A stretch of 64,000 nucleotides of DNA, from assembly GCF_014042165.1 (NCBI RefSeq), contig NZ_JACDZE010000001.1, forward strand, positions 1,448,595 through 1,512,594. The letters run 5' to 3'. The stretch comes from Moheibacter lacus (lineage in GTDB: Bacteria; Bacteroidota; Bacteroidia; Flavobacteriales; Weeksellaceae). Below, piece by piece: positions 1 to 64,000 of the stretch. The notes below the pieces were generated by a model that saw nothing but the letters and a program-made list of their open reading frames with translations, made no database searches and was not told where the DNA came from. The position numbers and the translations under genes were made by a program. Position 1 is the stretch's first letter; the number at the start of each line of letters is the position of its first letter.

Positions 1-1
1 T

Positions 2-1552
2 TGGGAGCAGGAATACTTTTTAGTAGATTCTGCTTTGTTCAATACCCGTCCGGATTTGCAATTGACCGGAAGGACGCTTTTGGGGCATTCGCCTGCAAAA
101 GGGCAACAATTGGAAGACCATTATTTTGGATCCATTCCACTTCGAATCATCCGTTTCATGCAAGAATTGGAAGTTGAATGTATGAAATTGGGGATTCCGA
201 TCAAAACACGTCATAATGAAGTGGCACCCAATCAATTTGAATGTGCGCCGATTTTTGAGGAAGCTAACCAAGCGGTGGACCATAATTCACTTTTGATGGA
301 TTTAATGACCAGAGTTGCAAGACGACATAATTTTAAAGTTTTGCTTCATGAAAAACCATTTGCAGGAGTGAATGGTTCAGGAAAACACAACAACTGGTCT
401 TTGAGTACAGATACCGGAGAAAATTTATTGAGTCCCGGAAAAAATCCAAAAAAGAATTTACAGTTTTTGACCTTTTTTATCAATACGATTAAAGCGGTTC
501 ATGATTATGGTGATATCTTGAGAAGTGCGATTGCTTCTGCAAGTAATGACCATAGGTTGGGGGCCAACGAAGCACCGCCTGCGATTATTTCGATTTTCAT
601 CGGGTCTCAATTGTCAGCTGTTTTGGACGAATTGGAAAAAGTGACCAAAGGGAAACTTTCTCCGGACGAAAAGACCGATTTGAAATTAAACATCGTAGGG
701 AAAATCCCTGAAATCCTTTTGGACAATACAGACCGAAACAGGACTTCACCTTTTGCATTTACCGGAAATAAATTTGAATTCCGTGCGGTAGGTTCGACTG
801 CCAACTGTGCAGAGCCGATGATGGTGATCAACACCATCGTTGCACATCAATTGAAAAAATTTAAGGCAGAAGTAGATGTGTTGATAGAGAAAGGTTTGAA
901 GAAGGACGAGGCGATTTTTAATGTTCTACGTGATTATATCAAAACTTCAAAAAGCATTTTATTTGAAGGAGACGGATACAGTAAGGAATGGGAAAAAGAA
1001 GCTGCCAAACGTAAATTGAACAATTTGAAAACAACTCCAGAAGCCTTGAAGGTGGAAATGCTTCCTAAATTCATGGAATTGTTTGTAGAAAATGCGGTTT
1101 TAAGCGAAACGGAAATTGAAGCGAGAAATGAAATCAAATTGGAGAAATATTCGACTTTAATTGACATTGAAGCGCAGGTTTTGGCAGATTTGGCTAGAAA
1201 TCACATCATCCCAACTGCGATCCGCTACCAAAATAAATTGATTGAAAACGTACAAGGATTGAAAGAAATCTTTAACTCTTCTGAGTATAAATCGATTTCG
1301 AAAGAACAAGTTGATTTGATCAAAATGATTTCGGAAAAAATTTCTAAAATCAAGGTAGGAGTAGATCAATTGTTATCTGAAATGGAAAAATCACATGCTA
1401 TTGAAGATTCACAAAAAAGAGCAGAAGCTTTTGCCAATAAAGTGAAACCTTTCTTTGATTCGATTCGTGAAGATGTAGATGATTTGGAGATGTTGGTTGA
1501 TGATGAGATCTGGCCATTGACCAAATACCGTGAGTTATTGTTCACAAAATAA
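2..1552 (+). CDS. glnN: Glutamine synthetase type III, C-terminal part
   Basis: Makes glutamine from glutamate, ammonia and ATP in the cytoplasm. The reading frame is open to the left edge, so the start lies outside the window; the 516 visible residues are about the last 70 percent of a roughly 725-residue GSIII. The first visible residues (WEQEYFLVD) match the GSIII glutamate-binding region, and further on I see [12 protein letters not shown] and the [16 protein letters not shown] block, both typical of GSIII rather than GSI or GSII. The helical C-terminal extension of the family is present. A strong hairpin terminator follows at 1583-1609, so transcription ends here. No internal stop or frameshift is seen. 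Confidence 0.95.
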
Positions 1553-1582
1553 ATTCATCAAAAATCAATGAAAATGAAAAAG

Positions 1583-1609
1583 CCACCTCAACTGAGAGGT
1601 GGTTTTTTG
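1583..1609 (+). terminator. Rho-independent terminator after glnN
   Basis: A 7-bp stem CCACCTC/GAGGTGG (1583-1589 with 1596-1602) is followed by a run of T. It lies about 30 bases after the glnN stop codon. Confidence 0.85.
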
Positions 1610-1704
1610 TGATATAAATCATGTATATAGTGATTTTAACATCTATTATTGTGTTTGTTATACTGTTAAAATTATTTTTGGAAAACAAACTTAATTTAAT
1701 AAAA

Positions 1705-2991
1705 ATGAAGAAAATTTTATTCTCTTTGGCTATGGTAGCCGGATTGATGGCAGTAAATGCACAAACGGTAATTTGGTCTGATAATTTCGATGATGAAGAT
1801 ATTTCGGATTGGACGATTTATGACGAAGACGGTGATGGAAATACTTGGGGAGATATGTTTCAAGTAACTGATGGAACGACTGGTGAGCCAGTTAGCCCTG
1901 TTTCACTTATTTCTAGATCATGGCAAGGAGGTGCTTTGACACCAGATAACTGGGTAGTTTCACCGGCAATTGATTTAACAGGAAGTACAGGGACAATTGC
2001 GTTGAACTGGAAAGTACAAGCTGCAGCCGCATCTTGGGATTTAGAAAATTACTCTATTTATGTTGCAACTGAAAGTGATTTGGTAAGTTTAGAAGCTTCT
2101 GATGTCAGTTTTTCAGAAACTTATGATGATCCTGATGGAAATGGAACTCAATATGAAAGAACTTTGGATGTAAGTAGTTTTGCAGGTCAAACCATTTATA
2201 TCGCGGTTAGACATCATGATTGTGAGGATCAAGACTGGTTGTCTATAGATGATTTGGAAGTCGTAGTTGAAGGCGGCGGCGGTGAAGATTATTGTATGCC
2301 TTTACCATTGGATTGTTCAGATGGTGACATCATTATGAATGTAACATTTGCCGGAATTGATCATGATTCAGATTGTGGTGTTGATGGGTATTCAGATTAT
2401 ACAACTGAAGTTGCAGCAGCACAAGTAATAGCTGGAGAAACTTATGATGTCGAAATGGAAATCGGAGCAGGATGGTATGAAAAAGTATCCATGTGGATTG
2501 ATTTTGATAACAGTTTAACGTTTGATGAAAGTGAAAGATTTGAATTAGTAGAAGGTGACACCGGAGGTATTATGACTAGCTCTATTACAATTCCTGCTGA
2601 TGCTACTGAAGGAATTTATAGAATGAGATTCTTCTTGGGAGCAGTTGGTAGTGACAATCCTTATCCTGCAGATCCTTGTAATGGAGATGACCAAGGATAT
2701 GGTGAAATCGAGGACTACATGGTTGAAGTTGGAACTTTGGGCATGGGAGATCTAGATGCTTCAGTAGTTGCAATTTATCCAAACCCAGTCGTTGATAGTT
2801 TCCAAGTGAATTTATCTTCTAAATTCAATGCAAACCAAGTTTCAGTGACCGTTACGGATTTGTCTGGAAAAACGGTTAAAACTTTTGGAAACCAAACTTC
2901 TTATAACGTTTCTGAATTACCAAAAGGTGTTTACATCGTAAAAATCACAGACGGTAAAAACGTTGAAACGAAAAAATTGATCAAAAAATAA
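1705..2991 (+). CDS. T9SS-secreted protein with choice-of-anchor J and GEVED domains
   Basis: Secreted or cell-surface protein of unknown substrate. The frame is open from 1621, but I place the start at the ATG at 1705 because it begins directly with a signal peptide (MKKILFSLAMVAG, cut after NAQ near residue 20), giving 428 aa. Residues about 22-190 resemble a choice-of-anchor J / cleaved-adhesin beta-sandwich (WSDNFDDEDISDW, DNWVVSPAID). Residues about 200-345 form a GEVED domain ending in the GEIEDYMVEV motif. Residues 356-428 are a T9SS type A sorting domain (IYPNPVVD at its start, KGVYIVKI near its end), which is removed as the protein crosses the outer membrane. It is a single-gene unit between two terminators. 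Adhesion or carbohydrate binding is likely but not shown. Confidence 0.88.
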   Translation: MKKILFSLAMVAGLMAVNAQTVIWSDNFDDEDISDWTIYDEDGDGNTWGDMFQVTDGTTGEPVSPVSLISRSWQGGALTPDNWVVSPAIDLTGSTGTIALNWKVQAAAASWDLENYSIYVATESDLVSLEASDVSFSETYDDPDGNGTQYERTLDVSSFAGQTIYIAVRHHDCEDQDWLSIDDLEVVVEGGGGEDYCMPLPLDCSDGDIIMNVTFAGIDHDSDCGVDGYSDYTTEVAAAQVIAGETYDVEMEIGAGWYEKVSMWIDFDNSLTFDESERFELVEGDTGGIMTSSITIPADATEGIYRMRFFLGAVGSDNPYPADPCNGDDQGYGEIEDYMVEVGTLGMGDLDASVVAIYPNPVVDSFQVNLSSKFNANQVSVTVTDLSGKTVKTFGNQTSYNVSELPKGVYIVKITDGKNVETKKLIKK

Positions 2992-3014
2992 TTTTTGAAA
3001 TTTTAAAATTTTAT

Positions 3015-3051
3015 AGCCTCGTGGGAGTTTGTTGCCCATGAGGCTTTTTTT
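3015..3051 (+). terminator. Terminator after the T9SS adhesin-like gene
   Basis: AGCCTC at 3015-3020 pairs with GAGGCT at 3040-3045, with an inner TGGG/CCCA helix, followed by T7. It lies 24 bases after the stop codon. Confidence 0.88.
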
Positions 3052-3116
3052 ATTTGTGCCAACGCCAACCAATAAAAATCTTATTGGTTTCTACTATTTA
3101 CTTTTTACTTATGTTT

Positions 3117-3124
3117 TATCTTTG
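3117..3124 (+). promoter_or_regulatory. prfA -7 promoter element
   Basis: TATCTTTG fits the Bacteroidetes -7 consensus TAnnTTTG. No TTTG was found at the usual 19-base distance upstream. The element ends 17 bases before the prfA ATG, which implies a leader of only about 10 bases. Confidence 0.55.
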
Positions 3125-3141
3125 CATTCCAAATTTGAATT

Positions 3142-4230
3142 ATGGCAGACAGCGGATTATTGGAAAAATTAAGAGCGATCAAACAAAGATTTGATGAAGT
3201 TGCAGACCTTATTATCCAGCCTGATGTGATTTCAGATCAATCTCGCTATGCCAAATTGAACAAAGAATATTCAGATTTGAAAGATTTGGTTGAGGTTCAG
3301 CAAAATTATGAAGCATTGCTAAATGTGATTGCTGAAGCAGATGAAATCATCGCTGATGGCTCAGATCCTGAAATGACCGAATTGGCCAAAGAAGAAAAAG
3401 ACGAAGCCATCCATAAAATCCCAGAATTAGAAGAAGAAATCAAATTTTTATTGATCCCAAAAGATCCGGAAGATGAAAAAAACATCATCGTCGAACTTCG
3501 CGCCGGAACAGGTGGAGATGAGGCAGCTATCTTTGTGGAAGACATTTTCCGCATGTATTCTATGTATTTTAAAAACAGAGGTTGGAAGTTTGAAGTGCTC
3601 AATACCAGTGAAGGAGCTGTAAAAGGCTATAAGGAACTCATCATGGAAGTTCAGGGAAATGCGGTTTTTGGGACGATGAAATATGAGAGTGGTGTCCATC
3701 GTGTGCAACGCGTTCCTGAAACCGAATCTCAAGGACGAGTGCATACATCAGCGATTACCGTTGCGGTTTTACCGGAAGCAGAGGAAGTGGATGTTGAAAT
3801 CAATCCGGCCGATTTGGAATACCAAACCGCCCGATCCAGCGGAGCAGGAGGTCAGAATGTCAACAAAGTGGAAACCAAAGTTCAGTTGACCCACAAACCT
3901 TCCGGAATTGTGATTGTCTGTCAGGAAGCGCGTTCTCAGCACGCTAACCGTGAAAGAGCATTGCAATTATTAAGAACCAAATTATACGAAATCGAATACG
4001 AAAAAGCGCATTCCGAACGTTCGGCGCAGCGAAAATCCTTGGTTTCTACAGGTGACCGTTCTGCGAAAATCCGTACCTATAACTATCCGCAAGGGCGTGT
4101 GACAGATCACCGTATCAACAAATCCATTTATAACCTGGATAATTTTATGAATGGTGATATTCAGGAAATGATCGACGCTTTAAAATTGGCAGAAAACGCC
4201 GAAAAATTAAAAGGTTCGGAAGAAATCTAA
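3142..4230 (+). CDS. prfA: Peptide chain release factor 1
   Basis: Reads UAA and UAG stop codons in the ribosomal A site and triggers peptide release. The 362-aa length is normal. The PCRF domain carries GTGGDEA; the recognition tripeptide is P-E-T at residues 192-194, which fits the P-x-T of RF1 and not the SPF of RF2; the peptidyl-tRNA hydrolysis motif GGQ is at 236-238. The ATG at 3142 follows a -7 promoter element by 17 bases. No prmC methyltransferase gene is adjacent. The downstream 130 bases to the next gene contain no clear terminator. Confidence 0.98.
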
Positions 4231-4359
4231 TTAATTTCTGTAACTTTCATCTGTTTATTTTAATTTGTTTTTCATTAGTCAGATGGAATGCCTTCATCGC
4301 CTTGGATAGCTGTACAGAATTTTATTGATGGGCATTTCATAACCTTAAACCTTTAAGTT

Positions 4360-5643
4360 GTGAAAGAGAAATTTCTTCATTTTTTATGGCGGTTTCAATT
4401 GTTTCAAAACTTTCCGCTCCATTCAATAGATGGAAAACCCATCCAAATTCTAGAAAAAGGACTTTGGAATAAGATAGACGCAGGGCCGGATTTTTCTATG
4501 TCAAAAATCAGAATCGGAGATGAAATTTGGGTAGGAAATGTAGAGATTCATGTAAAAAGTTCTGATTGGAATTTGCACAAACATTCTGATGATCCAACTT
4601 ATAAAAACGTGATTTTGCATGTGGTTTTTGAACATGATAAAGCAATCGAATTCCTTCAAAACCAAAAAATTCCTACGCTGGAGTTGAAATCCTATGTACC
4701 TAAAGAAGTTTTAAGAAATTATGATCAACTTCTCGAGTCCGGTCAAAACTTTATTCCATGTGAAAAAAGCATTCATTTGATCCAAGATACATCGGCCAAA
4801 TTTTGGTTGGAGCGATTGATGATAGAGCGTTTGGAGCGGAAAACAGAAGAAATTGAAAAGGAATTTGAACGTTCCAATAAAAATTGGGAAGAATTATTGT
4901 TCAAAAAATTGGCGTATGCATTTGGTTTAAAAATAAATGCCGATGCTTTTTTGAGTTGGGCAGATTCTTTTGACTTTCAATTGATCAAAAAAAATCAATC
5001 CCATCCAGAAAGGATTTATGCTTTGTTTTTTGGTCAGGCCGGTTTTTTGGATTTTAAATCTGAGGAATCTTATATTCAAAATTTACAGAAAGAATACGGT
5101 TTTTTAAAAACCAAATATGATTTAGAGCCGATTGATAGATCCATTTTTAAGTTTTTCAGACTTCGTCCTGTCAGTTTTCCTACAGTGCGTATGATGCAAT
5201 TGGCGAGCCTATTTGTACATTATCAAAACCTTTTTGCTTTTTTAATGGGAACCGGGGATTTGAAGAGGTTGTCTGCGGTTTTTCGCGATCTCAGCTACCC
5301 CAAATTTTGGCAAAATCATTTTACGATGGAAAAAGAAAGTCCGGTCAAGTCTGAGAAAAAGATTTCAGAAGAATTGATCGAAAGAATGATCATAAACGTT
5401 GTGCTTCCCATCAAATATGTGTACTTCAAACAAAGAGGGAAAGACCTTTCTGATGAAATCATCGAAGCCTTTCGAAATCTTCCACCAGAAAAAAACACGA
5501 CGATTCAGGGTTTTTCAGATTTAGGTTTAAAAGCGGAAAATGCATTTGAATCCCAAGCTTATTTGGAGTTGAAAAAGCATTTTTGCAACGAAAAAAAATG
5601 TTTAAATTGCGCCTTGGGATTGCAATTGCTTAAACATGTTTGA
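4360..5643 (+). CDS. DUF2851 family protein
   Basis: Unknown function. The 427-aa protein starts MKEKFLHFLWRFQLF, the usual beginning of this Bacteroidetes family, which supports the GTG start at 4360 even though no ATG is present. It has no signal peptide or membrane segment, so it is probably cytoplasmic. The C terminus carries a Cys cluster (CNEKKCLNCALG) that could bind metal. The gene overlaps the PspC gene by 8 bases, so the two are probably translationally coupled. The family name is confident; any role is not known. Confidence 0.85.
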   Translation: MKEKFLHFLWRFQLFQNFPLHSIDGKPIQILEKGLWNKIDAGPDFSMSKIRIGDEIWVGNVEIHVKSSDWNLHKHSDDPTYKNVILHVVFEHDKAIEFLQNQKIPTLELKSYVPKEVLRNYDQLLESGQNFIPCEKSIHLIQDTSAKFWLERLMIERLERKTEEIEKEFERSNKNWEELLFKKLAYAFGLKINADAFLSWADSFDFQLIKKNQSHPERIYALFFGQAGFLDFKSEESYIQNLQKEYGFLKTKYDLEPIDRSIFKFFRLRPVSFPTVRMMQLASLFVHYQNLFAFLMGTGDLKRLSAVFRDLSYPKFWQNHFTMEKESPVKSEKKISEELIERMIINVVLPIKYVYFKQRGKDLSDEIIEAFRNLPPEKNTTIQGFSDLGLKAENAFESQAYLELKKHFCNEKKCLNCALGLQLLKHV

Positions 5644-5857
5644 CCGACTACGAAATTTTTTAGAATTCAATGGATTTAATGTGATTTCTAGAATGGCAGA
5701 TCGATTTGGAGTACGTGCTTCACGACTTCGATTGCTTTTTATTTATTTATCCTTTGTTACACTCGGCGTAACTTTTGCATTTTATTTGATCATGGCTTTC
5801 TTTTTATGGGTCAAAGATGGCGTAGTAATCAGACGGAAATCAGTTTTTGATTTATAA
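5636..5857 (+). CDS. PspC domain membrane protein
   Basis: A 73-aa protein with the PspC fold: a basic N-terminal half (DRFGVRASRLRLLF) followed by one long hydrophobic segment (about residues 34-58). PspC proteins take part in envelope stress sensing in proteobacteria; in Bacteroidetes such short forms are common and their role is open. Its ATG lies inside the last codons of the DUF2851 gene. No other psp gene is nearby. Confidence 0.85.
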   Translation: MFDRLRNFLEFNGFNVISRMADRFGVRASRLRLLFIYLSFVTLGVTFAFYLIMAFFLWVKDGVVIRRKSVFDL

Positions 5858-5868
5858 TTTTTAGAAAT

Positions 5869-5890
5869 TATTATGATTATTATCATAATA
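5869..5890. repeat. AT-rich inverted repeat after the PspC gene
   Basis: TATTATGAT (5869-5877) and ATCATAATA (5882-5890) form a perfect 9-bp palindrome with a 4-base loop. There is no T-run, so it is a weak terminator at best; it could instead be an operator for the next gene. Confidence 0.5.
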
Positions 5891-5960
5891 TTTATATATT
5901 CGTTAAATATTTCAAAAAAACATCAGATGGATCAGCTTGCTTAAGCTTAAAAATAAACAC

Positions 5961-6734
5961 ATGAGGACTTTTGCAAAATCCCAAATTCGTTATAGCAAAT
6001 CGCAACGAATGGGGATTTTTGCTTTTTTAGGCATTATACTAAGTATTTTATTGGTTCAATTTTTTTTCTATCAACAAAAGATTGAGAATTCACCCATAGA
6101 AATTCCAAATCATGTTTTGCTTTTAGATAAAGAATTGGAACAGTCGTCCAACCCCGCATCTCAGTCCAATTTTCTTCAAAACTTTGATCCAAATGAATTG
6201 TCAGAAGAAGGTTGGCGTCAATTGGGTTTCTCACAAAAGCAGGTTTCGACCATCATGAAATACAAATATTCGCTAGGTGGACGATTTTCCAATAAAGAAG
6301 AAATCAAAAAATGTTTTGTGATCAGCGAAAAGAAATTCAACCAAATTGAACCCTATATTCAATTCAGTTCGATTCAAACATTTCAGGGAAACAAAAATGT
6401 TAAAAGTCCAAAGAAAAGAATTCATTACCGGAAATTTAATCCAAATGCTTATTCAGTGAAAGATTGGGAGAGCATCGGGTTTTCAATAAAACAAGCTGAA
6501 AATATTTTGAAATACAAAAATATGCTGGGAGGGAAATTTACTTCACTGGATCAAATCAAAAAATGCTACATGATTTCTGAAGAAAAATTTCAAGAAATGA
6601 AACCTTTTATTGTTTTGCCTAAAGAAAAACCCAAACCTCAAGGGACGATAGAGCTAATTGAAGAAAACTCTAGACCTGAATCCCAATCCCAATCCCAATC
6701 AGAAAATGTCGGAACTATAGAAATTTTGGAATAA
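5961..6734 (+). CDS. Membrane-anchored protein with two ComEA-like helix-hairpin-helix domains
   Basis: A 257-aa protein of unknown role. I start it at the ATG at 5961, since upstream in-frame options are weak. A single membrane helix (about residues 17-36) is followed by two related helix-hairpin-helix units at about 75-133 and 159-217. Both have the pattern F-x-P-N, W-x-x-(L/I)-G-F-S, K-Y-K, LGG-(K/R)-F and I-K-K-C. The tail is low complexity with a SQSQSQSE run. HhH domains bind DNA backbones; ComEA uses one for DNA uptake. A role in DNA uptake or surface DNA binding is possible, but no com genes are adjacent. Confidence 0.8.
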   Translation: MRTFAKSQIRYSKSQRMGIFAFLGIILSILLVQFFFYQQKIENSPIEIPNHVLLLDKELEQSSNPASQSNFLQNFDPNELSEEGWRQLGFSQKQVSTIMKYKYSLGGRFSNKEEIKKCFVISEKKFNQIEPYIQFSSIQTFQGNKNVKSPKKRIHYRKFNPNAYSVKDWESIGFSIKQAENILKYKNMLGGKFTSLDQIKKCYMISEEKFQEMKPFIVLPKEKPKPQGTIELIEENSRPESQSQSQSENVGTIEILE

Positions 6735-6780
6735 TAAATAAGGAATGAATAGTATTATTTCGCTGTTTTGATTTAACAAC

Positions 6781-6808
6781 TTGAAGTTTTAATATTTTCT
6801 TATTTTTG
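6781..6808 (+). promoter_or_regulatory. Promoter of the acyl-CoA dehydrogenase gene
   Basis: TTG at 6781-6783 and TATTTTTG at 6801-6808, 17 bases apart, match the Bacteroidetes -33/-7 pattern. The ATG is 24 bases downstream. Confidence 0.6.
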
Positions 6809-6831
6809 GAAACGAACAAAACAAACAGTCT

Positions 6832-7974
6832 ATGAACTTTGAAATAAACGAAAATCAAAAATTTATCGCAGAATCGGCACGTGATTTTGCAAAACAATTT
6901 ATAGAACCACAAATGATGGAATGGGACGAGTCCCAACATTTTCCGGTTGAGGTTTTTAAAAAAGCCGGAGAAATGGGCTTTATGGGCATTTTGGTTCCGG
7001 AAGAATTGGGTGGAAGTGGTTTGTCCTATTTTGAATACGTATCTATTATTGATGAAATTTCACAAGTAGATCCATCGATTGGGCTCTCGATCGCTGCACA
7101 TAATTCTTTGTGTACTAACCATATTTTGACCTTTGGAAATGAAGCCCAAAAGCAAAAATGGATCCCGAAATTGGCGACCGGAGAAGTCATCGGTGCTTGG
7201 GGTTTGACTGAGCACAATACCGGATCAGATGCAGGTGGGATGAACACTACAGCCAAAAGAAATGGTGACGAATGGATCATCAACGGTGCTAAAAACTTTA
7301 TCACACACGCTATCAGCGGAGATATCGCAGTGGTGATGACCAGAACGGGAGAAAAAGGAGCACCCAATAACACAACTGCATTTGTTCTTGAAAAGGGGAT
7401 GGAAGGGTTTACCTCCGGTAAAAAGGAAAATAAATTGGGGATGCGTGCTTCAGAAACAGCGGAATTGATTTTTGACAATGTATGTGTTCCGGATGCCAAT
7501 CGATTAGGAGAAGTCGGAAGTGGCTTCAAACAAGCCTTGAAAATTTTGGATGGTGGACGGATTTCGATTGCAGCGCTAAGTTTAGGGATAGCAAAAGGGG
7601 CTTACAAATCAGCCTTGAAATATGCAAAAGAGCGGCATCAATTTGGACAAGCGATTGCCAATTTTCAGGCCATCAATTTCAAATTGGCTGAAATGGCAAC
7701 AGAAATCGAAGCATCTGAGTTGTTAATCCAAAAAGCTTCTTATTTGAAAAACAATAATCTTCCGATGTCTACAGAAGGTGCTATGGCTAAATATTATGCT
7801 TCTGAGGCTTGTGTGCGTATTGCCAATGATGCAGTGCAGATTTTCGGCGGATATGGTTACACAAAAGATTTTCCGGCAGAGAAATATTACAGAGATTCTA
7901 AACTTTGTACAATTGGAGAAGGAACGACTGAAATCCAGAAATTGGTGATTGGAAGAAATATTTTAAAAGATTAA
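6832..7974 (+). CDS. Short/medium-chain acyl-CoA dehydrogenase
   Basis: FAD enzyme that oxidises acyl-CoA to trans-2-enoyl-CoA in beta-oxidation or branched amino acid breakdown, passing electrons to ETF. The 380-aa protein is full length. It has the FAD and substrate motif AWGLTEHNTGSDAGG, the C-terminal dimer motif QIFGGYGYTKDFP, and the base glutamate at residue 363 within TIGEGTTEIQ, the position used by butyryl-CoA dehydrogenases. Chain-length preference cannot be read from sequence. It has its own promoter and no partner genes next to it. Confidence 0.93.
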   Translation: MNFEINENQKFIAESARDFAKQFIEPQMMEWDESQHFPVEVFKKAGEMGFMGILVPEELGGSGLSYFEYVSIIDEISQVDPSIGLSIAAHNSLCTNHILTFGNEAQKQKWIPKLATGEVIGAWGLTEHNTGSDAGGMNTTAKRNGDEWIINGAKNFITHAISGDIAVVMTRTGEKGAPNNTTAFVLEKGMEGFTSGKKENKLGMRASETAELIFDNVCVPDANRLGEVGSGFKQALKILDGGRISIAALSLGIAKGAYKSALKYAKERHQFGQAIANFQAINFKLAEMATEIEASELLIQKASYLKNNNLPMSTEGAMAKYYASEACVRIANDAVQIFGGYGYTKDFPAEKYYRDSKLCTIGEGTTEIQKLVIGRNILKD

Positions 7975-7981
7975 ATAAATA

Positions 7982-8012
7982 TTTGCTTGGATAAGAAAGT
8001 TTCTTATCTTTG
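7982..8012 (+). promoter_or_regulatory. rpsU promoter
   Basis: TTTG at 7982-7985 and TATCTTTG at 8005-8012 are exactly 19 bases apart, a near-perfect Bacteroidetes promoter. It starts just after the acyl-CoA dehydrogenase stop codon. Confidence 0.8.
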
Positions 8013-8027
8013 CAACCTCAAAAATAG

Positions 8028-8033
8028 ATGTAA
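8028..8033 (+). other. Start-stop mini-ORF in the rpsU leader
   Basis: The leader reads ATGTAA two bases before the rpsU ATG at 8036, a start codon followed at once by a stop. It may be chance in AT-rich DNA, or it may tune initiation on rpsU. Confidence 0.25.
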
Positions 8034-8035
8034 AT

Positions 8036-8230
8036 ATGTTAATCATTCCAGTAAAAGACGGAGAATCAATCGATAAAGCGTTGAAAAAATACAAACGTAA
8101 ATTTGATAGAACAGGAGTTGTTCGTCAATTGAGAAGTCGTCAGCAATTTACAAAACCGTCGGTTATAAAAAGACAACAACTTCAAAGAGCTGCTTACAAA
8201 CAACAATTGTTGAGCCAAGAAGAAGCTTAA
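8036..8230 (+). CDS. rpsU: Small ribosomal subunit protein bS21
   Basis: A 64-aa basic protein of the 30S platform, near the 3' end of 16S rRNA. The N terminus (MLIIPVKDGESIDKALKKYKR) and the middle RQLRSRQQFTKPS block identify bS21. In Flavobacterium johnsoniae, bS21 is known to help hide the anti-Shine-Dalgarno sequence, and rpsU there has a strong Shine-Dalgarno; here I see none between the promoter and the ATG. It stands in the usual flavobacterial order rpsU-xerC-hpf-tRNAs-tuf. A terminator follows 22 bases after the stop. Confidence 0.97.
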   Translation: MLIIPVKDGESIDKALKKYKRKFDRTGVVRQLRSRQQFTKPSVIKRQQLQRAAYKQQLLSQEEA

Positions 8231-8252
8231 GATAGTTTTTGCTAAAATATAC

Positions 8253-8296
8253 ACCTGTTCATGAAAGTTGATTAACTTTGGTGAACAGGTTTTTTT
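8253..8296 (+). terminator. rpsU terminator abutting the xerC start
   Basis: ACCTGTTCA (8253-8261) pairs with TGAACAGGT (8282-8290), followed by T7; the xerC ATG is the next base. The loop contains TAACTTTG (8273-8280), a match to the -7 promoter consensus, so xerC may start its transcript inside this hairpin. Confidence 0.8.
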
Positions 8297-9193
8297 ATGT
8301 CTATATCTAAATTTATACAATACCTCAAGATAGAGAAAAAATACTCGTCCCATACTTTAAAAAGTTATGAAGATGATTTGTATGGGTTTGAAAATTTCCT
8401 AGAAATTGAAAATGGAAAATTCCGGTTGGAGGAAGCTTCAAAGACGGATATTCGAAATTTTTTATCTCAGCTTTCTGAATCTTCTTTGTCGGAAAGAAGC
8501 ATCAACCGTAAATTGAGTTCGATAAAATCCTATTATAAATTCTTATTGAAGATTGGCGAAATTGATCAGTCGCCAACTGCGGGAATAAAATCCCTAAAGC
8601 AATATCCAAAAGTTCAGGTGCCTTTTTCTGAGGGGGAAATGCAAAGCTTGTTTGAGTTGGAAGGTGTTTTTTCTGATGACTTCGTGGGGAATCGTGATAA
8701 ATTGGTCATGGAATTATTTTATCAGACGGGTATGCGTAGGAGTGAATTGATCAATTTGAGAGTTGGTGACGTAGATTTTGAGCAGAAACAAATCAAGGTG
8801 AAAGGAAAAAGGAACAAAGAGCGATTGATTCCGTTGAGTGATGGGTTGTTGAATTCAATTGAGAAATATATGGGTGGTAGATCGCATCATTTTTCCGATG
8901 TCGGAGAAAATTTATTTTTAACGGAAAGAGGTAAACCTTTTTATGATAAACTTGTTTATGATTTGGTAAATAGTTACCTTAGTATCATCAGTACGAAGCA
9001 GAAAAAAAGTCCTCATATGTTGAGGCATAGTTTTGCTACCCATCTGTTAAATCGTGGAGCGGATTTAAATGCAGTCAAAACGCTTTTGGGGCATTCAAAT
9101 TTGGCAGCCACACAGGTTTACACACATGGAAGTATAGATCAACTAAAAAAAGTGTTTAACCAAGCTCATCCAAGAGAGCGAAAAACGAATTAA
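8297..9193 (+). CDS. xerC: Tyrosine recombinase XerC
   Basis: Site-specific recombinase that works with XerD at dif to resolve chromosome dimers at division. The 298-aa protein has the N-terminal SAM-like core-binding domain (about residues 1-90) and the catalytic domain with Arg147 (TGMRRSEL), Lys171, His240 and Arg243 (HMLRHSFATHLL), His266 (LLGHSN) and nucleophile Tyr275. A second recombinase, at 38715-39602 on the minus strand, is the XerD partner; which is C and which is D rests on gene context (rpsU/hpf neighbours) and on similarity. The hpf gene follows after 3 bases. Confidence 0.9.
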   Translation: MSISKFIQYLKIEKKYSSHTLKSYEDDLYGFENFLEIENGKFRLEEASKTDIRNFLSQLSESSLSERSINRKLSSIKSYYKFLLKIGEIDQSPTAGIKSLKQYPKVQVPFSEGEMQSLFELEGVFSDDFVGNRDKLVMELFYQTGMRRSELINLRVGDVDFEQKQIKVKGKRNKERLIPLSDGLLNSIEKYMGGRSHHFSDVGENLFLTERGKPFYDKLVYDLVNSYLSIISTKQKKSPHMLRHSFATHLLNRGADLNAVKTLLGHSNLAATQVYTHGSIDQLKKVFNQAHPRERKTN

Positions 9194-9196
9194 ATT

Positions 9197-9496
9197 ATGA
9201 CAATTAATCTTCAGACAGTTAATTTCAACGCAAAAGAAGGATTAGAGGAATACGTTGAAAGAAAATTAAACAAATTGGAACAGTATTATGATAAAATCAT
9301 AGCTGTACAAGTGGCGATGCGAGTTGAGAACATTTCGGAGAAAGAGAACAAATTTGTAGATATAAAATTGGAAGTGCCGGGAGACGACATCGTGGTAAAA
9401 AAATCAGGCCAATCATTTGAAGAATGCATTGATTTATCGGTAGATACATTAAAAAAATTAATCATCAGAAAAAAGGAAAAAATCACAGATAGATAA
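9197..9496 (+). CDS. hpf: Ribosome hibernation-promoting factor (HPF/YfiA family)
   Basis: Binds the 30S subunit in the mRNA/tRNA channel and silences ribosomes in slow growth. At 99 aa it is a short form without the dimerisation tail of long HPF. It has the family pattern (TINLQTVNFNAKEGLEEYVERKLNKL) and a basic C terminus (KKLIIRKKEKITDR). It is likely cotranscribed with xerC. The next gene block starts from its own strong promoter. Confidence 0.92.
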   Translation: MTINLQTVNFNAKEGLEEYVERKLNKLEQYYDKIIAVQVAMRVENISEKENKFVDIKLEVPGDDIVVKKSGQSFEECIDLSVDTLKKLIIRKKEKITDR

Positions 9497-9522
9497 GCGC
9501 GAAAAATATTTTTTTCCAAAAA

Positions 9523-9553
9523 TTTGGAGAATTCGTAAAACTTCGTACATTTG
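9523..9553 (+). promoter_or_regulatory. Promoter of the tRNA-tuf operon
   Basis: TTTG at 9523-9526 and TACATTTG at 9546-9553 are 19 bases apart, a textbook Bacteroidetes promoter, 54 bases before the first tRNA. Confidence 0.85.
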
Positions 9554-9607
9554 CAGTCCGTTACAGAAAAACGGACTGTTCTTTTACATAAAAATGAAGA
9601 TTTTGAT

Positions 9608-9681
9608 GCCTCCATAGCTCAGTTGGCCAGAGCACGTGATTTGTAATCTCGGGGTCGTGGGTTCGAATCCCTCTGGAGGCT
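9608..9681 (+). tRNA. tRNA-Thr (anticodon TGT)
   Basis: 74 bases with a 7-bp acceptor stem (9608-9614 with 9674-9680), a T-arm loop TTCGAAT, and the anticodon loop TTTGTAA. The CCA end is not encoded. The anticodon stem CGTGA/TCTCG has a U-U mismatch at its third pair. Confidence 0.95.
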
Positions 9682-9704
9682 CATTGAAATTTTAAAAATA
9701 AGGC

Positions 9705-9786
<82 letters not shown>

Positions 9787-9844
9787 CAGATCTTCATTTT
9801 GAAGAAATAGAACAAGACCAACCAAGTTGGTCAGTTAAGTACAA

Positions 9845-9917
9845 GCGGGAGTAGCTCAATTGGTAGAGCTTCAGCCTTCCAAGCTGAATGTTGCGGGTTC
9901 GAGTCCCGTCTCCCGCT
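9845..9917 (+). tRNA. tRNA-Gly (anticodon TCC)
   Basis: 73 bases with acceptor stem GCGGGAG/CTCCCGC and anticodon loop CTTCCAA. It is the only tRNA in the cluster followed by CCA in the DNA (9918-9920), which may be chance. Confidence 0.96.
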
Positions 9918-9927
9918 CCACTTTTTG

Positions 9928-9999
9928 GCCGATGTAGCTCAGGGGTAGAGCGCTTCCTTGGTAAGGACGAGGTCACGGGTTCAAATCCCGTCATTGGCT
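9928..9999 (+). tRNA. tRNA-Thr (anticodon GGT)
   Basis: 72 bases with acceptor stem GCCGATG/CATTGGC (one G-U pair) and an anticodon stem-loop reading CTTGGTAAG. It is the last tRNA before tuf. The 133 bases up to tuf show no terminator, so one transcript is likely. Confidence 0.95.
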
Positions 10000-10132
10000 C
10001 TAAGGAAGAGCGTAAAGCTCAAGAGATGGAAGAAGAAAATGAAGTTGGTTTTGATGGTGATGGGTTGGGAAGCTCACCACTTTTTGTGTTGAAAATTATT
10101 TAGAATTACGTATAACATAGAAATTATTTAAA

Positions 10133-11320
10133 ATGGCAAAGGAAACCTTTAATCGTAATAAGCCGCATTTGAATATTGGAACTATCGGTCACGTTGACCA
10201 TGGTAAAACTACTTTGACTGCAGCTATTACAAAAGTATTAGCTGATGCTGGGTTCTCAGAAGCAAAAGCTTTCGATCAAATCGATAACGCTCCAGAAGAA
10301 AAAGAAAGAGGGATTACAATCAACACCTCTCACGTGGAGTATGAAACAGCAAACCGTCACTATGCGCACGTTGACTGTCCAGGTCACGCGGATTACGTTA
10401 AAAACATGGTTACGGGTGCTGCACAAATGGATGGTGCTATCTTGGTAGTTGCGGCTACAGATGGACCTATGCCTCAAACTCGTGAGCACATCTTGCTTTG
10501 TCGTCAGGTAAACGTACCTCGTATCGTTGTTTTCTTGAACAAAGTCGATATGGTTGACGATGCTGAGTTGTTGGAATTAGTAGAAATGGAAGTAAGAGAT
10601 TTGTTGTCTACGTATGAGTACGATGGTGACAATACTCCTGTAATCCAGGGTTCTGCTTTAGGAGCATTGAACGGTGAGCCAAAATGGACTGAAACTGTAT
10701 TGAACTTAATGAATGCAGTAGATGAGTGGATCGAACAACCAGTTCGTGAATCTGACAAATCTTTCTTGATGCCAATCGAAGACGTTTTCTCTATCACAGG
10801 TCGTGGTACTGTAGCTACAGGTCGTATCGAAGCTGGGGTTATCAACTCTGGAGATCCGGTAGATATCGTAGGTATGGGTGAAGAAAAATTGACTTCAACT
10901 GTAACTGGTGTTGAGATGTTCCGTAAGATCCTTGATAGAGGTGAAGCTGGAGACAACGTAGGTTTGTTGTTGAGAGGTATCGAGAAATCTGACATCCGTC
11001 GTGGTATGGTAATCGCAAAACAAGGTTCTGTGAAGCCACACAAAAAATTCAAAGCTGAGGTGTATATCTTGACTAAAGAAGAAGGAGGTCGTCACACGCC
11101 ATTCCATAACAAATACCGTCCACAGTTCTACGTACGTACAACTGACGTAACTGGGGAGATCCAATTGCCAGAAGGAGTTGAGATGGTATTGCCAGGAGAT
11201 AACTTGACAATTACAGTAGAATTGTTGCAACCAATCGCATTGAACGAAGGTCTTCGTTTTGCAATCCGTGAAGGAGGTAGAACAGTTGGTGCTGGTCAGG
11301 TAACTGAAATCCTTGATTAA
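10133..11320 (+). CDS. tuf: Elongation factor Tu
   Basis: GTPase that brings aminoacyl-tRNA to the ribosome. The 395-aa protein is complete: P-loop [26 protein letters not shown] (G3) and NKVDMVDD (G4), followed by beta-barrel domains 2 and 3 ending [11 protein letters not shown]. Codon use is strongly biased, as expected for a highly expressed gene. It lies within a single block between four tRNAs and tRNA-Trp. This is the only tuf in the window. Confidence 0.99.
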
Positions 11321-11341
11321 TCTCAAAGATTAAATAAAAGA

Positions 11342-11376
11342 AAGGTGTTTTCGGTTTTCGAATTCGAGAACACCTT
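11342..11376 (+). other. Stable hairpin between tuf and tRNA-Trp
   Basis: AAGGTGTTTTCG (11342-11353) pairs with CGAGAACACCTT (11365-11376), 12 pairs including one G-U. No T-run follows, so it is more likely a processing site or mRNA 3'-end barrier than a full terminator. tRNA-Trp starts 8 bases later. Confidence 0.6.
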
Positions 11377-11383
11377 CTTACAT

Positions 11384-11455
11384 ACGGGCATAGTATAATG
11401 GTTAGTATCGCGGTCTCCAAAACCGCTGGTCAGGGTTCGAATCCTTGTGCCCGTG
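11384..11455 (+). tRNA. tRNA-Trp (anticodon CCA)
   Basis: 72 bases with acceptor stem ACGGGCA/TGCCCGT, anticodon loop CTCCAAA, and a D-stem with two G-U pairs. The tuf-trnW-secE order is common in Bacteroidetes. Confidence 0.96.
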
Positions 11456-11530
11456 CAACAATAGAAGAAAATAATTGGGTCCATATTTGATGCGAATTGT
11501 TTTCAGACATTTATAAAATATTAGGAAAAG

Positions 11531-11725
11531 ATGAAAGTAATAGATTACGTAAAAGATTCCTTTACAGAGTTTAAGGATCATGTAACTTGGCCTACTTGGG
11601 CTTCACTTCAACAAGATACCGTTATCGTTGCCATTGCAACTGCAATTCTTGCTTTGTTTCTTTATGCTGTAGATTCACTATTTGGTAATGTCGTTATCAA
11701 AAATTTATTTGAATTACTTAGATAA
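11531..11725 (+). CDS. secE: Preprotein translocase subunit SecE
   Basis: Single-span clamp subunit of the SecYEG channel in the inner membrane. At 64 aa it is the short one-helix form. It shows the amphipathic helix (YVKDSFTEFKDHVTWPTW), in which the W-P-T segment is typical, followed by one hydrophobic span (about residues 33-55). An AGGAAAAG stretch just upstream is a fair ribosome binding site. nusG follows after 25 bases. Confidence 0.95.
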   Translation: MKVIDYVKDSFTEFKDHVTWPTWASLQQDTVIVAIATAILALFLYAVDSLFGNVVIKNLFELLR

Positions 11726-11750
11726 GAATTAGAAACTGAAAAAGAAAGTT

Positions 11751-12296
11751 ATGAGCGATAAGAAATGGTACGTATTGAAAACCGTAAGTGGACAAGAAAT
11801 CAAAGTTAGAACTTACATCGAAAACGAAATTCAGTACCATAAATTACAAGATTTCGTAGGACAAATCGTGGTGCCTATGGAAAAAGTAATTCAAATCAAA
11901 AACGGAAAAAAAGTCCAAAAAGAAAAAGTTCACTATCCAGGTTATGTGATGGTTGAAGCCGATTTAGTAGGTGAAGTTCCGCATATCATTAAAAATATTC
12001 CGGGCGTAATTAGTTTCTTAAGTGCAACAAAAGGTGGAGATCCGGTTCCGATGCGTCAAGCTGAAGTTAACCGTATGCTTGGTAGAGTAGATGAATTAGC
12101 AGATTCAGATGAAAACTTGGTTAATATTCCATACATCGTCGGTGAAACTGTAAAAGTAATCGACGGTCCTTTCAATGGATTTAACGGAACCATCGAGAAA
12201 ATTAATGAAGACAAGCGTAAATTGGAAGTAATGGTATTGATTTTTGGTCGTAAGACACCATTGGAACTTTCCTTTATGCAAGTGGAAAAGGTTTAG
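11751..12296 (+). CDS. nusG: Transcription termination/antitermination protein NusG
   Basis: Binds RNA polymerase and links it to Rho or to ribosomal protein uS10. The 181-aa protein has the NGN domain (KKWYVLKTVSGQEIKVRTYIE to about residue 115, with HYPGYVMVEADL) and the C-terminal KOW domain (GETVKVIDGPFNGFNGTIEKIN). The NGN domain shows no long insertion, so this is the housekeeping NusG and not a NusG-like UpxY antiterminator. A terminator follows 25 bases after the stop. Confidence 0.97.
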   Translation: MSDKKWYVLKTVSGQEIKVRTYIENEIQYHKLQDFVGQIVVPMEKVIQIKNGKKVQKEKVHYPGYVMVEADLVGEVPHIIKNIPGVISFLSATKGGDPVPMRQAEVNRMLGRVDELADSDENLVNIPYIVGETVKVIDGPFNGFNGTIEKINEDKRKLEVMVLIFGRKTPLELSFMQVEKV

Positions 12297-12321
12297 AAAC
12301 CAATTTTTTTAAAATACAGAA

Positions 12322-12346
12322 ACCGTTCTTCTCAGGACGGTTTTTT
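12322..12346 (+). terminator. Terminator after nusG
   Basis: ACCGTTCT (12322-12329) pairs with AGGACGGT (12334-12341) around a TCTC loop, followed by T6. It separates secE-nusG from rplK. Confidence 0.85.
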
Positions 12347-12392
12347 ATTTGGGCTAAATCGAGAAAAACTTTCTAAAAATCAACCATTTACT

Positions 12393-12423
12393 TTTGTGGA
12401 ATTCAAATTATTTTATACTTTTG
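12393..12423 (+). promoter_or_regulatory. rplKAJL promoter
   Basis: TTTG at 12393-12396 and TACTTTTG at 12416-12423 are 19 bases apart. A second TACTTTTG at 12389-12396 overlaps the upstream box, so two staggered starts are possible. The leader to rplK is about 95 bases. Confidence 0.78.
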
Positions 12424-12522
12424 CAATCCGAAAAGTGAAAATAGGGAATTGTGAGCTCCTTAATTCGCTGAATAATAAATGCTTCCAAATTCATTTAGTA
12501 TTCAAATTATTAAAAAACAAAA

Positions 12523-12963
12523 ATGGCAAAAAAAGTCGAAAAAGTTGTAAAGCTTCAAGTGAAAGGAGGCGCTGCAAATCCTTCGCCACCGGTAGGTCCG
12601 GCGTTAGGTGCTGCGGGTGTCAACATCATGGAGTTTTGTAAACAGTTTAACGGACGTACACAAGAGAAGCAAGGTCAGGTTTTGCCGGTAGTGATTACGG
12701 TTTATCAAGATAAATCGTTTGACTTTATCGTGAAAACTCCTCCTGTAGCAATTCAGTTAATGGATGCTGCGAAATTAAAAAAAGCTTCAGGTGAACCAAA
12801 CCGTGTGAAGGTAGCAAACGTTTCTTGGGATCAAATCCGAACGATTGCAGAAGATAAGTTGCAAGATATGAATTGCTTTACTGTTGAGTCTGCGATGAAA
12901 ATGGTAGCAGGTACAGCTCGTTCTATGGGTATAACCGTGAAAGGAGGAAACGCTCCTGCATAA
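12523..12963 (+). CDS. rplK: Large ribosomal subunit protein uL11
   Basis: Binds the GTPase centre of 23S rRNA with uL10/bL12. At 146 aa it has normal length, with [19 protein letters not shown] at the N terminus and the C-terminal RNA-binding domain ending [13 protein letters not shown]. It is the first gene of rplKAJL. uL1 is a known repressor of this operon in E. coli; I could not confirm a uL1 site in the leader here. Confidence 0.98.
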
Positions 12964-12981
12964 CATTTAAATTTTAAGAAA

Positions 12982-13677
12982 ATGGCACAGTTAACAAAAA
13001 AGCAAAAGGAAGCGCAAGCTAAAGTAGATAAAAACAAATTATATTCAATCGACGAAGCTTCTTCTCTAGTAAAAGAAGTGAATACAGCGAAATTTGACGC
13101 ATCTGTTGATATTGCGGTAAGATTGGGAGTAGATCCGAAAAAAGCCAACCAAATGGTTCGTGGGGTAGTTTCTTTACCACATGGAACAGGGAAAGATGTA
13201 AAAGTTTTGGCTTTGGTTACACCAGATAAAGAAGCAGAAGCAAAAGAAGCAGGAGCTGATTTCGTAGGATTGGATGAATATTTGGATAAAATTAAAAATG
13301 GTTGGACAGATGTTGACGTTATCGTTACCATGCCGGCTGTTATGGGTAAATTAGGACCTTTGGGACGTGTGTTAGGACCAAGAGGTTTGATGCCAAACCC
13401 AAAAGCAGGTACCGTTACCGTTGAAGTTGGTAAAGCAGTTGCTGATGTGAAAGCGGGTAAAATTGACTTTAAAGTAGACCGTTATGGAATCATCCATGCA
13501 GCGATCGGGAAAGTCTCATTTACACCTGAGAAAATAAAAGAAAATGCAGCAGAATTGGTTTCTACTTTAGTAAAACTAAAACCAACCGCAGCAAAAGGAA
13601 TTTATATGAAAAGCATTACACTTTCAAGCACGATGAGCCCAGGTGTACATGTTGATCCAAAAAGTTTAAACGCATAA
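12982..13677 (+). CDS. rplA: Large ribosomal subunit protein uL1
   Basis: Forms the L1 stalk that guides E-site tRNA. The 231-aa protein contains the diagnostic [19 protein letters not shown] block (about residues 126-144). It lies 18 bases after rplK and 11 bases before rplJ, so the genes are clearly one transcript. No extra leader is present before rplJ. Confidence 0.98.
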
Positions 13678-13688
13678 ATTAGGGAATT

Positions 13689-14300
13689 ATGGCAATGACA
13701 AAAGAACAAAAAGCGCAGATGATCGATGAATTGACTGCGGTGTTAGCAGAGTCAAACATAGTTTACCTTGCTGATATATCAGGATTAGATGCAACCAATA
13801 CTACCGAATTAAGAAGAGCTTGTCACAAAAGTGATATCTCTTTGCGTGTAGTAAAAAATACATTGCTTAAAAAAGCAATGGAACGTAGCGAGGATAAGGA
13901 TTTTTCAGGACTATTTGATGCGATGGCAGGGAATACAGCGATGATGATTGCTGAAAAAGGAAATGCTCCTGCTAAAGTAATCGAAACGTTTAGAAAAAAA
14001 TCGGACAAACCTGTTTTAAAAGGTGCTTGGATCGAGGACAATGTATATGTAGGTGATGATAAATTGTCTACATTATCAGCTTTGAAATCTCGCGAAGAGA
14101 TGATCGCAGATATCGTGGCATTGTTGAAATCTCCAATCCAGTCTTTGGTTTCTCAATTGCAGAACAAAGAAAACGCATCAAAAGAAGAAACTACCGAAGA
14201 AGTAGCAGAAGAAACTCCAGTTGTTGAAACAACTGAAGCGACTGAAACTCCAGCTCCGGAAGCTTCTGAATCAGCAGACGAAGCGCCTGCTACTGAATAA
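13689..14300 (+). CDS. rplJ: Large ribosomal subunit protein uL10 with acidic C-terminal tail
   Basis: Anchors the bL12 dimers to the stalk base. The body (about residues 1-160) is ordinary, with the RNA-binding N-terminal domain and a helix that binds bL12. From about residue 160 the protein continues as a tail of about 44 residues rich in Glu, Thr, Ala and Pro (for example EETTEEVAEETPVVETTEAT), making it 203 aa against roughly 165-180 for most uL10. The tail resembles low-complexity eukaryotic stalk ends, but nothing here shows a function. Confidence 0.96.
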   Translation: MAMTKEQKAQMIDELTAVLAESNIVYLADISGLDATNTTELRRACHKSDISLRVVKNTLLKKAMERSEDKDFSGLFDAMAGNTAMMIAEKGNAPAKVIETFRKKSDKPVLKGAWIEDNVYVGDDKLSTLSALKSREEMIADIVALLKSPIQSLVSQLQNKENASKEETTEEVAEETPVVETTEATETPAPEASESADEAPATE

Positions 14301-14322
14301 GCGCACTCATAAATTAAATATC

Positions 14323-14388
14323 GTTTCAAGTTCCAAGTCAAAGGTGTCAAGTTGAAAAACTTTAAACCTGAAACTGCAAAGCTGAAAC
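14323..14388. repeat. Heptad-built inverted repeat in the rplJ-rplL spacer
   Basis: Two 31-base arms (14323-14353 and 14358-14388) face each other around a GAAA loop and match at 21 of 31 positions. Each arm is made of degenerate 7-base units such as GTTTCAA and GTCAAAG. The same design and arm length recurs between rpoB and rpoC. Confidence 0.65.
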
Positions 14389-14429
14389 AAACTAAAAAAA
14401 AGTTGTAAAACCAAAAAACATTTTAAAAA

Positions 14430-14798
14430 ATGGCAGATGTTAAAAAATTAGCTGAAGAGTTAGTAAACTTGACAGTTTTAGAAGTAAATGAATTATCAAC
14501 AATCTTGAAAGACGAATACGGAATCGAACCTGCTGCTGCAGCTGTTGTAGTCGCTGGTGGTGGTGGAGAAGCTGCTGCTGAAGAAAAATCTGAATTCGAC
14601 GTAATCTTGAAAGCAGGTGGAGCAAACAAACTTGCTGTAGTTAAATTGGTAAAAGATTTGACTGGAAAAGGATTGAAAGAAGCAAAAGATTTAGTTGATA
14701 CTGCTCCTCAAGCATTGAAAGAAGGAGTTTCTAAAGACGAAGCTGAAGCATTGAAAAAACAATTGGAAGAAGCTGGAGCTGAAGTAGAAGTAAAATAA
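14430..14798 (+). CDS. rplL: Large ribosomal subunit protein bL12
   Basis: Stalk protein that recruits translation GTPases. The 122-aa protein has the N-terminal dimerisation domain, an Ala/Gly-rich hinge ([20 protein letters not shown]) and the C-terminal domain with [19 protein letters not shown]. It is followed by a strong hairpin with a T-run, which probably lets ribosomal protein expression exceed that of rpoBC. Confidence 0.99.
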
Positions 14799-14818
14799 TT
14801 ATTTTCTTCAATATACAA

Positions 14819-14847
14819 AGCCATCGCCTAGCGGTGGCTTTTTTTTT
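14819..14847 (+). terminator. rplL-rpoB terminator or attenuator
   Basis: AGCCATCGC (14819-14827) pairs with GCGGTGGCT (14831-14839), followed by nine T. In the E. coli operon an attenuator sits at the same place. It opens the 410-base stretch before rpoB, which also holds a -7 box, a second hairpin and a heptad repeat. Confidence 0.85.
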
Positions 14848-14878
14848 GGAATTATTTTAATAAAAAAGAATAATTCAT

Positions 14879-14886
14879 TATATTTG
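14879..14886 (+). promoter_or_regulatory. Candidate rpoB promoter -7 element
   Basis: TATATTTG matches TAnnTTTG, but no TTTG is found 17-21 bases upstream. It lies after the rplL terminator, where an internal rpoBC promoter would be expected. Confidence 0.45.
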
Positions 14887-14940
14887 CAGTCCTTTTGAGA
14901 AAGATAAATAGTTATATTTGAGTAACTTACTGTAAATCAA

Positions 14941-14961
14941 CTCTTCCGAATTTCGGGAGGG
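14941..14961 (+). other. Second hairpin in the rpoB leader
   Basis: CTCTTCCGA (14941-14949) can pair with TCGGGAGGG (14953-14961), with two G-U pairs, and a T-rich stretch follows. It could attenuate rpoBC transcripts starting at the -7 box at 14879. Confidence 0.4.
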
Positions 14962-15066
14962 CAATTTTTGTTTGTACCTATATCAACTTTTTAGAAATTC
15001 TTGAAAGAAATAAAAAATATTTTGCACTACGCTGTGAAAAGATATACCAGTGTTGCAGTTAGAACG

Positions 15067-15159
15067 AGAAGTTAGAAGTTTGAAATCAGAATCTTAGAAG
15101 TTAGATGGTTAAATCATCCATCTTTTTTCTATTTTCTAAGCTCTATTTCTCTTTCTGAT
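15067..15159. repeat. Heptad-biased repeat in the rpoB leader
   Basis: A left block (15067-15108) of units like AGTTAGA faces a right block (15118-15159) of complementary composition. They match at only 20 of 42 positions when aligned without gaps, so pairing is weak. The style is that of the rplJ-rplL and rpoB-rpoC elements. Confidence 0.4.
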
Positions 15160-15208
15160 ATTTTTTTGTGAAACAAAATATTTTTTTAACCCGTTTCTTA
15201 ACATTTTT

Positions 15209-18200
15209 ATGAGTAAAAAAGACACAAAAACTCAGGAAAATCAGAGAATTAGTTTTTCGTCAACAAAAGTTCAATCCCAATTTCCGGACTTTTTGGACAT
15301 CCAGATCAAATCTTTTGAAGATTTTTTCCAATTGGAGACCCGTCCAGATCAGAGAGGTAGTGAAGGATTGTACCGAACCTTTGCCGAAAACTTTCCAATT
15401 TCCGACACGAGAAATCAATTCGTATTAGAATTTTTAGACTATTTCGTAGATCCACCAAGGTATTCGATTGACGAATGCATCGAGAGAGGATTGACCTATA
15501 GTGTTCCTTTAAAAGCAAGGATGAAACTATTCTGTACAGATCCGGAACACGAGGATTTTGAAACTGTAGTACAGGATGTTTATTTAGGGACAATTCCTTA
15601 TATGACTGCTTCAGGTTCTTTCATCATCAACGGAGCTGAGCGTGTGATCGTTTCGCAGTTGCACCGTTCACCAGGGGTTTTCTTTGGACAATCTTACCAC
15701 GCAAACGGAACGAAATTGTATTCGTCTCGTATCATTCCTTTCAAAGGTTCTTGGATTGAATTTGCAACGGATATTAACTCCGTTATGTATGCGTACATTG
15801 ACCGAAAAAAGAAATTGCCTTTGACGACTTTGCTTCGTGCAATCGGATATGAAAAAGATAAAGACATTTTGGAAATCTTTGATTTGGCAGAAGAAATCAA
15901 AGTAAGCAAAACCACCATTAAGAAAGCCATCGGTAAAAAATTGGCAGCGCGTGTTTTGAATACTTGGCATGAGGATTTTGTAGATGAAGATACGGGTGAA
16001 GTAGTTTCTATCGAACGAAACGAAATCATTTTGGATCGTGAAACCATCATCGAAAAAGATCATTTGGATCAAATCGTGGATTCCGGTGTGAAATCGATTT
16101 TGGTGCATAAAGAAGACAACAAATCTGCAGATTACGCGATTATCCACAATACGCTTCAAAAAGACCCGACCAACTCGGAAAAAGAAGCAGTGGAATATAT
16201 TTACCGTCAGTTGAGAAATGCAGAGCCACCAGATGAGGAAACTGCAAGAGGTATCATCGATAAATTGTTCTTCTCTGACCAGCGTTATTCTCTTGGAGAA
16301 GTAGGTCGATACAGATTGAACAAAAAATTAGGCTTGAGTATTTCTGAAGAAATTCAAGTTTTGACCAAAGAAGATATCATTTCCATCATCAAATATTTGA
16401 TCGAATTGGTGAACTCAAAAGCAGAGGTGGATGACATCGACCACTTGTCTAACCGTCGTGTAAGAACAGTTGGGGAGCAGATGGCAGCGCAATTCGGTGT
16501 AGGTTTAGCACGTATGGCGAGAACCATCCGTGAGCGTATGAACGTACGTGATAACGAGGTGTTTACACCAATTGATTTGATCAATGCGAAAACCCTTTCG
16601 TCTGTGATCAATTCATTTTTCGGGACGAACCAGTTATCTCAGTTCATGGACCAAACCAATCCACTTTCAGAGATTACACATAAACGTCGTTTGTCCGCAT
16701 TAGGGCCTGGTGGTCTTTCCCGTGAAAGAGCAGGTTTCGAGGTGCGTGACGTACACTATACACACTACGGACGTCTTTGTCCGATTGAAACACCGGAGGG
16801 GCCAAACATTGGACTTATTTCCTCATTATGTGTGTTTGCAAAAGTGAACAATTTAGGTTTCATCGAAACACCTTATCGTAAAGTTGAAAACGGTAAAGTT
16901 GAATTAAGCGATGAACCAATTTATTTATCAGCTGAAGAAGAAGAATCAAAAGTTATCGCACAGGCCAATGCACCGATTAACGAAAATGGTGAATTTGTAA
17001 ATGAGCGCGTAACTGCTAGAGAAGATGGAGACTTCCCAGTTGTAGAGCCAGGTCAAGTTGAATTGATGGATATTGCTCCTAACCAAATCGCTTCGATCTC
17101 TGCATCTTTGATTCCTTTCTTGGAGCATGATGATGCGAACCGTGCTTTGATGGGATCCAACATGATGCGTCAAGCCGTTCCACTATTGAAGCCACAAGCA
17201 CCAATCGTAGGAACCGGTTTGGAAAAACAAGTTGCAAAAGATTCTCGAATTTTAATCAATGCTGAAGGAAATGGTACTGTAATTTATGTAGATGCAGATA
17301 TCATTACCATCAATTACGATAGAACGGAAGACCAAGAAATGGTAAGTTTTGATTCGTCAGAAAAGACCTACAATTTGACTAAATTCCGTAAAACCAACCA
17401 AGGAACGACCATTACGTTGAAACCGATTGTAAAGGTTGGAGACAGAGTGGAAAAAGGTCAGGTTCTTTGTGATGGATATGCGACTGAAGATGGTGAATTG
17501 GCCATCGGACGTAACTTAGTGGTTGCCTTCATGCCTTGGAAAGGTTATAACTTTGAGGATGCGATCGTGATCAACGAAAAAGTAGTGCGTGAAGACTGGT
17601 TTACTTCCATTCATATTGACGAATATTCATTGGACGTTCGTGATACCAAATTGGGTATGGAAGAATTGACCGCTGACATTCCAAACGTTTCAGAAGAAGC
17701 GACCAAAGATTTGGATGAAAACGGAATGATCCGTATCGGTGCGGAAGTAAAACCTGGTGATATTTTGATTGGTAAAATCACACCAAAAGGTGAATCAGAT
17801 CCGACGCCGGAAGAGAAATTATTGCGTGCTATCTTTGGTGACAAAGCCGGTGATGTAAAAGATGCTTCATTAAAAGCTTCGCCATCACTTCGCGGAGTTG
17901 TTATCGACAAGAAATTATTCTCAAGAAGTATAAAAGACAAACGCAGAAGATCTCAGGATAAAGCGATTATCGACAGCATCGAAGCAGAATTCCAAAAGAA
18001 ATTTGACGAGTTGCGCGATCAATTATTGGACAAATTATTTGTTCTTCTAGATGGTAAAACTTCACAGGGTGTATTCAACGACCTGAACGAAGAAGTCATC
18101 AAAAAAGGAACAAAATATTCCAAAAAAGCCCTTTCATCTGTTGAGGATTATTTGAATTTAACTGGAGCAGAAAGTGTTTGGGTAGTGGATGAAGACAAAA

Positions 18201-19042
18201 ACGACCAAATCAAAGAATTGCTTCACAACTACAAAATCAAGTATAATGATTTGATGGGAGCATTGAACCGCGAGCGTTTTACGATTTCAGTTGGGGACGA
18301 ATTACCGGCAGGAATTGTAAAATTGGCCAAAATCTACATCGCCAAAAAACGTAAGTTGAAAGTTGGTGATAAGATGGCAGGTCGTCACGGTAACAAAGGG
18401 ATCGTTTCGAGAATCGTTCGTGATGAAGATATGCCGTTCTTGGAAGATGGAACACCGGTAGATATCGTATTGAATCCACTTGGGGTACCTTCTCGTATGA
18501 ATATCGGTCAGATTTACGAAACCGTTTTAGGATGGGCCGGTTTGAAATTAGGTAAAACCTATGCTACGCCAATTTTTGACGGAGCACACATCGACCAAAT
18601 CAACGATTTGACTGATCAAGCAGGTTTGCCAAGATTTGGGACAACTTATCTATATGACGGTGGAACAGGAGAGCGTTTCGCACAGAAAGCTACAGTTGGT
18701 GTAATTTACATGTTGAAATTAGGCCACATGGTTGACGATAAAATGCACTCAAGATCCATCGGGCCTTACTCTTTGATTACGCAACAACCTTTGGGTGGTA
18801 AAGCCCAGTTTGGTGGACAGCGTTTTGGAGAGATGGAGGTTTGGGCATTGGAAGCATTTGGTGCGTCCAATATCTTACGTGAAATTCTAACCGTGAAGTC
18901 TGATGACGTGATCGGAAGAGCCAAAACGTATGAATCGATTGTAAAAGGAGAACCAATGCCGGAACCAGGTATTCCGGAATCGTTCAATGTATTGTTGCAT
19001 GAATTACAGGGTCTTGGATTAGACATAAATTTAGAAGAATAA
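15209..19042 (+). CDS. rpoB: DNA-directed RNA polymerase subunit beta
   Basis: Catalytic beta subunit, 1277 aa, complete. The rifampicin pocket reads [20 protein letters not shown]; the positions equal to E. coli D516, H526 and S531 are Asp481, His491 and Ser496, all in the drug-sensitive state. The end carries the [20 protein letters not shown] motif shared by all beta subunits. The start is the ATG at 15209, reached after a 410-base leader with an attenuator and a heptad repeat. rpoC follows after 110 bases. Confidence 0.99.
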
Positions 19043-19052
19043 TCAAATAATT

Positions 19053-19142
19053 GTTTAAAGTTTAAAGTTCAATGTTTAACGTTAATTGCTTCGCAATTTT
19101 CTCATCATAAAAACTTGAAACTTTAAACCTTAAACTTTAAAC
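19053..19142. repeat. Heptad-built inverted repeat in the rpoB-rpoC spacer
   Basis: Two 31-base arms (19053-19083 and 19112-19142) match at 26 of 31 positions and consist of GTTTAAA-like heptads. Inside lies a small perfect hairpin AATTGC-TTC-GCAATT (19084-19098). It fills nearly the whole spacer and would form a long stem in the mRNA. Confidence 0.8.
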
Positions 19143-19152
19143 GATATAGAAT

Positions 19153-22100
19153 ATGTCAACAAAAAATAAAACAAGTAAATTTTCAAAAATCCGTATCGGG
19201 TTAGCTTCCCCAGAATCGATTCTTTCCGAATCAAGAGGTGAGGTTTTAAAGCCTGAAACGATTAATTATAGAACCCACAAGCCAGAGCGTGATGGTCTAT
19301 TCTGTGAGCGAATTTTCGGTCCGGTAAAAGACTACGAATGTGCCTGTGGAAAATACAAACGCATCCGATACAAAGGAATCGTTTGTGACCGTTGTGGTGT
19401 AGAAGTTACCGAGAAAAAAGTGCGTCGTGAAAGAATCGGACACATCAATTTGGTGGTGCCGGTTGCGCACATCTGGTATTTCCGTTCTTTACCAAATAAA
19501 ATCGGATACGTTCTAGGTATGCCATCCAAAAAATTGGATATGGTGATCTACTACGAACGCTATGTGGTCATCCAACCAGGTCTTGCACAAGCGCCGGAAG
19601 GAGGAGAATTGGAGAGATTGGATTTCTTGACAGAAGAAGAATATCTGGATATTTTAGAAACACTTCCTGCAAATAACCAATATCTAGAAGATACAGATCC
19701 AAACAAATTCATCGCCAAAATGGGTGCTGAAGCTTTGGAAGATTTGTTGAAACGTATTGATTTGGATGAATTGTCTTACGAATTGCGTCACAAAGCACAC
19801 CATGAAACTTCTAAACAAAGAAGAACCGAAGCTTTAAAAAGATTGCAAGTTGTAGAATCTTTGCGTGAGTCCAACACCAAACACGTGAACCGTCCGGAAT
19901 GGATGGTGATGCGTGTGATTCCGGTGATTCCACCAGAATTGCGTCCGTTGGTTCCACTAGATGGTGGGCGTTTTGCGACTTCCGATTTGAACGATTTGTA
20001 TCGTCGTGTGATCATCCGTAACAACCGTTTGAAACGATTGATGGAAATCAAAGCACCGGAAGTAATCTTGCGTAATGAAAAACGTATGTTGCAAGAATCA
20101 GTAGATTCATTGTTTGACAACACGCGTAAAGCTTCTGCTGTAAAAGCTGATGGTAATCGTCCGTTGAAATCTCTTTCCGATTCATTGAAAGGAAAACAAG
20201 GTCGTTTCCGTCAAAACTTGTTAGGAAAACGTGTGGATTATTCGGCTCGTTCGGTAATCGTCGTTGGACCAAGCTTGAAATTATACGAATGTGGTTTGCC
20301 AAAAGACATGGCAGCCGAATTATACAAACCGTTTATCGTTCGAAAATTAATCGAAAGAGGAATTGTGAAAACGGTAAAATCAGCCAAAAAGATCATCGAC
20401 AGAAAAGAGCCTGTTGTTTGGGATATTTTGGAAAATGTATTGAAAGGACATCCGGTATTGTTAAACCGTGCTCCAACTTTGCACCGTTTAGGAATCCAGG
20501 CTTTCCAACCGAAATTGATTGAAGGAAAAGCAATCCAATTGCACCCGTTAGTTTGTACGGCATTTAACGCTGACTTTGACGGTGACCAGATGGCGGTTCA
20601 CTTGCCGTTAGGTCCGGAAGCGATTTTGGAAGCACAATTGTTGATGTTGGCTTCTCAAAACATTTTGAATCCGGCAAACGGATCTCCGATTACCGTACCT
20701 TCTCAGGACATGGTTTTGGGTCTTTATTATATGACCAAAGCTAGAAAAACCGCAAAAGGATCAGGTATTGCTTTCTATTCGGCTGAAGAAGTTGAAATCG
20801 CATTCAACGAGAAAAGCGTTGACTTAAATGCGGTGATCAAAGTAAAAGCAACAGTACGTGAAGGAGAAGAATTGGTTCAAAAAATGATCGAAACCACAGT
20901 AGGTCGTGTTTTGTTCAACCAAATCGTTCCTAAACAAGTTGGATTTGTTAATGATGTATTGACCAAAAAGTCATTGCGTAACATCATCAATAACATTTTG
21001 AAAATCACTGACTTCCCTACAACTGCAGATTTCTTGGATAAAATGAAAGATCTAGGATTTAAAAATGCATTTGAAGGAGGATTGTCCTTTAGTTTGGGTG
21101 ATATTTTGATTCCGGAACAGAAAAAAGAATTGATTGCAGGCGCGATCGAGCAAGTGGAAGGAATAAAGATGAACTATAACATGGGTCTTATCACCAATAA
21201 CGAGCGTTACAACCAGGTGATCGACGTTTGGACCAATACCAATGCGACTTTGACTGAAATTGTAATGAAACGTATGACGGAAGACCAAGAAGGATTTAAC
21301 TCCGTTTATATGATGTTGGATTCAGGAGCTCGGGGATCGAAAGAGCAGATCAGACAGTTGTCTGGTATGCGTGGGTTGATGGCGAAACCGCAAAAAGCAG
21401 GTTCGTCAGGAGGGGAGATCATCGAGAATCCGATTGTATCCAATTTCCGTGAAGGACTTTCCATTTTGGAATACTTTATCTCAACGCACGGTGCACGTAA
21501 AGGTTTGGCGGATACCGCTTTGAAAACGGCCGATGCGGGTTATTTGACCCGTCGTTTGGTGGACGTTGCACAAGACGTGATCGTGATGGAAGAAGATTGT
21601 GGAACGTTAAGAGGAATCGAAGCTACCGCTTTGAAGAAAAACGAAGAAATCGTAGAAACTTTAGCTTCGCGAATTTTGGGTAGAACCTCATTGCACGATG
21701 TTTACAACCATGATACCGGAGAGAAATTGGTTGCTTCAGATCAAATCATCACAGAAGAAATCGCTGACGCAATCGAGAAAGCCGGAATCGAAATGGTGGA
21801 AGTTCGTTCGCCGTTAACCTGTGAAGCAAAAACAGGTATCTGTACTTCATGTTATGGTCGAAATCTTTCAACCGGTAAAAAAGTACAAAAAGGAGAAGCC
21901 GTAGGTGTTGTGGCAGCACAATCCATCGGTGAGCCAGGAACACAGTTGACGCTTCGTACATTCCACGTGGGGGGTACGGCAGGTAACGTTTCCGAGCAAT
22001 CTTCCATCGTTGCAAAAGCGACTGGTAAAGTCGAGTTCGAAGATTTGAGAACGGTAAAAAGTGAGGACGAATCCGGAAATCCAGCAGATGTTGTGGTTTC

Positions 22101-23412
22101 CCGTTCGACTGAGATGAAATTGATCGATGCAGACGGAAACGTCCGTATGACCAATAATATTTCTTATGGTTCCATTTTAAGAATTAAAGATGGTGCTCAA
22201 GTAACCAAAGGTGACGTGATCGCAAGTTGGGACCCGTATAACGGGGTAATCATTGCAGAAACTACCGGTAAAGTAGAATACGAAAACATCGAACAAGGTT
22301 CCACTTTCCAATTGGAAATCGACGAACAAACCGGATTCCAGGAAAAAGTAATTTCTGAATCCCGTAATAAAAAGTTGATTCCTACCTTGAAGGTAATGAC
22401 CAGCGACGGTGAAGAGAAAAACTACAACTTACCTGTAGGCGCTCACTTGATTGTCAATGACGGAGAGAAAATTAAAGCGGGTAAAGTTTTGGTGAAAATC
22501 CCTCGTCGTTCTGCAAAAGCAGGAGATATCACAGGTGGTTTACCACGTGTAACCGAGTTGTTTGAAGCACGTAACCCTTCCAATCCTGCTGTTGTAGCAG
22601 AGATCGATGGAGTGGTTTCATTTGGTAAAATCAAAAGAGGTAACCGTGAAATCATCGTAGAGTCTAAAACCGGTGAAGTTTCTAAATATTTGGTGAAATT
22701 ATCCAACCAGATTTTGGTTCAGGAAAATGACTTCATCCGTGCGGGTATGCCACTTTCAGATGGTGCGATTACGCCGGAAGATATTTTGAGCATCAAAGGA
22801 CCAACTGCGGTTCAAGAATATTTGGTAAATGAAATCCAAGAGGTTTACCGTCTACAAGGTGTGAAAATTGATGACAAACACTTCGAAATCATCGTACGCC
22901 AGATGATGCGTAAAGTTAGAATCGTCGATTCAGGTGATACACGTTTCTTAGAAGATTCATTGGAACACAAAGATGATTTCTTGAATGAAAACGATAGAAT
23001 TTTCGGAATGAAAGTAGTGGAAGAAGCTGGAGACAGCGATTCCATGAAACCGGGTCAGATCGTATCGGCTCGTGATTTACGTGATGAGAATTCACGTTTG
23101 AAAAGAGAAGATAAAAACCTTGTGGAGGCAAGAGATGCGATGCCGGCTACGGCAGAACCGATTTTGCAAGGTATCACAAGAGCTTCACTTCAGACGAAAT
23201 CTTTCATGTCGGCTGCGTCTTTCCAGGAAACAACCAAAGTACTAAACGAAGCTGCGGTAGCCGGAAAAGAAGACGATTTGAACGGTTTGAAAGAAAACGT
23301 AATCGTTGGACATTTGATTCCTGCGGGAACCGGATTGAAAGAATACCAAAGCATCATCGTGGGTTCAAACAAGGAATATGAAGAATTAGTAAGTGCAAAA
23401 TCTGTAATGTAA
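19153..23412 (+). CDS. rpoC: DNA-directed RNA polymerase subunit beta'
   Basis: Largest polymerase subunit, 1419 aa, complete. It has the N-terminal zinc ribbon ([20 protein letters not shown]), the active-site loop NADFDGDQM at residues 472-480 with the three magnesium-binding Asp at 474, 476 and 478, and the second zinc site ([13 protein letters not shown]). The stop overlaps the start of the DUF3467 gene by one base (TAATG), so the two are coupled. Confidence 0.99.
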
Positions 23413-23714
23413 TGTCAGAAAACAAAAAGAACATCGATATTGAAATCAACGACCAGACGGCGGAAGGAATTTATTCCAATTTGGCGGTAATCAACCATTC
23501 GCCTTCTGAATTCATCGTCGATTTCATCCAAATGATGCCGGGAGTACCCAAAGCGCGTGTGAAGTCAAGAATCATTTTGACGCCGCAACACGCAAAACGA
23601 TTGGCCAATGCATTGGCGGAAAATGTAAACCGATTTGAATCCCAATTCGGCGAAATCAAAGACCACCATCAACCTGCTATGCCGTTGAACTTTGGCCCTC
23701 CGGGTGAAGCCTAA
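23412..23714 (+). CDS. DUF3467 family protein
   Basis: A 100-aa soluble protein of unknown function, whose position next to rpoC is common in Bacteroidetes. It shows the family's NHSPSEFIVDF and MPGVPKARVKSRIILTP segments. The TAATG overlap with rpoC means it is made with the polymerase. An accessory role in transcription is a guess from position only. A terminator ends the operon 60 bases later. Confidence 0.88.
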   Translation: MSENKKNIDIEINDQTAEGIYSNLAVINHSPSEFIVDFIQMMPGVPKARVKSRIILTPQHAKRLANALAENVNRFESQFGEIKDHHQPAMPLNFGPPGEA

Positions 23715-23773
23715 TGCAAGTATAATGGTATGATGTAGAAAGTATATTGTACAAAATTGCGAAATAGAAGAAG

Positions 23774-23800
23774 CCGTCTCACAACTGAGGCGGTTTTTTT
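23774..23800 (+). terminator. Terminator of the rpoBC-DUF3467 operon
   Basis: CCGTCTCA (23774-23781) pairs with TGAGGCGG (23786-23793) around CAAC, with one G-U pair, followed by T7. Confidence 0.88.
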
Positions 23801-23833
23801 TGTTATTTTTGATTCATGAATGAAATGAGTTTA

Positions 23834-23868
23834 GGCACGGATTGCAAATCCGCGCCATCGGAAGATGG
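23834..23868. repeat. REP-like palindrome, copy 1
   Basis: GGC-A-CGGATT-GCA-AATCCG-C-GCC (23834-23856) is followed by CCATC-GGAA-GATGG (23855-23868). A second copy with compensating changes in the stem is at 26003-26025. The two mark both ends of the toxin-remnant block. Confidence 0.65.
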
Positions 23869-23917
23869 CTTCTCAATATGAGAAAGAACTTAATTTAAAT
23901 CTATCAAAATAATTCAT

Positions 23918-24535
23918 ATGAGACTCTTCATTTTAATAACCTGTTTCTATTTCTGCAGTTGTAAATCTAATCCAAATTCAACTTTAGAGATAAAAATTAA
24001 TTCAAGTTCAAATGATTCTTTAAAATTGAATATAAAAAATATGTCGGAATCTCAAATTTTTTACTTTTTTCTTAAAGCTAACAAGTTATCTTACTTGAAT
24101 AATAAAAATACTTTTAAACCATTATATTACTCTGTAAAAGACTCTGTTATAAATTATAATACAGCAGAACTTCCGAGCTTTGAATTTGAAACTCCTCCAA
24201 GTGAATTTGAAAGTGCATCGATTCCAGAAACTGAAATCGAAAAGCCACTGGATAGTATTTATAAAGTTATTACTAAAACCCTAAACCCTAACGAAGAAAT
24301 TCAATTACAAATTCTATTTAATGATTTTGATAGAAACGAAGTAGAGCCATATGGTGGGCTTGGAATTGAATTTGATTATACGCTAAAAAAAATGCAAATA
24401 GCTTACACATCCGACAGTACATTTGTAAAACAAAATATTTCAAAAGAACTTTTAGACTCATTAAGAAAAAACAACATCAAAATCTTCCATGGTACAATTT
24501 ACAGCAATAAAGTCCCGTTGAAGTTTGAGGAATAA
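23918..24535 (+). CDS. Immunity-like lipoprotein, copy 1
   Basis: A 205-aa protein with a lipoprotein signal (MRLFILITCFYFCSC, Cys15 as likely lipid site). I do not recognise a named domain. It has the same build as the gene at 25123-25788: a lipoprotein leader, a region about how the protein looks or feels to partners that I cannot assign (SESQIFYFFLKANKLSYLNN), and a shared C-terminal stretch encoded by a 127-base near-identical repeat. Its position beside an Rhs toxin tip suggests an immunity protein acting in the periplasm, by inference. Its base composition is more AT-rich than that of the rpo genes. Confidence 0.65.
   Translation: MRLFILITCFYFCSCKSNPNSTLEIKINSSSNDSLKLNIKNMSESQIFYFFLKANKLSYLNNKNTFKPLYYSVKDSVINYNTAELPSFEFETPPSEFESASIPETEIEKPLDSIYKVITKTLNPNEEIQLQILFNDFDRNEVEPYGGLGIEFDYTLKKMQIAYTSDSTFVKQNISKELLDSLRKNNIKIFHGTIYSNKVPLKFEE
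24402..24528 (+). repeat. 127-base direct repeat, copy 1
   Basis: The 3' end of the first immunity-like gene. It matches 25655-25781 at 125 of 127 bases (differences at 24418 and 24514), while the rest of the two genes is only distantly alike. Confidence 0.95.
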
Positions 24536-24544
24536 AAGAATAAT

Positions 24545-25126
24545 ATGCACGGTTTCACACAAGGCGTAATCACGGGTGTCTCCGGCGGTGATTTTTATCA
24601 GGGATTCTGGGCGGCTTCTGTTAGTAGTGTAGTGAGTAGTGCCGTTCCTGCTCTCGGGAATAAAGTTAATTTTATGGCTAAAAACGAAACGATGTCTACA
24701 TTATTTTTCGGAACAGCAAGCGGTGGGCTTTCAGCTAAGTTAACCAGACGGAAACTTCTGGCAGGGCGCAGCGACGGGGTTGGTGGTGTCTGGGTTAAAT
24801 CATGTGGCTAACAGAATGGCTTTTCCCACCAATAGACCAAGTAAATCTAATCGAAGGCTTGAAAGACTTGAGAGACAAGGCAAAGTTAGGTCTTTGACTG
24901 AAAATGAAATGGCATTAGCAAAATCGATATTTGGTGAAAAATTGACTATCAAAGCGTAAAAATAGTTAGAGCCAAATATGTTTTCTTTCAGGGCTTGTTT
25001 TATGCAAAGCCCCTAATGGAAGCACAGGCGCTACTTTTCAATTGGGAATTAGATCCTGGTAATATGTCTTGGTTCAACAAGGCAAATAATGAGATGATTC
25101 ATCACTTTAATTATTACGCAAAATGA
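24545..25126 (+). pseudogene. Remnant of an Rhs-type polymorphic toxin C-terminus
   Basis: Three frame segments join into one Rhs-like tip. At 24545-24749 I read HGFTQGVITGVSGGDF and FFGTASGGLSAKLT; from 24750, one frame over, GNFWQGAATGLVVSGLNHVA and LTENEMALAKSIFGEK; from about 24944, back in the first frame, DYQSVKIVRAKYVFFQG to HHFNYYAK and a stop at 25124-25126. One base is gained near 24749 and one lost near 24941. The hydrophobic glycine repeats and LNHVA are typical just before toxin domains of Bacteroidetes Rhs proteins. No HExxH motif is left, so a metallopeptidase core, if once present, is gone. The stop overlaps the next gene by ATGA. The long Rhs repeat body is absent. Confidence 0.7.
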
Positions 25127-25788
25127 AACAGATGATTATTTTCGCTTTTTTATTAAGCACAACTTTTTGTACTCAAAAAGAAGACAAAAAAAATGTTCAA
25201 AAAAAAGAATTGACAATTGAAAACGAATCCATAAAGGTTCATGATACATTACATTATGAAATAGAAAACTTGAGTAGCAAACCTTATTTCTACCTTGTTT
25301 TACGGATGAATAAATTTTCATATCAGCCACCTTATCAAGATAAAAATTCTTTAGCGCCTGCTATTAATAGAATTGTTAGTCATATTTATAAAGGAAAGGA
25401 TAGTTTACATGTAAATCAAATCATTACTTCTACATCACCATTTTTTGTATACGACGAGGATGAAGAAGAATATAATTCTTATGTTGATAGTTTGAAGCAA
25501 CAAATCGTTAGAACAACAACTTCACAGAGAATTTTAAAGCCAAACGAATCGGTAAAAATAAAAACCGTTTTCCGAAATTATGAAATAGATGAGATAACGG
25601 ATAATGAATATAGGATGTTATTAGACAATACAGAAAGTTATCATATCCAACTCTCTTACACATCCGACAGCACATTTGTAAAACAAAATATTTCAAAAGA
25701 ACTTTTAGACTCATTAAGAAAAAACAACATCAAAATCTTCCATGGTACAATTTACAGCAATAAAGTACCGTTGAAGTTTGAAAAATAA
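25123..25788 (+). CDS. Immunity-like lipoprotein, copy 2
   Basis: A 221-aa protein with a lipoprotein-type leader (MKQMIIFAFLLSTTFC, Cys16). It shares with copy 1 a weak middle similarity (FYLVLRMNKFSYQPP against YFFLKANKLSYLNN; ILKPNESVKIKTVFRNYE against TLNPNEEIQLQILFNDFD) and an almost identical last 40 residues. The ATGA overlap with the end of the toxin remnant is the usual toxin-immunity gene arrangement, so this is the better candidate for the cognate immunity protein. No named family was recognised. Confidence 0.7.
   Translation: MKQMIIFAFLLSTTFCTQKEDKKNVQKKELTIENESIKVHDTLHYEIENLSSKPYFYLVLRMNKFSYQPPYQDKNSLAPAINRIVSHIYKGKDSLHVNQIITSTSPFFVYDEDEEEYNSYVDSLKQQIVRTTTSQRILKPNESVKIKTVFRNYEIDEITDNEYRMLLDNTESYHIQLSYTSDSTFVKQNISKELLDSLRKNNIKIFHGTIYSNKVPLKFEK
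25655..25781 (+). repeat. 127-base direct repeat, copy 2
   Basis: Second copy of the repeat at 24402-24528, offset by 1253 bases. The sharp change from divergent to nearly identical sequence points to recent gene conversion or cassette exchange. Confidence 0.95.
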
Positions 25789-25868
25789 TTAAACGAAGAT
25801 AAAAAATAAATTATAACACCAATGAAAAAACTAATGTTATTAACGGCCTCTTCCCTTCTAACCCCTCT

Positions 25869-26025
25869 GGCGCTCGTTTGCGCGAAGCGGTAACGAGTGT
25901 CAAACCTAACTATGCGTTTGTAACGCACAAAAAAATCCCGTTGGATCAGAGGAAGTGATTCATTTCAAATAAAAATGCTGCGTTTCAAACGCTTTTAATT
26001 TAGGCACGCGTTGCAAACGCGCACC
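25869..26025. repeat. Cluster of REP-like palindromes
   Basis: The 317 bases between copy 2 and the E2 gene hold no gene but at least four palindromes: GGCGCTCGTT facing AACGAGTGTC (25869 to about 25901), TGCGTT-TGT-AACGCA (25913-25927), GCGTTT-C-AAACGC (25980-25992), and GGC-A-CGCGTT-GCA-AACGCG-C-ACC (26003-26025). The last is the sister of the element at 23834. No REP-associated transposase lies in the window. Confidence 0.65.
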
Positions 26026-26080
26026 AGTTTAAATCACTACAAATCTCCCCATTCCATTTTAGGATTCGGTTCAAAATAAT

Positions 26081-26088
26081 TAGCTTTG
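26081..26088 (+). promoter_or_regulatory. Promoter -7 element of the E2 gene
   Basis: TAGCTTTG fits TAnnTTTG; the -33 region is only T-rich. The ATG is 18 bases downstream. Confidence 0.5.
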
Positions 26089-26105
26089 CAAACAAATAAA
26101 AAGCT

Positions 26106-27416
26106 ATGGCTGACTACAAATTGATTTTGCCTGCAATGGGCGAAGGAGTAATGGAAGCGACCGTCATCAATTGGTTAAAAAACATTGGAGACGATATTGC
26201 AGAGGATGAATCTGTAGTGGAAATCGCTACCGATAAAGTGGATTCAGATGTTCCTTCACCGGTAGCCGGAAAGTTAAAAGAAATATTGGTCAATGTCGAT
26301 GGAATTGCCAAAATCGGTGAAGCCATTGCCATTCTCGAAGTAGAAGGTGAGGTTTCAACTGTTGAAGAAACAGTTGCTGCTCCGGCAGAAACTCCAACTG
26401 AAACTCAGCCTGAACAAGCCGTAGTCGCCGAATTGGAAAAACCTTTGCAAACTTCAGGATCTATCGACACTTCCTCTTCCGATAAATTTTATTCGCCACT
26501 CGTGAAATCCATTGCGCAACAAGAAGGAGTTTCTGTTGCCGAATTGGATGGAATTTCCGGTTCCGGAAAAGAAGGTCGGGTAACGAAAGAGGATATTTTA
26601 AAATTTGTAGAAAATAAAAAATCCGGTAAAGTTGCTGCTCCTGCGGTTTCTACTCCAACTCCGGTTGCTGAACCCAAACAACAAGCGGATCCGGTTCAGA
26701 TTTTGGGTGGTGATGAAATCATCGAAATGGACAGAATGCGCAAAATCATTGCGCAAAACATGGTACAAGCCAAACAAATTGCGCCGCACGTTACTTCTTT
26801 CATTGAAGCTGATGTAACGAATATCGTGCTTTGGAGAAACAAACACAAAGACGATTTCCAAAAGAAAAACGGAGAGAAAATTACCTTCATGCCGATTTTC
26901 ATCGAGGCTATCGCAAAAGCGATCAAAGATTTCCCGATGATCAATGTTTCGGTAAACGGAGATCAAATCATCAAAAAGAAAAATATCAACATCGGGATGG
27001 CAGCGGCACTTCCAAGTGGAAATCTGATCGTTCCGGTGATCAAAAATGCAGACCAATTGAGTCTTTCAGGATTGGCAGCCAAAGTAAATGATTTGGCCAA
27101 TCGCTCTCGTCAAAACAAATTGAAACCAGACGAAATCCAAGGCGGAACTTATACGATTACAAACATCGGAAGTTTTGGAAATACGTTGGGAACACCGATT
27201 ATTCCTCAGCCTCAGGTTGCGATTTTAGCAGTAGGTGCCATCATTAAAAAGCCTGCTGTAGTGGAAACGCCTCAAGGCGATGTGATTGCGATCCGTCATA
27301 AAATGTATTTGTCACATGCCTATGACCATAGAGTAGTGGATGGTGCGCTTGGCGGAATGTTCGTTCAGCGTGTTGCGCAGTATTTAGAAGATTTTGATTT
27401 GAATACGCCTGTTTAG
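26106..27416 (+). CDS. 2-oxoacid dehydrogenase E2 (dihydrolipoamide acyltransferase)
   Basis: Core acyltransferase of a 2-oxoacid dehydrogenase complex, 436 aa. Residues about 1-80 are a lipoyl domain with the lipoylated Lys in EIATDKVDSDV; an Ala/Pro/Glu linker follows; about 125-170 is the E1/E3-binding domain (SPLVKSIAQQEGVSVAEL); the rest is the catalytic domain with the DHRVVDG active site. The N terminus (ILPAMGEGVMEATVINWLK) is closer to branched-chain types than to the succinyltransferase OdhB, so I favour branched-chain 2-oxoacid dehydrogenase. E1 and E3 genes are not adjacent. Confidence 0.9.
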   Translation: MADYKLILPAMGEGVMEATVINWLKNIGDDIAEDESVVEIATDKVDSDVPSPVAGKLKEILVNVDGIAKIGEAIAILEVEGEVSTVEETVAAPAETPTETQPEQAVVAELEKPLQTSGSIDTSSSDKFYSPLVKSIAQQEGVSVAELDGISGSGKEGRVTKEDILKFVENKKSGKVAAPAVSTPTPVAEPKQQADPVQILGGDEIIEMDRMRKIIAQNMVQAKQIAPHVTSFIEADVTNIVLWRNKHKDDFQKKNGEKITFMPIFIEAIAKAIKDFPMINVSVNGDQIIKKKNINIGMAAALPSGNLIVPVIKNADQLSLSGLAAKVNDLANRSRQNKLKPDEIQGGTYTITNIGSFGNTLGTPIIPQPQVAILAVGAIIKKPAVVETPQGDVIAIRHKMYLSHAYDHRVVDGALGGMFVQRVAQYLEDFDLNTPV

Positions 27417-27438
27417 AAATTGAAAAATTAGAAATACA

Positions 27439-27468
27439 AAAAGCCGAATTCAAATGAGTTCGGCTTTT
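27439..27468. terminator. Bidirectional terminator between E2 and multicopper oxidase
   Basis: AAAAGCCGAA (27439-27448) pairs with TTCGGCTTTT (27459-27468). The A-run and T-run on both sides let it stop transcripts from either strand of this convergent pair. Confidence 0.88.
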
Positions 27469-27494
27469 AATTTTTAGTTGAAATTCAGTTAGGA

Positions 27495-29741
27495 TTAATA
27501 ACTTAGATTCAAACCTACACCAAATCCCATATCGCTATCGTAATGCGTACGAATGGCGAAGTTTTTTGTGAGGATATAGCGCAATTCACCCATGTACTCC
27601 AAATCGGTATTGACCATGAATCCTGCTCTGATTCTTCTCGAAAAAGGGATATCTTCCCGCATCAAAGCCAATCGGACAATCCCGTCGTGATAAACTTCCG
27701 CTTGGAAATTGACCAGAAAAGGTAAAGTGTACATGAACCCGAGGCTGAATGCACTTCGGCTGTCTTTTTTATTGGTTTGTCCAAACAAGTTTTTTTCCTG
27801 TTCATCATGACCCATTTTTCGGTAGCGCCAATCAAATCCAATAAAAGGCATCAGCCATTGCATTTTTCCTATATAGCGTCCCAAATGGGTTTCTACTTCA
27901 TAGCCATGTGCGTCTTCATAACCCAAACGCCATTCTGAACCCAAACTCCAACGGGCATTTTGGATCATAGCTTCACCGTCGTTTCCGTTGGTCGCAAAAT
28001 CGTTGCTCGCCATGAAATGAAGCATATTGCTCTCGCGTTGAAGTGTTTTATAGGCTTTAGCTTTGTCGGGAAGCAATGGGTTTTGATAATCCCCAACCGT
28101 AAAAACCCGATTCATTCCCGCCATCATGTGATACAAAATATGACAATGAAAAAACCAATCGCCTTCTGTATTGGCTTCAAATTCTATAACATTGGTTTCC
28201 ATCGGCATGATGTCCATGACGTTTTTTAAAGGAGAATATTCCCCTTTTTCATTGATTAACCGAAAATCAAATCCATGTAGGTGCATTGGATGTCGCATCA
28301 TCGAATTGTTATACAAAGTGATGCGTAGGATTTCGCCTTTTTTTACCGGAATTTTATCGACCTCAGAAAGCACTTTATTGTCCATGCTCCAAACATATCG
28401 GTTCATGTTTCCAGTGAGTTCAAACCGCAATTCTTTTACAGGAGCACTAGGATTTAATGTGGTTTTATGAGGAGATTGAAGCATATTGTAATTGAGTGTG
28501 GTGATGCTTGCAGGAGGCATGGAATGGTTCATGTCGTGTTGCGAATGATCCATAGACTCCATCGATTGGTCATTTTCTAATTCCGGATACATGACAGCAT
28601 TCATATCCATCGTTTGCAAACTCATTTTCATTCCCATATCATGCATATCTCCATTCATTTTCATCATTTCATTCATCATTTTCATTCCTTCGAAATATTT
28701 GAGTTTGGGCAATCGGTTGACCAATTGTTTTACGCCTTCACCAACAAATAATGACGCATTTCCGGAACGGTCTTCCGGTGTTGCCAGAAGCTCGTAGGAA
28801 ACTTCCGAATCAGGAATGGTCAGTATGATGTCATAATTCTCCGAAACACCTACGATCAAACGATCTACTTCTATAGGTTCGACGTCATTTCCATCGTTTC
28901 CGACGACGGTAATTTTGCCTCCGGCATAGGTCAGCCAGAAATAAGAAGATGCACCGGCATTTGAAATTCGCAGCCGAACTTTATCGCCGGCTTTGAATTG
29001 ACTCAATTGATTCTCTTCTTGACCATTGATGAGAAATTTTTCATAGTAAACATCGCTGACATCCATGGCTTCCATCCGTTTCCATTCGTTGACCAATTTG
29101 GTTTTGAAGTGTCCTTCTTTTATGGCTTCGGCATAACTTTGAACTGCATTTTTTTTGATGGCGGCATAATCATTTCCCGTACTTAGCATGCGTTGAATTT
29201 GATGTGGATTTAGATTGGTCCATTCGCTCAGCGTAATGGAAATACTCGGTAAATCATCGATCCCTTTTCTAAAAGTCGGATCATCTTTTTTCTTTAAAAA
29301 CACAATCGACCCATACATCCCGATTTGTTCCTGAAATCCGGAATGACTATGGTACCAATAGGTTCCGTTCTGTTTGACCGGAAATCGGTAGACATGGGTT
29401 TCACCTGGCATGACCGGCATTTGTGTGAGAAAGGGAACACCATCTTCTTTGTTGGGCAATTGTACACCGTGCCAATGCAGAGAAGTCGATTCCTTTTTCA
29501 ATTGGTTGTGTAGCACAATTTCAGCAGTATCACCTTCCGTAAAAGTCAATGTAGGCATCGGAATTTGTCCGTTTACAGCGATGGCTCTTTTTGATTTTCC
29601 CGCATAATTTACCATCGTATCTTTTGCATACAATTCGTAGCGAACTGTTTTTTGTGCCAAAAGAGAATTGGAAAATAAAAGAATAAAACTGACCAAAACT
29701 GTTTTTATAAATATGTTTTTGCGAATGCTCATCGTATTCAT
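27495..29741 (-). CDS. Multicopper oxidase (CopA-like) with barrel-like C-terminal domain
   Basis: Periplasmic or envelope copper oxidase, 748 aa, probably oxidising Cu(I). A signal peptide (ends NSLLAQ) is followed by three cupredoxin regions with all ligand motifs: LHWHG, WYHSHSG, HPMHLHGFDF and HCHILYHMMAGM. A Met/His-rich stretch (about residues 355-420, such as MKMMNEMMKM) resembles the copper-binding loop of PcoA/CopA. After the oxidase, roughly 190 residues (EWRLGYEDAHGYEVETHLGR to the C-terminal VGLNLSY) look like antiparallel beta-strands of an outer-membrane barrel, reminiscent of CopB. It lies 15 bases after the HMA-DUF3347 gene. Confidence 0.9.
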   Translation of the reverse strand: MNTMSIRKNIFIKTVLVSFILLFSNSLLAQKTVRYELYAKDTMVNYAGKSKRAIAVNGQIPMPTLTFTEGDTAEIVLHNQLKKESTSLHWHGVQLPNKEDGVPFLTQMPVMPGETHVYRFPVKQNGTYWYHSHSGFQEQIGMYGSIVFLKKKDDPTFRKGIDDLPSISITLSEWTNLNPHQIQRMLSTGNDYAAIKKNAVQSYAEAIKEGHFKTKLVNEWKRMEAMDVSDVYYEKFLINGQEENQLSQFKAGDKVRLRISNAGASSYFWLTYAGGKITVVGNDGNDVEPIEVDRLIVGVSENYDIILTIPDSEVSYELLATPEDRSGNASLFVGEGVKQLVNRLPKLKYFEGMKMMNEMMKMNGDMHDMGMKMSLQTMDMNAVMYPELENDQSMESMDHSQHDMNHSMPPASITTLNYNMLQSPHKTTLNPSAPVKELRFELTGNMNRYVWSMDNKVLSEVDKIPVKKGEILRITLYNNSMMRHPMHLHGFDFRLINEKGEYSPLKNVMDIMPMETNVIEFEANTEGDWFFHCHILYHMMAGMNRVFTVGDYQNPLLPDKAKAYKTLQRESNMLHFMASNDFATNGNDGEAMIQNARWSLGSEWRLGYEDAHGYEVETHLGRYIGKMQWLMPFIGFDWRYRKMGHDEQEKNLFGQTNKKDSRSAFSLGFMYTLPFLVNFQAEVYHDGIVRLALMREDIPFSRRIRAGFMVNTDLEYMGELRYILTKNFAIRTHYDSDMGFGVGLNLSY

Positions 29742-29756
29742 TTAGGAATTAAAGGA

Positions 29757-30659
29757 TCATTGAATCGTTTCAACCGTACTTCCACAACTCATCATTTTTG
29801 AGCCATAATAGGGATTTTTGATTGGATTTTCTTTGCTTAACCAATTGGCGCCTTTTCCACCATTGTACATCGGACAATTTTGATAATGAATCGGATATTG
29901 CATGTCAGATGCTTTTGCCAAATCGTAAAAGTTTGTCGATAAGCTTGAAAAATGTTTGCGTTGGGTTTCAAGGTCTTTTGAATTTGAAATTGATTTCACA
30001 TCAGAATTGATTTCTTTTAAAATTTTCATCCAAACCATATGTTCTTTATGTTCCAATTTTTCCATTTTCACGTTTTCGATGGCTTTGACTAAATTGGAAG
30101 CGGCTATGGAAGCGGATTTTGCGTCTGAAAGCACCAAAGCATCTTTGAGTGAAAAATAGGTTTCAAAAACCGTATTCAGTTCATGGTTTTCCGATTTTGA
30201 AGTTGTGTTTTCATTTGAAGATTGTTCCATTTTATGGGATTGATGAGCCATGTTGTTTGAATGGTTTTCATGCTTCATTTCTGTTGAATGGTTTTCATGT
30301 TTCATCGTTGCATCAGAATGATCGCGTTCGTACTGACAACAGCCTGGCAATGCTGCATAGACTTCGTCTGGAGCCAAATAGGCATCATTATCATAGCCGG
30401 ACAATGCGATTCGTTTTAAGATTTCGTCTTTATTGGTTTGAAGGCTATCGAAACTGATAGTGGCTGTTTTGGATTTTTGGTCCCAATTTACTTCAGCTAC
30501 TTTTTTAAGGTTACCGGCTTTTTCGATGGTGGTTTTGCACATTCCGCAATTTCCTTTGATGTTTTCGGAAATCGTTTTGGTGTTTTTGATTTGAGATTGG
30601 CAAGTGATAAATAATAAGAATGCCAAAGAAGTCAGGGTATATTTAATTGTTAATTGCAT
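29757..30659 (-). CDS. HMA and DUF3347 domain copper-binding lipoprotein
   Basis: A 300-aa envelope protein. The leader ends LLFITC, a lipobox with Cys20. Next comes a heavy-metal-associated domain with the CGMCKTTIEK metal site (about residues 38-100), then a His/Met-rich linker with repeats of the KHENHS type, then a DUF3347 domain ending in HYQNCPMYNGGKGANWL and MMSCGS. The Cys, His and Met residues suit copper transfer to the downstream oxidase. It is the first gene of the two-gene unit with the oxidase. Confidence 0.88.
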   Translation of the reverse strand: MQLTIKYTLTSLAFLLFITCQSQIKNTKTISENIKGNCGMCKTTIEKAGNLKKVAEVNWDQKSKTATISFDSLQTNKDEILKRIALSGYDNDAYLAPDEVYAALPGCCQYERDHSDATMKHENHSTEMKHENHSNNMAHQSHKMEQSSNENTTSKSENHELNTVFETYFSLKDALVLSDAKSASIAASNLVKAIENVKMEKLEHKEHMVWMKILKEINSDVKSISNSKDLETQRKHFSSLSTNFYDLAKASDMQYPIHYQNCPMYNGGKGANWLSKENPIKNPYYGSKMMSCGSTVETIQ

Positions 30660-30763
30660 AATGGATTTTTTATTCGGATAGTTCCGATGGTTAAATAATT
30701 TGAACGATTTATTCAGGGACTTTTCGTCCCGAATGGATATAATTTAGGCTGTCAAAATTAAAA

Positions 30764-31129
30764 TTAACCTATTTTGGGCGGTTGCCAAATGAATTGATAA
30801 TCAGTAGAGTATAACGTAGAGATGTAATTGATTTCCTCTATAAAATTTTTGAAATCAATCCCTAAATCTATATTTGAAACCTGTAAAAAGAAGAAACTAA
30901 AAGAAACGGATGAGCAAGTGCAGGAAGAATGACCGCAATTTCCATTACAATCATTGTCTGTTTTTTTGTCCGTATTTTCTTTTTTGCAACAATCCTTTTT
31001 TTCTTTTTCAGAACTGGATTTGGAACAGCAGGTTTTTTCTGTTTTGGATGCACTGCATGCAAAACTTGTATTGGGAATCAATAGGATCCCAAATAGAAAG
31101 AAGCAGTATATGAAAAAACGATTTCTCAT
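30764..31129 (-). CDS. Small secreted Cys-rich protein, probably metal-binding
   Basis: A 121-aa protein with a signal peptide (cut near NTSFA). The mature part has eleven Cys in about 50 residues, in CC, CxxxC and CxC arrangements with many Lys (TCCSKSS, DCCKKEN, CNGNCGHSSCTC). The C terminus ends FIWQPPKIG, an ending seen in small Bacteroidetes envelope proteins. No family name recognised. Its place upstream of the copper genes suggests copper buffering. A 104-base gap with a bulged hairpin (30712-30733) separates it from the next gene. Confidence 0.72.
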   Translation of the reverse strand: MRNRFFIYCFFLFGILLIPNTSFACSASKTEKTCCSKSSSEKEKKDCCKKENTDKKTDNDCNGNCGHSSCTCSSVSFSFFFLQVSNIDLGIDFKNFIEEINYISTLYSTDYQFIWQPPKIG

Positions 31130-31140
31130 CCTTTAAGAAC

Positions 31141-31148
31141 CAAATATA
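31141..31148 (-). promoter_or_regulatory. Promoter -7 element of the Cys-rich gene
   Basis: On the minus strand this reads TATATTTG. It ends 11 bases before the start codon, implying a very short leader. No -33 box was found. Confidence 0.45.
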
Positions 31149-31202
31149 TACATTTTTATTGGAAGGGAATTTGTAGAATATTGGTTAAGCTTTATAGAAT
31201 TT

Positions 31203-31241
31203 GGTAAAAAACTGAACTTTTCTTACCGAAAAGTTCAGTTT
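31203..31241 (-). terminator. Terminator of the cytochrome operon
   Basis: A perfect 14-bp stem (31209-31222 with 31228-31241) with a 5-base loop. On the minus strand it is followed by T6, so it ends the transcript of the gene at 31258. Confidence 0.92.
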
Positions 31242-31257
31242 ATTTAAAATTTAGTTT

Positions 31258-32373
31258 TTAAAAACAATCTTCTTCAAACGAGTTGATCCAATTGGTAATC
31301 AAAGTTACAGATTCTTCATGAACGATGGTTCTACCTACCACTGGCATTTTAAAACTATCGTCGACAGATATCATACGGTAATAAAGCACTGATTTTTCAT
31401 GATTTCCGGGAAATACCACATGATGGACACCATCCGGAATTTCCGGATGTCCGCCCAGGTTGGGTTCGACACAGAATCCCATTGCCTGATAATCAGGAGT
31501 AGGTGTATAATTCAATCGCAAAGGATAGAATTCGGCGTAGCCTTGGTCTTTATGGCAATGTCCGCAATTGATTTCAAAATAGGATCTTGCCCGCATATCC
31601 AATGATTGGGAAGCGTCGTTATAATCTACAATCGAATTGATATTGGCCGGAACTTCGTTGCTGATATAACCAAATTCCTTTAATTTTTGCAATTGGTTCA
31701 TTTGACCATCTTCATATTGGATGGCAAAATTGAGGTTCTGAGGCTTAGGTCCGAGCGGGTGGTTGGCTCCGCTATTATAGTGACACATGAAGCACTGAGA
31801 ACTACTTGGGATTTGGTATTGAATGTCGCGTTGTACGCCATTATGCATCCAACTAATCGGAACAAAAATCAAGTCTTCAGAGAGAAAGGCCTCGGTTTGT
31901 TCTTCGTTCCAAACATAATTGGCAAAAATCCATCCTTCCGATTTCATGATCATCAAGCGGGTTTCGATGATTTTTTTAGTGTTTCCCGGAATTACATTTT
32001 CATAGTAAAAACTCTTGATTAAAATGGTTCCAACCGGGAAATTTATAGGTTCATTATCTTGTCCTATGCTTGCACTGGAATTTTCCGGCATCCAGACAAA
32101 TCGTTCTTTTTTGGCATAATCCGTAAAAAGTTGCGAAGCTGGTTGAAATGGAAGTACGCCATAAACCGGGTCTTGGTCTGACATGGGAGATTTGAAAAAA
32201 TTATAGTCCGATAATTTGGGATGAGGATCTGCATTGATTTCATAAACTACCGGAGAAACTTCAATCGGATCATCATCGTCATCTATGATGATAGGAGCAT
32301 CATCTCCGGAACAATTGATGAGCCAAACTGAAAGAAATAAATAAGTAAATAAGGTCTTAAATTTTAATTGCAT
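31258..32373 (-). CDS. Diheme cytochrome c lipoprotein (SO2930-like)
   Basis: Envelope electron-transfer protein, 371 aa from the ATG at 32373; a longer frame from 32409 exists, but the ATG at 32373 leads straight into the lipoprotein signal ending WLINC. A run of Asp follows the lipidated Cys. Two heme c motifs are present: CFMCH (194-198) and CGHCH (270-274). Further features shared with the gene at 34065 are PKLSDY(N/H)FFK, YGVLPF, ERFVWMPEN, GWIFANYVWNE and VFPGNHEKSVLYYRM. The family is known from Shewanella as SO2930; its role is unknown. It is the last gene of the three-gene operon. Confidence 0.85.
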   Translation of the reverse strand: MQLKFKTLFTYLFLSVWLINCSGDDAPIIIDDDDDPIEVSPVVYEINADPHPKLSDYNFFKSPMSDQDPVYGVLPFQPASQLFTDYAKKERFVWMPENSSASIGQDNEPINFPVGTILIKSFYYENVIPGNTKKIIETRLMIMKSEGWIFANYVWNEEQTEAFLSEDLIFVPISWMHNGVQRDIQYQIPSSSQCFMCHYNSGANHPLGPKPQNLNFAIQYEDGQMNQLQKLKEFGYISNEVPANINSIVDYNDASQSLDMRARSYFEINCGHCHKDQGYAEFYPLRLNYTPTPDYQAMGFCVEPNLGGHPEIPDGVHHVVFPGNHEKSVLYYRMISVDDSFKMPVVGRTIVHEESVTLITNWINSFEEDCF

Positions 32374-32441
32374 GTGCTGTGTTAATTGGGAGAAATTATC
32401 CTTTTGCATATCACAAAAGGATAATTTGATTAATGATTAAA

Positions 32442-34040
32442 TTATTGTTTTATGAATTTCAGCGTTGAAATTTTTCCTTCAGATTTAACGGATATGATGT
32501 AAATACCTTTGGCTAAGTGTTTTACATTTATTTTTCCATTATTGACTTTTCCGTTCATCATTTTTGCACCTGTAATGTGGAAGATTTCAAAATTTGAATT
32601 TTCAATAGAAGTTCCTTGTATGTTTAGGATGTCTTTTACCGGGTTGGGATAAATGCTAAATAGTTTGCTTTCCAAATCTGAAACACTCATTTGATGGTCT
32701 CCTTCTACGATTACCAAAGTGGAATTGATATCAGGGTTTTCAATTACATCTACGATTCCAGATGGCCAACGTACGATTACTTGTTGAATTTCATGATCAG
32801 AACCTATTCCAAAATGGGTATTTAATGTGTTCATTTCACTAAATCCTTCGCCACTTCTTACATCGCGAATTTGTTTGCCCATTGCCGTATAAATTTCAAC
32901 TCTTGCTCCGATTCCGTTGAGGTTACTTTCTGTTCCAATTGTGTTGATTGTTAGCCAGTTGTTTAAATTCCCATTGTTCAAATAAATTTCCCCAAATGTA
33001 AATGCATCTAAAAATCCATCGTTATTTAAATCTCCAATACTAGCGGTCGAAAAAGGTACATTTACTGGAGAAAAAGTCATGTCTCCATTGTTGATCATCA
33101 CTTTGTCTCCACTTCCGTACACATCAACCCATCCGTCGTTATTAAAATCCGCCAGAGCATAAATCCAACTGGTATGATTGAAATTATCAAAGCCTGAACC
33201 GGAAGTTACATCAGTAAAAGTTCCGTCACCATTGTTACGCATCAATTTTTGTCCACCGGTACTGAAAGAACTTACGCCCACCATCGCATCCATAAAGCCG
33301 TCATTGTTAAAATCAGCCCAGGCAGTTGACCAGGTTTGGGTTGTAAGATCCATATTGGCCATAGAAGCGACATCAGTAAAAGTTCCATCACCATTGTTTC
33401 GGAATAAATTGTCAGTATAACGTTCTTCTTCACCACCACATTTGGACATGTGCATATCGATCAGACCATCGTTGTTATAATCCACCCAAAGCGAACCGTA
33501 ATGACCTCCGTCCGGATAATCTCCAATTCCTCCCTGATGATAATCCAAATTGTTTTCTCCATCATTGAGGTAATAAACATTGGGTGCAACATCATGACAT
33601 ACAAAAGCATCCAAATGTCCATCATTGTTGATGTCCACAAAATTAGTGCGTTGAGAGAAAATGTATTGTCCGGGAGAGTTTTCTACAAAGCCATTTCCGG
33701 TTCCGTCTGAAAACATAAAAGTAGCTCCATTATGCCCACCATAAAGTAGATCATTGTAACCATCTGCGTTGAAATCACCGGCAGCCAATGTCCATCCCGG
33801 ATTATTATCAGCCGGAGAAGTCGGGAAGTTTTGAGCATCAAACCCTGATTCTGACTGAAAAAGGATATTGATATTGGTACTGCTTACCGATACGATATCA
33901 TCCAAAAAGTCACCGTTCATATCGACTACACAACGCTGGTAACTCCCTTGAGAAGGTACTTCTATTGTCGTGAAATTGAGCTGTGCATCTAGAGATATAC
34001 ATGCTAAAACAGCAGTTAAGAGTAAAATATTCCTTTTCAT
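32442..34040 (-). CDS. T9SS-secreted FG-GAP repeat protein with ASPIC/UnbV domain
   Basis: A 532-aa surface or secreted protein. A signal peptide ends SLDAQ. Residues about 25-350 are FG-GAP/VCBS repeats with many calcium-type loops (DMNGDFLDD, DFNADGYND, DINNDGHLD, DFNNDGWVD), forming a beta-propeller. Next comes an ASPIC/UnbV domain (NGIGARVEIYTAMGKQIRDV to VRWPSGIVDVIENP), then a T9SS type A sorting domain from IYPNPVKD to the end. It sits between two diheme cytochromes with gaps of 24 and 68 bases, so coordinated expression is very likely. Confidence 0.9.
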   Translation of the reverse strand: MKRNILLLTAVLACISLDAQLNFTTIEVPSQGSYQRCVVDMNGDFLDDIVSVSSTNINILFQSESGFDAQNFPTSPADNNPGWTLAAGDFNADGYNDLLYGGHNGATFMFSDGTGNGFVENSPGQYIFSQRTNFVDINNDGHLDAFVCHDVAPNVYYLNDGENNLDYHQGGIGDYPDGGHYGSLWVDYNNDGLIDMHMSKCGGEEERYTDNLFRNNGDGTFTDVASMANMDLTTQTWSTAWADFNNDGFMDAMVGVSSFSTGGQKLMRNNGDGTFTDVTSGSGFDNFNHTSWIYALADFNNDGWVDVYGSGDKVMINNGDMTFSPVNVPFSTASIGDLNNDGFLDAFTFGEIYLNNGNLNNWLTINTIGTESNLNGIGARVEIYTAMGKQIRDVRSGEGFSEMNTLNTHFGIGSDHEIQQVIVRWPSGIVDVIENPDINSTLVIVEGDHQMSVSDLESKLFSIYPNPVKDILNIQGTSIENSNFEIFHITGAKMMNGKVNNGKINVKHLAKGIYIISVKSEGKISTLKFIKQ

Positions 34041-34064
34041 GTGCGTATTAATTTAGTTTATAGT

Positions 34065-35171
34065 TTATTCGCAGTTTTCTACTTGTGAATCAATCCATTC
34101 GCTGATCATTTCAACAGCTTCATCATGGATCAATGTTCTGCCTCGTAAAGGCATTCGGTAACTTTCTTCTACAGTATTCAATCGATAATAAATCACCGAT
34201 TTTTCATGATCTCCCGGATAAATGATATGCGTAGGTTCACCGACTTCCGGCCAATGCGTGATGTCCTCATCGGGTGTTATGCATATTCCCATTTTATCAT
34301 GTTCATGCGTCCTTTCAAATCCAAACCGCATGTATCGATAATTACAAAATCCGTTGTCAGAGTGGCAATGTGCGCAATTGATGTCCAAATAAGACCTAAC
34401 TCTTAATTCTAAATCTTGGTTTTCATCATGATAATCCACCAAAGTATTAATCTGGTTTGGGAAATCAGTTAAATACCCAAATTCTTTCCATTTCGCTAAT
34501 TGATTTTTTGTTTCACCATCATAAGTGTAATTTTTATTCAAATGTTGGGGTTTGGTACCAATAGGAAGTGGAATCTCACTCGAATTATGACAAGTGACGC
34601 ACTCAGCGCCATGTGGAATTCTATAATTGACTTCTTTCGTTTGGCCGTTTTCTGACCAAATAACCGGAACAAAACCTCCATCCATATTATAAAAAGCCTC
34701 CGTTTGATCTTCATTCCAAACGTAATTCGCAAAAATCCATTCGCCTGCAATTTTAATCATCAATCGGGTTTCAAGGATTTGGGTTAAATTTCCGGGTTGC
34801 ACTTTTTCATAGTAAAAATTCTTGATCAAAGCTGTACCATTAGGAAAATTCAGCGTTTTAGCATCACCATCAAAACTGGCTGAGACGTTTTCCGGCATCC
34901 ATACAAATCTTTTCTTTTTTGCATAATCAGAAAACAAACTTGAAATCGGCTCATAAGGAAGGACGCCATAAACTGGTTCTAAATCAGAGAGCGGTAATTT
35001 GAAAAAATGATAATCCGATAATTTTGGATAGGGAACCGCATCTAAATCCATCACAACAGGAGAAACTTCCTCTGCTTCTTCCTCAGGAATGCCTTCATTA
35101 TCAGAAGAACATGACTGCAAAAGAATCAGGAAAATCCATAAAATTCCATAGAATGGATGGGTAATTTTCAA
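34065..35171 (-). CDS. Diheme cytochrome c lipoprotein (SO2930-like), second copy
   Basis: A 368-aa paralogue of the gene at 31258. The likely start is a TTG at 35171, since no ATG lies in frame upstream and the signal follows at once (ends LLQSC, lipidated Cys21). An acidic stretch follows. Heme motifs are CVTCH (191-195) and CAHCH (266-270). The two copies agree in length, motif spacing and most conserved blocks but clearly differ in sequence, so the duplication is old. It is the first gene of the operon, downstream of a -7 element at 35195. Confidence 0.85.
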   Translation of the reverse strand: MKITHPFYGILWIFLILLQSCSSDNEGIPEEEAEEVSPVVMDLDAVPYPKLSDYHFFKLPLSDLEPVYGVLPYEPISSLFSDYAKKKRFVWMPENVSASFDGDAKTLNFPNGTALIKNFYYEKVQPGNLTQILETRLMIKIAGEWIFANYVWNEDQTEAFYNMDGGFVPVIWSENGQTKEVNYRIPHGAECVTCHNSSEIPLPIGTKPQHLNKNYTYDGETKNQLAKWKEFGYLTDFPNQINTLVDYHDENQDLELRVRSYLDINCAHCHSDNGFCNYRYMRFGFERTHEHDKMGICITPDEDITHWPEVGEPTHIIYPGDHEKSVIYYRLNTVEESYRMPLRGRTLIHDEAVEMISEWIDSQVENCE

Positions 35172-35194
35172 AGGTGTATGTGTTAATAATTTGT

Positions 35195-35202
35195 CAAATT
35201 TA
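35195..35202 (-). promoter_or_regulatory. Promoter -7 element of the cytochrome operon
   Basis: Minus-strand TAAATTTG, 23 bases before the TTG start; no clear -33 box. Confidence 0.45.
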
Positions 35203-35273
35203 GTTTTTTTATGATATTTCTCATGATAATAGCATAGAGAATTCTATTTATTTCACAGTTTATTTTCATTCTA

Positions 35274-35281
35274 TATCTTTG
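35274..35281 (+). promoter_or_regulatory. -7 element abutting the Smr gene start
   Basis: TATCTTTG ends only 3 bases before the ATG at 35285. If it is used, the transcript would be leaderless. TTTC lies at the -33 distance. Confidence 0.4.
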
Positions 35282-35284
35282 ATT

Positions 35285-35782
35285 ATGTTTAAAATAGGGG
35301 ATAAAGTAAAAGTAATCGATGATGACCAAAAAGGCATTGTCAAACAGATTCATCAAAATCGAATTACAATTGAAAATGAATTTGGTTTTGAAGAAATTTA
35401 CCTTTCACATGAAATCTTACTTGATGAGAGTTTGGAAATCAGTCATGTAGAAATGGATTTCTCAGAGAAATCCAAATCAAAACCCAGAGGAAATCCTTTA
35501 TCAGAAATCAAAGAAATCGATCTGCACATCGGTCAATTGGTAGATTCTTATAAAAATTTATCCAACTACGAAATGCTCCAAATCCAACTTCAAACCATCG
35601 AAAACGAAGTCGAATTGGCCAGAACAGAAAGAAGAAACCGATTGGTTTTTATTCATGGTCATGGCTCGGGAAAATTAAAAGAAGAAATGATGAATCTTTT
35701 AAACCGATACAAAGGAATCGAAATTTATGATGCTTCTTATCGGAAATTCAGAGGAGGCGCAACGGAAGTAAAATTCAGGTGA
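35285..35782 (+). CDS. Smr domain protein (DUF2027-like N terminus)
   Basis: A 165-aa cytoplasmic protein. The N-terminal 50 residues form a small beta module (FKIGDKVKVIDDDQKGIV) like the start of DUF2027 proteins; the C-terminal half is an Smr domain with EIDLHIGQLVDSY, FIHGHGSGKLKEEM and YDASYRKFRGGATEV. Smr domains nick branched DNA or cleave RNA at stalled ribosomes; which applies here is unknown. It is shorter than the Bacteroides relatives, which carry an extra middle domain. No upstream in-frame ATG is available. Confidence 0.85.
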   Translation: MFKIGDKVKVIDDDQKGIVKQIHQNRITIENEFGFEEIYLSHEILLDESLEISHVEMDFSEKSKSKPRGNPLSEIKEIDLHIGQLVDSYKNLSNYEMLQIQLQTIENEVELARTERRNRLVFIHGHGSGKLKEEMMNLLNRYKGIEIYDASYRKFRGGATEVKFR

Positions 35783-35848
35783 ATTTTGTTAAAAAAATTG
35801 GTTTTCAATAAAAATTAAAACAATTTTACCATTCGCTTTCCGGGACAA

Positions 35849-38677
35849 ATGAGGAATTTTTATTTTTTAATGTGGTTGAATTTGATATGTTTTGGATTTT
35901 CCTTTGCCCAACAAACCGATTCTATTTTCCTGAAAGTCAAATTGGACACCGCTCGTCATGAGATGCATGTCGAACAAGAATTTGTCCTCATCAACCAATC
36001 TCCCAAAACACTCAATGAACTTTATCTCCATAATTGGGCAAATGCTTATTCGGGAAAACTCACAGTTTTAAACAAAATCAAACTCCAAGACCGAAAAGGT
36101 GCACTTCATTTTTCAGAACGCGAAGACAGAGGAGGAGCTGGAAATCTGATAATTCGAAATGTTGAAAATGACAGCCTTTCTTATCAAATTCAAGAAAGAG
36201 AATTCATCAAAATTAGCCTCCCAACTTTTTGGCGAAGAGGTGAAAAAATCCGTTTGAGAGCCAATTATACCGTGAGAATTCCAAGCGATGCTTTTACACG
36301 TTATGGCCGGTCTGAAAATGGAAATTATCTTTTGAAATATTTCTTTTTACAACCCGCTACGGTAAACGAATTCGGGCATTGGGTTTTGCAGCATTATAAA
36401 GACTTTGAAGAATTAACGGCTTATCCTTCTTATTATGAATTGGAATTGGAGCATCCTGAAAATTATCAGATGACCAGTGATTTGGAGTGGGATGGAGAGC
36501 GTTGGACTGCAGAAAATATGGAACATTTTCGAGTGTATTTGACCCAAAATGAATTGGAAAAACACAGTTTTCTTTTAAAAGAATCGGGTATCAATGTGGA
36601 TTTCGGATTTTCTTATGATACCATTGAAAAACCAATTGTCGATTCACTTTTGCCGCATCAGCTCCGCTTTCTGGAAGATCATCTCGGACATTTACCGACC
36701 AATCAATTGTTTGTTTCCTATAAAACCAAAAAAGAACAGGAATATTTCGGAGTCGATGATCTCGATGCTTGGTTGTTTGAAGTCAAATTGTTTAGTGAAG
36801 AAGAAAAAAATGCACTCAAACTTTTTCAGATTTTGAGTTACGAATATGTCGACCGACTTTTTTCCATCAATAAAATTGAGGATCATTGGCTGAAAAATGG
36901 TTTGCAATTTTATTTGACAATGAAATATGTGGACGAAACTTTCCCCGATTTGAAACTCGTTGGTCATTTACCTGATAAAATAAAAGTACTGGGAATCAAA
37001 CCTTTGAACTTTTTTCATGCTGCGAAATTGAAGATGAACGACCGATACAAATTGCTTTATCTCTATTTGGTTCGTCAAAATTATGATCAAGCGATCAATA
37101 CGCCGCTGGACGAGTTGAGCAACATGAACCAAATCGCCATGAGTGGATTCAAAACGGGTTTGACTTTTTATTACATGGATCAATACCTAGAAAATGGAAC
37201 TTTTTATGAATTGGTCAAAAGATTTAGTGAAGAAAATCGAGGGAAACTCGTTTCCCAAATGGATTTCCGAAATTATTTGATCGAGAATTCACCTAAAGAT
37301 TTGTCTTGGTTTTTTGATGATTACATCGATAAAAAAGACAAAATCAATTTCAAATTGGTCAATTCTGAAGCAACCGAAACCGATTTGAAAATTATGGTTA
37401 AAAACCAAACCCAATTTTCCGGACCTTTTCAAGTCGTCGCTTCAAAAGCCGGAATTCCTGTGGAAGAAGAATGGTATAATTCTACCGATAAAATCACCGA
37501 AGTTTCTTTTCCAAAAGGCGAATACGATAAAATCGAATTGAATCCCGGTTATCTTTTTCCCGAATTCAATGACCGCGACAATTATATGCGCACTCGAGGT
37601 TTGTTTAAAAATGGAAAGAAATTGCAATTTAAATTGTATTCGGACATTGAAAATCCCGAATATGCGCAGATTTTCATGAATCCGCAGATCCGTTGGAACA
37701 ATTATGACAAATTCCTCATCGGGATGCGTTTTCATAACCAATCTCTTTTGACACGTCCGTTCAAATGGAATATCACACCCAAAATTTCTACCGGAACCGG
37801 AAAAATTGCCGGAAGTGGCGGTGTTCAAAATACGTTTACGCCTCAAAACACAATTTTCAGATCGATTACAATTGGCGGAAGTGCAAAATATGAACATTAT
37901 GACGCGGATTTAACCTATCTGAAATGGTCGGTTTATGCTTCGACAAACTTTGAAAAAGATCCGCGAGAAACGCTTTCGCATGGATTTATGTTCAGTTATG
38001 ATAATTTGGATAAGGAAGTTCCTAAATTTGATGTGCAAACCGATGAAGACAAATACGGACTTTGGAATTTGACGTATTATTATTCGAAACCGGATTACAT
38101 CAACGAATCTTATGGTTCAGTTACGTTTCAGACCACCGAAGTTTTCCAAAAAGTCATGGGCGAAATTTATTATCGATGGCGTTTTGCACCGAAAAAGCAA
38201 TTGGGAATCAGACTCTTTGCCGGAAGTTTCATTTCCAATGAATCGGATACGGATTATTTTAATTTCGGAGTGAGCAAAGTGTCGGATTATGCATTCAATA
38301 TCAATTTGTTAGGACGGTCAGAAAGCTCCGGAATCCTGAGTCAACAATACGTCATGGCGGAATCCGGATTCAAATCCCAATTTGATTTTACAGTAAATCA
38401 ATGGGTGGTTGCGACCAATTTTGAATTGCCCATTTGGAAAATATTTGATGTTTATGCTGATGCGGGTGTGTACAAAAATAAATTCCAAACCGCCGAATTC
38501 ATTTACGATACCGGAATCCGAGTGAAATTCATCCCAGACTTTTTGGAGTTTTATCTTCCGGTGCAGTCCTCGCTTGGGTTTGAACCGGCGATGGATAAAT
38601 ATTGGGAAAGGATCAGGTTTACGTTTAATTTTAATTTGAGTAGTATTATTAATTATTTAAGGCGAGGTTGGTATTGA
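35849..38677 (+). CDS. M1 peptidase-like protein without zinc ligands, with barrel-like C terminus
   Basis: A 942-aa envelope protein with a signal peptide (ends FSFAQ). Residues about 20-480 follow the M1 aminopeptidase plan: an N-terminal beta saddle, then a helical domain. Where M1 enzymes have HExxH, this one has Tyr331-Glu-Tyr-Val-Asp335, and the distal Glu of the W-L-x-E-G motif is Asn350 (WLKNG). All zinc ligands are therefore missing and it should not be an active metallopeptidase. From about residue 580 to the end the sequence is strand-rich with aromatic girdles, like an outer-membrane barrel. The function is unknown. Confidence 0.75.
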   Translation: MRNFYFLMWLNLICFGFSFAQQTDSIFLKVKLDTARHEMHVEQEFVLINQSPKTLNELYLHNWANAYSGKLTVLNKIKLQDRKGALHFSEREDRGGAGNLIIRNVENDSLSYQIQEREFIKISLPTFWRRGEKIRLRANYTVRIPSDAFTRYGRSENGNYLLKYFFLQPATVNEFGHWVLQHYKDFEELTAYPSYYELELEHPENYQMTSDLEWDGERWTAENMEHFRVYLTQNELEKHSFLLKESGINVDFGFSYDTIEKPIVDSLLPHQLRFLEDHLGHLPTNQLFVSYKTKKEQEYFGVDDLDAWLFEVKLFSEEEKNALKLFQILSYEYVDRLFSINKIEDHWLKNGLQFYLTMKYVDETFPDLKLVGHLPDKIKVLGIKPLNFFHAAKLKMNDRYKLLYLYLVRQNYDQAINTPLDELSNMNQIAMSGFKTGLTFYYMDQYLENGTFYELVKRFSEENRGKLVSQMDFRNYLIENSPKDLSWFFDDYIDKKDKINFKLVNSEATETDLKIMVKNQTQFSGPFQVVASKAGIPVEEEWYNSTDKITEVSFPKGEYDKIELNPGYLFPEFNDRDNYMRTRGLFKNGKKLQFKLYSDIENPEYAQIFMNPQIRWNNYDKFLIGMRFHNQSLLTRPFKWNITPKISTGTGKIAGSGGVQNTFTPQNTIFRSITIGGSAKYEHYDADLTYLKWSVYASTNFEKDPRETLSHGFMFSYDNLDKEVPKFDVQTDEDKYGLWNLTYYYSKPDYINESYGSVTFQTTEVFQKVMGEIYYRWRFAPKKQLGIRLFAGSFISNESDTDYFNFGVSKVSDYAFNINLLGRSESSGILSQQYVMAESGFKSQFDFTVNQWVVATNFELPIWKIFDVYADAGVYKNKFQTAEFIYDTGIRVKFIPDFLEFYLPVQSSLGFEPAMDKYWERIRFTFNFNLSSIINYLRRGWY

Positions 38678-38714
38678 GAAGTGGGAAGTTTGATTTATGA
38701 AGTATAATGATAAT

Positions 38715-39602
38715 TCACCCATTCCTCGGATTAAATTTCAACACCGCATCGCGTATCATTCGATCATCTAAATGCGTATAAATCTCCGTCGTCGTGATGC
38801 TTTCATGACCGAGCATCATCTGAATGGATCGCAAATCCGCACCGTTTTTTAACAAATGCGTCGCAAAGGAATGCCGAAAGGTATGCGGACTGATGTTTTT
38901 GCGGATTCCGGCTTTTTCCGCCAATTGTTTCACAATCGTGAAAATCATCACACGCGTCAGTTTTTTTCCTCTTCGGTTCAAAAAAACAAAATCTTCAAAT
39001 CCTTTTTGGATGGGAAGATGAACACGAATTTCGTTTTTGTAGATGTTGATGAATTTGACGGTGTACTCTGAAATCGGAATTAGGCGTTGTTTGTTTCCTT
39101 TTCCTATGACACGGATGAAATTCTCCTCAAAAAACAAATCGGACAATTTCAATTCCGTCAACTCCGAAACCCGTAAGCCGCATCCGTAAAGGGTTTCAAG
39201 GATAGCTCGATTGCGTTCGCCTTCCGGTAAACTGAGGTCGATTTGGGCGATGAGTTGGTCGATTTCAAATTCCGAAAGCGTATCGGGCAATTTCATCCCG
39301 AGTTTAGGCGATTCGAGTAATTCAGCCGGATTGTCTTCTCGCCATTCTTCCCATTGGAGATAAAGGAAAAAGCTTTTGATAGAAGAAATGAGTCTGGCTT
39401 GGGAACGCGCTGCGAAATTTTCTTTGGCGTATTGATAAACGAATTCTTCCAAATCGGACTGCGAAATTTTCAAAGGTTCGTTTTTAGAAAATTTCTCCAA
39501 CTTTTTCAAATCCCGCAAATAAGCATCGATCGTGTTTTGGGAAAGGCTTTTTTCCAATTTTAAATAAGATTTGTACTCAGAAAAAGCTTCTTTCCAGTCC
39601 AT
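38715..39602 (-). CDS. xerD: Tyrosine recombinase XerD
   Basis: Partner of XerC in dif recombination, 295 aa. It shows the core-binding domain and the catalytic set: Arg in CGLRVSEL, Lys in VIGKGNKQR, His and Arg in HTFRHSFATHLL, His in LGHESI, and the Tyr nucleophile in TEIYTHLDDRMI. The PHTFRHSFATHLLKNGADLR block is closer to XerD than to XerC. It stands alone, downstream of a toxin-antitoxin pair on the same strand. Confidence 0.9.
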   Translation of the reverse strand: MDWKEAFSEYKSYLKLEKSLSQNTIDAYLRDLKKLEKFSKNEPLKISQSDLEEFVYQYAKENFAARSQARLISSIKSFFLYLQWEEWREDNPAELLESPKLGMKLPDTLSEFEIDQLIAQIDLSLPEGERNRAILETLYGCGLRVSELTELKLSDLFFEENFIRVIGKGNKQRLIPISEYTVKFINIYKNEIRVHLPIQKGFEDFVFLNRRGKKLTRVMIFTIVKQLAEKAGIRKNISPHTFRHSFATHLLKNGADLRSIQMMLGHESITTTEIYTHLDDRMIRDAVLKFNPRNG

Positions 39603-39611
39603 GTATTTTTG

Positions 39612-39908
39612 TTATTTTCTTTGAATTCCTGTTTCAGGATTGCGTTTGGAGTGTAAAACAGCATGAACAAAAATGGTACTTTCTTCAATCGTATAATAGA
39701 TTCCGTACATAAGTTTTTGTGTAAACGCAATTCTTAAATGATCATATCTTTTTTGGAAATGTTCAGGATTCTCTCTGATGATTTCTAAACTTATGTCGAT
39801 GTCGTTTAGAAATTCTTTTGGTAAATTTTCAGATTGTTGATGTAACCACTCAATTGCTTCGGTAATGTCTTTTTCGGCTAAAGTTTTTACGATTACATTA
39901 TATGCCAT
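39612..39908 (-). CDS. RelE/ParE superfamily toxin
   Basis: A 98-aa basic protein of a type II toxin-antitoxin pair. Features are ALxD-like AEKDITEAIEWLHQQS, the IRENPEHFQKRYDHLRIAF block and a C-terminal strand pair YGIYYTIEESTIFVHAVLHSKRNP. This fits ParE more than RelE, but the target (gyrase or mRNA) cannot be decided from sequence. Its start overlaps the antitoxin end by 11 bases. Confidence 0.85.
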   Translation of the reverse strand: MAYNVIVKTLAEKDITEAIEWLHQQSENLPKEFLNDIDISLEIIRENPEHFQKRYDHLRIAFTQKLMYGIYYTIEESTIFVHAVLHSKRNPETGIQRK

Positions 39909-40134
39909 ATTGCACTTTTAGGGCATCTTTTATTTCCTCCCAAGATTTCCCGTCATTTGGGTTTTCTTGGTGAAATTTTAGTCTTTGATCCAGAATGTTC
40001 TTTTCCTCATCCGACAATTGAAAGCCTGAATTTGTTTGAGAATCGATGATGGCATTGAAAATTTTGAGCATTTGATCGTCAGCCGTATCGATGTATTTTT
40101 TGATTCTGTTTTTTAATTCTAAATTGGTTTCCAT
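39898..40134 (-). CDS. Antitoxin of the RelE/ParE pair
   Basis: A 78-aa acidic protein upstream of and overlapping the toxin gene, the usual order. It begins with a helical domain (KNRIKKYIDTADDQMLKIF) and ends with an extended part (WEEIKDALKVQYGI) that would wrap the toxin. The type found with many Bacteroidetes ParE genes has no clear DNA-binding motif that I can point to. Only 40 bases separate it from the S41 protease gene, so it may be read from that transcript. Confidence 0.75.
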   Translation of the reverse strand: METNLELKNRIKKYIDTADDQMLKIFNAIIDSQTNSGFQLSDEEKNILDQRLKFHQENPNDGKSWEEIKDALKVQYGI

Positions 40135-40174
40135 GATTTTTGGATTTTAATCAAAGTTACAAATTGTACAAATA

Positions 40175-41752
40175 TTATTTGTTTTCTAATTCTAAAACCC
40201 GCTGTATCATACTGTCTTCCGGCCACCAAGCTTTGTACAGCGCATTGGTGCCAAAAAGTTCTTCAGCGATGGATGAGCGAATGAAATTTTTCAATAATTC
40301 CGCTTCTTCTTCATTGACACGATCATTTCGGATGCCCAAAACGCCTAAATAATCTTCATAAATCGGTGTGATGTCAAAATGATTTAAAAACCAATTTTCG
40401 TTCATCCAAAAAGGATTGTATCGGTTTTCCATGATTTTTTGATAAAAGAAATTCAAATTGTTTTCTGAATAGGCATTTTGTAAAATCCAACCTTTCAATT
40501 GCAAAGTATCAACGGCGACAAATTCGTCCGGAAGTATTCCTCCACCGCCATAGACAATTTTGCCGGAAGGCGTTTTATAAGCCAATTCAGTATTGATCTT
40601 GATGCTGTCTTTTGAAAGCAATTCTCCGCTTTTGATGCGTCTGTACAATTCTTCCGAATAAACTTTTTTTCCTTCCTCATAAGGACGTTGGATGGAACGA
40701 CCGGATGGTGTATAATAATGCGCAACGGTCAGCCGAACTCTGGAACCGTCTCCCAGACTGATTTCGCGTTGGACCAATCCTTTTCCAAATGAGCGACGGC
40801 CTATGATGGTTGCTCGTCCATATTCTTGCAAAGCACCGGCTACGATTTCGCTGGCGGAAGCAGAACCTTCATCGATCAAAACATAGATTTTTCCGTTTTC
40901 AAAAAGACCTTTGCTGGTCGCATAAATGTATTTTCGTTTTTCTTCTTTGTCTTGGGTATAGACGATGAGTTCATCTTTTTTGAGGAATTCATCGGCGATT
41001 TGCTCTGCAACTTTCATGATGCCACCCGGGTTTCCACGTAAATCCAACACCAAAGATTTCATGCCTTGTTTTTTCAAATCTTTTAAGGCTTCATGTACTT
41101 CTTCTGCCGAATGTTCTGCAAATCGTACCAATTTGATGTACCCTAAATCTTGATCGATTTTAAAATGCGAAATCATACTTGGAATGGGTATGTCTCCTTT
41201 TTTTGCTTGAATAATCGTGTCGGATTTTTCTCGGATGAGATGCAAATTGATTTTATTGGAATTGATTTCACGGAATAATTTCTGCGCATTATCCGAACTC
41301 ATTTCACCTAAATCAATTGAGTCGATTTTTAAAATTTTATCACCGATTCTCAATTTTTGATAATTCGGACTTTGGGGCAAAACTTGTGTGATGGTCAGCG
41401 TATCGTCTATTTTTCGGATTTGGACGCCTATGCCTTGGTAGCTTCCACTCATTTCTTGTGTGACTTTTTTCAAAGCTTCTACATTGAGATAAGTACTATG
41501 AGGGTCAAGTTGTCCTATGATTTGATTGATGGCATTGTCCACCAAACTATCGGTGTTGACTTCTTCCATATATTGATCATCAATGAGCGAAACGAGTCGT
41601 CTGATTTTCTGCTCGTTAGCGCTGTATTCGAGGCCGACTAGATTATCGTTTTCGTCAATGGCGATATCGTATTTTCTGCCCAACATGAATCCGATGATCA
41701 AAACCATCAGTGCAATTAAAACAACATTTAGGATTTTCAAAAAAGTTCTCAT
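40175..41752 (-). CDS. S41 family C-terminal processing protease (CtpA type)
   Basis: Membrane-anchored periplasmic protease, 525 aa. It has one N-terminal membrane helix (about residues 5-27), a PDZ domain (GSYQGIGVQIRKIDDTL to DLGEMSSDNAQ), and the S41 core with the catalytic Ser in EGSASASEIVAGAL and Lys in RRSFGKGLVQ. An extra C-terminal part follows. It starts one base after the stop codon of the dCMP deaminase gene, so they are one transcript. A second, larger S41 protease (Prc) is at 55233. Confidence 0.93.
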   Translation of the reverse strand: MRTFLKILNVVLIALMVLIIGFMLGRKYDIAIDENDNLVGLEYSANEQKIRRLVSLIDDQYMEEVNTDSLVDNAINQIIGQLDPHSTYLNVEALKKVTQEMSGSYQGIGVQIRKIDDTLTITQVLPQSPNYQKLRIGDKILKIDSIDLGEMSSDNAQKLFREINSNKINLHLIREKSDTIIQAKKGDIPIPSMISHFKIDQDLGYIKLVRFAEHSAEEVHEALKDLKKQGMKSLVLDLRGNPGGIMKVAEQIADEFLKKDELIVYTQDKEEKRKYIYATSKGLFENGKIYVLIDEGSASASEIVAGALQEYGRATIIGRRSFGKGLVQREISLGDGSRVRLTVAHYYTPSGRSIQRPYEEGKKVYSEELYRRIKSGELLSKDSIKINTELAYKTPSGKIVYGGGGILPDEFVAVDTLQLKGWILQNAYSENNLNFFYQKIMENRYNPFWMNENWFLNHFDITPIYEDYLGVLGIRNDRVNEEEAELLKNFIRSSIAEELFGTNALYKAWWPEDSMIQRVLELENK

Positions 41753-41753
41753 T

Positions 41754-42185
41754 TTACAATTCTTCTGCTTGTAAATGAACCAATTGAACTTGGGCCTTTT
41801 CTAAGAACTTTATACCCGAATTGTCTTTGTATTCTTCCAAATAAACCACGCGTGTAATCCCTGCTTGATGAATGAGTTTACTGCATTCTTTACATGGAGA
41901 AAGCGTGATGTACAGTGTCGCACCTTTACAGCTTTGGGTAGTGTTGGCCACTTTTAAAATCGCATTGGCTTCGGCATGAAGTACATACCATTTGGTGTAG
42001 CCTTCATCGTCCTCACAAGGGTTTTCAAAACCACTTGGTGTACCGTTGTACCCGTCCGAAATGATCATCCGGTCTTTGACGATGATGGCACCAACTTTCC
42101 GACGGTGACAATGTGATAATTTTCCCCATTCCAACGCCATCCGCAGGTAGGCTTTGTCGTATTTGAGCTGTTTGGCTTCCTTCAT
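41754..42185 (-). CDS. Deoxycytidylate (dCMP) deaminase
   Basis: Zinc enzyme turning dCMP into dUMP for dTTP synthesis; ComEB-like. The 143-aa protein has HAEANAI and PCKECSKLIHQAG with the His, Glu and two Cys of the active site, plus the GYNGTPSGFENPCED loop typical of dCMP deaminases. It is followed directly by the S41 protease gene; this pairing is familiar in Flavobacteria, although the functional link is unclear. Confidence 0.93.
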   Translation of the reverse strand: MKEAKQLKYDKAYLRMALEWGKLSHCHRRKVGAIIVKDRMIISDGYNGTPSGFENPCEDDEGYTKWYVLHAEANAILKVANTTQSCKGATLYITLSPCKECSKLIHQAGITRVVYLEEYKDNSGIKFLEKAQVQLVHLQAEEL

Positions 42186-42243
42186 AGCCGCAAGTTAGAA
42201 AAAGAAAGGAAATGAAAAATTGATTTAAGAAAAATTTAAAGGT

Positions 42244-43554
42244 TCAAATCGACTTTTTCAATTTGAAATTGGCATAGCGTTTCACATCATTTGTTCCTCG
42301 GGTATAGACAATTTCTATTGCTCTGCCTTCATCACTTTTAAAGAGATCGATGATTTCCGGAAGAGAAATAGGGTCTCGTTTTTTTCCTTCTATCAGGATC
42401 ACATCCGTTTTTTGTGGATCGTATTTTTCTTCAAATGAATTGACCTTAAAAACAGAAATTCGTTTGTCGTTGACCAATCGTATGGCGTCTCCTTTTTTCA
42501 ATCCGGCGAGATCTGCAGGAGAGCCTTTTCTGATGTAGGCAACTTCCAAATAGGGCAAATCTGCATAAGGTTGGTAAAGTTCCAGCCCGGCTAAATTATA
42601 ATGAAATTCTTCTTTAAAAAATCGGTTTTTTTTGATCCATAATTTTTTTTCTTGGTAGTCATAAATCGTATTGAATCTGCGTAAAACTTCCGAGCCTACG
42701 GTTCCGTTTCGGTTGTTACGGATCACATTTGAAACGGAAATGCTATCAGGGAAAGATGTGGTGAGATTTTTTAATTCGTATGCACCCAATTTCAAATTTG
42801 AAATTCTGGTTTTTTTGCCGTGAATTTCTCCGTTTAAGCCGTAACCGAGATAATCCTCGATGTGATTGTTTGGGATTTGGACTTTTTCTTTTTCAAATAG
42901 CCAAAGCGCATCGGTGCTTCCGGTATCCACCAGAAGTTGGAGGTCTACTTCATTTCCGGCAATTTGCGCATTGAGTTGGAGAAAGGGTTTTTTACCTTTA
43001 ATTTCGATAGGAAGCGCATTATATTTTCTTAATTCCTTTTTTTTATGGAAGAAATTGGGTTCGTAGAAAATTACTTTATGTTTACCATAATTGATTTCGA
43101 CTATAAAATCTTTTAAGATGTCATATCCGATGATACCATAAATAGGAATCCCAAATCGACCGCTTAAATCAAATCCTTCTTCGAAAATCAAAACGATGTC
43201 TGTGTGGTTGGAAACGGCTTTTCCCAATTGGATCGTGTTTTCTTTTGACGAATAAGCCTCAATTGTCTGGATGTCGCGTCCCAGACCGGAAACGCTGATT
43301 CTTTTGCCTTTTCTTAATTGAAAATGTTGGATGGCATTTAGGTTGGTGATGATGGTGTAGGGAGAGCCGGTGTCCAAAACAAAATTTAATGGAATGGAAC
43401 CGTTGATGGAGATGGGCAGAATGACCAAATTTCCCACATGCTGAAACGGAATGGAAAACTTGTTCTTGCTCTTTTCGATTTCGAAATCTTGTCCGTGTAA
43501 ATTTGTTAGGAAAAGAATTGAATTAAAAATCAATAAAATGAATTTCCTGTACAT
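42244..43554 (-). CDS. Aspartyl protease family protein with PDZ domain
   Basis: A 436-aa secreted or periplasmic protein. I use the ATG at 43554 because the codon before it is TTG. A signal peptide ends LHGQ. Two retropepsin-like halves each carry the active Asp motif (VLDTGSPYTII and LLVDTGSTDALWLF), so the enzyme could fold as a single-chain pepsin-like unit. A PDZ domain follows (IRKGSPADLAGLKKGDAI). Such proteins are common in Bacteroidetes; substrates are unknown. It is a single gene. Confidence 0.85.
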   Translation of the reverse strand: MYRKFILLIFNSILFLTNLHGQDFEIEKSKNKFSIPFQHVGNLVILPISINGSIPLNFVLDTGSPYTIITNLNAIQHFQLRKGKRISVSGLGRDIQTIEAYSSKENTIQLGKAVSNHTDIVLIFEEGFDLSGRFGIPIYGIIGYDILKDFIVEINYGKHKVIFYEPNFFHKKKELRKYNALPIEIKGKKPFLQLNAQIAGNEVDLQLLVDTGSTDALWLFEKEKVQIPNNHIEDYLGYGLNGEIHGKKTRISNLKLGAYELKNLTTSFPDSISVSNVIRNNRNGTVGSEVLRRFNTIYDYQEKKLWIKKNRFFKEEFHYNLAGLELYQPYADLPYLEVAYIRKGSPADLAGLKKGDAIRLVNDKRISVFKVNSFEEKYDPQKTDVILIEGKKRDPISLPEIIDLFKSDEGRAIEIVYTRGTNDVKRYANFKLKKSI

Positions 43555-43670
43555 CAAATCTAATTTACAAATTTTCAGTTGGTTTGGGTAAAAATATTGC
43601 TTCTGTTTGAGCAGTTGGGAATTTGATACAGCAATCCTTTTCCTTGATGTGAAAACAAATTATTTTGAAA

Positions 43671-45200
43671 TTAAATCAAACTTTGTTTGTCTTTGTAATT
43701 GAGGATAAGTAAGATGGTGATGAGCGTAATAAAGGCCCAAAGCGAACTTCCTCCATAACTGAAAAATGGAAGTGGAATCCCGACGGTTGGGAAAAGTCCC
43801 ATGACCATGGCGATGTTGATGAAATAATGAATGAGAAAAATCGTGGCTACGGAATAACCAAAAAACCGGGAAAAAACGCTGCGTTGGTTTTCGGCGAGGT
43901 AATAAATTCGAAGGATGAAAAGTCCGTAAAAAATGACCAATAAAGTACTTCCTACAAACCCCCATTCTTCCCCAACTGTACAAAAAATATAGTCGGTAGA
44001 TTGTTCCGGAACGAATTTTCCCATTTTTACCGTTCCTTGTAAATAGCCTTTACCGAGTAGATCTCCTGAGCCAATTGCGGTTTTGGAGTACAATAAATTA
44101 TAACCGGAAGTGTCACGGAATTTTTTTTCGCCTTCAAAAAGCACCATGATCCTTTCTTGTTGATGTTTAGGGAGTTCTGAATAGATTTTGGAGGATGAAA
44201 GTGAAATGCCCGAAACGATAAAAAAGATGACAGTTGAGATGATTGCCGCTTCATAAGATTGGTTAGAACCAAACTCCGCACTCAGCATTTTATAAGGTGA
44301 TTCTGCATTGTCGCGCAATATAAAATAGGAAACGGATAATGCGGAAAGGATAGCGATGACCAGACCAAGACCGGAATAGAAATACACATTGAAAGCCAGA
44401 ACATCTGGTTTTACATATTGTTTGGCAGTCGGGTCTTCTATGGCGCCCAATTCAGGAAAAAACGTCTGGAGTAAAATCAAAAGGATGAAAAATGCCACCA
44501 ATCCCATTTGGATACCCATGACATTTTTTAAAAGTTTACGGTTGTAGGTAAATCCAATGGTAATCAAACAAATGATCGAGGTTAAAAATCCGATTCCGGT
44601 GAGCACATAATAAGTAGGATAAGAGATAGAAAGCAAAAAAAGCGTTCCTCCGATAACCGGAATGAAAATGTACCAAGCTGAAAAACCTTCTCGATAAAGT
44701 GCTACAATAAAGGCGCTGAAAACCAGGACAGAACCCAAATCGGGCTGCATCAAGATCAGTCCAACCGGAATGGCGATGATTCCAAAAGCGGTTAATATGG
44801 TTTTTCGGGAATTGATTTCGACCGATGGTGAACTGATGAAATTGGCCAAAACCAGTCCGGTAGCGAGTTTGGCGACTTCAGCTGGTTGGAAACTGACGAA
44901 TCCGAAATTGAACCAAGCTTTGGCTCCGTTGATTTCTTTTCCAAAAATGAGGACGGCTACCAATAAAATCAATGCGCCGAGGTAAAGAATAGGACTATAA
45001 ACTTCAAAAAAATTGGAAGTAATCGATGATAAGGAAAGCAATCCGATGATGACGATAAAGCTTAGTCCGAAAAATAAAAGTTGTCTTTCTCCTTTATCAG
45101 GTTCCACAGAATAAATGTTCATAATCCCGAAGGCTATGAGCATCAGGCACATGATAATCACCGTCCAATCAATTCCTCTTAATGATCTGTTTTGGCTCAA
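43671..45200 (-). CDS. rodA: Rod shape-determining peptidoglycan polymerase RodA, extended form
   Basis: SEDS-family glycosyltransferase that polymerises lipid II together with PBP2. The protein is 509 aa from a TTG at 45200; most RodA are about 370-420. Core motifs are present: LMQPDLGSVLVF, KTAIGSGDLLGKGYLQGT, VPEQSTDYIF and PFFSYGGSSL. The extra length lies in the middle (about residues 215-330), where additional hydrophobic segments and a loop (ELGAIEDPTAKQYVKPD) are inserted. It starts 2 bases after mrdA. Confidence 0.93.
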   Translation of the reverse strand: MSQNRSLRGIDWTVIIMCLMLIAFGIMNIYSVEPDKGERQLLFFGLSFIVIIGLLSLSSITSNFFEVYSPILYLGALILLVAVLIFGKEINGAKAWFNFGFVSFQPAEVAKLATGLVLANFISSPSVEINSRKTILTAFGIIAIPVGLILMQPDLGSVLVFSAFIVALYREGFSAWYIFIPVIGGTLFLLSISYPTYYVLTGIGFLTSIICLITIGFTYNRKLLKNVMGIQMGLVAFFILLILLQTFFPELGAIEDPTAKQYVKPDVLAFNVYFYSGLGLVIAILSALSVSYFILRDNAESPYKMLSAEFGSNQSYEAAIISTVIFFIVSGISLSSSKIYSELPKHQQERIMVLFEGEKKFRDTSGYNLLYSKTAIGSGDLLGKGYLQGTVKMGKFVPEQSTDYIFCTVGEEWGFVGSTLLVIFYGLFILRIYYLAENQRSVFSRFFGYSVATIFLIHYFINIAMVMGLFPTVGIPLPFFSYGGSSLWAFITLITILLILNYKDKQSLI

Positions 45201-45202
45201 CT

Positions 45203-47113
45203 TTATTCTTTTTTATTTTTTTCCAATTTGGTACTATCCGGTTTCTCAGGTTCTACATACCAACCTTTACGTTTCATATAAGCGATGAACTGTTTTCTGT
45301 ATTCGCCTTCCAAACTTCCATTTACCATCCTCGTTTCCAAATAGGTCCGTTTGATGGTATCCGTAATATATTTTTCAGCAACCAGTGTTGCCATAGGGCC
45401 TGCCCAACGCGCTCCCCAATATCCGTTTTCAACGATCACGGCTACCACAATTTTTGGATCTTCCACCGGTGCGATCAATGTAAACAACGAATGGTCTTGT
45501 CCATGCGGATTTTGGGCGGTTCCTGTTTTACCGGCTTGTGTGAAATCTTTGGAACGAAAGGATCGGGCGGTTCCGTTGGTGAAAACCATTTCCATTCCTT
45601 CCAAAACCGGAGTAAAATACCGGGCATCCACCAGAGTTTTTTTCATTTCGGTAAAACGTTTATCCGATTGGGGTTTTCCATCGATTTCTTTGACGATATG
45701 CGGAGTGTAAAAAGAACCTCGGTTGGCGATAATGGCAGTAAAATTGGCCATTTGGAGGGGAGTTGTCGTGATGTCTCCTTGCCCCATTCCGTTAAAAATC
45801 ATTTGGTAGGGTGTCCATTTTCCTTCTCCAAATCGATTGTTGTAAAATTTTCCGGAGGGAATTAATCCTGAACTTCCCACTGCCAAATCATTGTTCAAAT
45901 AAACCCCCAAACCGAAACTGCTCATGATTTCTTTCCATTCGTTCATTCCTTTGGCATAATCAGACGGATATTTCTGGACGATGTCGCGGTAGGCTTCGGA
46001 GAAATAATTGTTACAGGATTTAGCGATGGCAAGTCTTAGATGAAGTGGGCGGTAATATTGGCCACAGTGACAGCCTATCCGCATACGGCCATACCGAAAA
46101 CCATGTTTGCAGACATAACCCGTAGAGTCTGCATCAACTACGCCCATTTGCATTGCAGCAAGTGCGGTGATCATTTTAAAAGTAGATCCCGGCGGATAAG
46201 TTCCTTGTGTTGCGCGGTCATAGTTGGGCATGGAAATCGTATCACGTAAAATCGCATTTCGGGAATCGGATTTCAAGTATAAATTGGGGTCAACGGTTGG
46301 CGCAGTAGCCATGGCCAAAATTTCACCTGTTTTGGGGTCGAGTGCAACGATGGCACCTCTTTTATTTTGTAATAATTTTTCGGCGTAAGATTGTAATTCG
46401 TAGTCGATGGTCAGGGTGATGGTGTTGCCACTTTTTGCAGCTTGGTCGTATTCGCCATCTTTATAAGGGCCCACTGATTTCATCAATCGGTCTGCAACAT
46501 AATTTTTCACCCCTTTTACACCACGTAATTCCTTTTCATAAGATTTTTCAACTCCCGAAATCCCGACCAAATCTCCCGGTTTATAATAAATAGAATCTTT
46601 TTTTATGTAGGCTTCGTTTGCTTCGTTGATGTATCCTAATATGTTTCCGGCGGTATTGACCATGTATTTTCGTTCCGGTCTTTTTACGATGGACATAGAA
46701 GGGTAGAGGTAGAGTTGCTCTTGAATTCGGGCATAATTCTCTCGCGAAATATTTTTGATCAATGGATAAGGGGAAAGACCTCGGTAGTGTTTTTCATTTT
46801 TGATTTGAATCATTCGCTTATGAAAATCTTTCACGTTTATTCCCGCCATTTCACAAAAAGCAGCTGTGTCAAATTCTTCAGTAATTAAAGCCGGTGTGAC
46901 ATCTACTTCATAATTATAGGCATTACTTACGAGAAGTACGCCGTTTCGATCGAGAATATCTCCTCGGTTGGGAAAAATGATTTCTTGTTTGATCGAGGTA
47001 TTGATGGCGTTGAGTTTGTATCGGTCTGTAGAGAGTTGAAGGTAATACAACCGCCAAACAAACAAACCAATAATCATCAAAACAATAGCTGAGATTACAT
47101 AAATCTTTTTCAT
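45203..47113 (-). CDS. mrdA: Penicillin-binding protein 2
   Basis: Transpeptidase of the elongasome, partner of RodA, 636 aa. One membrane anchor (about residues 5-24), a PBP dimerisation domain (GDILDRNGVLLVSN), then the transpeptidase domain with Ser310 in GSTFK, SCN (AIAKSCNNYF) and KTGTAQNPHG. Its ATG overlaps the mreD stop by 4 bases. It belongs to the mreBCD-mrdA-rodA operon. Confidence 0.96.
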   Translation of the reverse strand: MKKIYVISAIVLMIIGLFVWRLYYLQLSTDRYKLNAINTSIKQEIIFPNRGDILDRNGVLLVSNAYNYEVDVTPALITEEFDTAAFCEMAGINVKDFHKRMIQIKNEKHYRGLSPYPLIKNISRENYARIQEQLYLYPSMSIVKRPERKYMVNTAGNILGYINEANEAYIKKDSIYYKPGDLVGISGVEKSYEKELRGVKGVKNYVADRLMKSVGPYKDGEYDQAAKSGNTITLTIDYELQSYAEKLLQNKRGAIVALDPKTGEILAMATAPTVDPNLYLKSDSRNAILRDTISMPNYDRATQGTYPPGSTFKMITALAAMQMGVVDADSTGYVCKHGFRYGRMRIGCHCGQYYRPLHLRLAIAKSCNNYFSEAYRDIVQKYPSDYAKGMNEWKEIMSSFGLGVYLNNDLAVGSSGLIPSGKFYNNRFGEGKWTPYQMIFNGMGQGDITTTPLQMANFTAIIANRGSFYTPHIVKEIDGKPQSDKRFTEMKKTLVDARYFTPVLEGMEMVFTNGTARSFRSKDFTQAGKTGTAQNPHGQDHSLFTLIAPVEDPKIVVAVIVENGYWGARWAGPMATLVAEKYITDTIKRTYLETRMVNGSLEGEYRKQFIAYMKRKGWYVEPEKPDSTKLEKNKKE

Positions 47114-47625
47114 CTTTCCGCCCTCTTTCTAAACAAAATTAAATAGAAATATGCAAATAAGAGGGTAAATCCTACACTGGAAATCGTTCGGATCATGATA
47201 CCGCCAAAGTTGGCGAAGGACAGACTTTCTACAAAAAAGAGCAGAAAATGGTGGATGAAAACCATCAAAAAAGTATAGATGATCCATTGGCCAACACTAA
47301 AATCGGAATAGCGAAATTCTTCCAATTCAAAAAATTTGGTACCCGAAACCATACGTATGATGTATTTGCTAAGAAATCCGATGGTCAAACAGGCAAAAGC
47401 ATGGATGCCGCCCGTGTCTTCAAATATATCTACTCCCCAACCCAATAAAAAACAAAGAATTAGAAATAAATATCGATTTTGATTGGCCGGGTACAATAAA
47501 ATGAAAAGGACATAGATGTAAGGTGTTGCAATTTGATTAAAATTGAGTTTACTGAAAAGAAAGCTTTGCAATAAAACCAAAATAATAATGAGTATAATAT
47601 TTCCTAATAGTCTAAGGGTTAGCAT
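47110..47625 (-). CDS. mreD: Rod shape-determining protein MreD
   Basis: Multi-span inner-membrane protein of the elongasome, 171 aa, with about five hydrophobic segments and few conserved residues. The call rests on hydropathy and its fixed position between mreC and mrdA. It overlaps mreC by 14 bases and mrdA by 4. Confidence 0.88.
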   Translation of the reverse strand: MLTLRLLGNIILIIILVLLQSFLFSKLNFNQIATPYIYVLFILLYPANQNRYLFLILCFLLGWGVDIFEDTGGIHAFACLTIGFLSKYIIRMVSGTKFFELEEFRYSDFSVGQWIIYTFLMVFIHHFLLFFVESLSFANFGGIMIRTISSVGFTLLFAYFYLILFRKRAER

Positions 47626-48466
47626 TTTGTGTTATACTGTCTGTTTTTTCTACTTCTATGATTTCTTGTTTTTCCAAATTGACTACTACTTGCGCATATC
47701 GTAGCCTGGCAAAATTTTCTTTTAATTTTATGCGAATATCCAATTCTCCCGTCACTTCGTCTATTTTTGAACTGAATACTGTCCCGATCATGATTCCACC
47801 GGGAATTACACCCGATTTCCCATCGGTCTCGATGGTATCACCTTTTGCAACCTCGATGTATTTTGGGATTTCTTGTAATTTGGCAAATCGAGGATCTTTT
47901 CCGTCCCAAGATAGCATTCCGAAATATTGATTCTTTTTGAGCTGTACAGTAGTTTTGGCATTTGGATTTAAAAGGGACATCACACGTGCATAATTGTTGG
48001 AAGTATTATACACATAACCGATGACACCATTTCCTGAAATGACACCCATGCCTTTTTCAATCCCATGCCGAGCTCCTTTGTTGATGGTCAGCATATTGTA
48101 TTTTTTCATCACAGAATTATTGATGATCTGCACAGGGACAAATCGATAGGTTTGATGAAAAGCGGCATTGTTGATTGGGCTGCTTTTGAGTTTGGATTCG
48201 GAAATTTCTCCTTTTAATAATTCCAATTCTCTACGCAAATCGGCATTTTCATTTTGCAATTCTTTGTTGTCATCTTTTAAATGGATGAATTGCGTAGCGC
48301 CGGAAATTCGTTGGTCTACATAGCCGCTAAATTGCGTACTTGCTTTATCCATTACTGATTTATGGTAAACTTTTTGTCGAAATGTGAACAAAAATGCCAA
48401 CAAGGATAGCAAGACGTAAAATAGTAACAATCCATTCTTGATGATGGGGTTAAGGATGAATTGCAT
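47612..48466 (-). CDS. mreC: Rod shape-determining protein MreC
   Basis: Periplasmic scaffold of the elongasome, 284 aa. It has one N-terminal membrane helix, a coiled coil (HLKDDNKELQNENADLRREL, about residues 62-90), then two beta-barrel domains with NKGARHGIEKGMGVI and VSGNGVIGYV-like motifs. It begins 8 bases after the mreB stop. Confidence 0.93.
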   Translation of the reverse strand: MQFILNPIIKNGLLLFYVLLSLLAFLFTFRQKVYHKSVMDKASTQFSGYVDQRISGATQFIHLKDDNKELQNENADLRRELELLKGEISESKLKSSPINNAAFHQTYRFVPVQIINNSVMKKYNMLTINKGARHGIEKGMGVISGNGVIGYVYNTSNNYARVMSLLNPNAKTTVQLKKNQYFGMLSWDGKDPRFAKLQEIPKYIEVAKGDTIETDGKSGVIPGGIMIGTVFSSKIDEVTGELDIRIKLKENFARLRYAQVVVNLEKQEIIEVEKTDSITQNANP

Positions 48467-48474
48467 AGGCTAAA

Positions 48475-49500
48475 TTATTTCATTAAGAAAGTGAACTTGT
48501 CGATGTTTTTCAGCGCAATTCCCGTTCCGCGTACTACCGCTCTTAAAGGGTCATCTGCTAGAAAAACTGGCAAACCGGTCTTTTTTGAAATCCTTTGATC
48601 CAATCCGCGGAGCATAGATCCACCACCTGCCATATAAATTCCGGTATTGTAAATATCGGCTGCCAATTCAGGTGGAGTTTGGGATAAAGTTTCCATAACA
48701 GCGTCTTCGATGCGTAAAATGGATTTATCCAAAGCTCTGGCAATTTCTTTATAATTTACCGTGATTTCTTTTGGTTTTCCAGTGATCAAATCACGTCCTT
48801 GAACCGCCATGTCTTCTGGCTCATGCTCCAAATCTTCTATGGCTGCTCCAACTTCGATTTTCACACGCTCTGCAGTTCGTTCACCTATATAAAGATTATG
48901 ATGACTTCGTAAATAATAAGCGATATCATTGGTAAAAACATCCCCTGCAATTTTAACGGATTTGTCACAAACAATTCCTCCCAATGCGATCACTGCAATT
49001 TCTGAAGTTCCTCCTCCTATGTCGATGATCATGTTTCCTTTTGGTAATTGGACATCGATTCCAACTCCTATTGCTGCAGCCATCGGCTCATAAATCAGTC
49101 GGACATCTTTTGCATTTACATGCGCCGCCGAATCTTTCACCGCACGCTTTTCAACTTCTGTAATTCCGGAAGGAATACAAATCACGATACGCAATGAAGG
49201 AGAGAAAAACTTACCACGAATCCCCGGGATTTGTTTGATGAATTCACGAATCATAAATTCAGAGGCCTCAAAATCCGCAATTACACCGTCTTTTAACGGG
49301 CGTATGGTTTTGATATCGTCATGGGTCTTCCCTTGCATATGCTTGGCTTTTTCCCCAACGGCGATTACTTTATTGGTTCGTCTGTCTATCGCCACTATGG
49401 ACGGACTGTCTATAACTACCTTGTTGTTGTGTATGATAAGTGTGTTGGCAGTACCTAAATCGATAGCTACCTCTTGCGTGAAAAAATTAAATAACTTCAT
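48475..49500 (-). CDS. mreB: Rod shape-determining protein MreB
   Basis: Bacterial actin that organises lateral wall synthesis, 341 aa, full length. It shows the phosphate loops AIDLGTANTLI and MIDIGGGTSEIAVI, the adenosine motif GGGSMLRGLDQRI, and an amphipathic N terminus for membrane contact. It is the first gene of the rod-shape operon, and a -7 element lies 39 bases upstream. The presence of mreB predicts a rod-shaped cell. Confidence 0.98.
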   Translation of the reverse strand: MKLFNFFTQEVAIDLGTANTLIIHNNKVVIDSPSIVAIDRRTNKVIAVGEKAKHMQGKTHDDIKTIRPLKDGVIADFEASEFMIREFIKQIPGIRGKFFSPSLRIVICIPSGITEVEKRAVKDSAAHVNAKDVRLIYEPMAAAIGVGIDVQLPKGNMIIDIGGGTSEIAVIALGGIVCDKSVKIAGDVFTNDIAYYLRSHHNLYIGERTAERVKIEVGAAIEDLEHEPEDMAVQGRDLITGKPKEITVNYKEIARALDKSILRIEDAVMETLSQTPPELAADIYNTGIYMAGGGSMLRGLDQRISKKTGLPVFLADDPLRAVVRGTGIALKNIDKFTFLMK

Positions 49501-49538
49501 CTAAAATCTAAAACTTTTATTCGTTTGGTAAGTGCTTA

Positions 49539-49546
49539 CAAAAATA
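49539..49546 (-). promoter_or_regulatory. Promoter -7 element of the mre operon
   Basis: Minus-strand TATTTTTG matches TAnnTTTG. No clear -33 box at the standard distance. Confidence 0.45.
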
Positions 49547-49663
49547 GATAATTTATAACGAGATAAAGAAAGGAAAAATTGTCTTTTTTCTGAAAAATTT
49601 ACGATTTGTCAACAGTTTGGAAAATGAAGAAATAAAAAAAGACTAATAATTTGATTTTCAGAT

Positions 49664-50425
49664 TCATAAAATTTGCTTGATCACACGAAGTTTATGAGAG
49701 TACATTTGGGAGTCTGTATTGAAAATTCCGGTAGAATCCATAGGGTCAATCCTCACTTTTCCATGCGCATGGATGATTTTGTTTTCTTCCAAAATGATCC
49801 CGACATGGATGATTTTTCCTTCCGGATTGTCAAAAAATGCCAAATCTCCTGGTTCAGCTTCTTCCACAAAGCTAAGTGCATGGCCTATTTCAGCTTGTTG
49901 ATAAGCATCTCTTGGTAATTTAATCCCAGAAAACTTATACACTTGCTGCACAAGTCCGGAACAATCGATACCGAAAACCGATTTACCACCCCACAAATAT
50001 GGCGTGTTTAAAAACAGTAAAGCCAAATCTGGGATGGTCGATTTCTCTAATTTCCCACTAAAAAATTCTCCTAAATATTCCATTTCCAAACTCCCAAACT
50101 TGATTTTTCCATTTTCAAGATTTGGAAGAGAAACCGCCATCGGAAGCGTTACTGGATTGTCTTTTTCTACTGCCAAATTGAAACTTTCTGATGCGTATTT
50201 TTCAATTCGAATCGAATTGAATTCTTCTTCCGAAATCTCCAGAAACTGTTTGCTATCTGCCCAACCTTCATAACCATCAAATTCGGCTTTTATTTTGACC
50301 CAATTTTTTTTGGATTCGAGGATGTTAACTTTTTCTCCAAATAAAATTTGGCTGACCATCTCAGATTGATCAGAACTTTCAGCCCGCAAAGGCGCAACAC
50401 TTACTTGACAAATCGCAAATTTCAT
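49664..50425 (-). CDS. NlpC/P60 family cell-wall hydrolase with SH3 domain
   Basis: A 253-aa peptidoglycan endopeptidase, probably cutting D-Glu/diamino acid links. An N-terminal SH3b domain (about residues 1-60, VSVAPLRAESSDQSEM, NWVKIKAEFDGYEGW) and a second linker domain precede the C40 domain with Cys in GIDCSGLVQQVY, His in IIHVGIIL and His in IIHAHGKVR. No signal peptide is visible, as in other Bacteroidetes YkfC-like enzymes that recycle muropeptides in the cytoplasm. It overlaps the methyltransferase gene by 4 bases. Confidence 0.88.
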   Translation of the reverse strand: MKFAICQVSVAPLRAESSDQSEMVSQILFGEKVNILESKKNWVKIKAEFDGYEGWADSKQFLEISEEEFNSIRIEKYASESFNLAVEKDNPVTLPMAVSLPNLENGKIKFGSLEMEYLGEFFSGKLEKSTIPDLALLFLNTPYLWGGKSVFGIDCSGLVQQVYKFSGIKLPRDAYQQAEIGHALSFVEEAEPGDLAFFDNPEGKIIHVGIILEENKIIHAHGKVRIDPMDSTGIFNTDSQMYSHKLRVIKQIL

Positions 50426-51063
50426 TTTTTTCTAATTAAACTAATTCCATCACGGATCGGCAAAATGATGGTTTCTACCCGATCGTCATTTGCAACTAAA
50501 TCATTGAATTCTTTTAAAACGATGGTGTCTTTGTCTTTGGGTTTTGATTCTTCCAGCACTTTTCCGTACCATAAAACATTGTCCGCCAAAATCACACCAC
50601 CGGAATTCATTTTTTCAATTACTTTGTTGAAATAATTGATGTAATTCGATTTGTCGGCGTCGATAAAAACCAAATCAAAACTTTCATCTAATTCGTCCAA
50701 AACATCCAGCGCATTTCCGATTTGGATTTCGATTTGCTCCGCAAATTCAGATTCGGCAAAATATTTTTTGGGAAGATACATCAATTCTTCATTTCGGTCA
50801 ATGGTGATGATTTTTCCTGTTTTTTGTAATCCTTCCGCCAAACAAAGTGTTGCATAACCTGTAAAAGTACCAATTTCCAAAATTCGGTTTGGGCGAATCA
50901 TTTTCGAAATCAAACTCAACATTCGACCTTGATAAGCGCCGGAAAGCATTTGGGGTTGGGTAGTTTTTTGAAAAGTTTCTTTCTCTAAACGATTTAGTAA
51001 ATCCGAAACCGGAGTCGTGTTTTGATTCAGATAATTTTCGAGTTCATTTGATAGAAATTCCAT
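50422..51063 (-). CDS. SAM-dependent O-methyltransferase
   Basis: A 213-aa class I methyltransferase of the caffeoyl-CoA/catechol type. It has the SAM motif [19 protein letters not shown], the acidic IDRNEE position, and the [10 protein letters not shown]-like block ([14 protein letters not shown]) with the metal-binding Asp. The acceptor cannot be inferred. It is translationally coupled to the downstream NlpC/P60 gene. Confidence 0.9.
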
Positions 51064-51084
51064 CCAAAATCCTTTTAATTCCTA

Positions 51085-51092
51085 CAAAAATA
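51085..51092 (-). promoter_or_regulatory. Promoter -7 element of the methyltransferase gene
   Basis: Minus-strand TATTTTTG, 21 bases before the ATG. The divergent scoA gene lies 53 bases away on the other side. Confidence 0.4.
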
Positions 51093-51145
51093 CATTTTTA
51101 GATTCAATATTTTGTATTTTTATCCGCAATCAAAACAAACGACAA

Positions 51146-51847
51146 ATGATCAATAAAAAAGTAGCAAACGTTCAAGTTGCACTCGAAGGTGTTAAAGACG
51201 GTATGACCTTTATGCTCGGTGGATTCGGGCTTTGCGGAATTCCAGAAAATATCATCGCAGAGCTCGTTCGTTTGAACATAAAAGACATTACTTGTATTTC
51301 CAATAATGCCGGAGTGGATGATTTCGGTTTAGGGTTATTGTTGCAAAAAAAACAAATCAAAAAAATGGTTTCGTCTTATGTTGGCGAAAACGCAGAATTT
51401 GAACGCCAAATGCTCAGCGGCGAAATGGAAGTTGAATTGACGCCGCAAGGAACTTTGGCCGAGAAATGCCGCGCTGCACAACACGGATTTCCGGCAGTTT
51501 GGACACCGGCTGGATTTGGGACGGAAGTAGCGGAAGGAAAAGAAACCCGTGAGTTTGAGGGAAAAATGTATGTGTTGGAACACGCTTTTAATGCTGATTT
51601 TTCTTTTGTGAAAGCTTGGAAAGGCGATGAAGCCGGAAATTTGATTTTCAAAGGAACAGCACGAAATTTCAATGCGCCGATGGCAGGTGCCGGGAAAATT
51701 ACGGTTGCAGAAGTAGAAGAATTGGTTCCGGCAGGCGAATTGGATCCCAATCAAATCCACATTCCCGGAATTTTTGTCCAAAGGATTTTCCAAGGAGAAA
51801 AATACGAGAAACGGATTGAGCAAAGGACAGTAAGACATAGAAGCTAA
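51146..51847 (+). CDS. scoA: 3-oxoacid CoA-transferase subunit A
   Basis: Alpha subunit of succinyl-CoA:3-ketoacid CoA transferase, used in ketone body and amino acid breakdown. The 233-aa protein has [15 protein letters not shown] near the N terminus, the [15 protein letters not shown] block, and [13 protein letters not shown]. It is followed, after a spacer with a heptad repeat, by the B subunit. The two subunits form a heterotetramer. Confidence 0.95.
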
Positions 51848-51854
51848 TTAATTT

Positions 51855-51922
51855 TGATGGAAGATGGAAGCAGGAAGATGGATGATTTCAAAACATCCAG
51901 CCCCCATCATCCAACATCCAAC
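51855..51922. repeat. Heptad-built inverted repeat in the scoA-scoB spacer
   Basis: Left arm 51855-51883 (GATGGAA-type units) and right arm 51893-51922 (CATCCAA-type units) around a 9-base loop. The outer and inner ends pair well and the middle poorly, as in the rpl-rpo spacers. Confidence 0.6.
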
Positions 51923-51932
51923 AATAAAAAAT

Positions 51933-52586
51933 ATGTTAACAAAAGAGCAAATAGCACAACGCATCGCAAAAGAATTAAAAGATAAATATTTCGTGAACCT
52001 CGGGATCGGGATTCCGACTTTGGTGGCGAATTACATTCCCGATGGAATCGAAGTCGAATTCCAAAGTGAAAATGGCGTTCTCGGTATGGGACCGTTTCCG
52101 TTTGAAGGCGAAGAAGATGCCGACATCATCAATGCCGGAAAACAAACCATCACGACGATGGCAGGCGCTTCCTTTTTTGATTCGGCGATGAGTTTTGGGA
52201 TGATACGTGGAAAACACGTGGATTTAACCGTTCTCGGTGCGATGGAAGTTGATCAAAACGGTGACATTGCCAACTGGAAAATTCCGGGAAAAATGGTGAA
52301 AGGAATGGGTGGCGCGATGGATTTGGTGGCTTCAGCAGAAAATATCATCGTGGCGATGATGCATACCAATAAAGTAGGCGAATCTAAAATTCTCAAAAAA
52401 TGTACACTTCCCTTGACAGGCGTAAATTGTGTAACAAAAGTCGTGACCGATTTATGTGTGATGTCGGTTGAAGATGGAAAATTCAGATTATTGGAAAAAG
52501 CACCGGGCGTTTCGGTAGAGCAGATTCAAAATGCGACGGAAGCCGATTTGGTAGTGGAAGGAGAAATTCCGGAGATGGTTTTTTGA
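51933..52586 (+). CDS. scoB: 3-oxoacid CoA-transferase subunit B
   Basis: Beta subunit, 217 aa from the ATG at 51933. A longer frame from 51864 exists, but its first 23 codons come from the inverted repeat and do not look like the family; MLTKEQIAQRIAKEL is the usual beginning. The catalytic Glu is in SENGVLGMGP, preceded by VNLGIGIPTLVANYI, with TVLGAMEVDQNGDIANW downstream. No stop or frameshift. Confidence 0.95.
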   Translation: MLTKEQIAQRIAKELKDKYFVNLGIGIPTLVANYIPDGIEVEFQSENGVLGMGPFPFEGEEDADIINAGKQTITTMAGASFFDSAMSFGMIRGKHVDLTVLGAMEVDQNGDIANWKIPGKMVKGMGGAMDLVASAENIIVAMMHTNKVGESKILKKCTLPLTGVNCVTKVVTDLCVMSVEDGKFRLLEKAPGVSVEQIQNATEADLVVEGEIPEMVF

Positions 52587-52597
52587 TTAATTTGAAA

Positions 52598-52999
52598 ATG
52601 AAAATTCCTTTAATATTAATCTTTTTATTGTTTGGTACTAATTCTTTAATAGCTCAGGAATGTATTTTTCTTCCTGACGGAAAATATAAGGTCTTACCAA
52701 ATAAAGAATTTCCTCATTATAATGAATATTTAATGGAAATTAGAGGAGATGAATTTATTTCCCATCAAGACAGCTTACAAGTTTTTAAAATAGTTAAAAA
52801 TTATTGCTTTTTTAAATTAGAAAATACAGATTTAGAGGAAGATGATTTTACAGAATTAGATAAAATGTTGAATGAACAATCTCTCGGTTATAAAATTCTT
52901 CGATCAGAAAAAGGAATATATGATTTTGTTTTATATTCTATTAGCTTAAAAGGTCAAGTATATTCAGGTAAATTCATCAGAATTGAAGATGAAAATTAG
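52598..52999 (+). CDS. Hypothetical secreted protein
   Basis: A 133-aa protein I do not recognise. I start it at the ATG at 52598, which gives a clear signal peptide (LILIFLLFGTNSLIAQ). The mature part is acidic with two Cys (residue 2 after the cut and a later CFF) and ends KFIRIEDEN. Its AT content is higher than in the sco genes, which suggests a different history. It begins 11 bases after scoB and may be read from the same transcript. Confidence 0.65.
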   Translation: MKIPLILIFLLFGTNSLIAQECIFLPDGKYKVLPNKEFPHYNEYLMEIRGDEFISHQDSLQVFKIVKNYCFFKLENTDLEEDDFTELDKMLNEQSLGYKILRSEKGIYDFVLYSISLKGQVYSGKFIRIEDEN

Positions 53000-53028
53000 A
53001 ATTCAACATTCAAAATTTAGAATTAATA

Positions 53029-53205
53029 ATGTTTGAGCATTTTTTTACTTGTCCGCATTGTTGGGAAAGGATTTCGATGTTGGTCGATACTTCGGTTCCG
53101 TATCAGAAATATGTGGAAGATTGTGAAGTTTGTTGTAATCCGTTGGAAATTACAGTGAATTCTGAGGAAGGAGAAATTGTCGGATTTGAGGTGAATGAAT
53201 TATAA
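53029..53205 (+). CDS. CPXCG motif-containing Cys-rich protein
   Basis: A 58-aa protein, easily missed for its size. It starts MFEHFFTCPHCWERI and has a second pair CEVCC about 25 residues later, followed by NPLEITVNSEEGEIVGFEV. These are the two knuckles of a small zinc ribbon of the Cys-rich CPXCG family, found across proteobacteria and Bacteroidetes with unknown function. Here the first knuckle is C-P-H-C. A terminator follows 3 bases after the stop. Confidence 0.85.
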   Translation: MFEHFFTCPHCWERISMLVDTSVPYQKYVEDCEVCCNPLEITVNSEEGEIVGFEVNEL

Positions 53206-53208
53206 ATT

Positions 53209-53235
53209 AAAAGACCTCGGGTTACGAGGTCTTTT
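53209..53235. terminator. Bidirectional terminator
   Basis: AAAAGACCTCG (53209-53219) pairs with CGAGGTCTTTT (53225-53235). It serves the CPXCG gene on the plus strand and the gene at 53251 on the minus strand. Confidence 0.88.
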
Positions 53236-53250
53236 GATGTTAAAATGTTG

Positions 53251-53955
53251 TCAATTAGGGAGGCGGTAAATTTCCAAACTTACTTGGTTATCGGTTAAAA
53301 GGCTAAGGTTAACTCCTCCGGTTTCTACTGCAAATGTCAGTGTTTCGCCGGCGTTTAATTCAACGAGTGATGACATAGAGGTTGAGGTGACCGGAACTGC
53401 CAATAATGGTACAATTAACTCAACTCTTACGGCGTCAAATAATTTTTCTTCCCATATTTCCGTTCCATTTTTAATCAACCCTAATCTTTTGTTTCCTAAA
53501 ACACTTAAATCAACTCCACCTTCTAGTTGAACTTCATAATTTACTACATAAATACCAGATTCTTGCGCGGTAAAAACTCCTTCTACAAACAAATCTTCAT
53601 CTCCAATTCGGGTATCATCTGCTCCGGTCAAATTGATTTTATACCAATTGGAGCCTGTGATTCCGAGATTTAGAAGTGACCACCCACCATCTTTACTCGC
53701 AGAGTATGCAGATGAATTGCCAGTAAATAAAATGGCTGGATTGATGGCGAGAACTTCGTTGTCACCTGTTGCGGATTTGTCAATCAATAAAATCGATTGA
53801 TCTGGAGTTAAAGAAGTTGCTTGAGAGGTTGCGCGAACTTTTAAATTTCCATTAATGTCCAAAGTAGCTTGTGGATCATCAGTCCCAATTCCAACCTGTG
53901 CGGTTGAGAATGTCATAATAGATAATCCTAGAGTAAGAGAGAATAGATTTTTCAT
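53251..53955 (-). CDS. Hypothetical secreted protein with tail-fibre-like N terminus
   Basis: A 234-aa protein from the ATG at 53955 (a longer frame starts at 53979, but the signal peptide begins here). The signal ends TFSTAQ. The next stretch, VGIGTDDPQATLDINGNLKV, is the repeated motif of many Bacteroidetes surface proteins that resemble phage tail fibres. The remainder is strand-rich and may be a C1q/TNF-like beta-sandwich (GIYVVNYEVQLEGG, LNAGETLTFAVETGG). No T9SS domain is seen. The function is unknown. Confidence 0.7.
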   Translation of the reverse strand: MKNLFSLTLGLSIMTFSTAQVGIGTDDPQATLDINGNLKVRATSQATSLTPDQSILLIDKSATGDNEVLAINPAILFTGNSSAYSASKDGGWSLLNLGITGSNWYKINLTGADDTRIGDEDLFVEGVFTAQESGIYVVNYEVQLEGGVDLSVLGNKRLGLIKNGTEIWEEKLFDAVRVELIVPLLAVPVTSTSMSSLVELNAGETLTFAVETGGVNLSLLTDNQVSLEIYRLPN

Positions 53956-54116
53956 ATTATAAAAATTAGTAATTAGCATAATTATTATAATAGGCTCAAA
54001 GAAATGGGCAGAGAGTCCTAACAGATGATTGTTAAGATTATAGGATAGATAGGTAGGGTAAATATAAGGGTAATTTCCCCAAAAAAAAAATCAATAGAGG
54101 GGAAATAGGAAAAACC

Positions 54117-55226
54117 CTATTTTACATCAAAAGCATCGCGCAACACATTTCCAAAAACATTAAAAGCCAAAACCAAAAGCATAATTGCGATTCCGGGAAA
54201 TAATGCCAAATGCGCTTCGCCGATGATAATGTGCGAATAATTTTCTTTAATGAGATTTCCCCAAGAAGGCGTTGGTGGCTGTGCTCCGATTCCCAAAAAA
54301 CTCAATCCGCTTTCTACTAAAATCGCCGCTGCAAAATTCGCAGCAGAAATCACAATGACAGGTGCGAGAATATTCGGTAAAATTTCTTTGAAAATAATTC
54401 TTAAATCAGAAAAACCCAAAGCACGAGCGGCTTCTACAAATTCACGTTCGCGGTAGCTGATGAATTGTCCACGAACCACACGTGCGACTTCTACCCACAT
54501 TGTTAAACCAACTGCAATAAAAATCTGCCAAAATCCTTTTCCGATGGCCAAAGTAATCGCGATGACCAAAAGCAAAGTGGGAATTGACCAAACGACATTG
54601 ATGAGCCACATAATGAAATCGTCAACTTTCCCACGATAATATCCGCCGATGGCGCCAATGGGAATTCCGACAAAAAGAGAAATGAAAACCGCGATAAACC
54701 CAATCAAAAAAGAAATCCGTGTTCCTATGACCAACCGCGAATAAAAATCACGACCATAGGCATCGGTTCCGAAAATGAATTTCTTTTTATAGATAAAATC
54801 ATTTTCGACCTCCGATTTGGGAATGCCTTTGTCGGTCCATTCTTTCAAAGAAATCTTAGTCAATTCTCCTGTTAAACCTTGTCCCAAATAAGGGATGTAG
54901 GAAACGGAATCGGCTTCAATTTTATAGGAGTCAATTGCAACTTGCTCGGTTTCTATATCTTTTCCAAAAAAGAAATCTGAAATAGAATTGGTCTTTGTGT
55001 AATTGTCCAATGGGATTTCCAGCAACAATTGTTTAAACCCCATGGGTTGATGCGCAATGATTACATTTTGTTGATTGGCATTTTTGACTTTGTCACCTGA
55101 AAAAAAATAGGCGAAAATGGTGATGAATGCTGCCAAACAAATTAAAAGAAACGAAGCCACACCCAATAGATTTTTTTTAATCTTTCGGATAGCGGCTTTG
55201 TTAAATGATTCGGCAGATTGGGTCAT
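54117..55226 (-). CDS. ABC transporter permease (DppC/OppC family)
   Basis: Inner-membrane subunit of a peptide or nickel-type importer, 369 aa. The C-terminal 220 residues hold about five membrane spans and the EAA loop (EAARALGFSDLRIIFKEILP) that contacts the ATPase. An N-terminal OppC-type helix is followed by an unusually long periplasmic segment of about 110 residues (to KFIFGTDAYGRDFYSR). DppB-like, binding-protein and ATPase genes are not in the window. It lies 6 bases after the Prc gene. Confidence 0.9.
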   Translation of the reverse strand: MTQSAESFNKAAIRKIKKNLLGVASFLLICLAAFITIFAYFFSGDKVKNANQQNVIIAHQPMGFKQLLLEIPLDNYTKTNSISDFFFGKDIETEQVAIDSYKIEADSVSYIPYLGQGLTGELTKISLKEWTDKGIPKSEVENDFIYKKKFIFGTDAYGRDFYSRLVIGTRISFLIGFIAVFISLFVGIPIGAIGGYYRGKVDDFIMWLINVVWSIPTLLLVIAITLAIGKGFWQIFIAVGLTMWVEVARVVRGQFISYREREFVEAARALGFSDLRIIFKEILPNILAPVIVISAANFAAAILVESGLSFLGIGAQPPTPSWGNLIKENYSHIIIGEAHLALFPGIAIMLLVLAFNVFGNVLRDAFDVK

Positions 55227-55232
55227 TAATTT

Positions 55233-57299
55233 TTATGAAATGTCTTTCAAAATATTGACAGATTCTTCTAAATAGAAATCATCTGATAGGTTTTTATGCC
55301 AATTTTTTCTTCGTTCTTGTAAGACTGTATCTTGTTTAAATTTAGGTAGTTCGAAGGCTGGTGAACTCACTTTAAGACGGGATTTGTAAACGTCTATGGA
55401 GTCAAATTTTTTGGCTTGTTTTTCACGATTCTCACGAACGGCTTTGTATTGCTCTAAATTCAATGAAATTCGGTCAATTTTTTCCAATTCTTGGTAATGT
55501 CGAGCTGCGTCATCAATTAATTTCAAATAGGAATTATTTTTAAGGCGTTCAGCGCTTTTTGATTTTACCATTTCCATATTAAAAGTTGAGGCCCAAGGAG
55601 TGAAATTGATCGCTTTGATTTGGTCCCAAGGAAGAGCATCGTGAGAATTAGATTCGCTGATATCCGAATACATCAAGAAATCACTCATTACTACATCAGG
55701 TGTTACACCTCTAAGTTGGGTTGAACCTCCGTTCACTCTATAAAATTTCTGAATGGTCAGCTTTAAAGAACCGTATTCGTCCGGATTATAGGTGCGTTGA
55801 TCTAGTGGAATAAAGGTTTGAACCGTTCCTTTTCCAAAAGTTTTGTTACTTCCAACGATTACTGCGCGTTGGTAGTCCTGCATGGCAGCAGCGAGGATTT
55901 CAGAGGCAGAAGCGGAAAGTTCGTTGACCATGATCACAAGAGGACCGTCGTATAATACAGAAGGATCTTTGTCTTCATGTATGCTCATCTGACCATCGCT
56001 TCTACGGACTTGAACGATCGGGCCTTTCGGAATAAATAAACCTGCGATTTCGACTACTTCTTCTAGAGATCCACCACCATTGAATCTTAAATCGAAAACC
56101 AATCCTTTGATGTTTTCTTTTTTCAATTCAATGATTTCTTTTGTGATGTCTTCTGAAGGATCGCGTCCATTTCGGTCATTAAAATTGGTGTAAAATTCAG
56201 GTAAATAAATGATCCCATATTTTTCGCCACCATCTTCTATGATCGCACTTCTGGCAAAAACTTCATCTTGTTCGATTACATCACGGATCAATTTGATGTC
56301 TTTGATGGAACCATCTTTCTTTTTTACGGTCAAAGTAACTTCTGAACCTTTTTTACCGCGGATGTGTTTGATCGCCTCGTCCAACAGCATGCCTACGATG
56401 TTAACCGGATCTTCGCCTTTTTGTTTTACATGGGTAATTTGATCACCAACTTCTAATTGACCGTCTTTCCATGCAGGTCCACCAATCACCAATTCCATGA
56501 TAGTGGCATGACCTTTTTTGTCTTGGAGACGAGCGCCGATTCCTTCTAATTGTCCCGAAATGGAAACGTCAAATTCATCTTTATCATCAGGTGAAAAATA
56601 ACTGGTATGTGGGTCATATTTCTCCGTAAATGAATTGACATAATGGGTCAGATACCGTTCTTTTTTTAATTGCAATTGTCTTCTGAAGAAATCAGAAATA
56701 TTGTCCGCAACAACTTCTCTTGCTTCTTTTTCTAGTTCTACAAATGATTTATCGACATTGGTAGAGTCTTCTTGAAGTCTGATTAATTCAGTCAGCGTAT
56801 TGTATTTTAGAAATTTTCGCCACAACTCTTTGGATTCTTCTTTGTTTTTAGCGTATTGAATGACTTCGTCTCCAATTAAGAAATCTTCATCTTTTGAGAA
56901 ATCAAAAGGTTTTTTTAAAATTTCTTCCGAATAAACCTTTGTTTCAGCAAATCTTTTGAAAAGCGTATCGATTGTGGCGTGGAAAAATTTTAAATCTTGG
57001 TTGTTAAAATAATCATCGAGATGATGATAGTCTTTTTTGAATTCATCATAATCGGACTGTAACAAATAGCGTTTGTTGCCATCGATTTTTTCAAAATACA
57101 TATTGAAAACATCTTCTGAAAAATTGTCGTTTATAATCTGCGGACGATAATGCATATAGGTCAGCGTGTTACGGACATTTTTCAAAATGGTTTTTATCTT
57201 CGAATCATCTGTTGCAGAGCCTCCGGGAGTACAAAAGCAAAAAGCCAAAAAACACATAGAAAGAAATGACAACAGCACAAAAGTTTTTCTCATCAGCAT
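55233..57299 (-). CDS. prc: Tail-specific protease Prc (S41A)
   Basis: Periplasmic processing protease, 688 aa. The N terminus has a lipoprotein-like signal (MCFLAFCFC). An N-terminal Prc domain (to about residue 230) is followed by a PDZ domain (GIGARLQDKKGHATIMELV), the S41 core with catalytic Ser in ELSASASEILAAAM and Lys in NKTFGKGTVQ, and a C-terminal DUF3340-like part. Together with the CtpA-type enzyme at 40175, the window encodes two S41 proteases of different build. Confidence 0.93.
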   Translation of the reverse strand: MLMRKTFVLLSFLSMCFLAFCFCTPGGSATDDSKIKTILKNVRNTLTYMHYRPQIINDNFSEDVFNMYFEKIDGNKRYLLQSDYDEFKKDYHHLDDYFNNQDLKFFHATIDTLFKRFAETKVYSEEILKKPFDFSKDEDFLIGDEVIQYAKNKEESKELWRKFLKYNTLTELIRLQEDSTNVDKSFVELEKEAREVVADNISDFFRRQLQLKKERYLTHYVNSFTEKYDPHTSYFSPDDKDEFDVSISGQLEGIGARLQDKKGHATIMELVIGGPAWKDGQLEVGDQITHVKQKGEDPVNIVGMLLDEAIKHIRGKKGSEVTLTVKKKDGSIKDIKLIRDVIEQDEVFARSAIIEDGGEKYGIIYLPEFYTNFNDRNGRDPSEDITKEIIELKKENIKGLVFDLRFNGGGSLEEVVEIAGLFIPKGPIVQVRRSDGQMSIHEDKDPSVLYDGPLVIMVNELSASASEILAAAMQDYQRAVIVGSNKTFGKGTVQTFIPLDQRTYNPDEYGSLKLTIQKFYRVNGGSTQLRGVTPDVVMSDFLMYSDISESNSHDALPWDQIKAINFTPWASTFNMEMVKSKSAERLKNNSYLKLIDDAARHYQELEKIDRISLNLEQYKAVRENREKQAKKFDSIDVYKSRLKVSSPAFELPKFKQDTVLQERRKNWHKNLSDDFYLEESVNILKDIS

Positions 57300-57335
57300 A
57301 TAGAATCCTTGTTAGGTAATGATTAAATTTAGAAT

Positions 57336-57343
57336 CAAATATA
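57336..57343 (-). promoter_or_regulatory. Promoter -7 element of prc
   Basis: Minus-strand TATATTTG, 36 bases before the prc ATG. It lies back to back with the surE element at 57364. Confidence 0.5.
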
Positions 57344-57363
57344 AAGCCAAAAAATAGATTGCC

Positions 57364-57371
57364 TACATTTG
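57364..57371 (+). promoter_or_regulatory. Promoter -7 element of surE
   Basis: TACATTTG, 22 bases before the surE ATG. No TTTG at the usual distance. Confidence 0.5.
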
Positions 57372-57393
57372 ACAAATAAACTTTCAAATATAA

Positions 57394-58176
57394 ATGAAAT
57401 CTGAGCAAAAACCATTAATTCTAGTCACAAATGATGATGGGATTACTGCGCCGGGAGTTCGGGCGTTGATCAAAATGATGAATGAAATTGGCGAAGTCTA
57501 TGTAATAGCGCCCGATAGTCCGCAAAGTGGAATGGGACATGCCATTACCATCAATTCCACATTATTCTGCGAGAAAATGAAAATCGACGATGGCGAACAG
57601 TCCGAGAGGGAATGGGCTTGTTCCGGAACACCGGTCGATTGTGTGAAATTGGCGATTACCAAAATTTTACCTCGAAAACCGGATTTATGTGTTTCCGGAA
57701 TCAACCATGGTTCCAATTCTTCGATCAATGTGATTTATTCGGGGACGATGTCTGCGGCGGTAGAAGCCGGAATAGAAGGCATTCCTGCGATCGGATTCTC
57801 TTTATGTGATTTTTCTTATAGTGCCGATTTTTTAGCAGCCAAAAAGTTCATTCAAAAAATCGTCAGAGAATCCATCAAAAACCAAATGCCAAAAGGAATG
57901 GTGCTGAACGTGAATATCCCAAAACTTCCGGAGGAAAAGCTGAAAGGAATCAAAGTTTGCCGACAAGCAAAAGCAGTCTGGGTGGAGGACTATGTGGAAA
58001 GAAAGGATCCAAGAGGTAGAACTTATTATTGGATGACCGGCGAGTTTAAAAATTTGGACAAAGGCAAAGACACAGACGAATCTGCATTAGAAGAAGGATA
58101 TCTGTCAGTTGTTCCAATCCAATATGACATGACTGCCCACCATTTTATTTCTGATTTGAATCGGTGGGATTTTTAA
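57394..58176 (+). CDS. surE: 5'/3'-nucleotidase SurE
   Basis: Metal-dependent nucleoside monophosphate phosphatase linked to stationary-phase survival, 260 aa. The DDG metal motif is in LVTNDDGITAPG, and further motifs are PDSPQSGMGHAIT, CSGTPVDCVKLA, GINHGSN and YSGTMSAAVEAG. It is a single gene, divergent from prc, with its own terminator. Confidence 0.97.
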   Translation: MKSEQKPLILVTNDDGITAPGVRALIKMMNEIGEVYVIAPDSPQSGMGHAITINSTLFCEKMKIDDGEQSEREWACSGTPVDCVKLAITKILPRKPDLCVSGINHGSNSSINVIYSGTMSAAVEAGIEGIPAIGFSLCDFSYSADFLAAKKFIQKIVRESIKNQMPKGMVLNVNIPKLPEEKLKGIKVCRQAKAVWVEDYVERKDPRGRTYYWMTGEFKNLDKGKDTDESALEEGYLSVVPIQYDMTAHHFISDLNRWDF

Positions 58177-58190
58177 TTAGCTACCAATAA

Positions 58191-58215
58191 AAAAAGAGCC
58201 AAGTGGCTCTTTTTT
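58191..58215 (+). terminator. surE terminator
   Basis: AAAAAGAGCC (58191-58200) pairs with GGCTCTTTTT (58205-58214) around AAGT, with a T-run. The rest of the 250-base gap up to 58427 shows nothing I can assign. Confidence 0.88.
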
Positions 58216-58426
58216 AAGGTCAATTCGTTTTAAGGGATTGATCTAATTTCCGCAAAATAAATTCATTAAAATTAAACATGAATTTGATTTAGAAAAAAGT
58301 TGAATCAAAAAGTCTTCTATTCTTAAATCAACTTGTTAATTTCTTAAAATATCTTAACACATTGAATTGTAGATATATAAAAGTTTTGGTTTAGATCGAA
58401 TCCACCTTAAATCTTAATGTTTTTTT

Positions 58427-58927
58427 TTATTCTTTCTCTCCGATTTTTTTGATTTCGTCGCCTGCTTTTTCGAATCCTTCTTTCACTTCGCTTGAGGCTT
58501 TTTTTACGCCTTCTTTGGTGTCTTGATAAGCTTCTTTTGTAGCGTCGCCGACATCATTTGCGACATTTTTAGCGCCTTCAAAGGCGTCATTTGCGCCTTT
58601 CTCGACAGCATCAGCAGTTTGATTGGACTTTTCTTTTATATTTTCCCAAGCTTTTTTTGCATCATCTCTTGTTTTTTGGGCTGCGGCTTCAGCTGCTTTG
58701 TCGCCGCTTTCTATGGCTCTTTTTAAATTTTCCTCCGCCTCTTTCCAATTGGCTTCAGCTGTGTTTAGTTCTTCTGACGAATAGCTTTCGATGACAACAG
58801 AGTCATTTGCGGTGCTGTCCGTGATGATGATTTCATTTTCAACTGTTTTTTCTTTAGGTTCACAAGAAAAAAATACGATAGATCCTGTCGAAAGTAATGC
58901 GATTAAAAGTGATTTTGAATTTTTCAT
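58427..58927 (-). CDS. Helical lipoprotein with LEA/apolipoprotein-like repeats
   Basis: A 166-aa protein with a lipoprotein signal (ends IVFFSC). After a short acidic stretch the rest is an uninterrupted Ala/Lys/Glu helix with roughly 11-residue repeats (DKAAEAAAQKTRDDAKKAWE, DVGDATKEAYQDTKEGVKKA), as in group 3 LEA proteins and apolipoproteins. It contains no proline in that region. It could be a stress-protective or membrane-tethering rod in the periplasm; this is inference. Single gene, divergent from aroQ. Confidence 0.7.
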   Translation of the reverse strand: MKNSKSLLIALLSTGSIVFFSCEPKEKTVENEIIITDSTANDSVVIESYSSEELNTAEANWKEAEENLKRAIESGDKAAEAAAQKTRDDAKKAWENIKEKSNQTADAVEKGANDAFEGAKNVANDVGDATKEAYQDTKEGVKKASSEVKEGFEKAGDEIKKIGEKE

Positions 58928-59043
58928 AATTTAAGATTTTGGATATTATAGAAAACAATTTCAGTGCCAATTTATTTTCAGTATGAAATTAAACCGGAAA
59001 GAATTTTATTTTTTCTACCTTTAAAAACTAAACTTTAATCCGA

Positions 59044-59463
59044 ATGATTCAGATTCAAATCATCAATGGTCCGAACTTAAATTTACTAGGAAAAAGAGAA
59101 CCGGAAATTTATGGTTCTACTTCTTTTGAAGATTATTACAATCGTTTGCGCAAAGATTTCCCAAATGTTTCTCTCCATTATTTTCAATCCAATCATGAAG
59201 GAGATTTGATCGATAAATTACATGAAGTCGGGTTTGTTTATGATGGAATTGTACTCAATCCGGGTGCTTATACGCATTATTCTTATGCGATAGCTGATGC
59301 GATAAAAGCGATTTCTGTTCCGGTTGTTGAGGTGCATATTTCTGATATTAATGCACGGGAAGATTTCAGGAAAGTTTCTGTTACCGGTGACAATTGTAAA
59401 AGAATTATTTCCGGAAAAGGTTTAGAAGGTTATAAATTGGCGGTGGAAGATTTACTTCAATAA
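59044..59463 (+). CDS. aroQ: 3-dehydroquinate dehydratase, type II
   Basis: Third step of the shikimate pathway. The 139-aa protein has the type II motifs NGPNLNLLGKREPEIYG (with the catalytic Tyr), NPGAYTHYSYAIADAI and VEVHISDINARE. The other shikimate genes are not in the window. Its stop lies one base from the convergent engB stop, with no terminator between them. Confidence 0.96.
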   Translation: MIQIQIINGPNLNLLGKREPEIYGSTSFEDYYNRLRKDFPNVSLHYFQSNHEGDLIDKLHEVGFVYDGIVLNPGAYTHYSYAIADAIKAISVPVVEVHISDINAREDFRKVSVTGDNCKRIISGKGLEGYKLAVEDLLQ

Positions 59464-59464
59464 A

Positions 59465-60070
59465 TCAGAATTTACCTTTTAATTCTTCGTTTAAGTGCGT
59501 GATGTAATTCAGTAGTTCCATGCGACCGATTCTTCCAGATGCAGAAGTCGTAAAAATTTGAGGCATAGATTCCCAGGTTTTTAGCATTTCTTTTCTGTAA
59601 TTCAACAATGCTTTTTGCAATGCTGTACTGCTGATTTTATCGATTTTTGTAAATACCATGGAAAAAGGGATTTGGTTTTCACCTAACCATTCCATGAATT
59701 CTAAATCAATTTTTTGAGGTGGAATTCTACAATCGATGAGTACGAAGGTATTGATCAAATTGGGGCGTTGGGTCAGATAATTGGTAATCATTTTTTCAAA
59801 TTGACCTCTTTTGACTTTCGAGACTTTTGCGTAACCATAGCCTGGAAGGTCAGTTAAATACCAACTTTCATCCATCGAAAAAATATTGAGAAGCTGGGTT
59901 TTTCCAGGTGTTCCTGATGTTTTTGCTAAATCTTTGCGTTGCGCCAACATATTGATCAACGAAGATTTGCCGACGTTTGAACGACCGATAAATGCGTATT
60001 CGGGTTTATTCGGCTCCGGGCAATCTGACCATTTGGGGGCGCTTTTTATAAATTCAGGATTTAAATTCAT
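59465..60070 (-). CDS. engB: Ribosome biogenesis GTP-binding protein EngB/YsxC
   Basis: GTPase needed for 50S assembly, 201 aa. GTP motifs are GRSNVGKSSLIN (G1), the switch region SGTPGKTQ, DLPGYGYAKVSK (G3) and VFTKIDKI (G4). It overlaps the upstream alpha/beta hydrolase gene by 4 bases, so the two are translationally coupled. Confidence 0.95.
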   Translation of the reverse strand: MNLNPEFIKSAPKWSDCPEPNKPEYAFIGRSNVGKSSLINMLAQRKDLAKTSGTPGKTQLLNIFSMDESWYLTDLPGYGYAKVSKVKRGQFEKMITNYLTQRPNLINTFVLIDCRIPPQKIDLEFMEWLGENQIPFSMVFTKIDKISSTALQKALLNYRKEMLKTWESMPQIFTTSASGRIGRMELLNYITHLNEELKGKF

Positions 60071-60843
60071 TTAACCGGAGCAAGTTGTTTCTCAATTAAC
60101 CATTTTTCCAATAATTCATTGAATAATTCAGGATGTTCCATCATCGGAGCATGCCCACATTTGTCTATCCAATATAGACTAGCATTGGGTAGTCCTTCAT
60201 TAAATTCTACCGCAACTTCTGGAGGTGTAACATTGTCTTGTTTCCCCCAAATTAAACAAACAGGAGTGAAAATGTCTTTGAGGTCATTTTTCATATTGTG
60301 TTTGATGGCGCTTCTTGCGATGTATAAAGTTTTAATGGCTTTTTTGCGATCGTTTACCGTTTCAAATACATCATCCACGATTTCTTTTGTTGCTACCGCA
60401 GGGTCGTAAAAAACTTCTTGTGTTTTTTTAAGGACGTAATCATAGTTTCCACGTTTTGGGAAAGTTTCACCAAATGATTTTTCATATAAACCGGAACTTC
60501 CCGTTAAACACAATCCTTTTACCAATTCAGGATGTTTGTGTGTGACAACCAATCCTAGATGACCTCCAAGTGAATTTCCTACTAAAATAGCCGGCTCTTG
60601 AACGATTTCCTTAATAAATCTGGCGACAAATTTCGCGATACTGGAAACGTTTGTGTTCAATAATGGGTAACTGTAAATAGGCAATTCCGGAGCAAAAATC
60701 TTATAACCTTGTTTGGAAAAAAATTGCATTAGTGACCCGAAATTACTCAATTCTCCCATCAATCCATGCAGCAAAACGATGGGCGTTCCCTCGCCCTCTT
60801 CTATATAGGAGAATTTTTTTGACTTCTTAAGTTTTAAAAGCAT
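60067..60843 (-). CDS. Alpha/beta fold hydrolase
   Basis: A 258-aa hydrolase of unknown substrate. I use the ATG at 60843 (MLLKLKKSKKFSYIEEGEG), which gives the usual family start; an upstream ATG at 60873 would add ten residues. The oxyanion strand is LLHGLMGELSNFG, the Ser nucleophile is in VGNSLGGHLGL, the Asp in WGKQDNVTPPEV and the His in CGHAPMMEHPE. No signal peptide. Coupled to engB. Confidence 0.9.
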   Translation of the reverse strand: MLLKLKKSKKFSYIEEGEGTPIVLLHGLMGELSNFGSLMQFFSKQGYKIFAPELPIYSYPLLNTNVSSIAKFVARFIKEIVQEPAILVGNSLGGHLGLVVTHKHPELVKGLCLTGSSGLYEKSFGETFPKRGNYDYVLKKTQEVFYDPAVATKEIVDDVFETVNDRKKAIKTLYIARSAIKHNMKNDLKDIFTPVCLIWGKQDNVTPPEVAVEFNEGLPNASLYWIDKCGHAPMMEHPELFNELLEKWLIEKQLAPVK

Positions 60844-60999
60844 TCCACTTTTGTGTTTGAAACAAAAGTACATAATTCTAAATAAAATTCTAAAAAATTA
60901 ATTTTTCACCTGACTAAACCTCCAAAACAAAAAGATTAACCAATTGATTTTCCACTCTATACTTCTGCATTTATTTTTTATGGCGGATTGGCTTTGAGG

Positions 61000-61045
61000 T
61001 GGTAAAAGTTTTCAACAAAGTGGTATTTAGTGGTAAATAATGGTA
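61000..61045 (+). promoter_or_regulatory. MraZ operator (TGGTA boxes)
   Basis: TGGTA occurs at 61021, 61031 and 61041, each separated by five bases, so on the same face of the helix. A further TGGTA is at 61000. In E. coli, MraZ binds three TGGGN boxes with five-base spacers upstream of its own gene. The boxes end 10 bases before the -7 element. Confidence 0.75.
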
Positions 61046-61055
61046 AAAAGTTTTA

Positions 61056-61063
61056 TACTTTTG
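61056..61063 (+). promoter_or_regulatory. Promoter -7 element of mraZ
   Basis: TACTTTTG matches TAnnTTTG. The -33 region falls within the TGGTA boxes, so MraZ binding would block it. It ends 14 bases before the TTG start at 61078. Confidence 0.6.
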
Positions 61064-61077
61064 ATAAAAATTTCAAT

Positions 61078-61551
61078 TTGAAGCCATTGATAGGGACACA
61101 TGAATGCAAAGTTGACGCAAAAGGTCGTCTTCCGCTTCCTTCCGGTTTGAAAAAACAACTGGCTGGGGTATTGGAAGATGGGTTTGTGTTGAAGCGTTCT
61201 GTGTTTCAAAAATGTTTGGAATTGCATCCGATGGGTGAGTGGAATAAAGTGATGGAGGATGTCAATAAATTGAATCGATTTGTAAAGAAGAACAATGATT
61301 TTGTCCGGCTTTTTACGGCAGGATTAAAAGTAGTGGAAGTAGATGGAAATGGAAGAATTCAAATCGCCAAAGATTTGATTTCTTATGCCGGAATAGATAA
61401 GGAAGTGGTCTTGTCTCCCAATGCGATGGTGTTGGAGATTTGGGATAAAGACAGTTATGAAAAGGTGGTGGATATTGAAGAATTGGACTTTGCGTCTTTG
61501 GCGGAAGAAGTGATGGGTAATGTGAAAAATGAGGAAGATGGAGTATCATAA
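61078..61551 (+). CDS. mraZ: Transcriptional regulator MraZ
   Basis: DNA-binding repressor of the division and cell-wall cluster, 157 aa. Two SpoVT/AbrB-like halves are seen: ECKVDAKGRLPLPSGLKKQL near the start, and VVEVDGNGRIQIAKDLISYAG after residue 80. The frame is open from a GTG at 61030, but that codon lies in the operator and upstream of the likely transcription start; the TTG at 61078 gives five residues before GTHECK and the normal family length. No ATG is available. It overlaps rsmH. Confidence 0.92.
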   Translation: MKPLIGTHECKVDAKGRLPLPSGLKKQLAGVLEDGFVLKRSVFQKCLELHPMGEWNKVMEDVNKLNRFVKKNNDFVRLFTAGLKVVEVDGNGRIQIAKDLISYAGIDKEVVLSPNAMVLEIWDKDSYEKVVDIEELDFASLAEEVMGNVKNEEDGVS

Positions 61552-62434
61552 GCCGGTTTTGTTGATGGAAAGTATAGATGCACTCGTGGAGAGCTCTTCC
61601 GGAGTTTATGTGGATTGTACCTTTGGAGGTGGTGGGCATTCAAAAGAGATTTTGAGTCGTTTGGATGAGCGTGGGAAATTGATTGCTTTTGATCAAGATG
61701 AGGATGCTTGGGATAATGCCATTCAAGATGATCGTTTTGAGTTGGTCAAACAAAATTTCCGATTTCTGAAAAACAACCTTCGTTATTTAGGAATAAAGAA
61801 AGTGTCCGGAGTTTTGGCGGATTTGGGTGTGTCTTCTCATCAATTCGATACTGCTGAGCGCGGGTTTTCCATCCGCTTTGATGGAGATTTGGATATGCGG
61901 ATGAATCAAAATCAAAAATTGACTGCGGCTAAAATTCTCAATTCTTACGAAGAGGAAAAATTGGCTGATGTGTTTTTTTATTACGGAGAATTAAAATCAG
62001 CCAGAAGGATGGCGCGTGAAATAGTTTCTGAAAGAAAATTGAATCCAATTCGCACCATCGGACAATTGAAACAAATATTTCATTATATCCCCAAAAACAA
62101 AGAGAATAAAATACTTGCACAGCTTTTTCAGTCCCTCAGGATTGAGGTGAATGATGAAATGGCGGCTCTTCGAGAGCTTTTGATTCAGTGTGGAGAAATA
62201 ATTGAGCCTGGAGGGAAATTGGTGATGATTTCTTACCATTCACTCGAGGATAGGCTAGTGAAACGCTATATGAAAACGGGACTTTTTGAAGGCGAACCGG
62301 AGCGTGATATTTATGGAAATTGGGAAGCACCTTTTAAAGTAGTGCAATCCAAAGTGATCATTCCTGATGGTAATGAAATCGAAGAAAATCCAAGAGCGCG
62401 TAGTGCTAAAATGCGTGTCGCAATAAAAAATTAA
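61538..62434 (+). CDS. rsmH: 16S rRNA (cytosine-1402-N4)-methyltransferase
   Basis: Methylates C1402 in the decoding centre; formerly MraW. 298 aa from the ATG at 61538 (MEYHKPVLLMESIDAL); an ATG three codons upstream is also possible. It has the SAM motif VDCTFGGGGHSKEIL, DLGVSSHQFDTAERGFSIR, and the C-terminal MISYHSLEDRLVKRYM motif. It overlaps the mraZ end by 14 bases and is 3 bases from ftsL. Confidence 0.97.
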   Translation: MEYHKPVLLMESIDALVESSSGVYVDCTFGGGGHSKEILSRLDERGKLIAFDQDEDAWDNAIQDDRFELVKQNFRFLKNNLRYLGIKKVSGVLADLGVSSHQFDTAERGFSIRFDGDLDMRMNQNQKLTAAKILNSYEEEKLADVFFYYGELKSARRMAREIVSERKLNPIRTIGQLKQIFHYIPKNKENKILAQLFQSLRIEVNDEMAALRELLIQCGEIIEPGGKLVMISYHSLEDRLVKRYMKTGLFEGEPERDIYGNWEAPFKVVQSKVIIPDGNEIEENPRARSAKMRVAIKN

Positions 62435-62437
62435 CCG

Positions 62438-62782
62438 ATGGCTAAAAACAAAAAAAGTAACATCAATTTTAAGGATATCTTAAAAGGGAAATTTTTGGTT
62501 GACGACGGTTCTTTGCAGAATTGGCGATTTGTGATGTACCTGGTTTTTTTGGCATTCATCAGTATTTCCAGTTCACATTGGGTTGATAAAAAAGTAGTGA
62601 AAATCAATAAGTTGGATGAAGATGTTTCCAATCTTAAAGCGCAGTTTACAGATGCGCATCGATTGCTTATGAAAATGCAGTTGGAGCCTGAGATAATGAA
62701 AAAATCGGAAGCCATCGGTATAAAGTTAACAGATGAACAGCCGTATGTGCTAATTAAAAAAGTGTATGATCAAGAACCGTAA
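62438..62782 (+). CDS. ftsL: FtsL-like cell division protein
   Basis: A 114-aa bitopic membrane protein: a basic cytoplasmic part, one membrane helix (about residues 31-47), then a coiled coil (VDKKVVKINKLDEDVSNLKA) as in FtsL. Sequence similarity to proteobacterial FtsL is low, so the call rests on topology and on its position between rsmH and ftsI. Its end overlaps the start of ftsI by 17 bases. Confidence 0.85.
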   Translation: MAKNKKSNINFKDILKGKFLVDDGSLQNWRFVMYLVFLAFISISSSHWVDKKVVKINKLDEDVSNLKAQFTDAHRLLMKMQLEPEIMKKSEAIGIKLTDEQPYVLIKKVYDQEP

Positions 62783-64000
62783 AAATTTATTGGTTAGAGG
62801 TTATGTGGTTGGCTTCGGGCTTTTGCTGATTGCCATTGGGGTTTTGTATTCCATGGTGAAAATTCAAATTGCGGAAGGTCAAAAGCTAGATGATTTCGCA
62901 CAGCAAAACTTTCGATTGTCTACAGAATCAGCTGAAAGAGGAAATCTCTATGCTTCAGATGGAGATTTGCTGGCAACAACTGTTACCATTCACAATATTT
63001 ATTTAGATTTAACTGTAGTCAAAGACGAATTATTTGAAGCAGAAGTTGGGGTGTTATCAGATTCACTTTCTCGTATGTTTCAAAAGCCGGCAGCTTATTT
63101 CGAACAAAAATTAAGAGCAGAAAGAAAAAAGAAAAATAGATACATGACCTTGATAAAAGGGTTGGATTATCAAGATTATTTACGGATCAAATCATTTCCA
63201 ATTTTTAGAGAAGGACAAAACAAAGGCGGATTTATCCATGAAACCAAACCCAAAAGGGAATTGGTGTTGGAAGATGTCGGGGCAAGGACGATAGGGTACG
63301 ATGATAGTCGCGGAAAAACAGGTTTGGAAGGTGCTTATTCGCATGAATTAGCAGGAAGAGAAGGTAAGCGATGGGAACAGTTTATGGGGCGTGGACAATG
63401 GAAGCCATTTAAGTCTTGGGAACAAGAACCGGTAAATGGTTCAAATGTTTATACCACTATAGATGCTGGAATGCAGATTGCGGCTTATGCAGCATTGCAA
63501 GAGCAATTGATTGAATTTCAAGCGGAATATGGTTGCGTAGCTGTGATGGAAGTGGAAACCGGGAAGATTAGGGCAATCGTTAATTTGAAAAGAATTACAG
63601 ATTCGGTTTATTCGGATGTTTACAACTATGTGGTGGGAGAAGGTTCAGAGCCTGGCTCAACTTTTAAAACGGTTTCGATATTGGCAGGGTTAGAAAATGA
63701 AAAATTCACACCTGAAACCACTGTAAATACCGGTAATGGATCCTATCGATTGTACAATAGAACCATCAGAGACACACATGGTTATGGGACTATTGATGTT
63801 GAAAAGATTTTAGTAAAATCTTCAAACATCGGAACGGCTAAATTGATCAATGCCGGATATGGAAGTGATCCGCAAGAATATTTTGATCAATTGGAAAAAT
63901 GGAATTTAACGAAACCATTGGGGATCGATATTCAAGGTGAAGCCACGCCTCAATTCCACAAGCCAACTGACCCCAACTGGAGCAATATTACACTTCCTGT
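62766..64000 (+). CDS. ftsI: Penicillin-binding protein 3 (FtsI), N-terminal part
   Basis: Septal transpeptidase, cut by the right edge of the window after 411 codons; no stop is reached. The ATG at 62766 lies inside the last codons of ftsL in another frame. One membrane helix (about residues 13-33) precedes the dimerisation domain with SAERGNLYASDGDLLATTV, followed by the transpeptidase domain with the nucleophile Ser298 in PGSTFKT and SSNIG as the second motif. Together with mrdA, the window holds both the elongation and the division transpeptidase. Confidence 0.95.
   Translation, partial: MIKNRKNLLVRGYVVGFGLLLIAIGVLYSMVKIQIAEGQKLDDFAQQNFRLSTESAERGNLYASDGDLLATTVTIHNIYLDLTVVKDELFEAEVGVLSDSLSRMFQKPAAYFEQKLRAERKKKNRYMTLIKGLDYQDYLRIKSFPIFREGQNKGGFIHETKPKRELVLEDVGARTIGYDDSRGKTGLEGAYSHELAGREGKRWEQFMGRGQWKPFKSWEQEPVNGSNVYTTIDAGMQIAAYAALQEQLIEFQAEYGCVAVMEVETGKIRAIVNLKRITDSVYSDVYNYVVGEGSEPGSTFKTVSILAGLENEKFTPETTVNTGNGSYRLYNRTIRDTHGYGTIDVEKILVKSSNIGTAKLINAGYGSDPQEYFDQLEKWNLTKPLGIDIQGEATPQFHKPTDPNWSNITLP

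Follow-up and report, generated by a model that had tools for sequence, protein, structure and literature searches.

The three-gene locus of Moheibacter lacus at positions 31258..35171 of the window (the whole 64,000-nt stretch of DNA that was analysed) encodes two diheme lipoproteins, CytA and CytB, on either side of a propeller protein, UnbV, that resembles animal CRTAC1. We lean slightly towards reading it as a cell-surface redox module, in which a two-heme lipoprotein oxidoreductase with a P460-type domain would work with a secreted UnbV partner. A preliminary description had proposed an envelope redox system with a surface propeller; as a reading this is supported, and no description of such a system was found in the literature searched. 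Our analysis adds a predicted P460-fold heme domain, exchange of UnbV for a TIGR03805-type beta-helix protein, fusions to GSDH and acidic N-termini that resemble an export signal.

All three open reading frames lie on the minus strand. CytA (34065..35171, 368 aa, TTG start), a diheme lipoprotein with predicted P460-like and cytochrome c-like domains, is followed after 24 nt by UnbV (32442..34040, 532 aa), which has an FG-GAP propeller, an ASPIC/UnbV domain and a type A T9SS tail, and, after a further gap of 32 nt, by CytB (31258..32409, 383 aa), a second diheme lipoprotein with the architecture of CytA. The view that close spacing and a terminator mark the genes as one unit is borne out by these gaps and by a 14-bp hairpin 3' of CytB (31209..31241, minus strand; 5-nt loop, T-rich on the minus side), which is likely to be the terminator of the three-gene unit; a generic terminator scan did not pick it up. 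On the other side, TAAATTTG (35195..35202, minus strand) is a putative -7 element that fits the Bacteroidetes motif TAnnTTTG; matches in a generic promoter scan were at shuffled expectation. A copper link through the next genes downstream, for a Cys-rich small protein, an HMA/DUF3347 protein and a multicopper oxidase, was considered and rejected, and these genes are not counted in the unit: they are located past the hairpin and are not beside the trio in the other Moheibacter contig (L041), which ends after one further ORF, transcribed in the opposite direction.

CytA and CytB are diverged paralogues, as had been claimed, with 52% identity across 335 aligned positions, two CxxCH motifs apiece and lipoprotein-like N-termini (LQSC-SSDNE and LINC-SGDDA). 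TIGR03806, the 'SO2930 family diheme c-type cytochrome' model, matches them along nearly its whole length (E 2.7e-81 and 2.5e-85), with scores of 273.2 and 286.4 bits that fall under its curated cut-off of 313.3; by this profile they are homologous relatives of the family rather than strict members. The second domain of CytA (residues ∼236–368; 34068..34466, minus strand) is cytochrome-c-like: Pfam cytochrome profiles match the same half in several relatives, and C266-x-x-C269-H270 and M340-P341 (CytA numbering) are invariant in 106/106 rows. The profile of the di-heme peroxidases, CCP_MauG, gave no match over its cut-off, matching 2 of 50 family members (best E 0.038) and neither CytA nor CytB. 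A cytochrome c assembly gene is present in the genome.

The N-terminal half of CytA appears, from its predicted structure, to be a cytochrome P460/c'-beta domain (residues ∼40–235; 34467..35054, minus strand; heme site C191-x-x-C194-H195) and an unrecognised relative of cytochrome P460. This idea was raised from sequence ahead of the structural search, and the link is based on VIA-align, hhalign with controls, and conservation. In the AF2 model this half has a pLDDT of 93 and the predicted beta-sheet fold shared by the P460/c'-beta superfamily. The nine best PDB entries found by VIA-align are all c'-beta/P460 (Z 7.1–4.9; next entry 3.3), with the caveats that a Z of 7.1 falls within the non-decisive range of the tool and that just five distinct proteins are represented among the nine. 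Comparison by hhalign with P460/c'-beta gave probabilities of 85–95% and scores of 43–51, against at most 17.4 for permuted controls; the local match covers only 38–52 columns and ends before the CxxCH, which aligns to that of P460 only with relaxed or global settings. PF16694 matches 13 of 50 family members weakly (best E 0.021).

Conservation is consistent with this fold. C191, C194 and H195 are kept in 106/106 rows, with the CxxCH late in the domain, towards its C terminus. Lys117 (codon 34821..34823, minus strand), K in 105/106 rows, aligns with a column confidence of 9 to the position of McP460 Lys78 and McCP-beta Phe61, so that CytA has a lysine at the heme-crosslink position, as a strict cytochrome P460 does. 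Arg88 (34908..34910, minus strand; R in 106/106 rows) aligns to the cap residue Arg50 of McP460 at an intermediate confidence. Glu134 (34770..34772, minus strand; E in 106/106 rows) is opposite a gap on the predicted strand of the P460 distal carboxylate, two residues N-terminal of Arg136; the latter is the residue aligned to that carboxylate, and no acidic residue occupies the Asp102/Glu96 position of NH2OH-oxidising P460 in CytA.

The strongest rival, which we regard as possible though not probable, is that the lipoproteins are plain two-heme carriers between a surface enzyme and the envelope chain, with a first domain that serves as a scaffold or is a cytochrome c of the usual kind. The second domain, with its invariant CxxCH and Met-Pro, would suit such a carrier, and so would weak matches to cytochrome c at each of the two heme sites; those at the first site argue against the P460 reading. 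The best PDB match of the family profile is a c555 trimer (E 5.2e-8 summed over three weak repeats), which sits on the first CxxCH, the site assigned to P460; a single c552 chain gave E 0.13. No P460 chain was found in this search, which matched chains of cytochrome c, all at the first heme site, nor any P460 in a PDB sequence search with CytA, and Foldseek alone gave no match for CytA at E≤0.001. Pfam Cytochrom_C matches 44/50 family members at E≤1, its best stretch lying over the first CxxCH in CytA, CytB, L063 and L133 (the last over cut-off) and over the second in seven other relatives. Carriers are further favoured by the GSDH fusions described below, in which GSDH would be the surface enzyme, by the entry of SO2930 and SO2931 among Shewanella outer-membrane/extracellular cytochromes in PMC4837345, and by the inclusion of SO2931 in the delta-omc-all deletion set (PMC5829830). 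However, a plain carrier has no obvious need for Arg88, Lys117 and Glu134, which are kept in at least 105/106 rows, and the CytA model fits c'-beta/P460 above all other listed folds. Nor is the CRTAC1 fold known to hold a cofactor site with which UnbV could serve as the dehydrogenase.

It is unlikely that the first heme instead acts on H2O2 or NO, as a heme of peroxidase type or as a sensor, with the pair protecting or signalling at the surface. According to the review PMC11928373, Arg-capped NeCP-beta has peroxidase-like activity and an NO-binding role is proposed for cytochromes c'-beta; however, the same review reports that Lys70Ala NeP460 gains a peroxidase activity absent in the wild type, and a lysine at the crosslink position therefore argues against a peroxidase. 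In the CytA family, Lys117 is nearly invariant.

The middle protein had been described as an FG-GAP/ASPIC-UnbV protein exported by the type IX system, and its domains agree: FG-GAP_3 (six stretches), UnbV_ASPIC and Por_Secre_tail are all over cut-off, TIGR04183 scores 47.5 bits against a cut-off of 23, and SprA_N, on which the presence of the T9SS was judged, is over cut-off in the genome. The propeller carries seven calcium-type motifs and is followed by the ASPIC/UnbV domain, the order of CRTAC1/UnbV_ASPIC proteins, and the model has the CRTAC1 fold (9etn; Z 36.9, 21% identity, 415 residues). Aldos-2-ulose dehydratase came second (Z 25.9), but a sugar-enzyme role for UnbV was set aside because unrelated propellers, integrins included, score nearly as high. 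To our knowledge, bacterial CRTAC1/UnbV proteins have no known function.

What is conserved across flavobacteria is the pair, a cytochrome followed by UnbV, and not the trio. In the cytochrome clade (n = 68, SH-aLRT 98), UnbV lies within 300 nt in 64/68 rows: in 60 of these it is downstream, with gaps of -34 to 69 nt and one of 294 nt, and the remaining four are second cytochromes with UnbV upstream; it is not nearby in L060 and L118. The preliminary description had offered rarity of the trio elsewhere as its own refutation, and the outcome is divided, since the pair is retained and the cytochrome-UnbV-cytochrome trio is present at only 4/60 places, on which count it was rejected as a functional unit. 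The second cytochrome is a duplication and not an essential part; in the tree, the one in L059/L063 and the one in Moheibacter trace to separate duplications. This tree leaves out cytochrome matches with a score <200 or a span <270 (the L113 giant, L114, L076 and the L145 pieces), 4-kb loci superseded by longer ones, and survey matches for which no longer region was taken (G387, G580, G529 and G614 among others). In a survey of the order, 35/395 genomes had a cytochrome match at E≤1e-20; of these carriers 23 were classed as UnbV type, 21 from their place in the tree and two (G387 and G580) from the UnbV gene beside the cytochrome, and the pair is adjacent in 23/23. At E≤0.001 the Moheibacter lacus genome holds two genes of each kind, TIGR03806 and UnbV. 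The same adjacency is found in numerous further genera, in several of which the surrounding ORFs differ, and is beyond chance because such genes are few in this genome and the pairing recurs so widely. That the two are neighbours through inherited gene order only, without joint function, is disfavoured and very improbable: the Winogradskyella litoriviva pair (L068) does lie within a housekeeping stretch (tk, alr, mscL and asd by Pfam) with a pattern of ORF lengths that is shared by many other loci, but pair order and close spacing are kept despite differing flanks (the window, Mesonia L058/L061, L045 and L069), and G281 has the pair at two separate places (L109 and L111). As partners, these housekeeping genes, together with those for a prolyl oligopeptidase and an ABC ATPase (Pfam, L068 only), were rejected as inherited gene order. 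No association with nirK was seen (4/35 cytochrome carriers, which mix cytochrome classes, versus 45/360 non-carriers; 1/23 in UnbV-type carriers alone), and a denitrification link was rejected on these counts.

The partner is exchanged between related groups. A neighbouring cytochrome group contains every match over the TIGR03806 cut-off and mostly has a beta-helix gene upstream. Among 20 beta-helix-type rows this gene is directly upstream in 16 and none has UnbV, no scanned locus has both, and a single change on the tree accounts for the UnbV-type and beta-helix-type labels; the Moheibacter lacus genome has no TIGR03805 match at E≤0.001, and UnbV adjoins the cytochrome instead. Four giant proteins are fusions of the cytochrome with a sugar dehydrogenase of GSDH type, with lectin, malectin or PKD domains in three and a T9SS tail in two, and further relatives adjoin a Met-zincin gene. 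A plasmid search gave four distant cytochrome matches; of the three opened, one adjoins a beta-helix gene, one is inside a long 'starch-binding protein' gene and the third adjoins a gene annotated as diheme cytochrome c-553.

The acidic, export-signal-like N-termini suggest that the cytochromes are on the cell surface. At least two acidic residues occur at +2 to +6 after the lipid cysteine in 59/67 clade rows versus 1/14 of the beta-helix type, a contrast confounded with taxonomy and based on a count in which some lipid cysteines are visibly mispicked (L066, L111, L136, L142 and L159). CytA (CSSDNE) and CytB (CSGDDA) both have this feature, and another, mostly fn3-type group is equally acidic (12/14). 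Such N-termini resemble the surface lipoprotein export signal described in PMC5080379.

Computation thus shows the gene pairing, the exchange of partners, the invariant residues, the CRTAC1 fold of the UnbV model and, subject to the caveats given above, the P460-like fold; from these we infer how the module may work, including its surface location, the contact between the proteins, catalysis and the direction in which electrons flow. The acidic signal beside the lipid-anchored cysteine would direct the lipoprotein to the outer face, where a small molecule may bind and react at the P460/c'-beta-type heme, in a predicted polar pocket of Arg88, Lys117 and Glu134; catalysis would be coupled to electron flow through the His/Met cytochrome c domain, to or from this heme. 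UnbV, as a CRTAC1-like calcium propeller, would exit via the type IX system, dock with the lipoprotein at the surface and bring a substrate, most likely carbohydrate-linked, or hold the lipoprotein on one; in related groups its role may fall to a beta-helix protein or to a sugar dehydrogenase fused to the cytochrome. A wider proposal, for which we have little confidence at present, is that all of the SO2930 superfamily has, on the bacterial surface, a P460 heme with a self-made lysine crosslink, with substrate presented by exchangeable secreted partners (CRTAC1-like propeller, beta-helix protein or fused sugar dehydrogenase). If true, this would reveal a widespread, overlooked class of P460 enzymes and give bacterial CRTAC1 proteins a function.

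Among known systems, the TIGR03806/TIGR03805 pair shares with CytA and UnbV the two-domain architecture, the invariant residues, a mostly lipoprotein nature and a two-gene unit with a non-heme partner, but CytA and CytB score below the TIGR03806 cut-off and belong to a separate clade, with UnbV downstream in place of a beta-helix gene upstream. Proteins of the P460/c'-beta type (McP460, 6hiu; NeCP-beta, 7s5o) resemble CytA in predicted fold, late CxxCH, lysine at the crosslink position and arginine at the cap position, whereas CytA is lipid-anchored and has a gene partner, is joined to another heme domain, has more residues ahead of its CxxCH and carries an arginine where P460 has its distal carboxylate. 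Ammonia and methane oxidisers are the best-known carriers of P460 hemes, which oxidise hydroxylamine there (PMC11928373); if the SO2930 family is P460-type, such hemes would also be lipid-anchored in many Bacteroidota and in the listed outer-membrane cytochromes of Shewanella, and the nature of the heme could be tested with one spectrum. UnbV shares the propeller and ASPIC domain of CRTAC1 (9etn) but is bacterial, has a T9SS tail and is encoded with a cytochrome, and partner exchange provides a handle on bacterial CRTAC1/UnbV proteins. A similar gene arrangement is described in PMC12758564, where HZS-like clusters have an FG-GAP/CRTAC1 gene between the genes for homologues of HZS alpha, which like gamma has two hemes, and of HZS beta-gamma; these subunits are described there as hydrazine synthase homologues, and the likeness to the CytA/CytB locus is one of gene arrangement.

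The cytochrome–UnbV unit lies on the minus strand and comprises CytA (34065–35171), a diheme lipoprotein with a predicted P460-like domain and a cytochrome c-like domain, UnbV (32442–34040), with FG-GAP, ASPIC/UnbV and type A T9SS domains, and CytB (31258–32409), a second diheme lipoprotein sharing 52% identity with CytA. The preliminary description of two diheme paralogues flanking a T9SS-tailed UnbV protein is borne out, as are the close spacing (gaps of 24 nt for CytA–UnbV and 32 nt for UnbV–CytB) and the likely terminator, a 14-bp hairpin past CytB (31209–31241). The start codon of CytA is apparently TTG (position 35171); no nearby in-frame ATG suits a lipoprotein signal peptide. Both cytochromes match TIGR03806, the SO2930 family, with scores under the curated cut-off, and are its only matches at E ≤ 0.001 in the 2.77-Mb source genome, where none was found for TIGR03805, the beta-helix partner, at this threshold. 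The same threshold revealed one other UnbV-type gene (L083, 1222–2934, contig 6), with no cytochrome in the surrounding 3.2-kb stretch; its product shares 29% identity with UnbV, compared with 43–79% for the remaining rows of alignment A2, which all come from cytochrome loci.

The closest relative found is an uncultured Moheibacter contig, L041. Divergent from the unit is a short MutS2/Smr-like protein (35279–35782, plus strand), and an ORF of equal length (167 aa) occupies the matching position in L041. Just beyond the hairpin lies a probable copper-handling cluster (27495–31129, minus strand) encoding a small Cys/His-rich protein, an HMA and DUF3347 protein, and a CopA-like multicopper oxidase with an additional C-terminal region of ∼200 residues that appears beta-barrel-like by eye.

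Conservation was examined in 42 named loci, which are biased towards the UnbV clade because they were retrieved with CytA as query, and in 60 regions from other genomes, covering the majority of the longer hits from three family surveys (8 of 59 genomes; 46 of 247, with many matches short and C-terminal; 35 of 395 at E ≤ 1e-20). The cytochrome, ASPIC-region and beta-helix profiles used for scanning were built from sequences gathered in this analysis. A tree of 106 cytochromes, made by a quick method, contains a clade of 68 (SH-aLRT 98), 64 of which have an UnbV gene within 300 nt; it lies downstream in 60 of these, with gaps between −34 and 69 nt apart from a single gap of 294 nt, and upstream in the other four. 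Of the four unpaired rows, L119_5827 and L056_5984 are upstream twins of a paired copy and L060 and L118 are orphans. The 64 paired rows represent 60 places, with trios at four: the window, L041, L059 and L063. Co-occurrence thus holds for the pair, but the trio is uncommon. The four L059/L063 copies form their own group (support 98), indicating a doubling separate from that in Moheibacter, whose cytochrome grouping is weaker (87–92). By our own classification, 23 of the 35 genomes from the 395-genome survey are of the UnbV type, and all 23 carry at least one adjacent pair.

Related cytochromes have other partners. The beta-helix type, as we grouped it, consists of 20 rows (19 share a branch with support of 85, and the twentieth is L159) and takes in every match over the TIGR03806 cut-off from the three surveys; a beta-helix gene lies directly upstream in 16, no partner was detected in four (L149, L152, L154, L157), and UnbV partners none of the 20. 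TIGR03805 was confirmed in L003, L022 and L078, the three tested loci that had it, while the neighbour tested in L013/L149 is a transporter. A Novosphingobium plasmid carries a cytochrome–beta-helix pair as well. In a third group, both members tested have fn3 domains; here another possible partner is a Met-zincin (DUF4953/5117/5118) encoded ∼130–150 nt downstream of an SO2930-type lipoprotein, assigned by Pfam in L079 and L080 and, in L081 and L082, from an ORF of corresponding length and position. Four giant proteins join a GSDH-type sugar dehydrogenase to an SO2930-type two-heme region (L108 2667–7652; L112 2657–6745 and 9949–16434; L113 3234–7514); lectin, malectin or PKD domains occur in three of them, and two end in a T9SS tail. 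What these arrangements share may be a partner that is sugar-associated or at the surface. On a Pseudoalteromonas plasmid (L187, 5001–5894), a cytochrome-like stretch occurs within a long gene annotated as starch-binding protein, adjoining a DUF1552 gene.

The AF2 model of CytA (alignment of 50 relatives) has a mean pLDDT of 93.3. Foldseek gave no significant match, and alignment of its candidates with VIA-align placed nine c′-beta/P460 entries, from five different proteins, at the top (7s5o, Z 7.1, 122 aligned, 3.7 Å; 7ead, Z 6.7; ninth, 6e0z, Z 4.9; next row, Z 3.3). Since Z < 8 can reflect merely a common arrangement, the match was checked with sequence profiles against 13 aligned Bacteroidota P460 domains. 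The whole cytochrome family gave 84.7%, its N-terminal half 91.9%, 30 rows mostly of the UnbV clade 94.8% and the remaining 20 rows 92.0%. Real scores were 44.8 and 51.2, against a maximum of 17.4 in two sets of 40 column permutations each; other controls gave 13.1 and 16.2 (reversed), 23.2 (C-terminal half, 12%) and 18.1 (UnbV). PF16694 was matched weakly by 13 of 50 family members (in L022 over profile positions 41–121 of 125, E 0.41).

In McP460, Lys78 forms the crosslink, Asp102 is the carboxylate and Arg50 the cap (PMC11928373), a numbering that agrees with the 6hiu chain by our count. CytA Lys117 aligns with the crosslink position (column confidence 9), where it may form a crosslink, Arg88 with the cap (about 5) and Arg136 with the carboxylate (7); Glu134, two residues before Arg136 on the same predicted strand, is opposite an alignment gap. 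The 13 P460 rows have K at the crosslink position in 10 and F in three. Arg88, Glu134, Arg136, both CxxCH motifs and Met340-Pro341 are kept in 106/106 cytochromes, and Lys117 and Lys86 in 105/106. Alternatively, the first CxxCH site may be a plain cytochrome c. The PDB matches of the family profile are cytochrome c chains aligned on this motif, the best being a c555 three-repeat construct (E 5.2e-8; individual repeats 1.5–1.9) and a single c552 chain giving E 0.13, and Pfam Cytochrom_C falls there in CytA, CytB, L063 and L133 (in L133, 23.2 bits, cut-off 21.3); however, a CxxCH motif alone would yield short matches around itself. Cytochrom_C falls on the second CxxCH in L013, L014, L015, L016, L022, L024 and L058.

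We favour CytA-type proteins being surface two-heme oxidoreductases, in which a small molecule would react at the P460-type heme, electrons would pass through the cytochrome c domain and the partner protein would bring or bind the substrate. With the lipid cysteine chosen by a simple rule of our own, at least two acidic residues occur at +2 to +6 in 59/67 clade rows versus 1/14 of the beta-helix type, a contrast confounded with taxonomy because the third group is also acidic (12/14). These residues in the clade resemble the Bacteroidetes surface export signal (PMC5080379), and the genome encodes SprA as well as a protein for cytochrome c assembly. A surface cytochrome and T9SS-secreted UnbV would come together outside the cell. 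Respiratory N-oxide use is not supported, since the nitrite reductase NirK, the N-oxide gene examined, is not enriched in cytochrome carriers (4/35 versus 45/360, Fisher p 1.0; 395-genome survey).

Among known systems, SO2930 is listed as an outer-membrane or extracellular cytochrome of Shewanella (PMC4837345), and SO2931 appears in published lists and deletion sets. In the open-licence literature we found no paper treating SO2930 together with cytochrome P460, and none among the matches listed tying UnbV/CRTAC1 to SO2930-type cytochromes, absences that are weak evidence. The UnbV model (mean pLDDT 90.2) has a fold like that of CRTAC1 (9etn), by far its best match (Z 36.9, 415 aligned, 2.7 Å, 21% identity, model residues 17–448; next Z 25.9). 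Seven calcium-type motifs suggest a seven-bladed propeller, and we infer that UnbV binds calcium and glycan. The nearest precedent for the cytochrome–UnbV unit is provided by hydrazine-synthase-like clusters, in which a CRTAC1 gene is described between the genes for the synthase-like subunits (PMC12758564).
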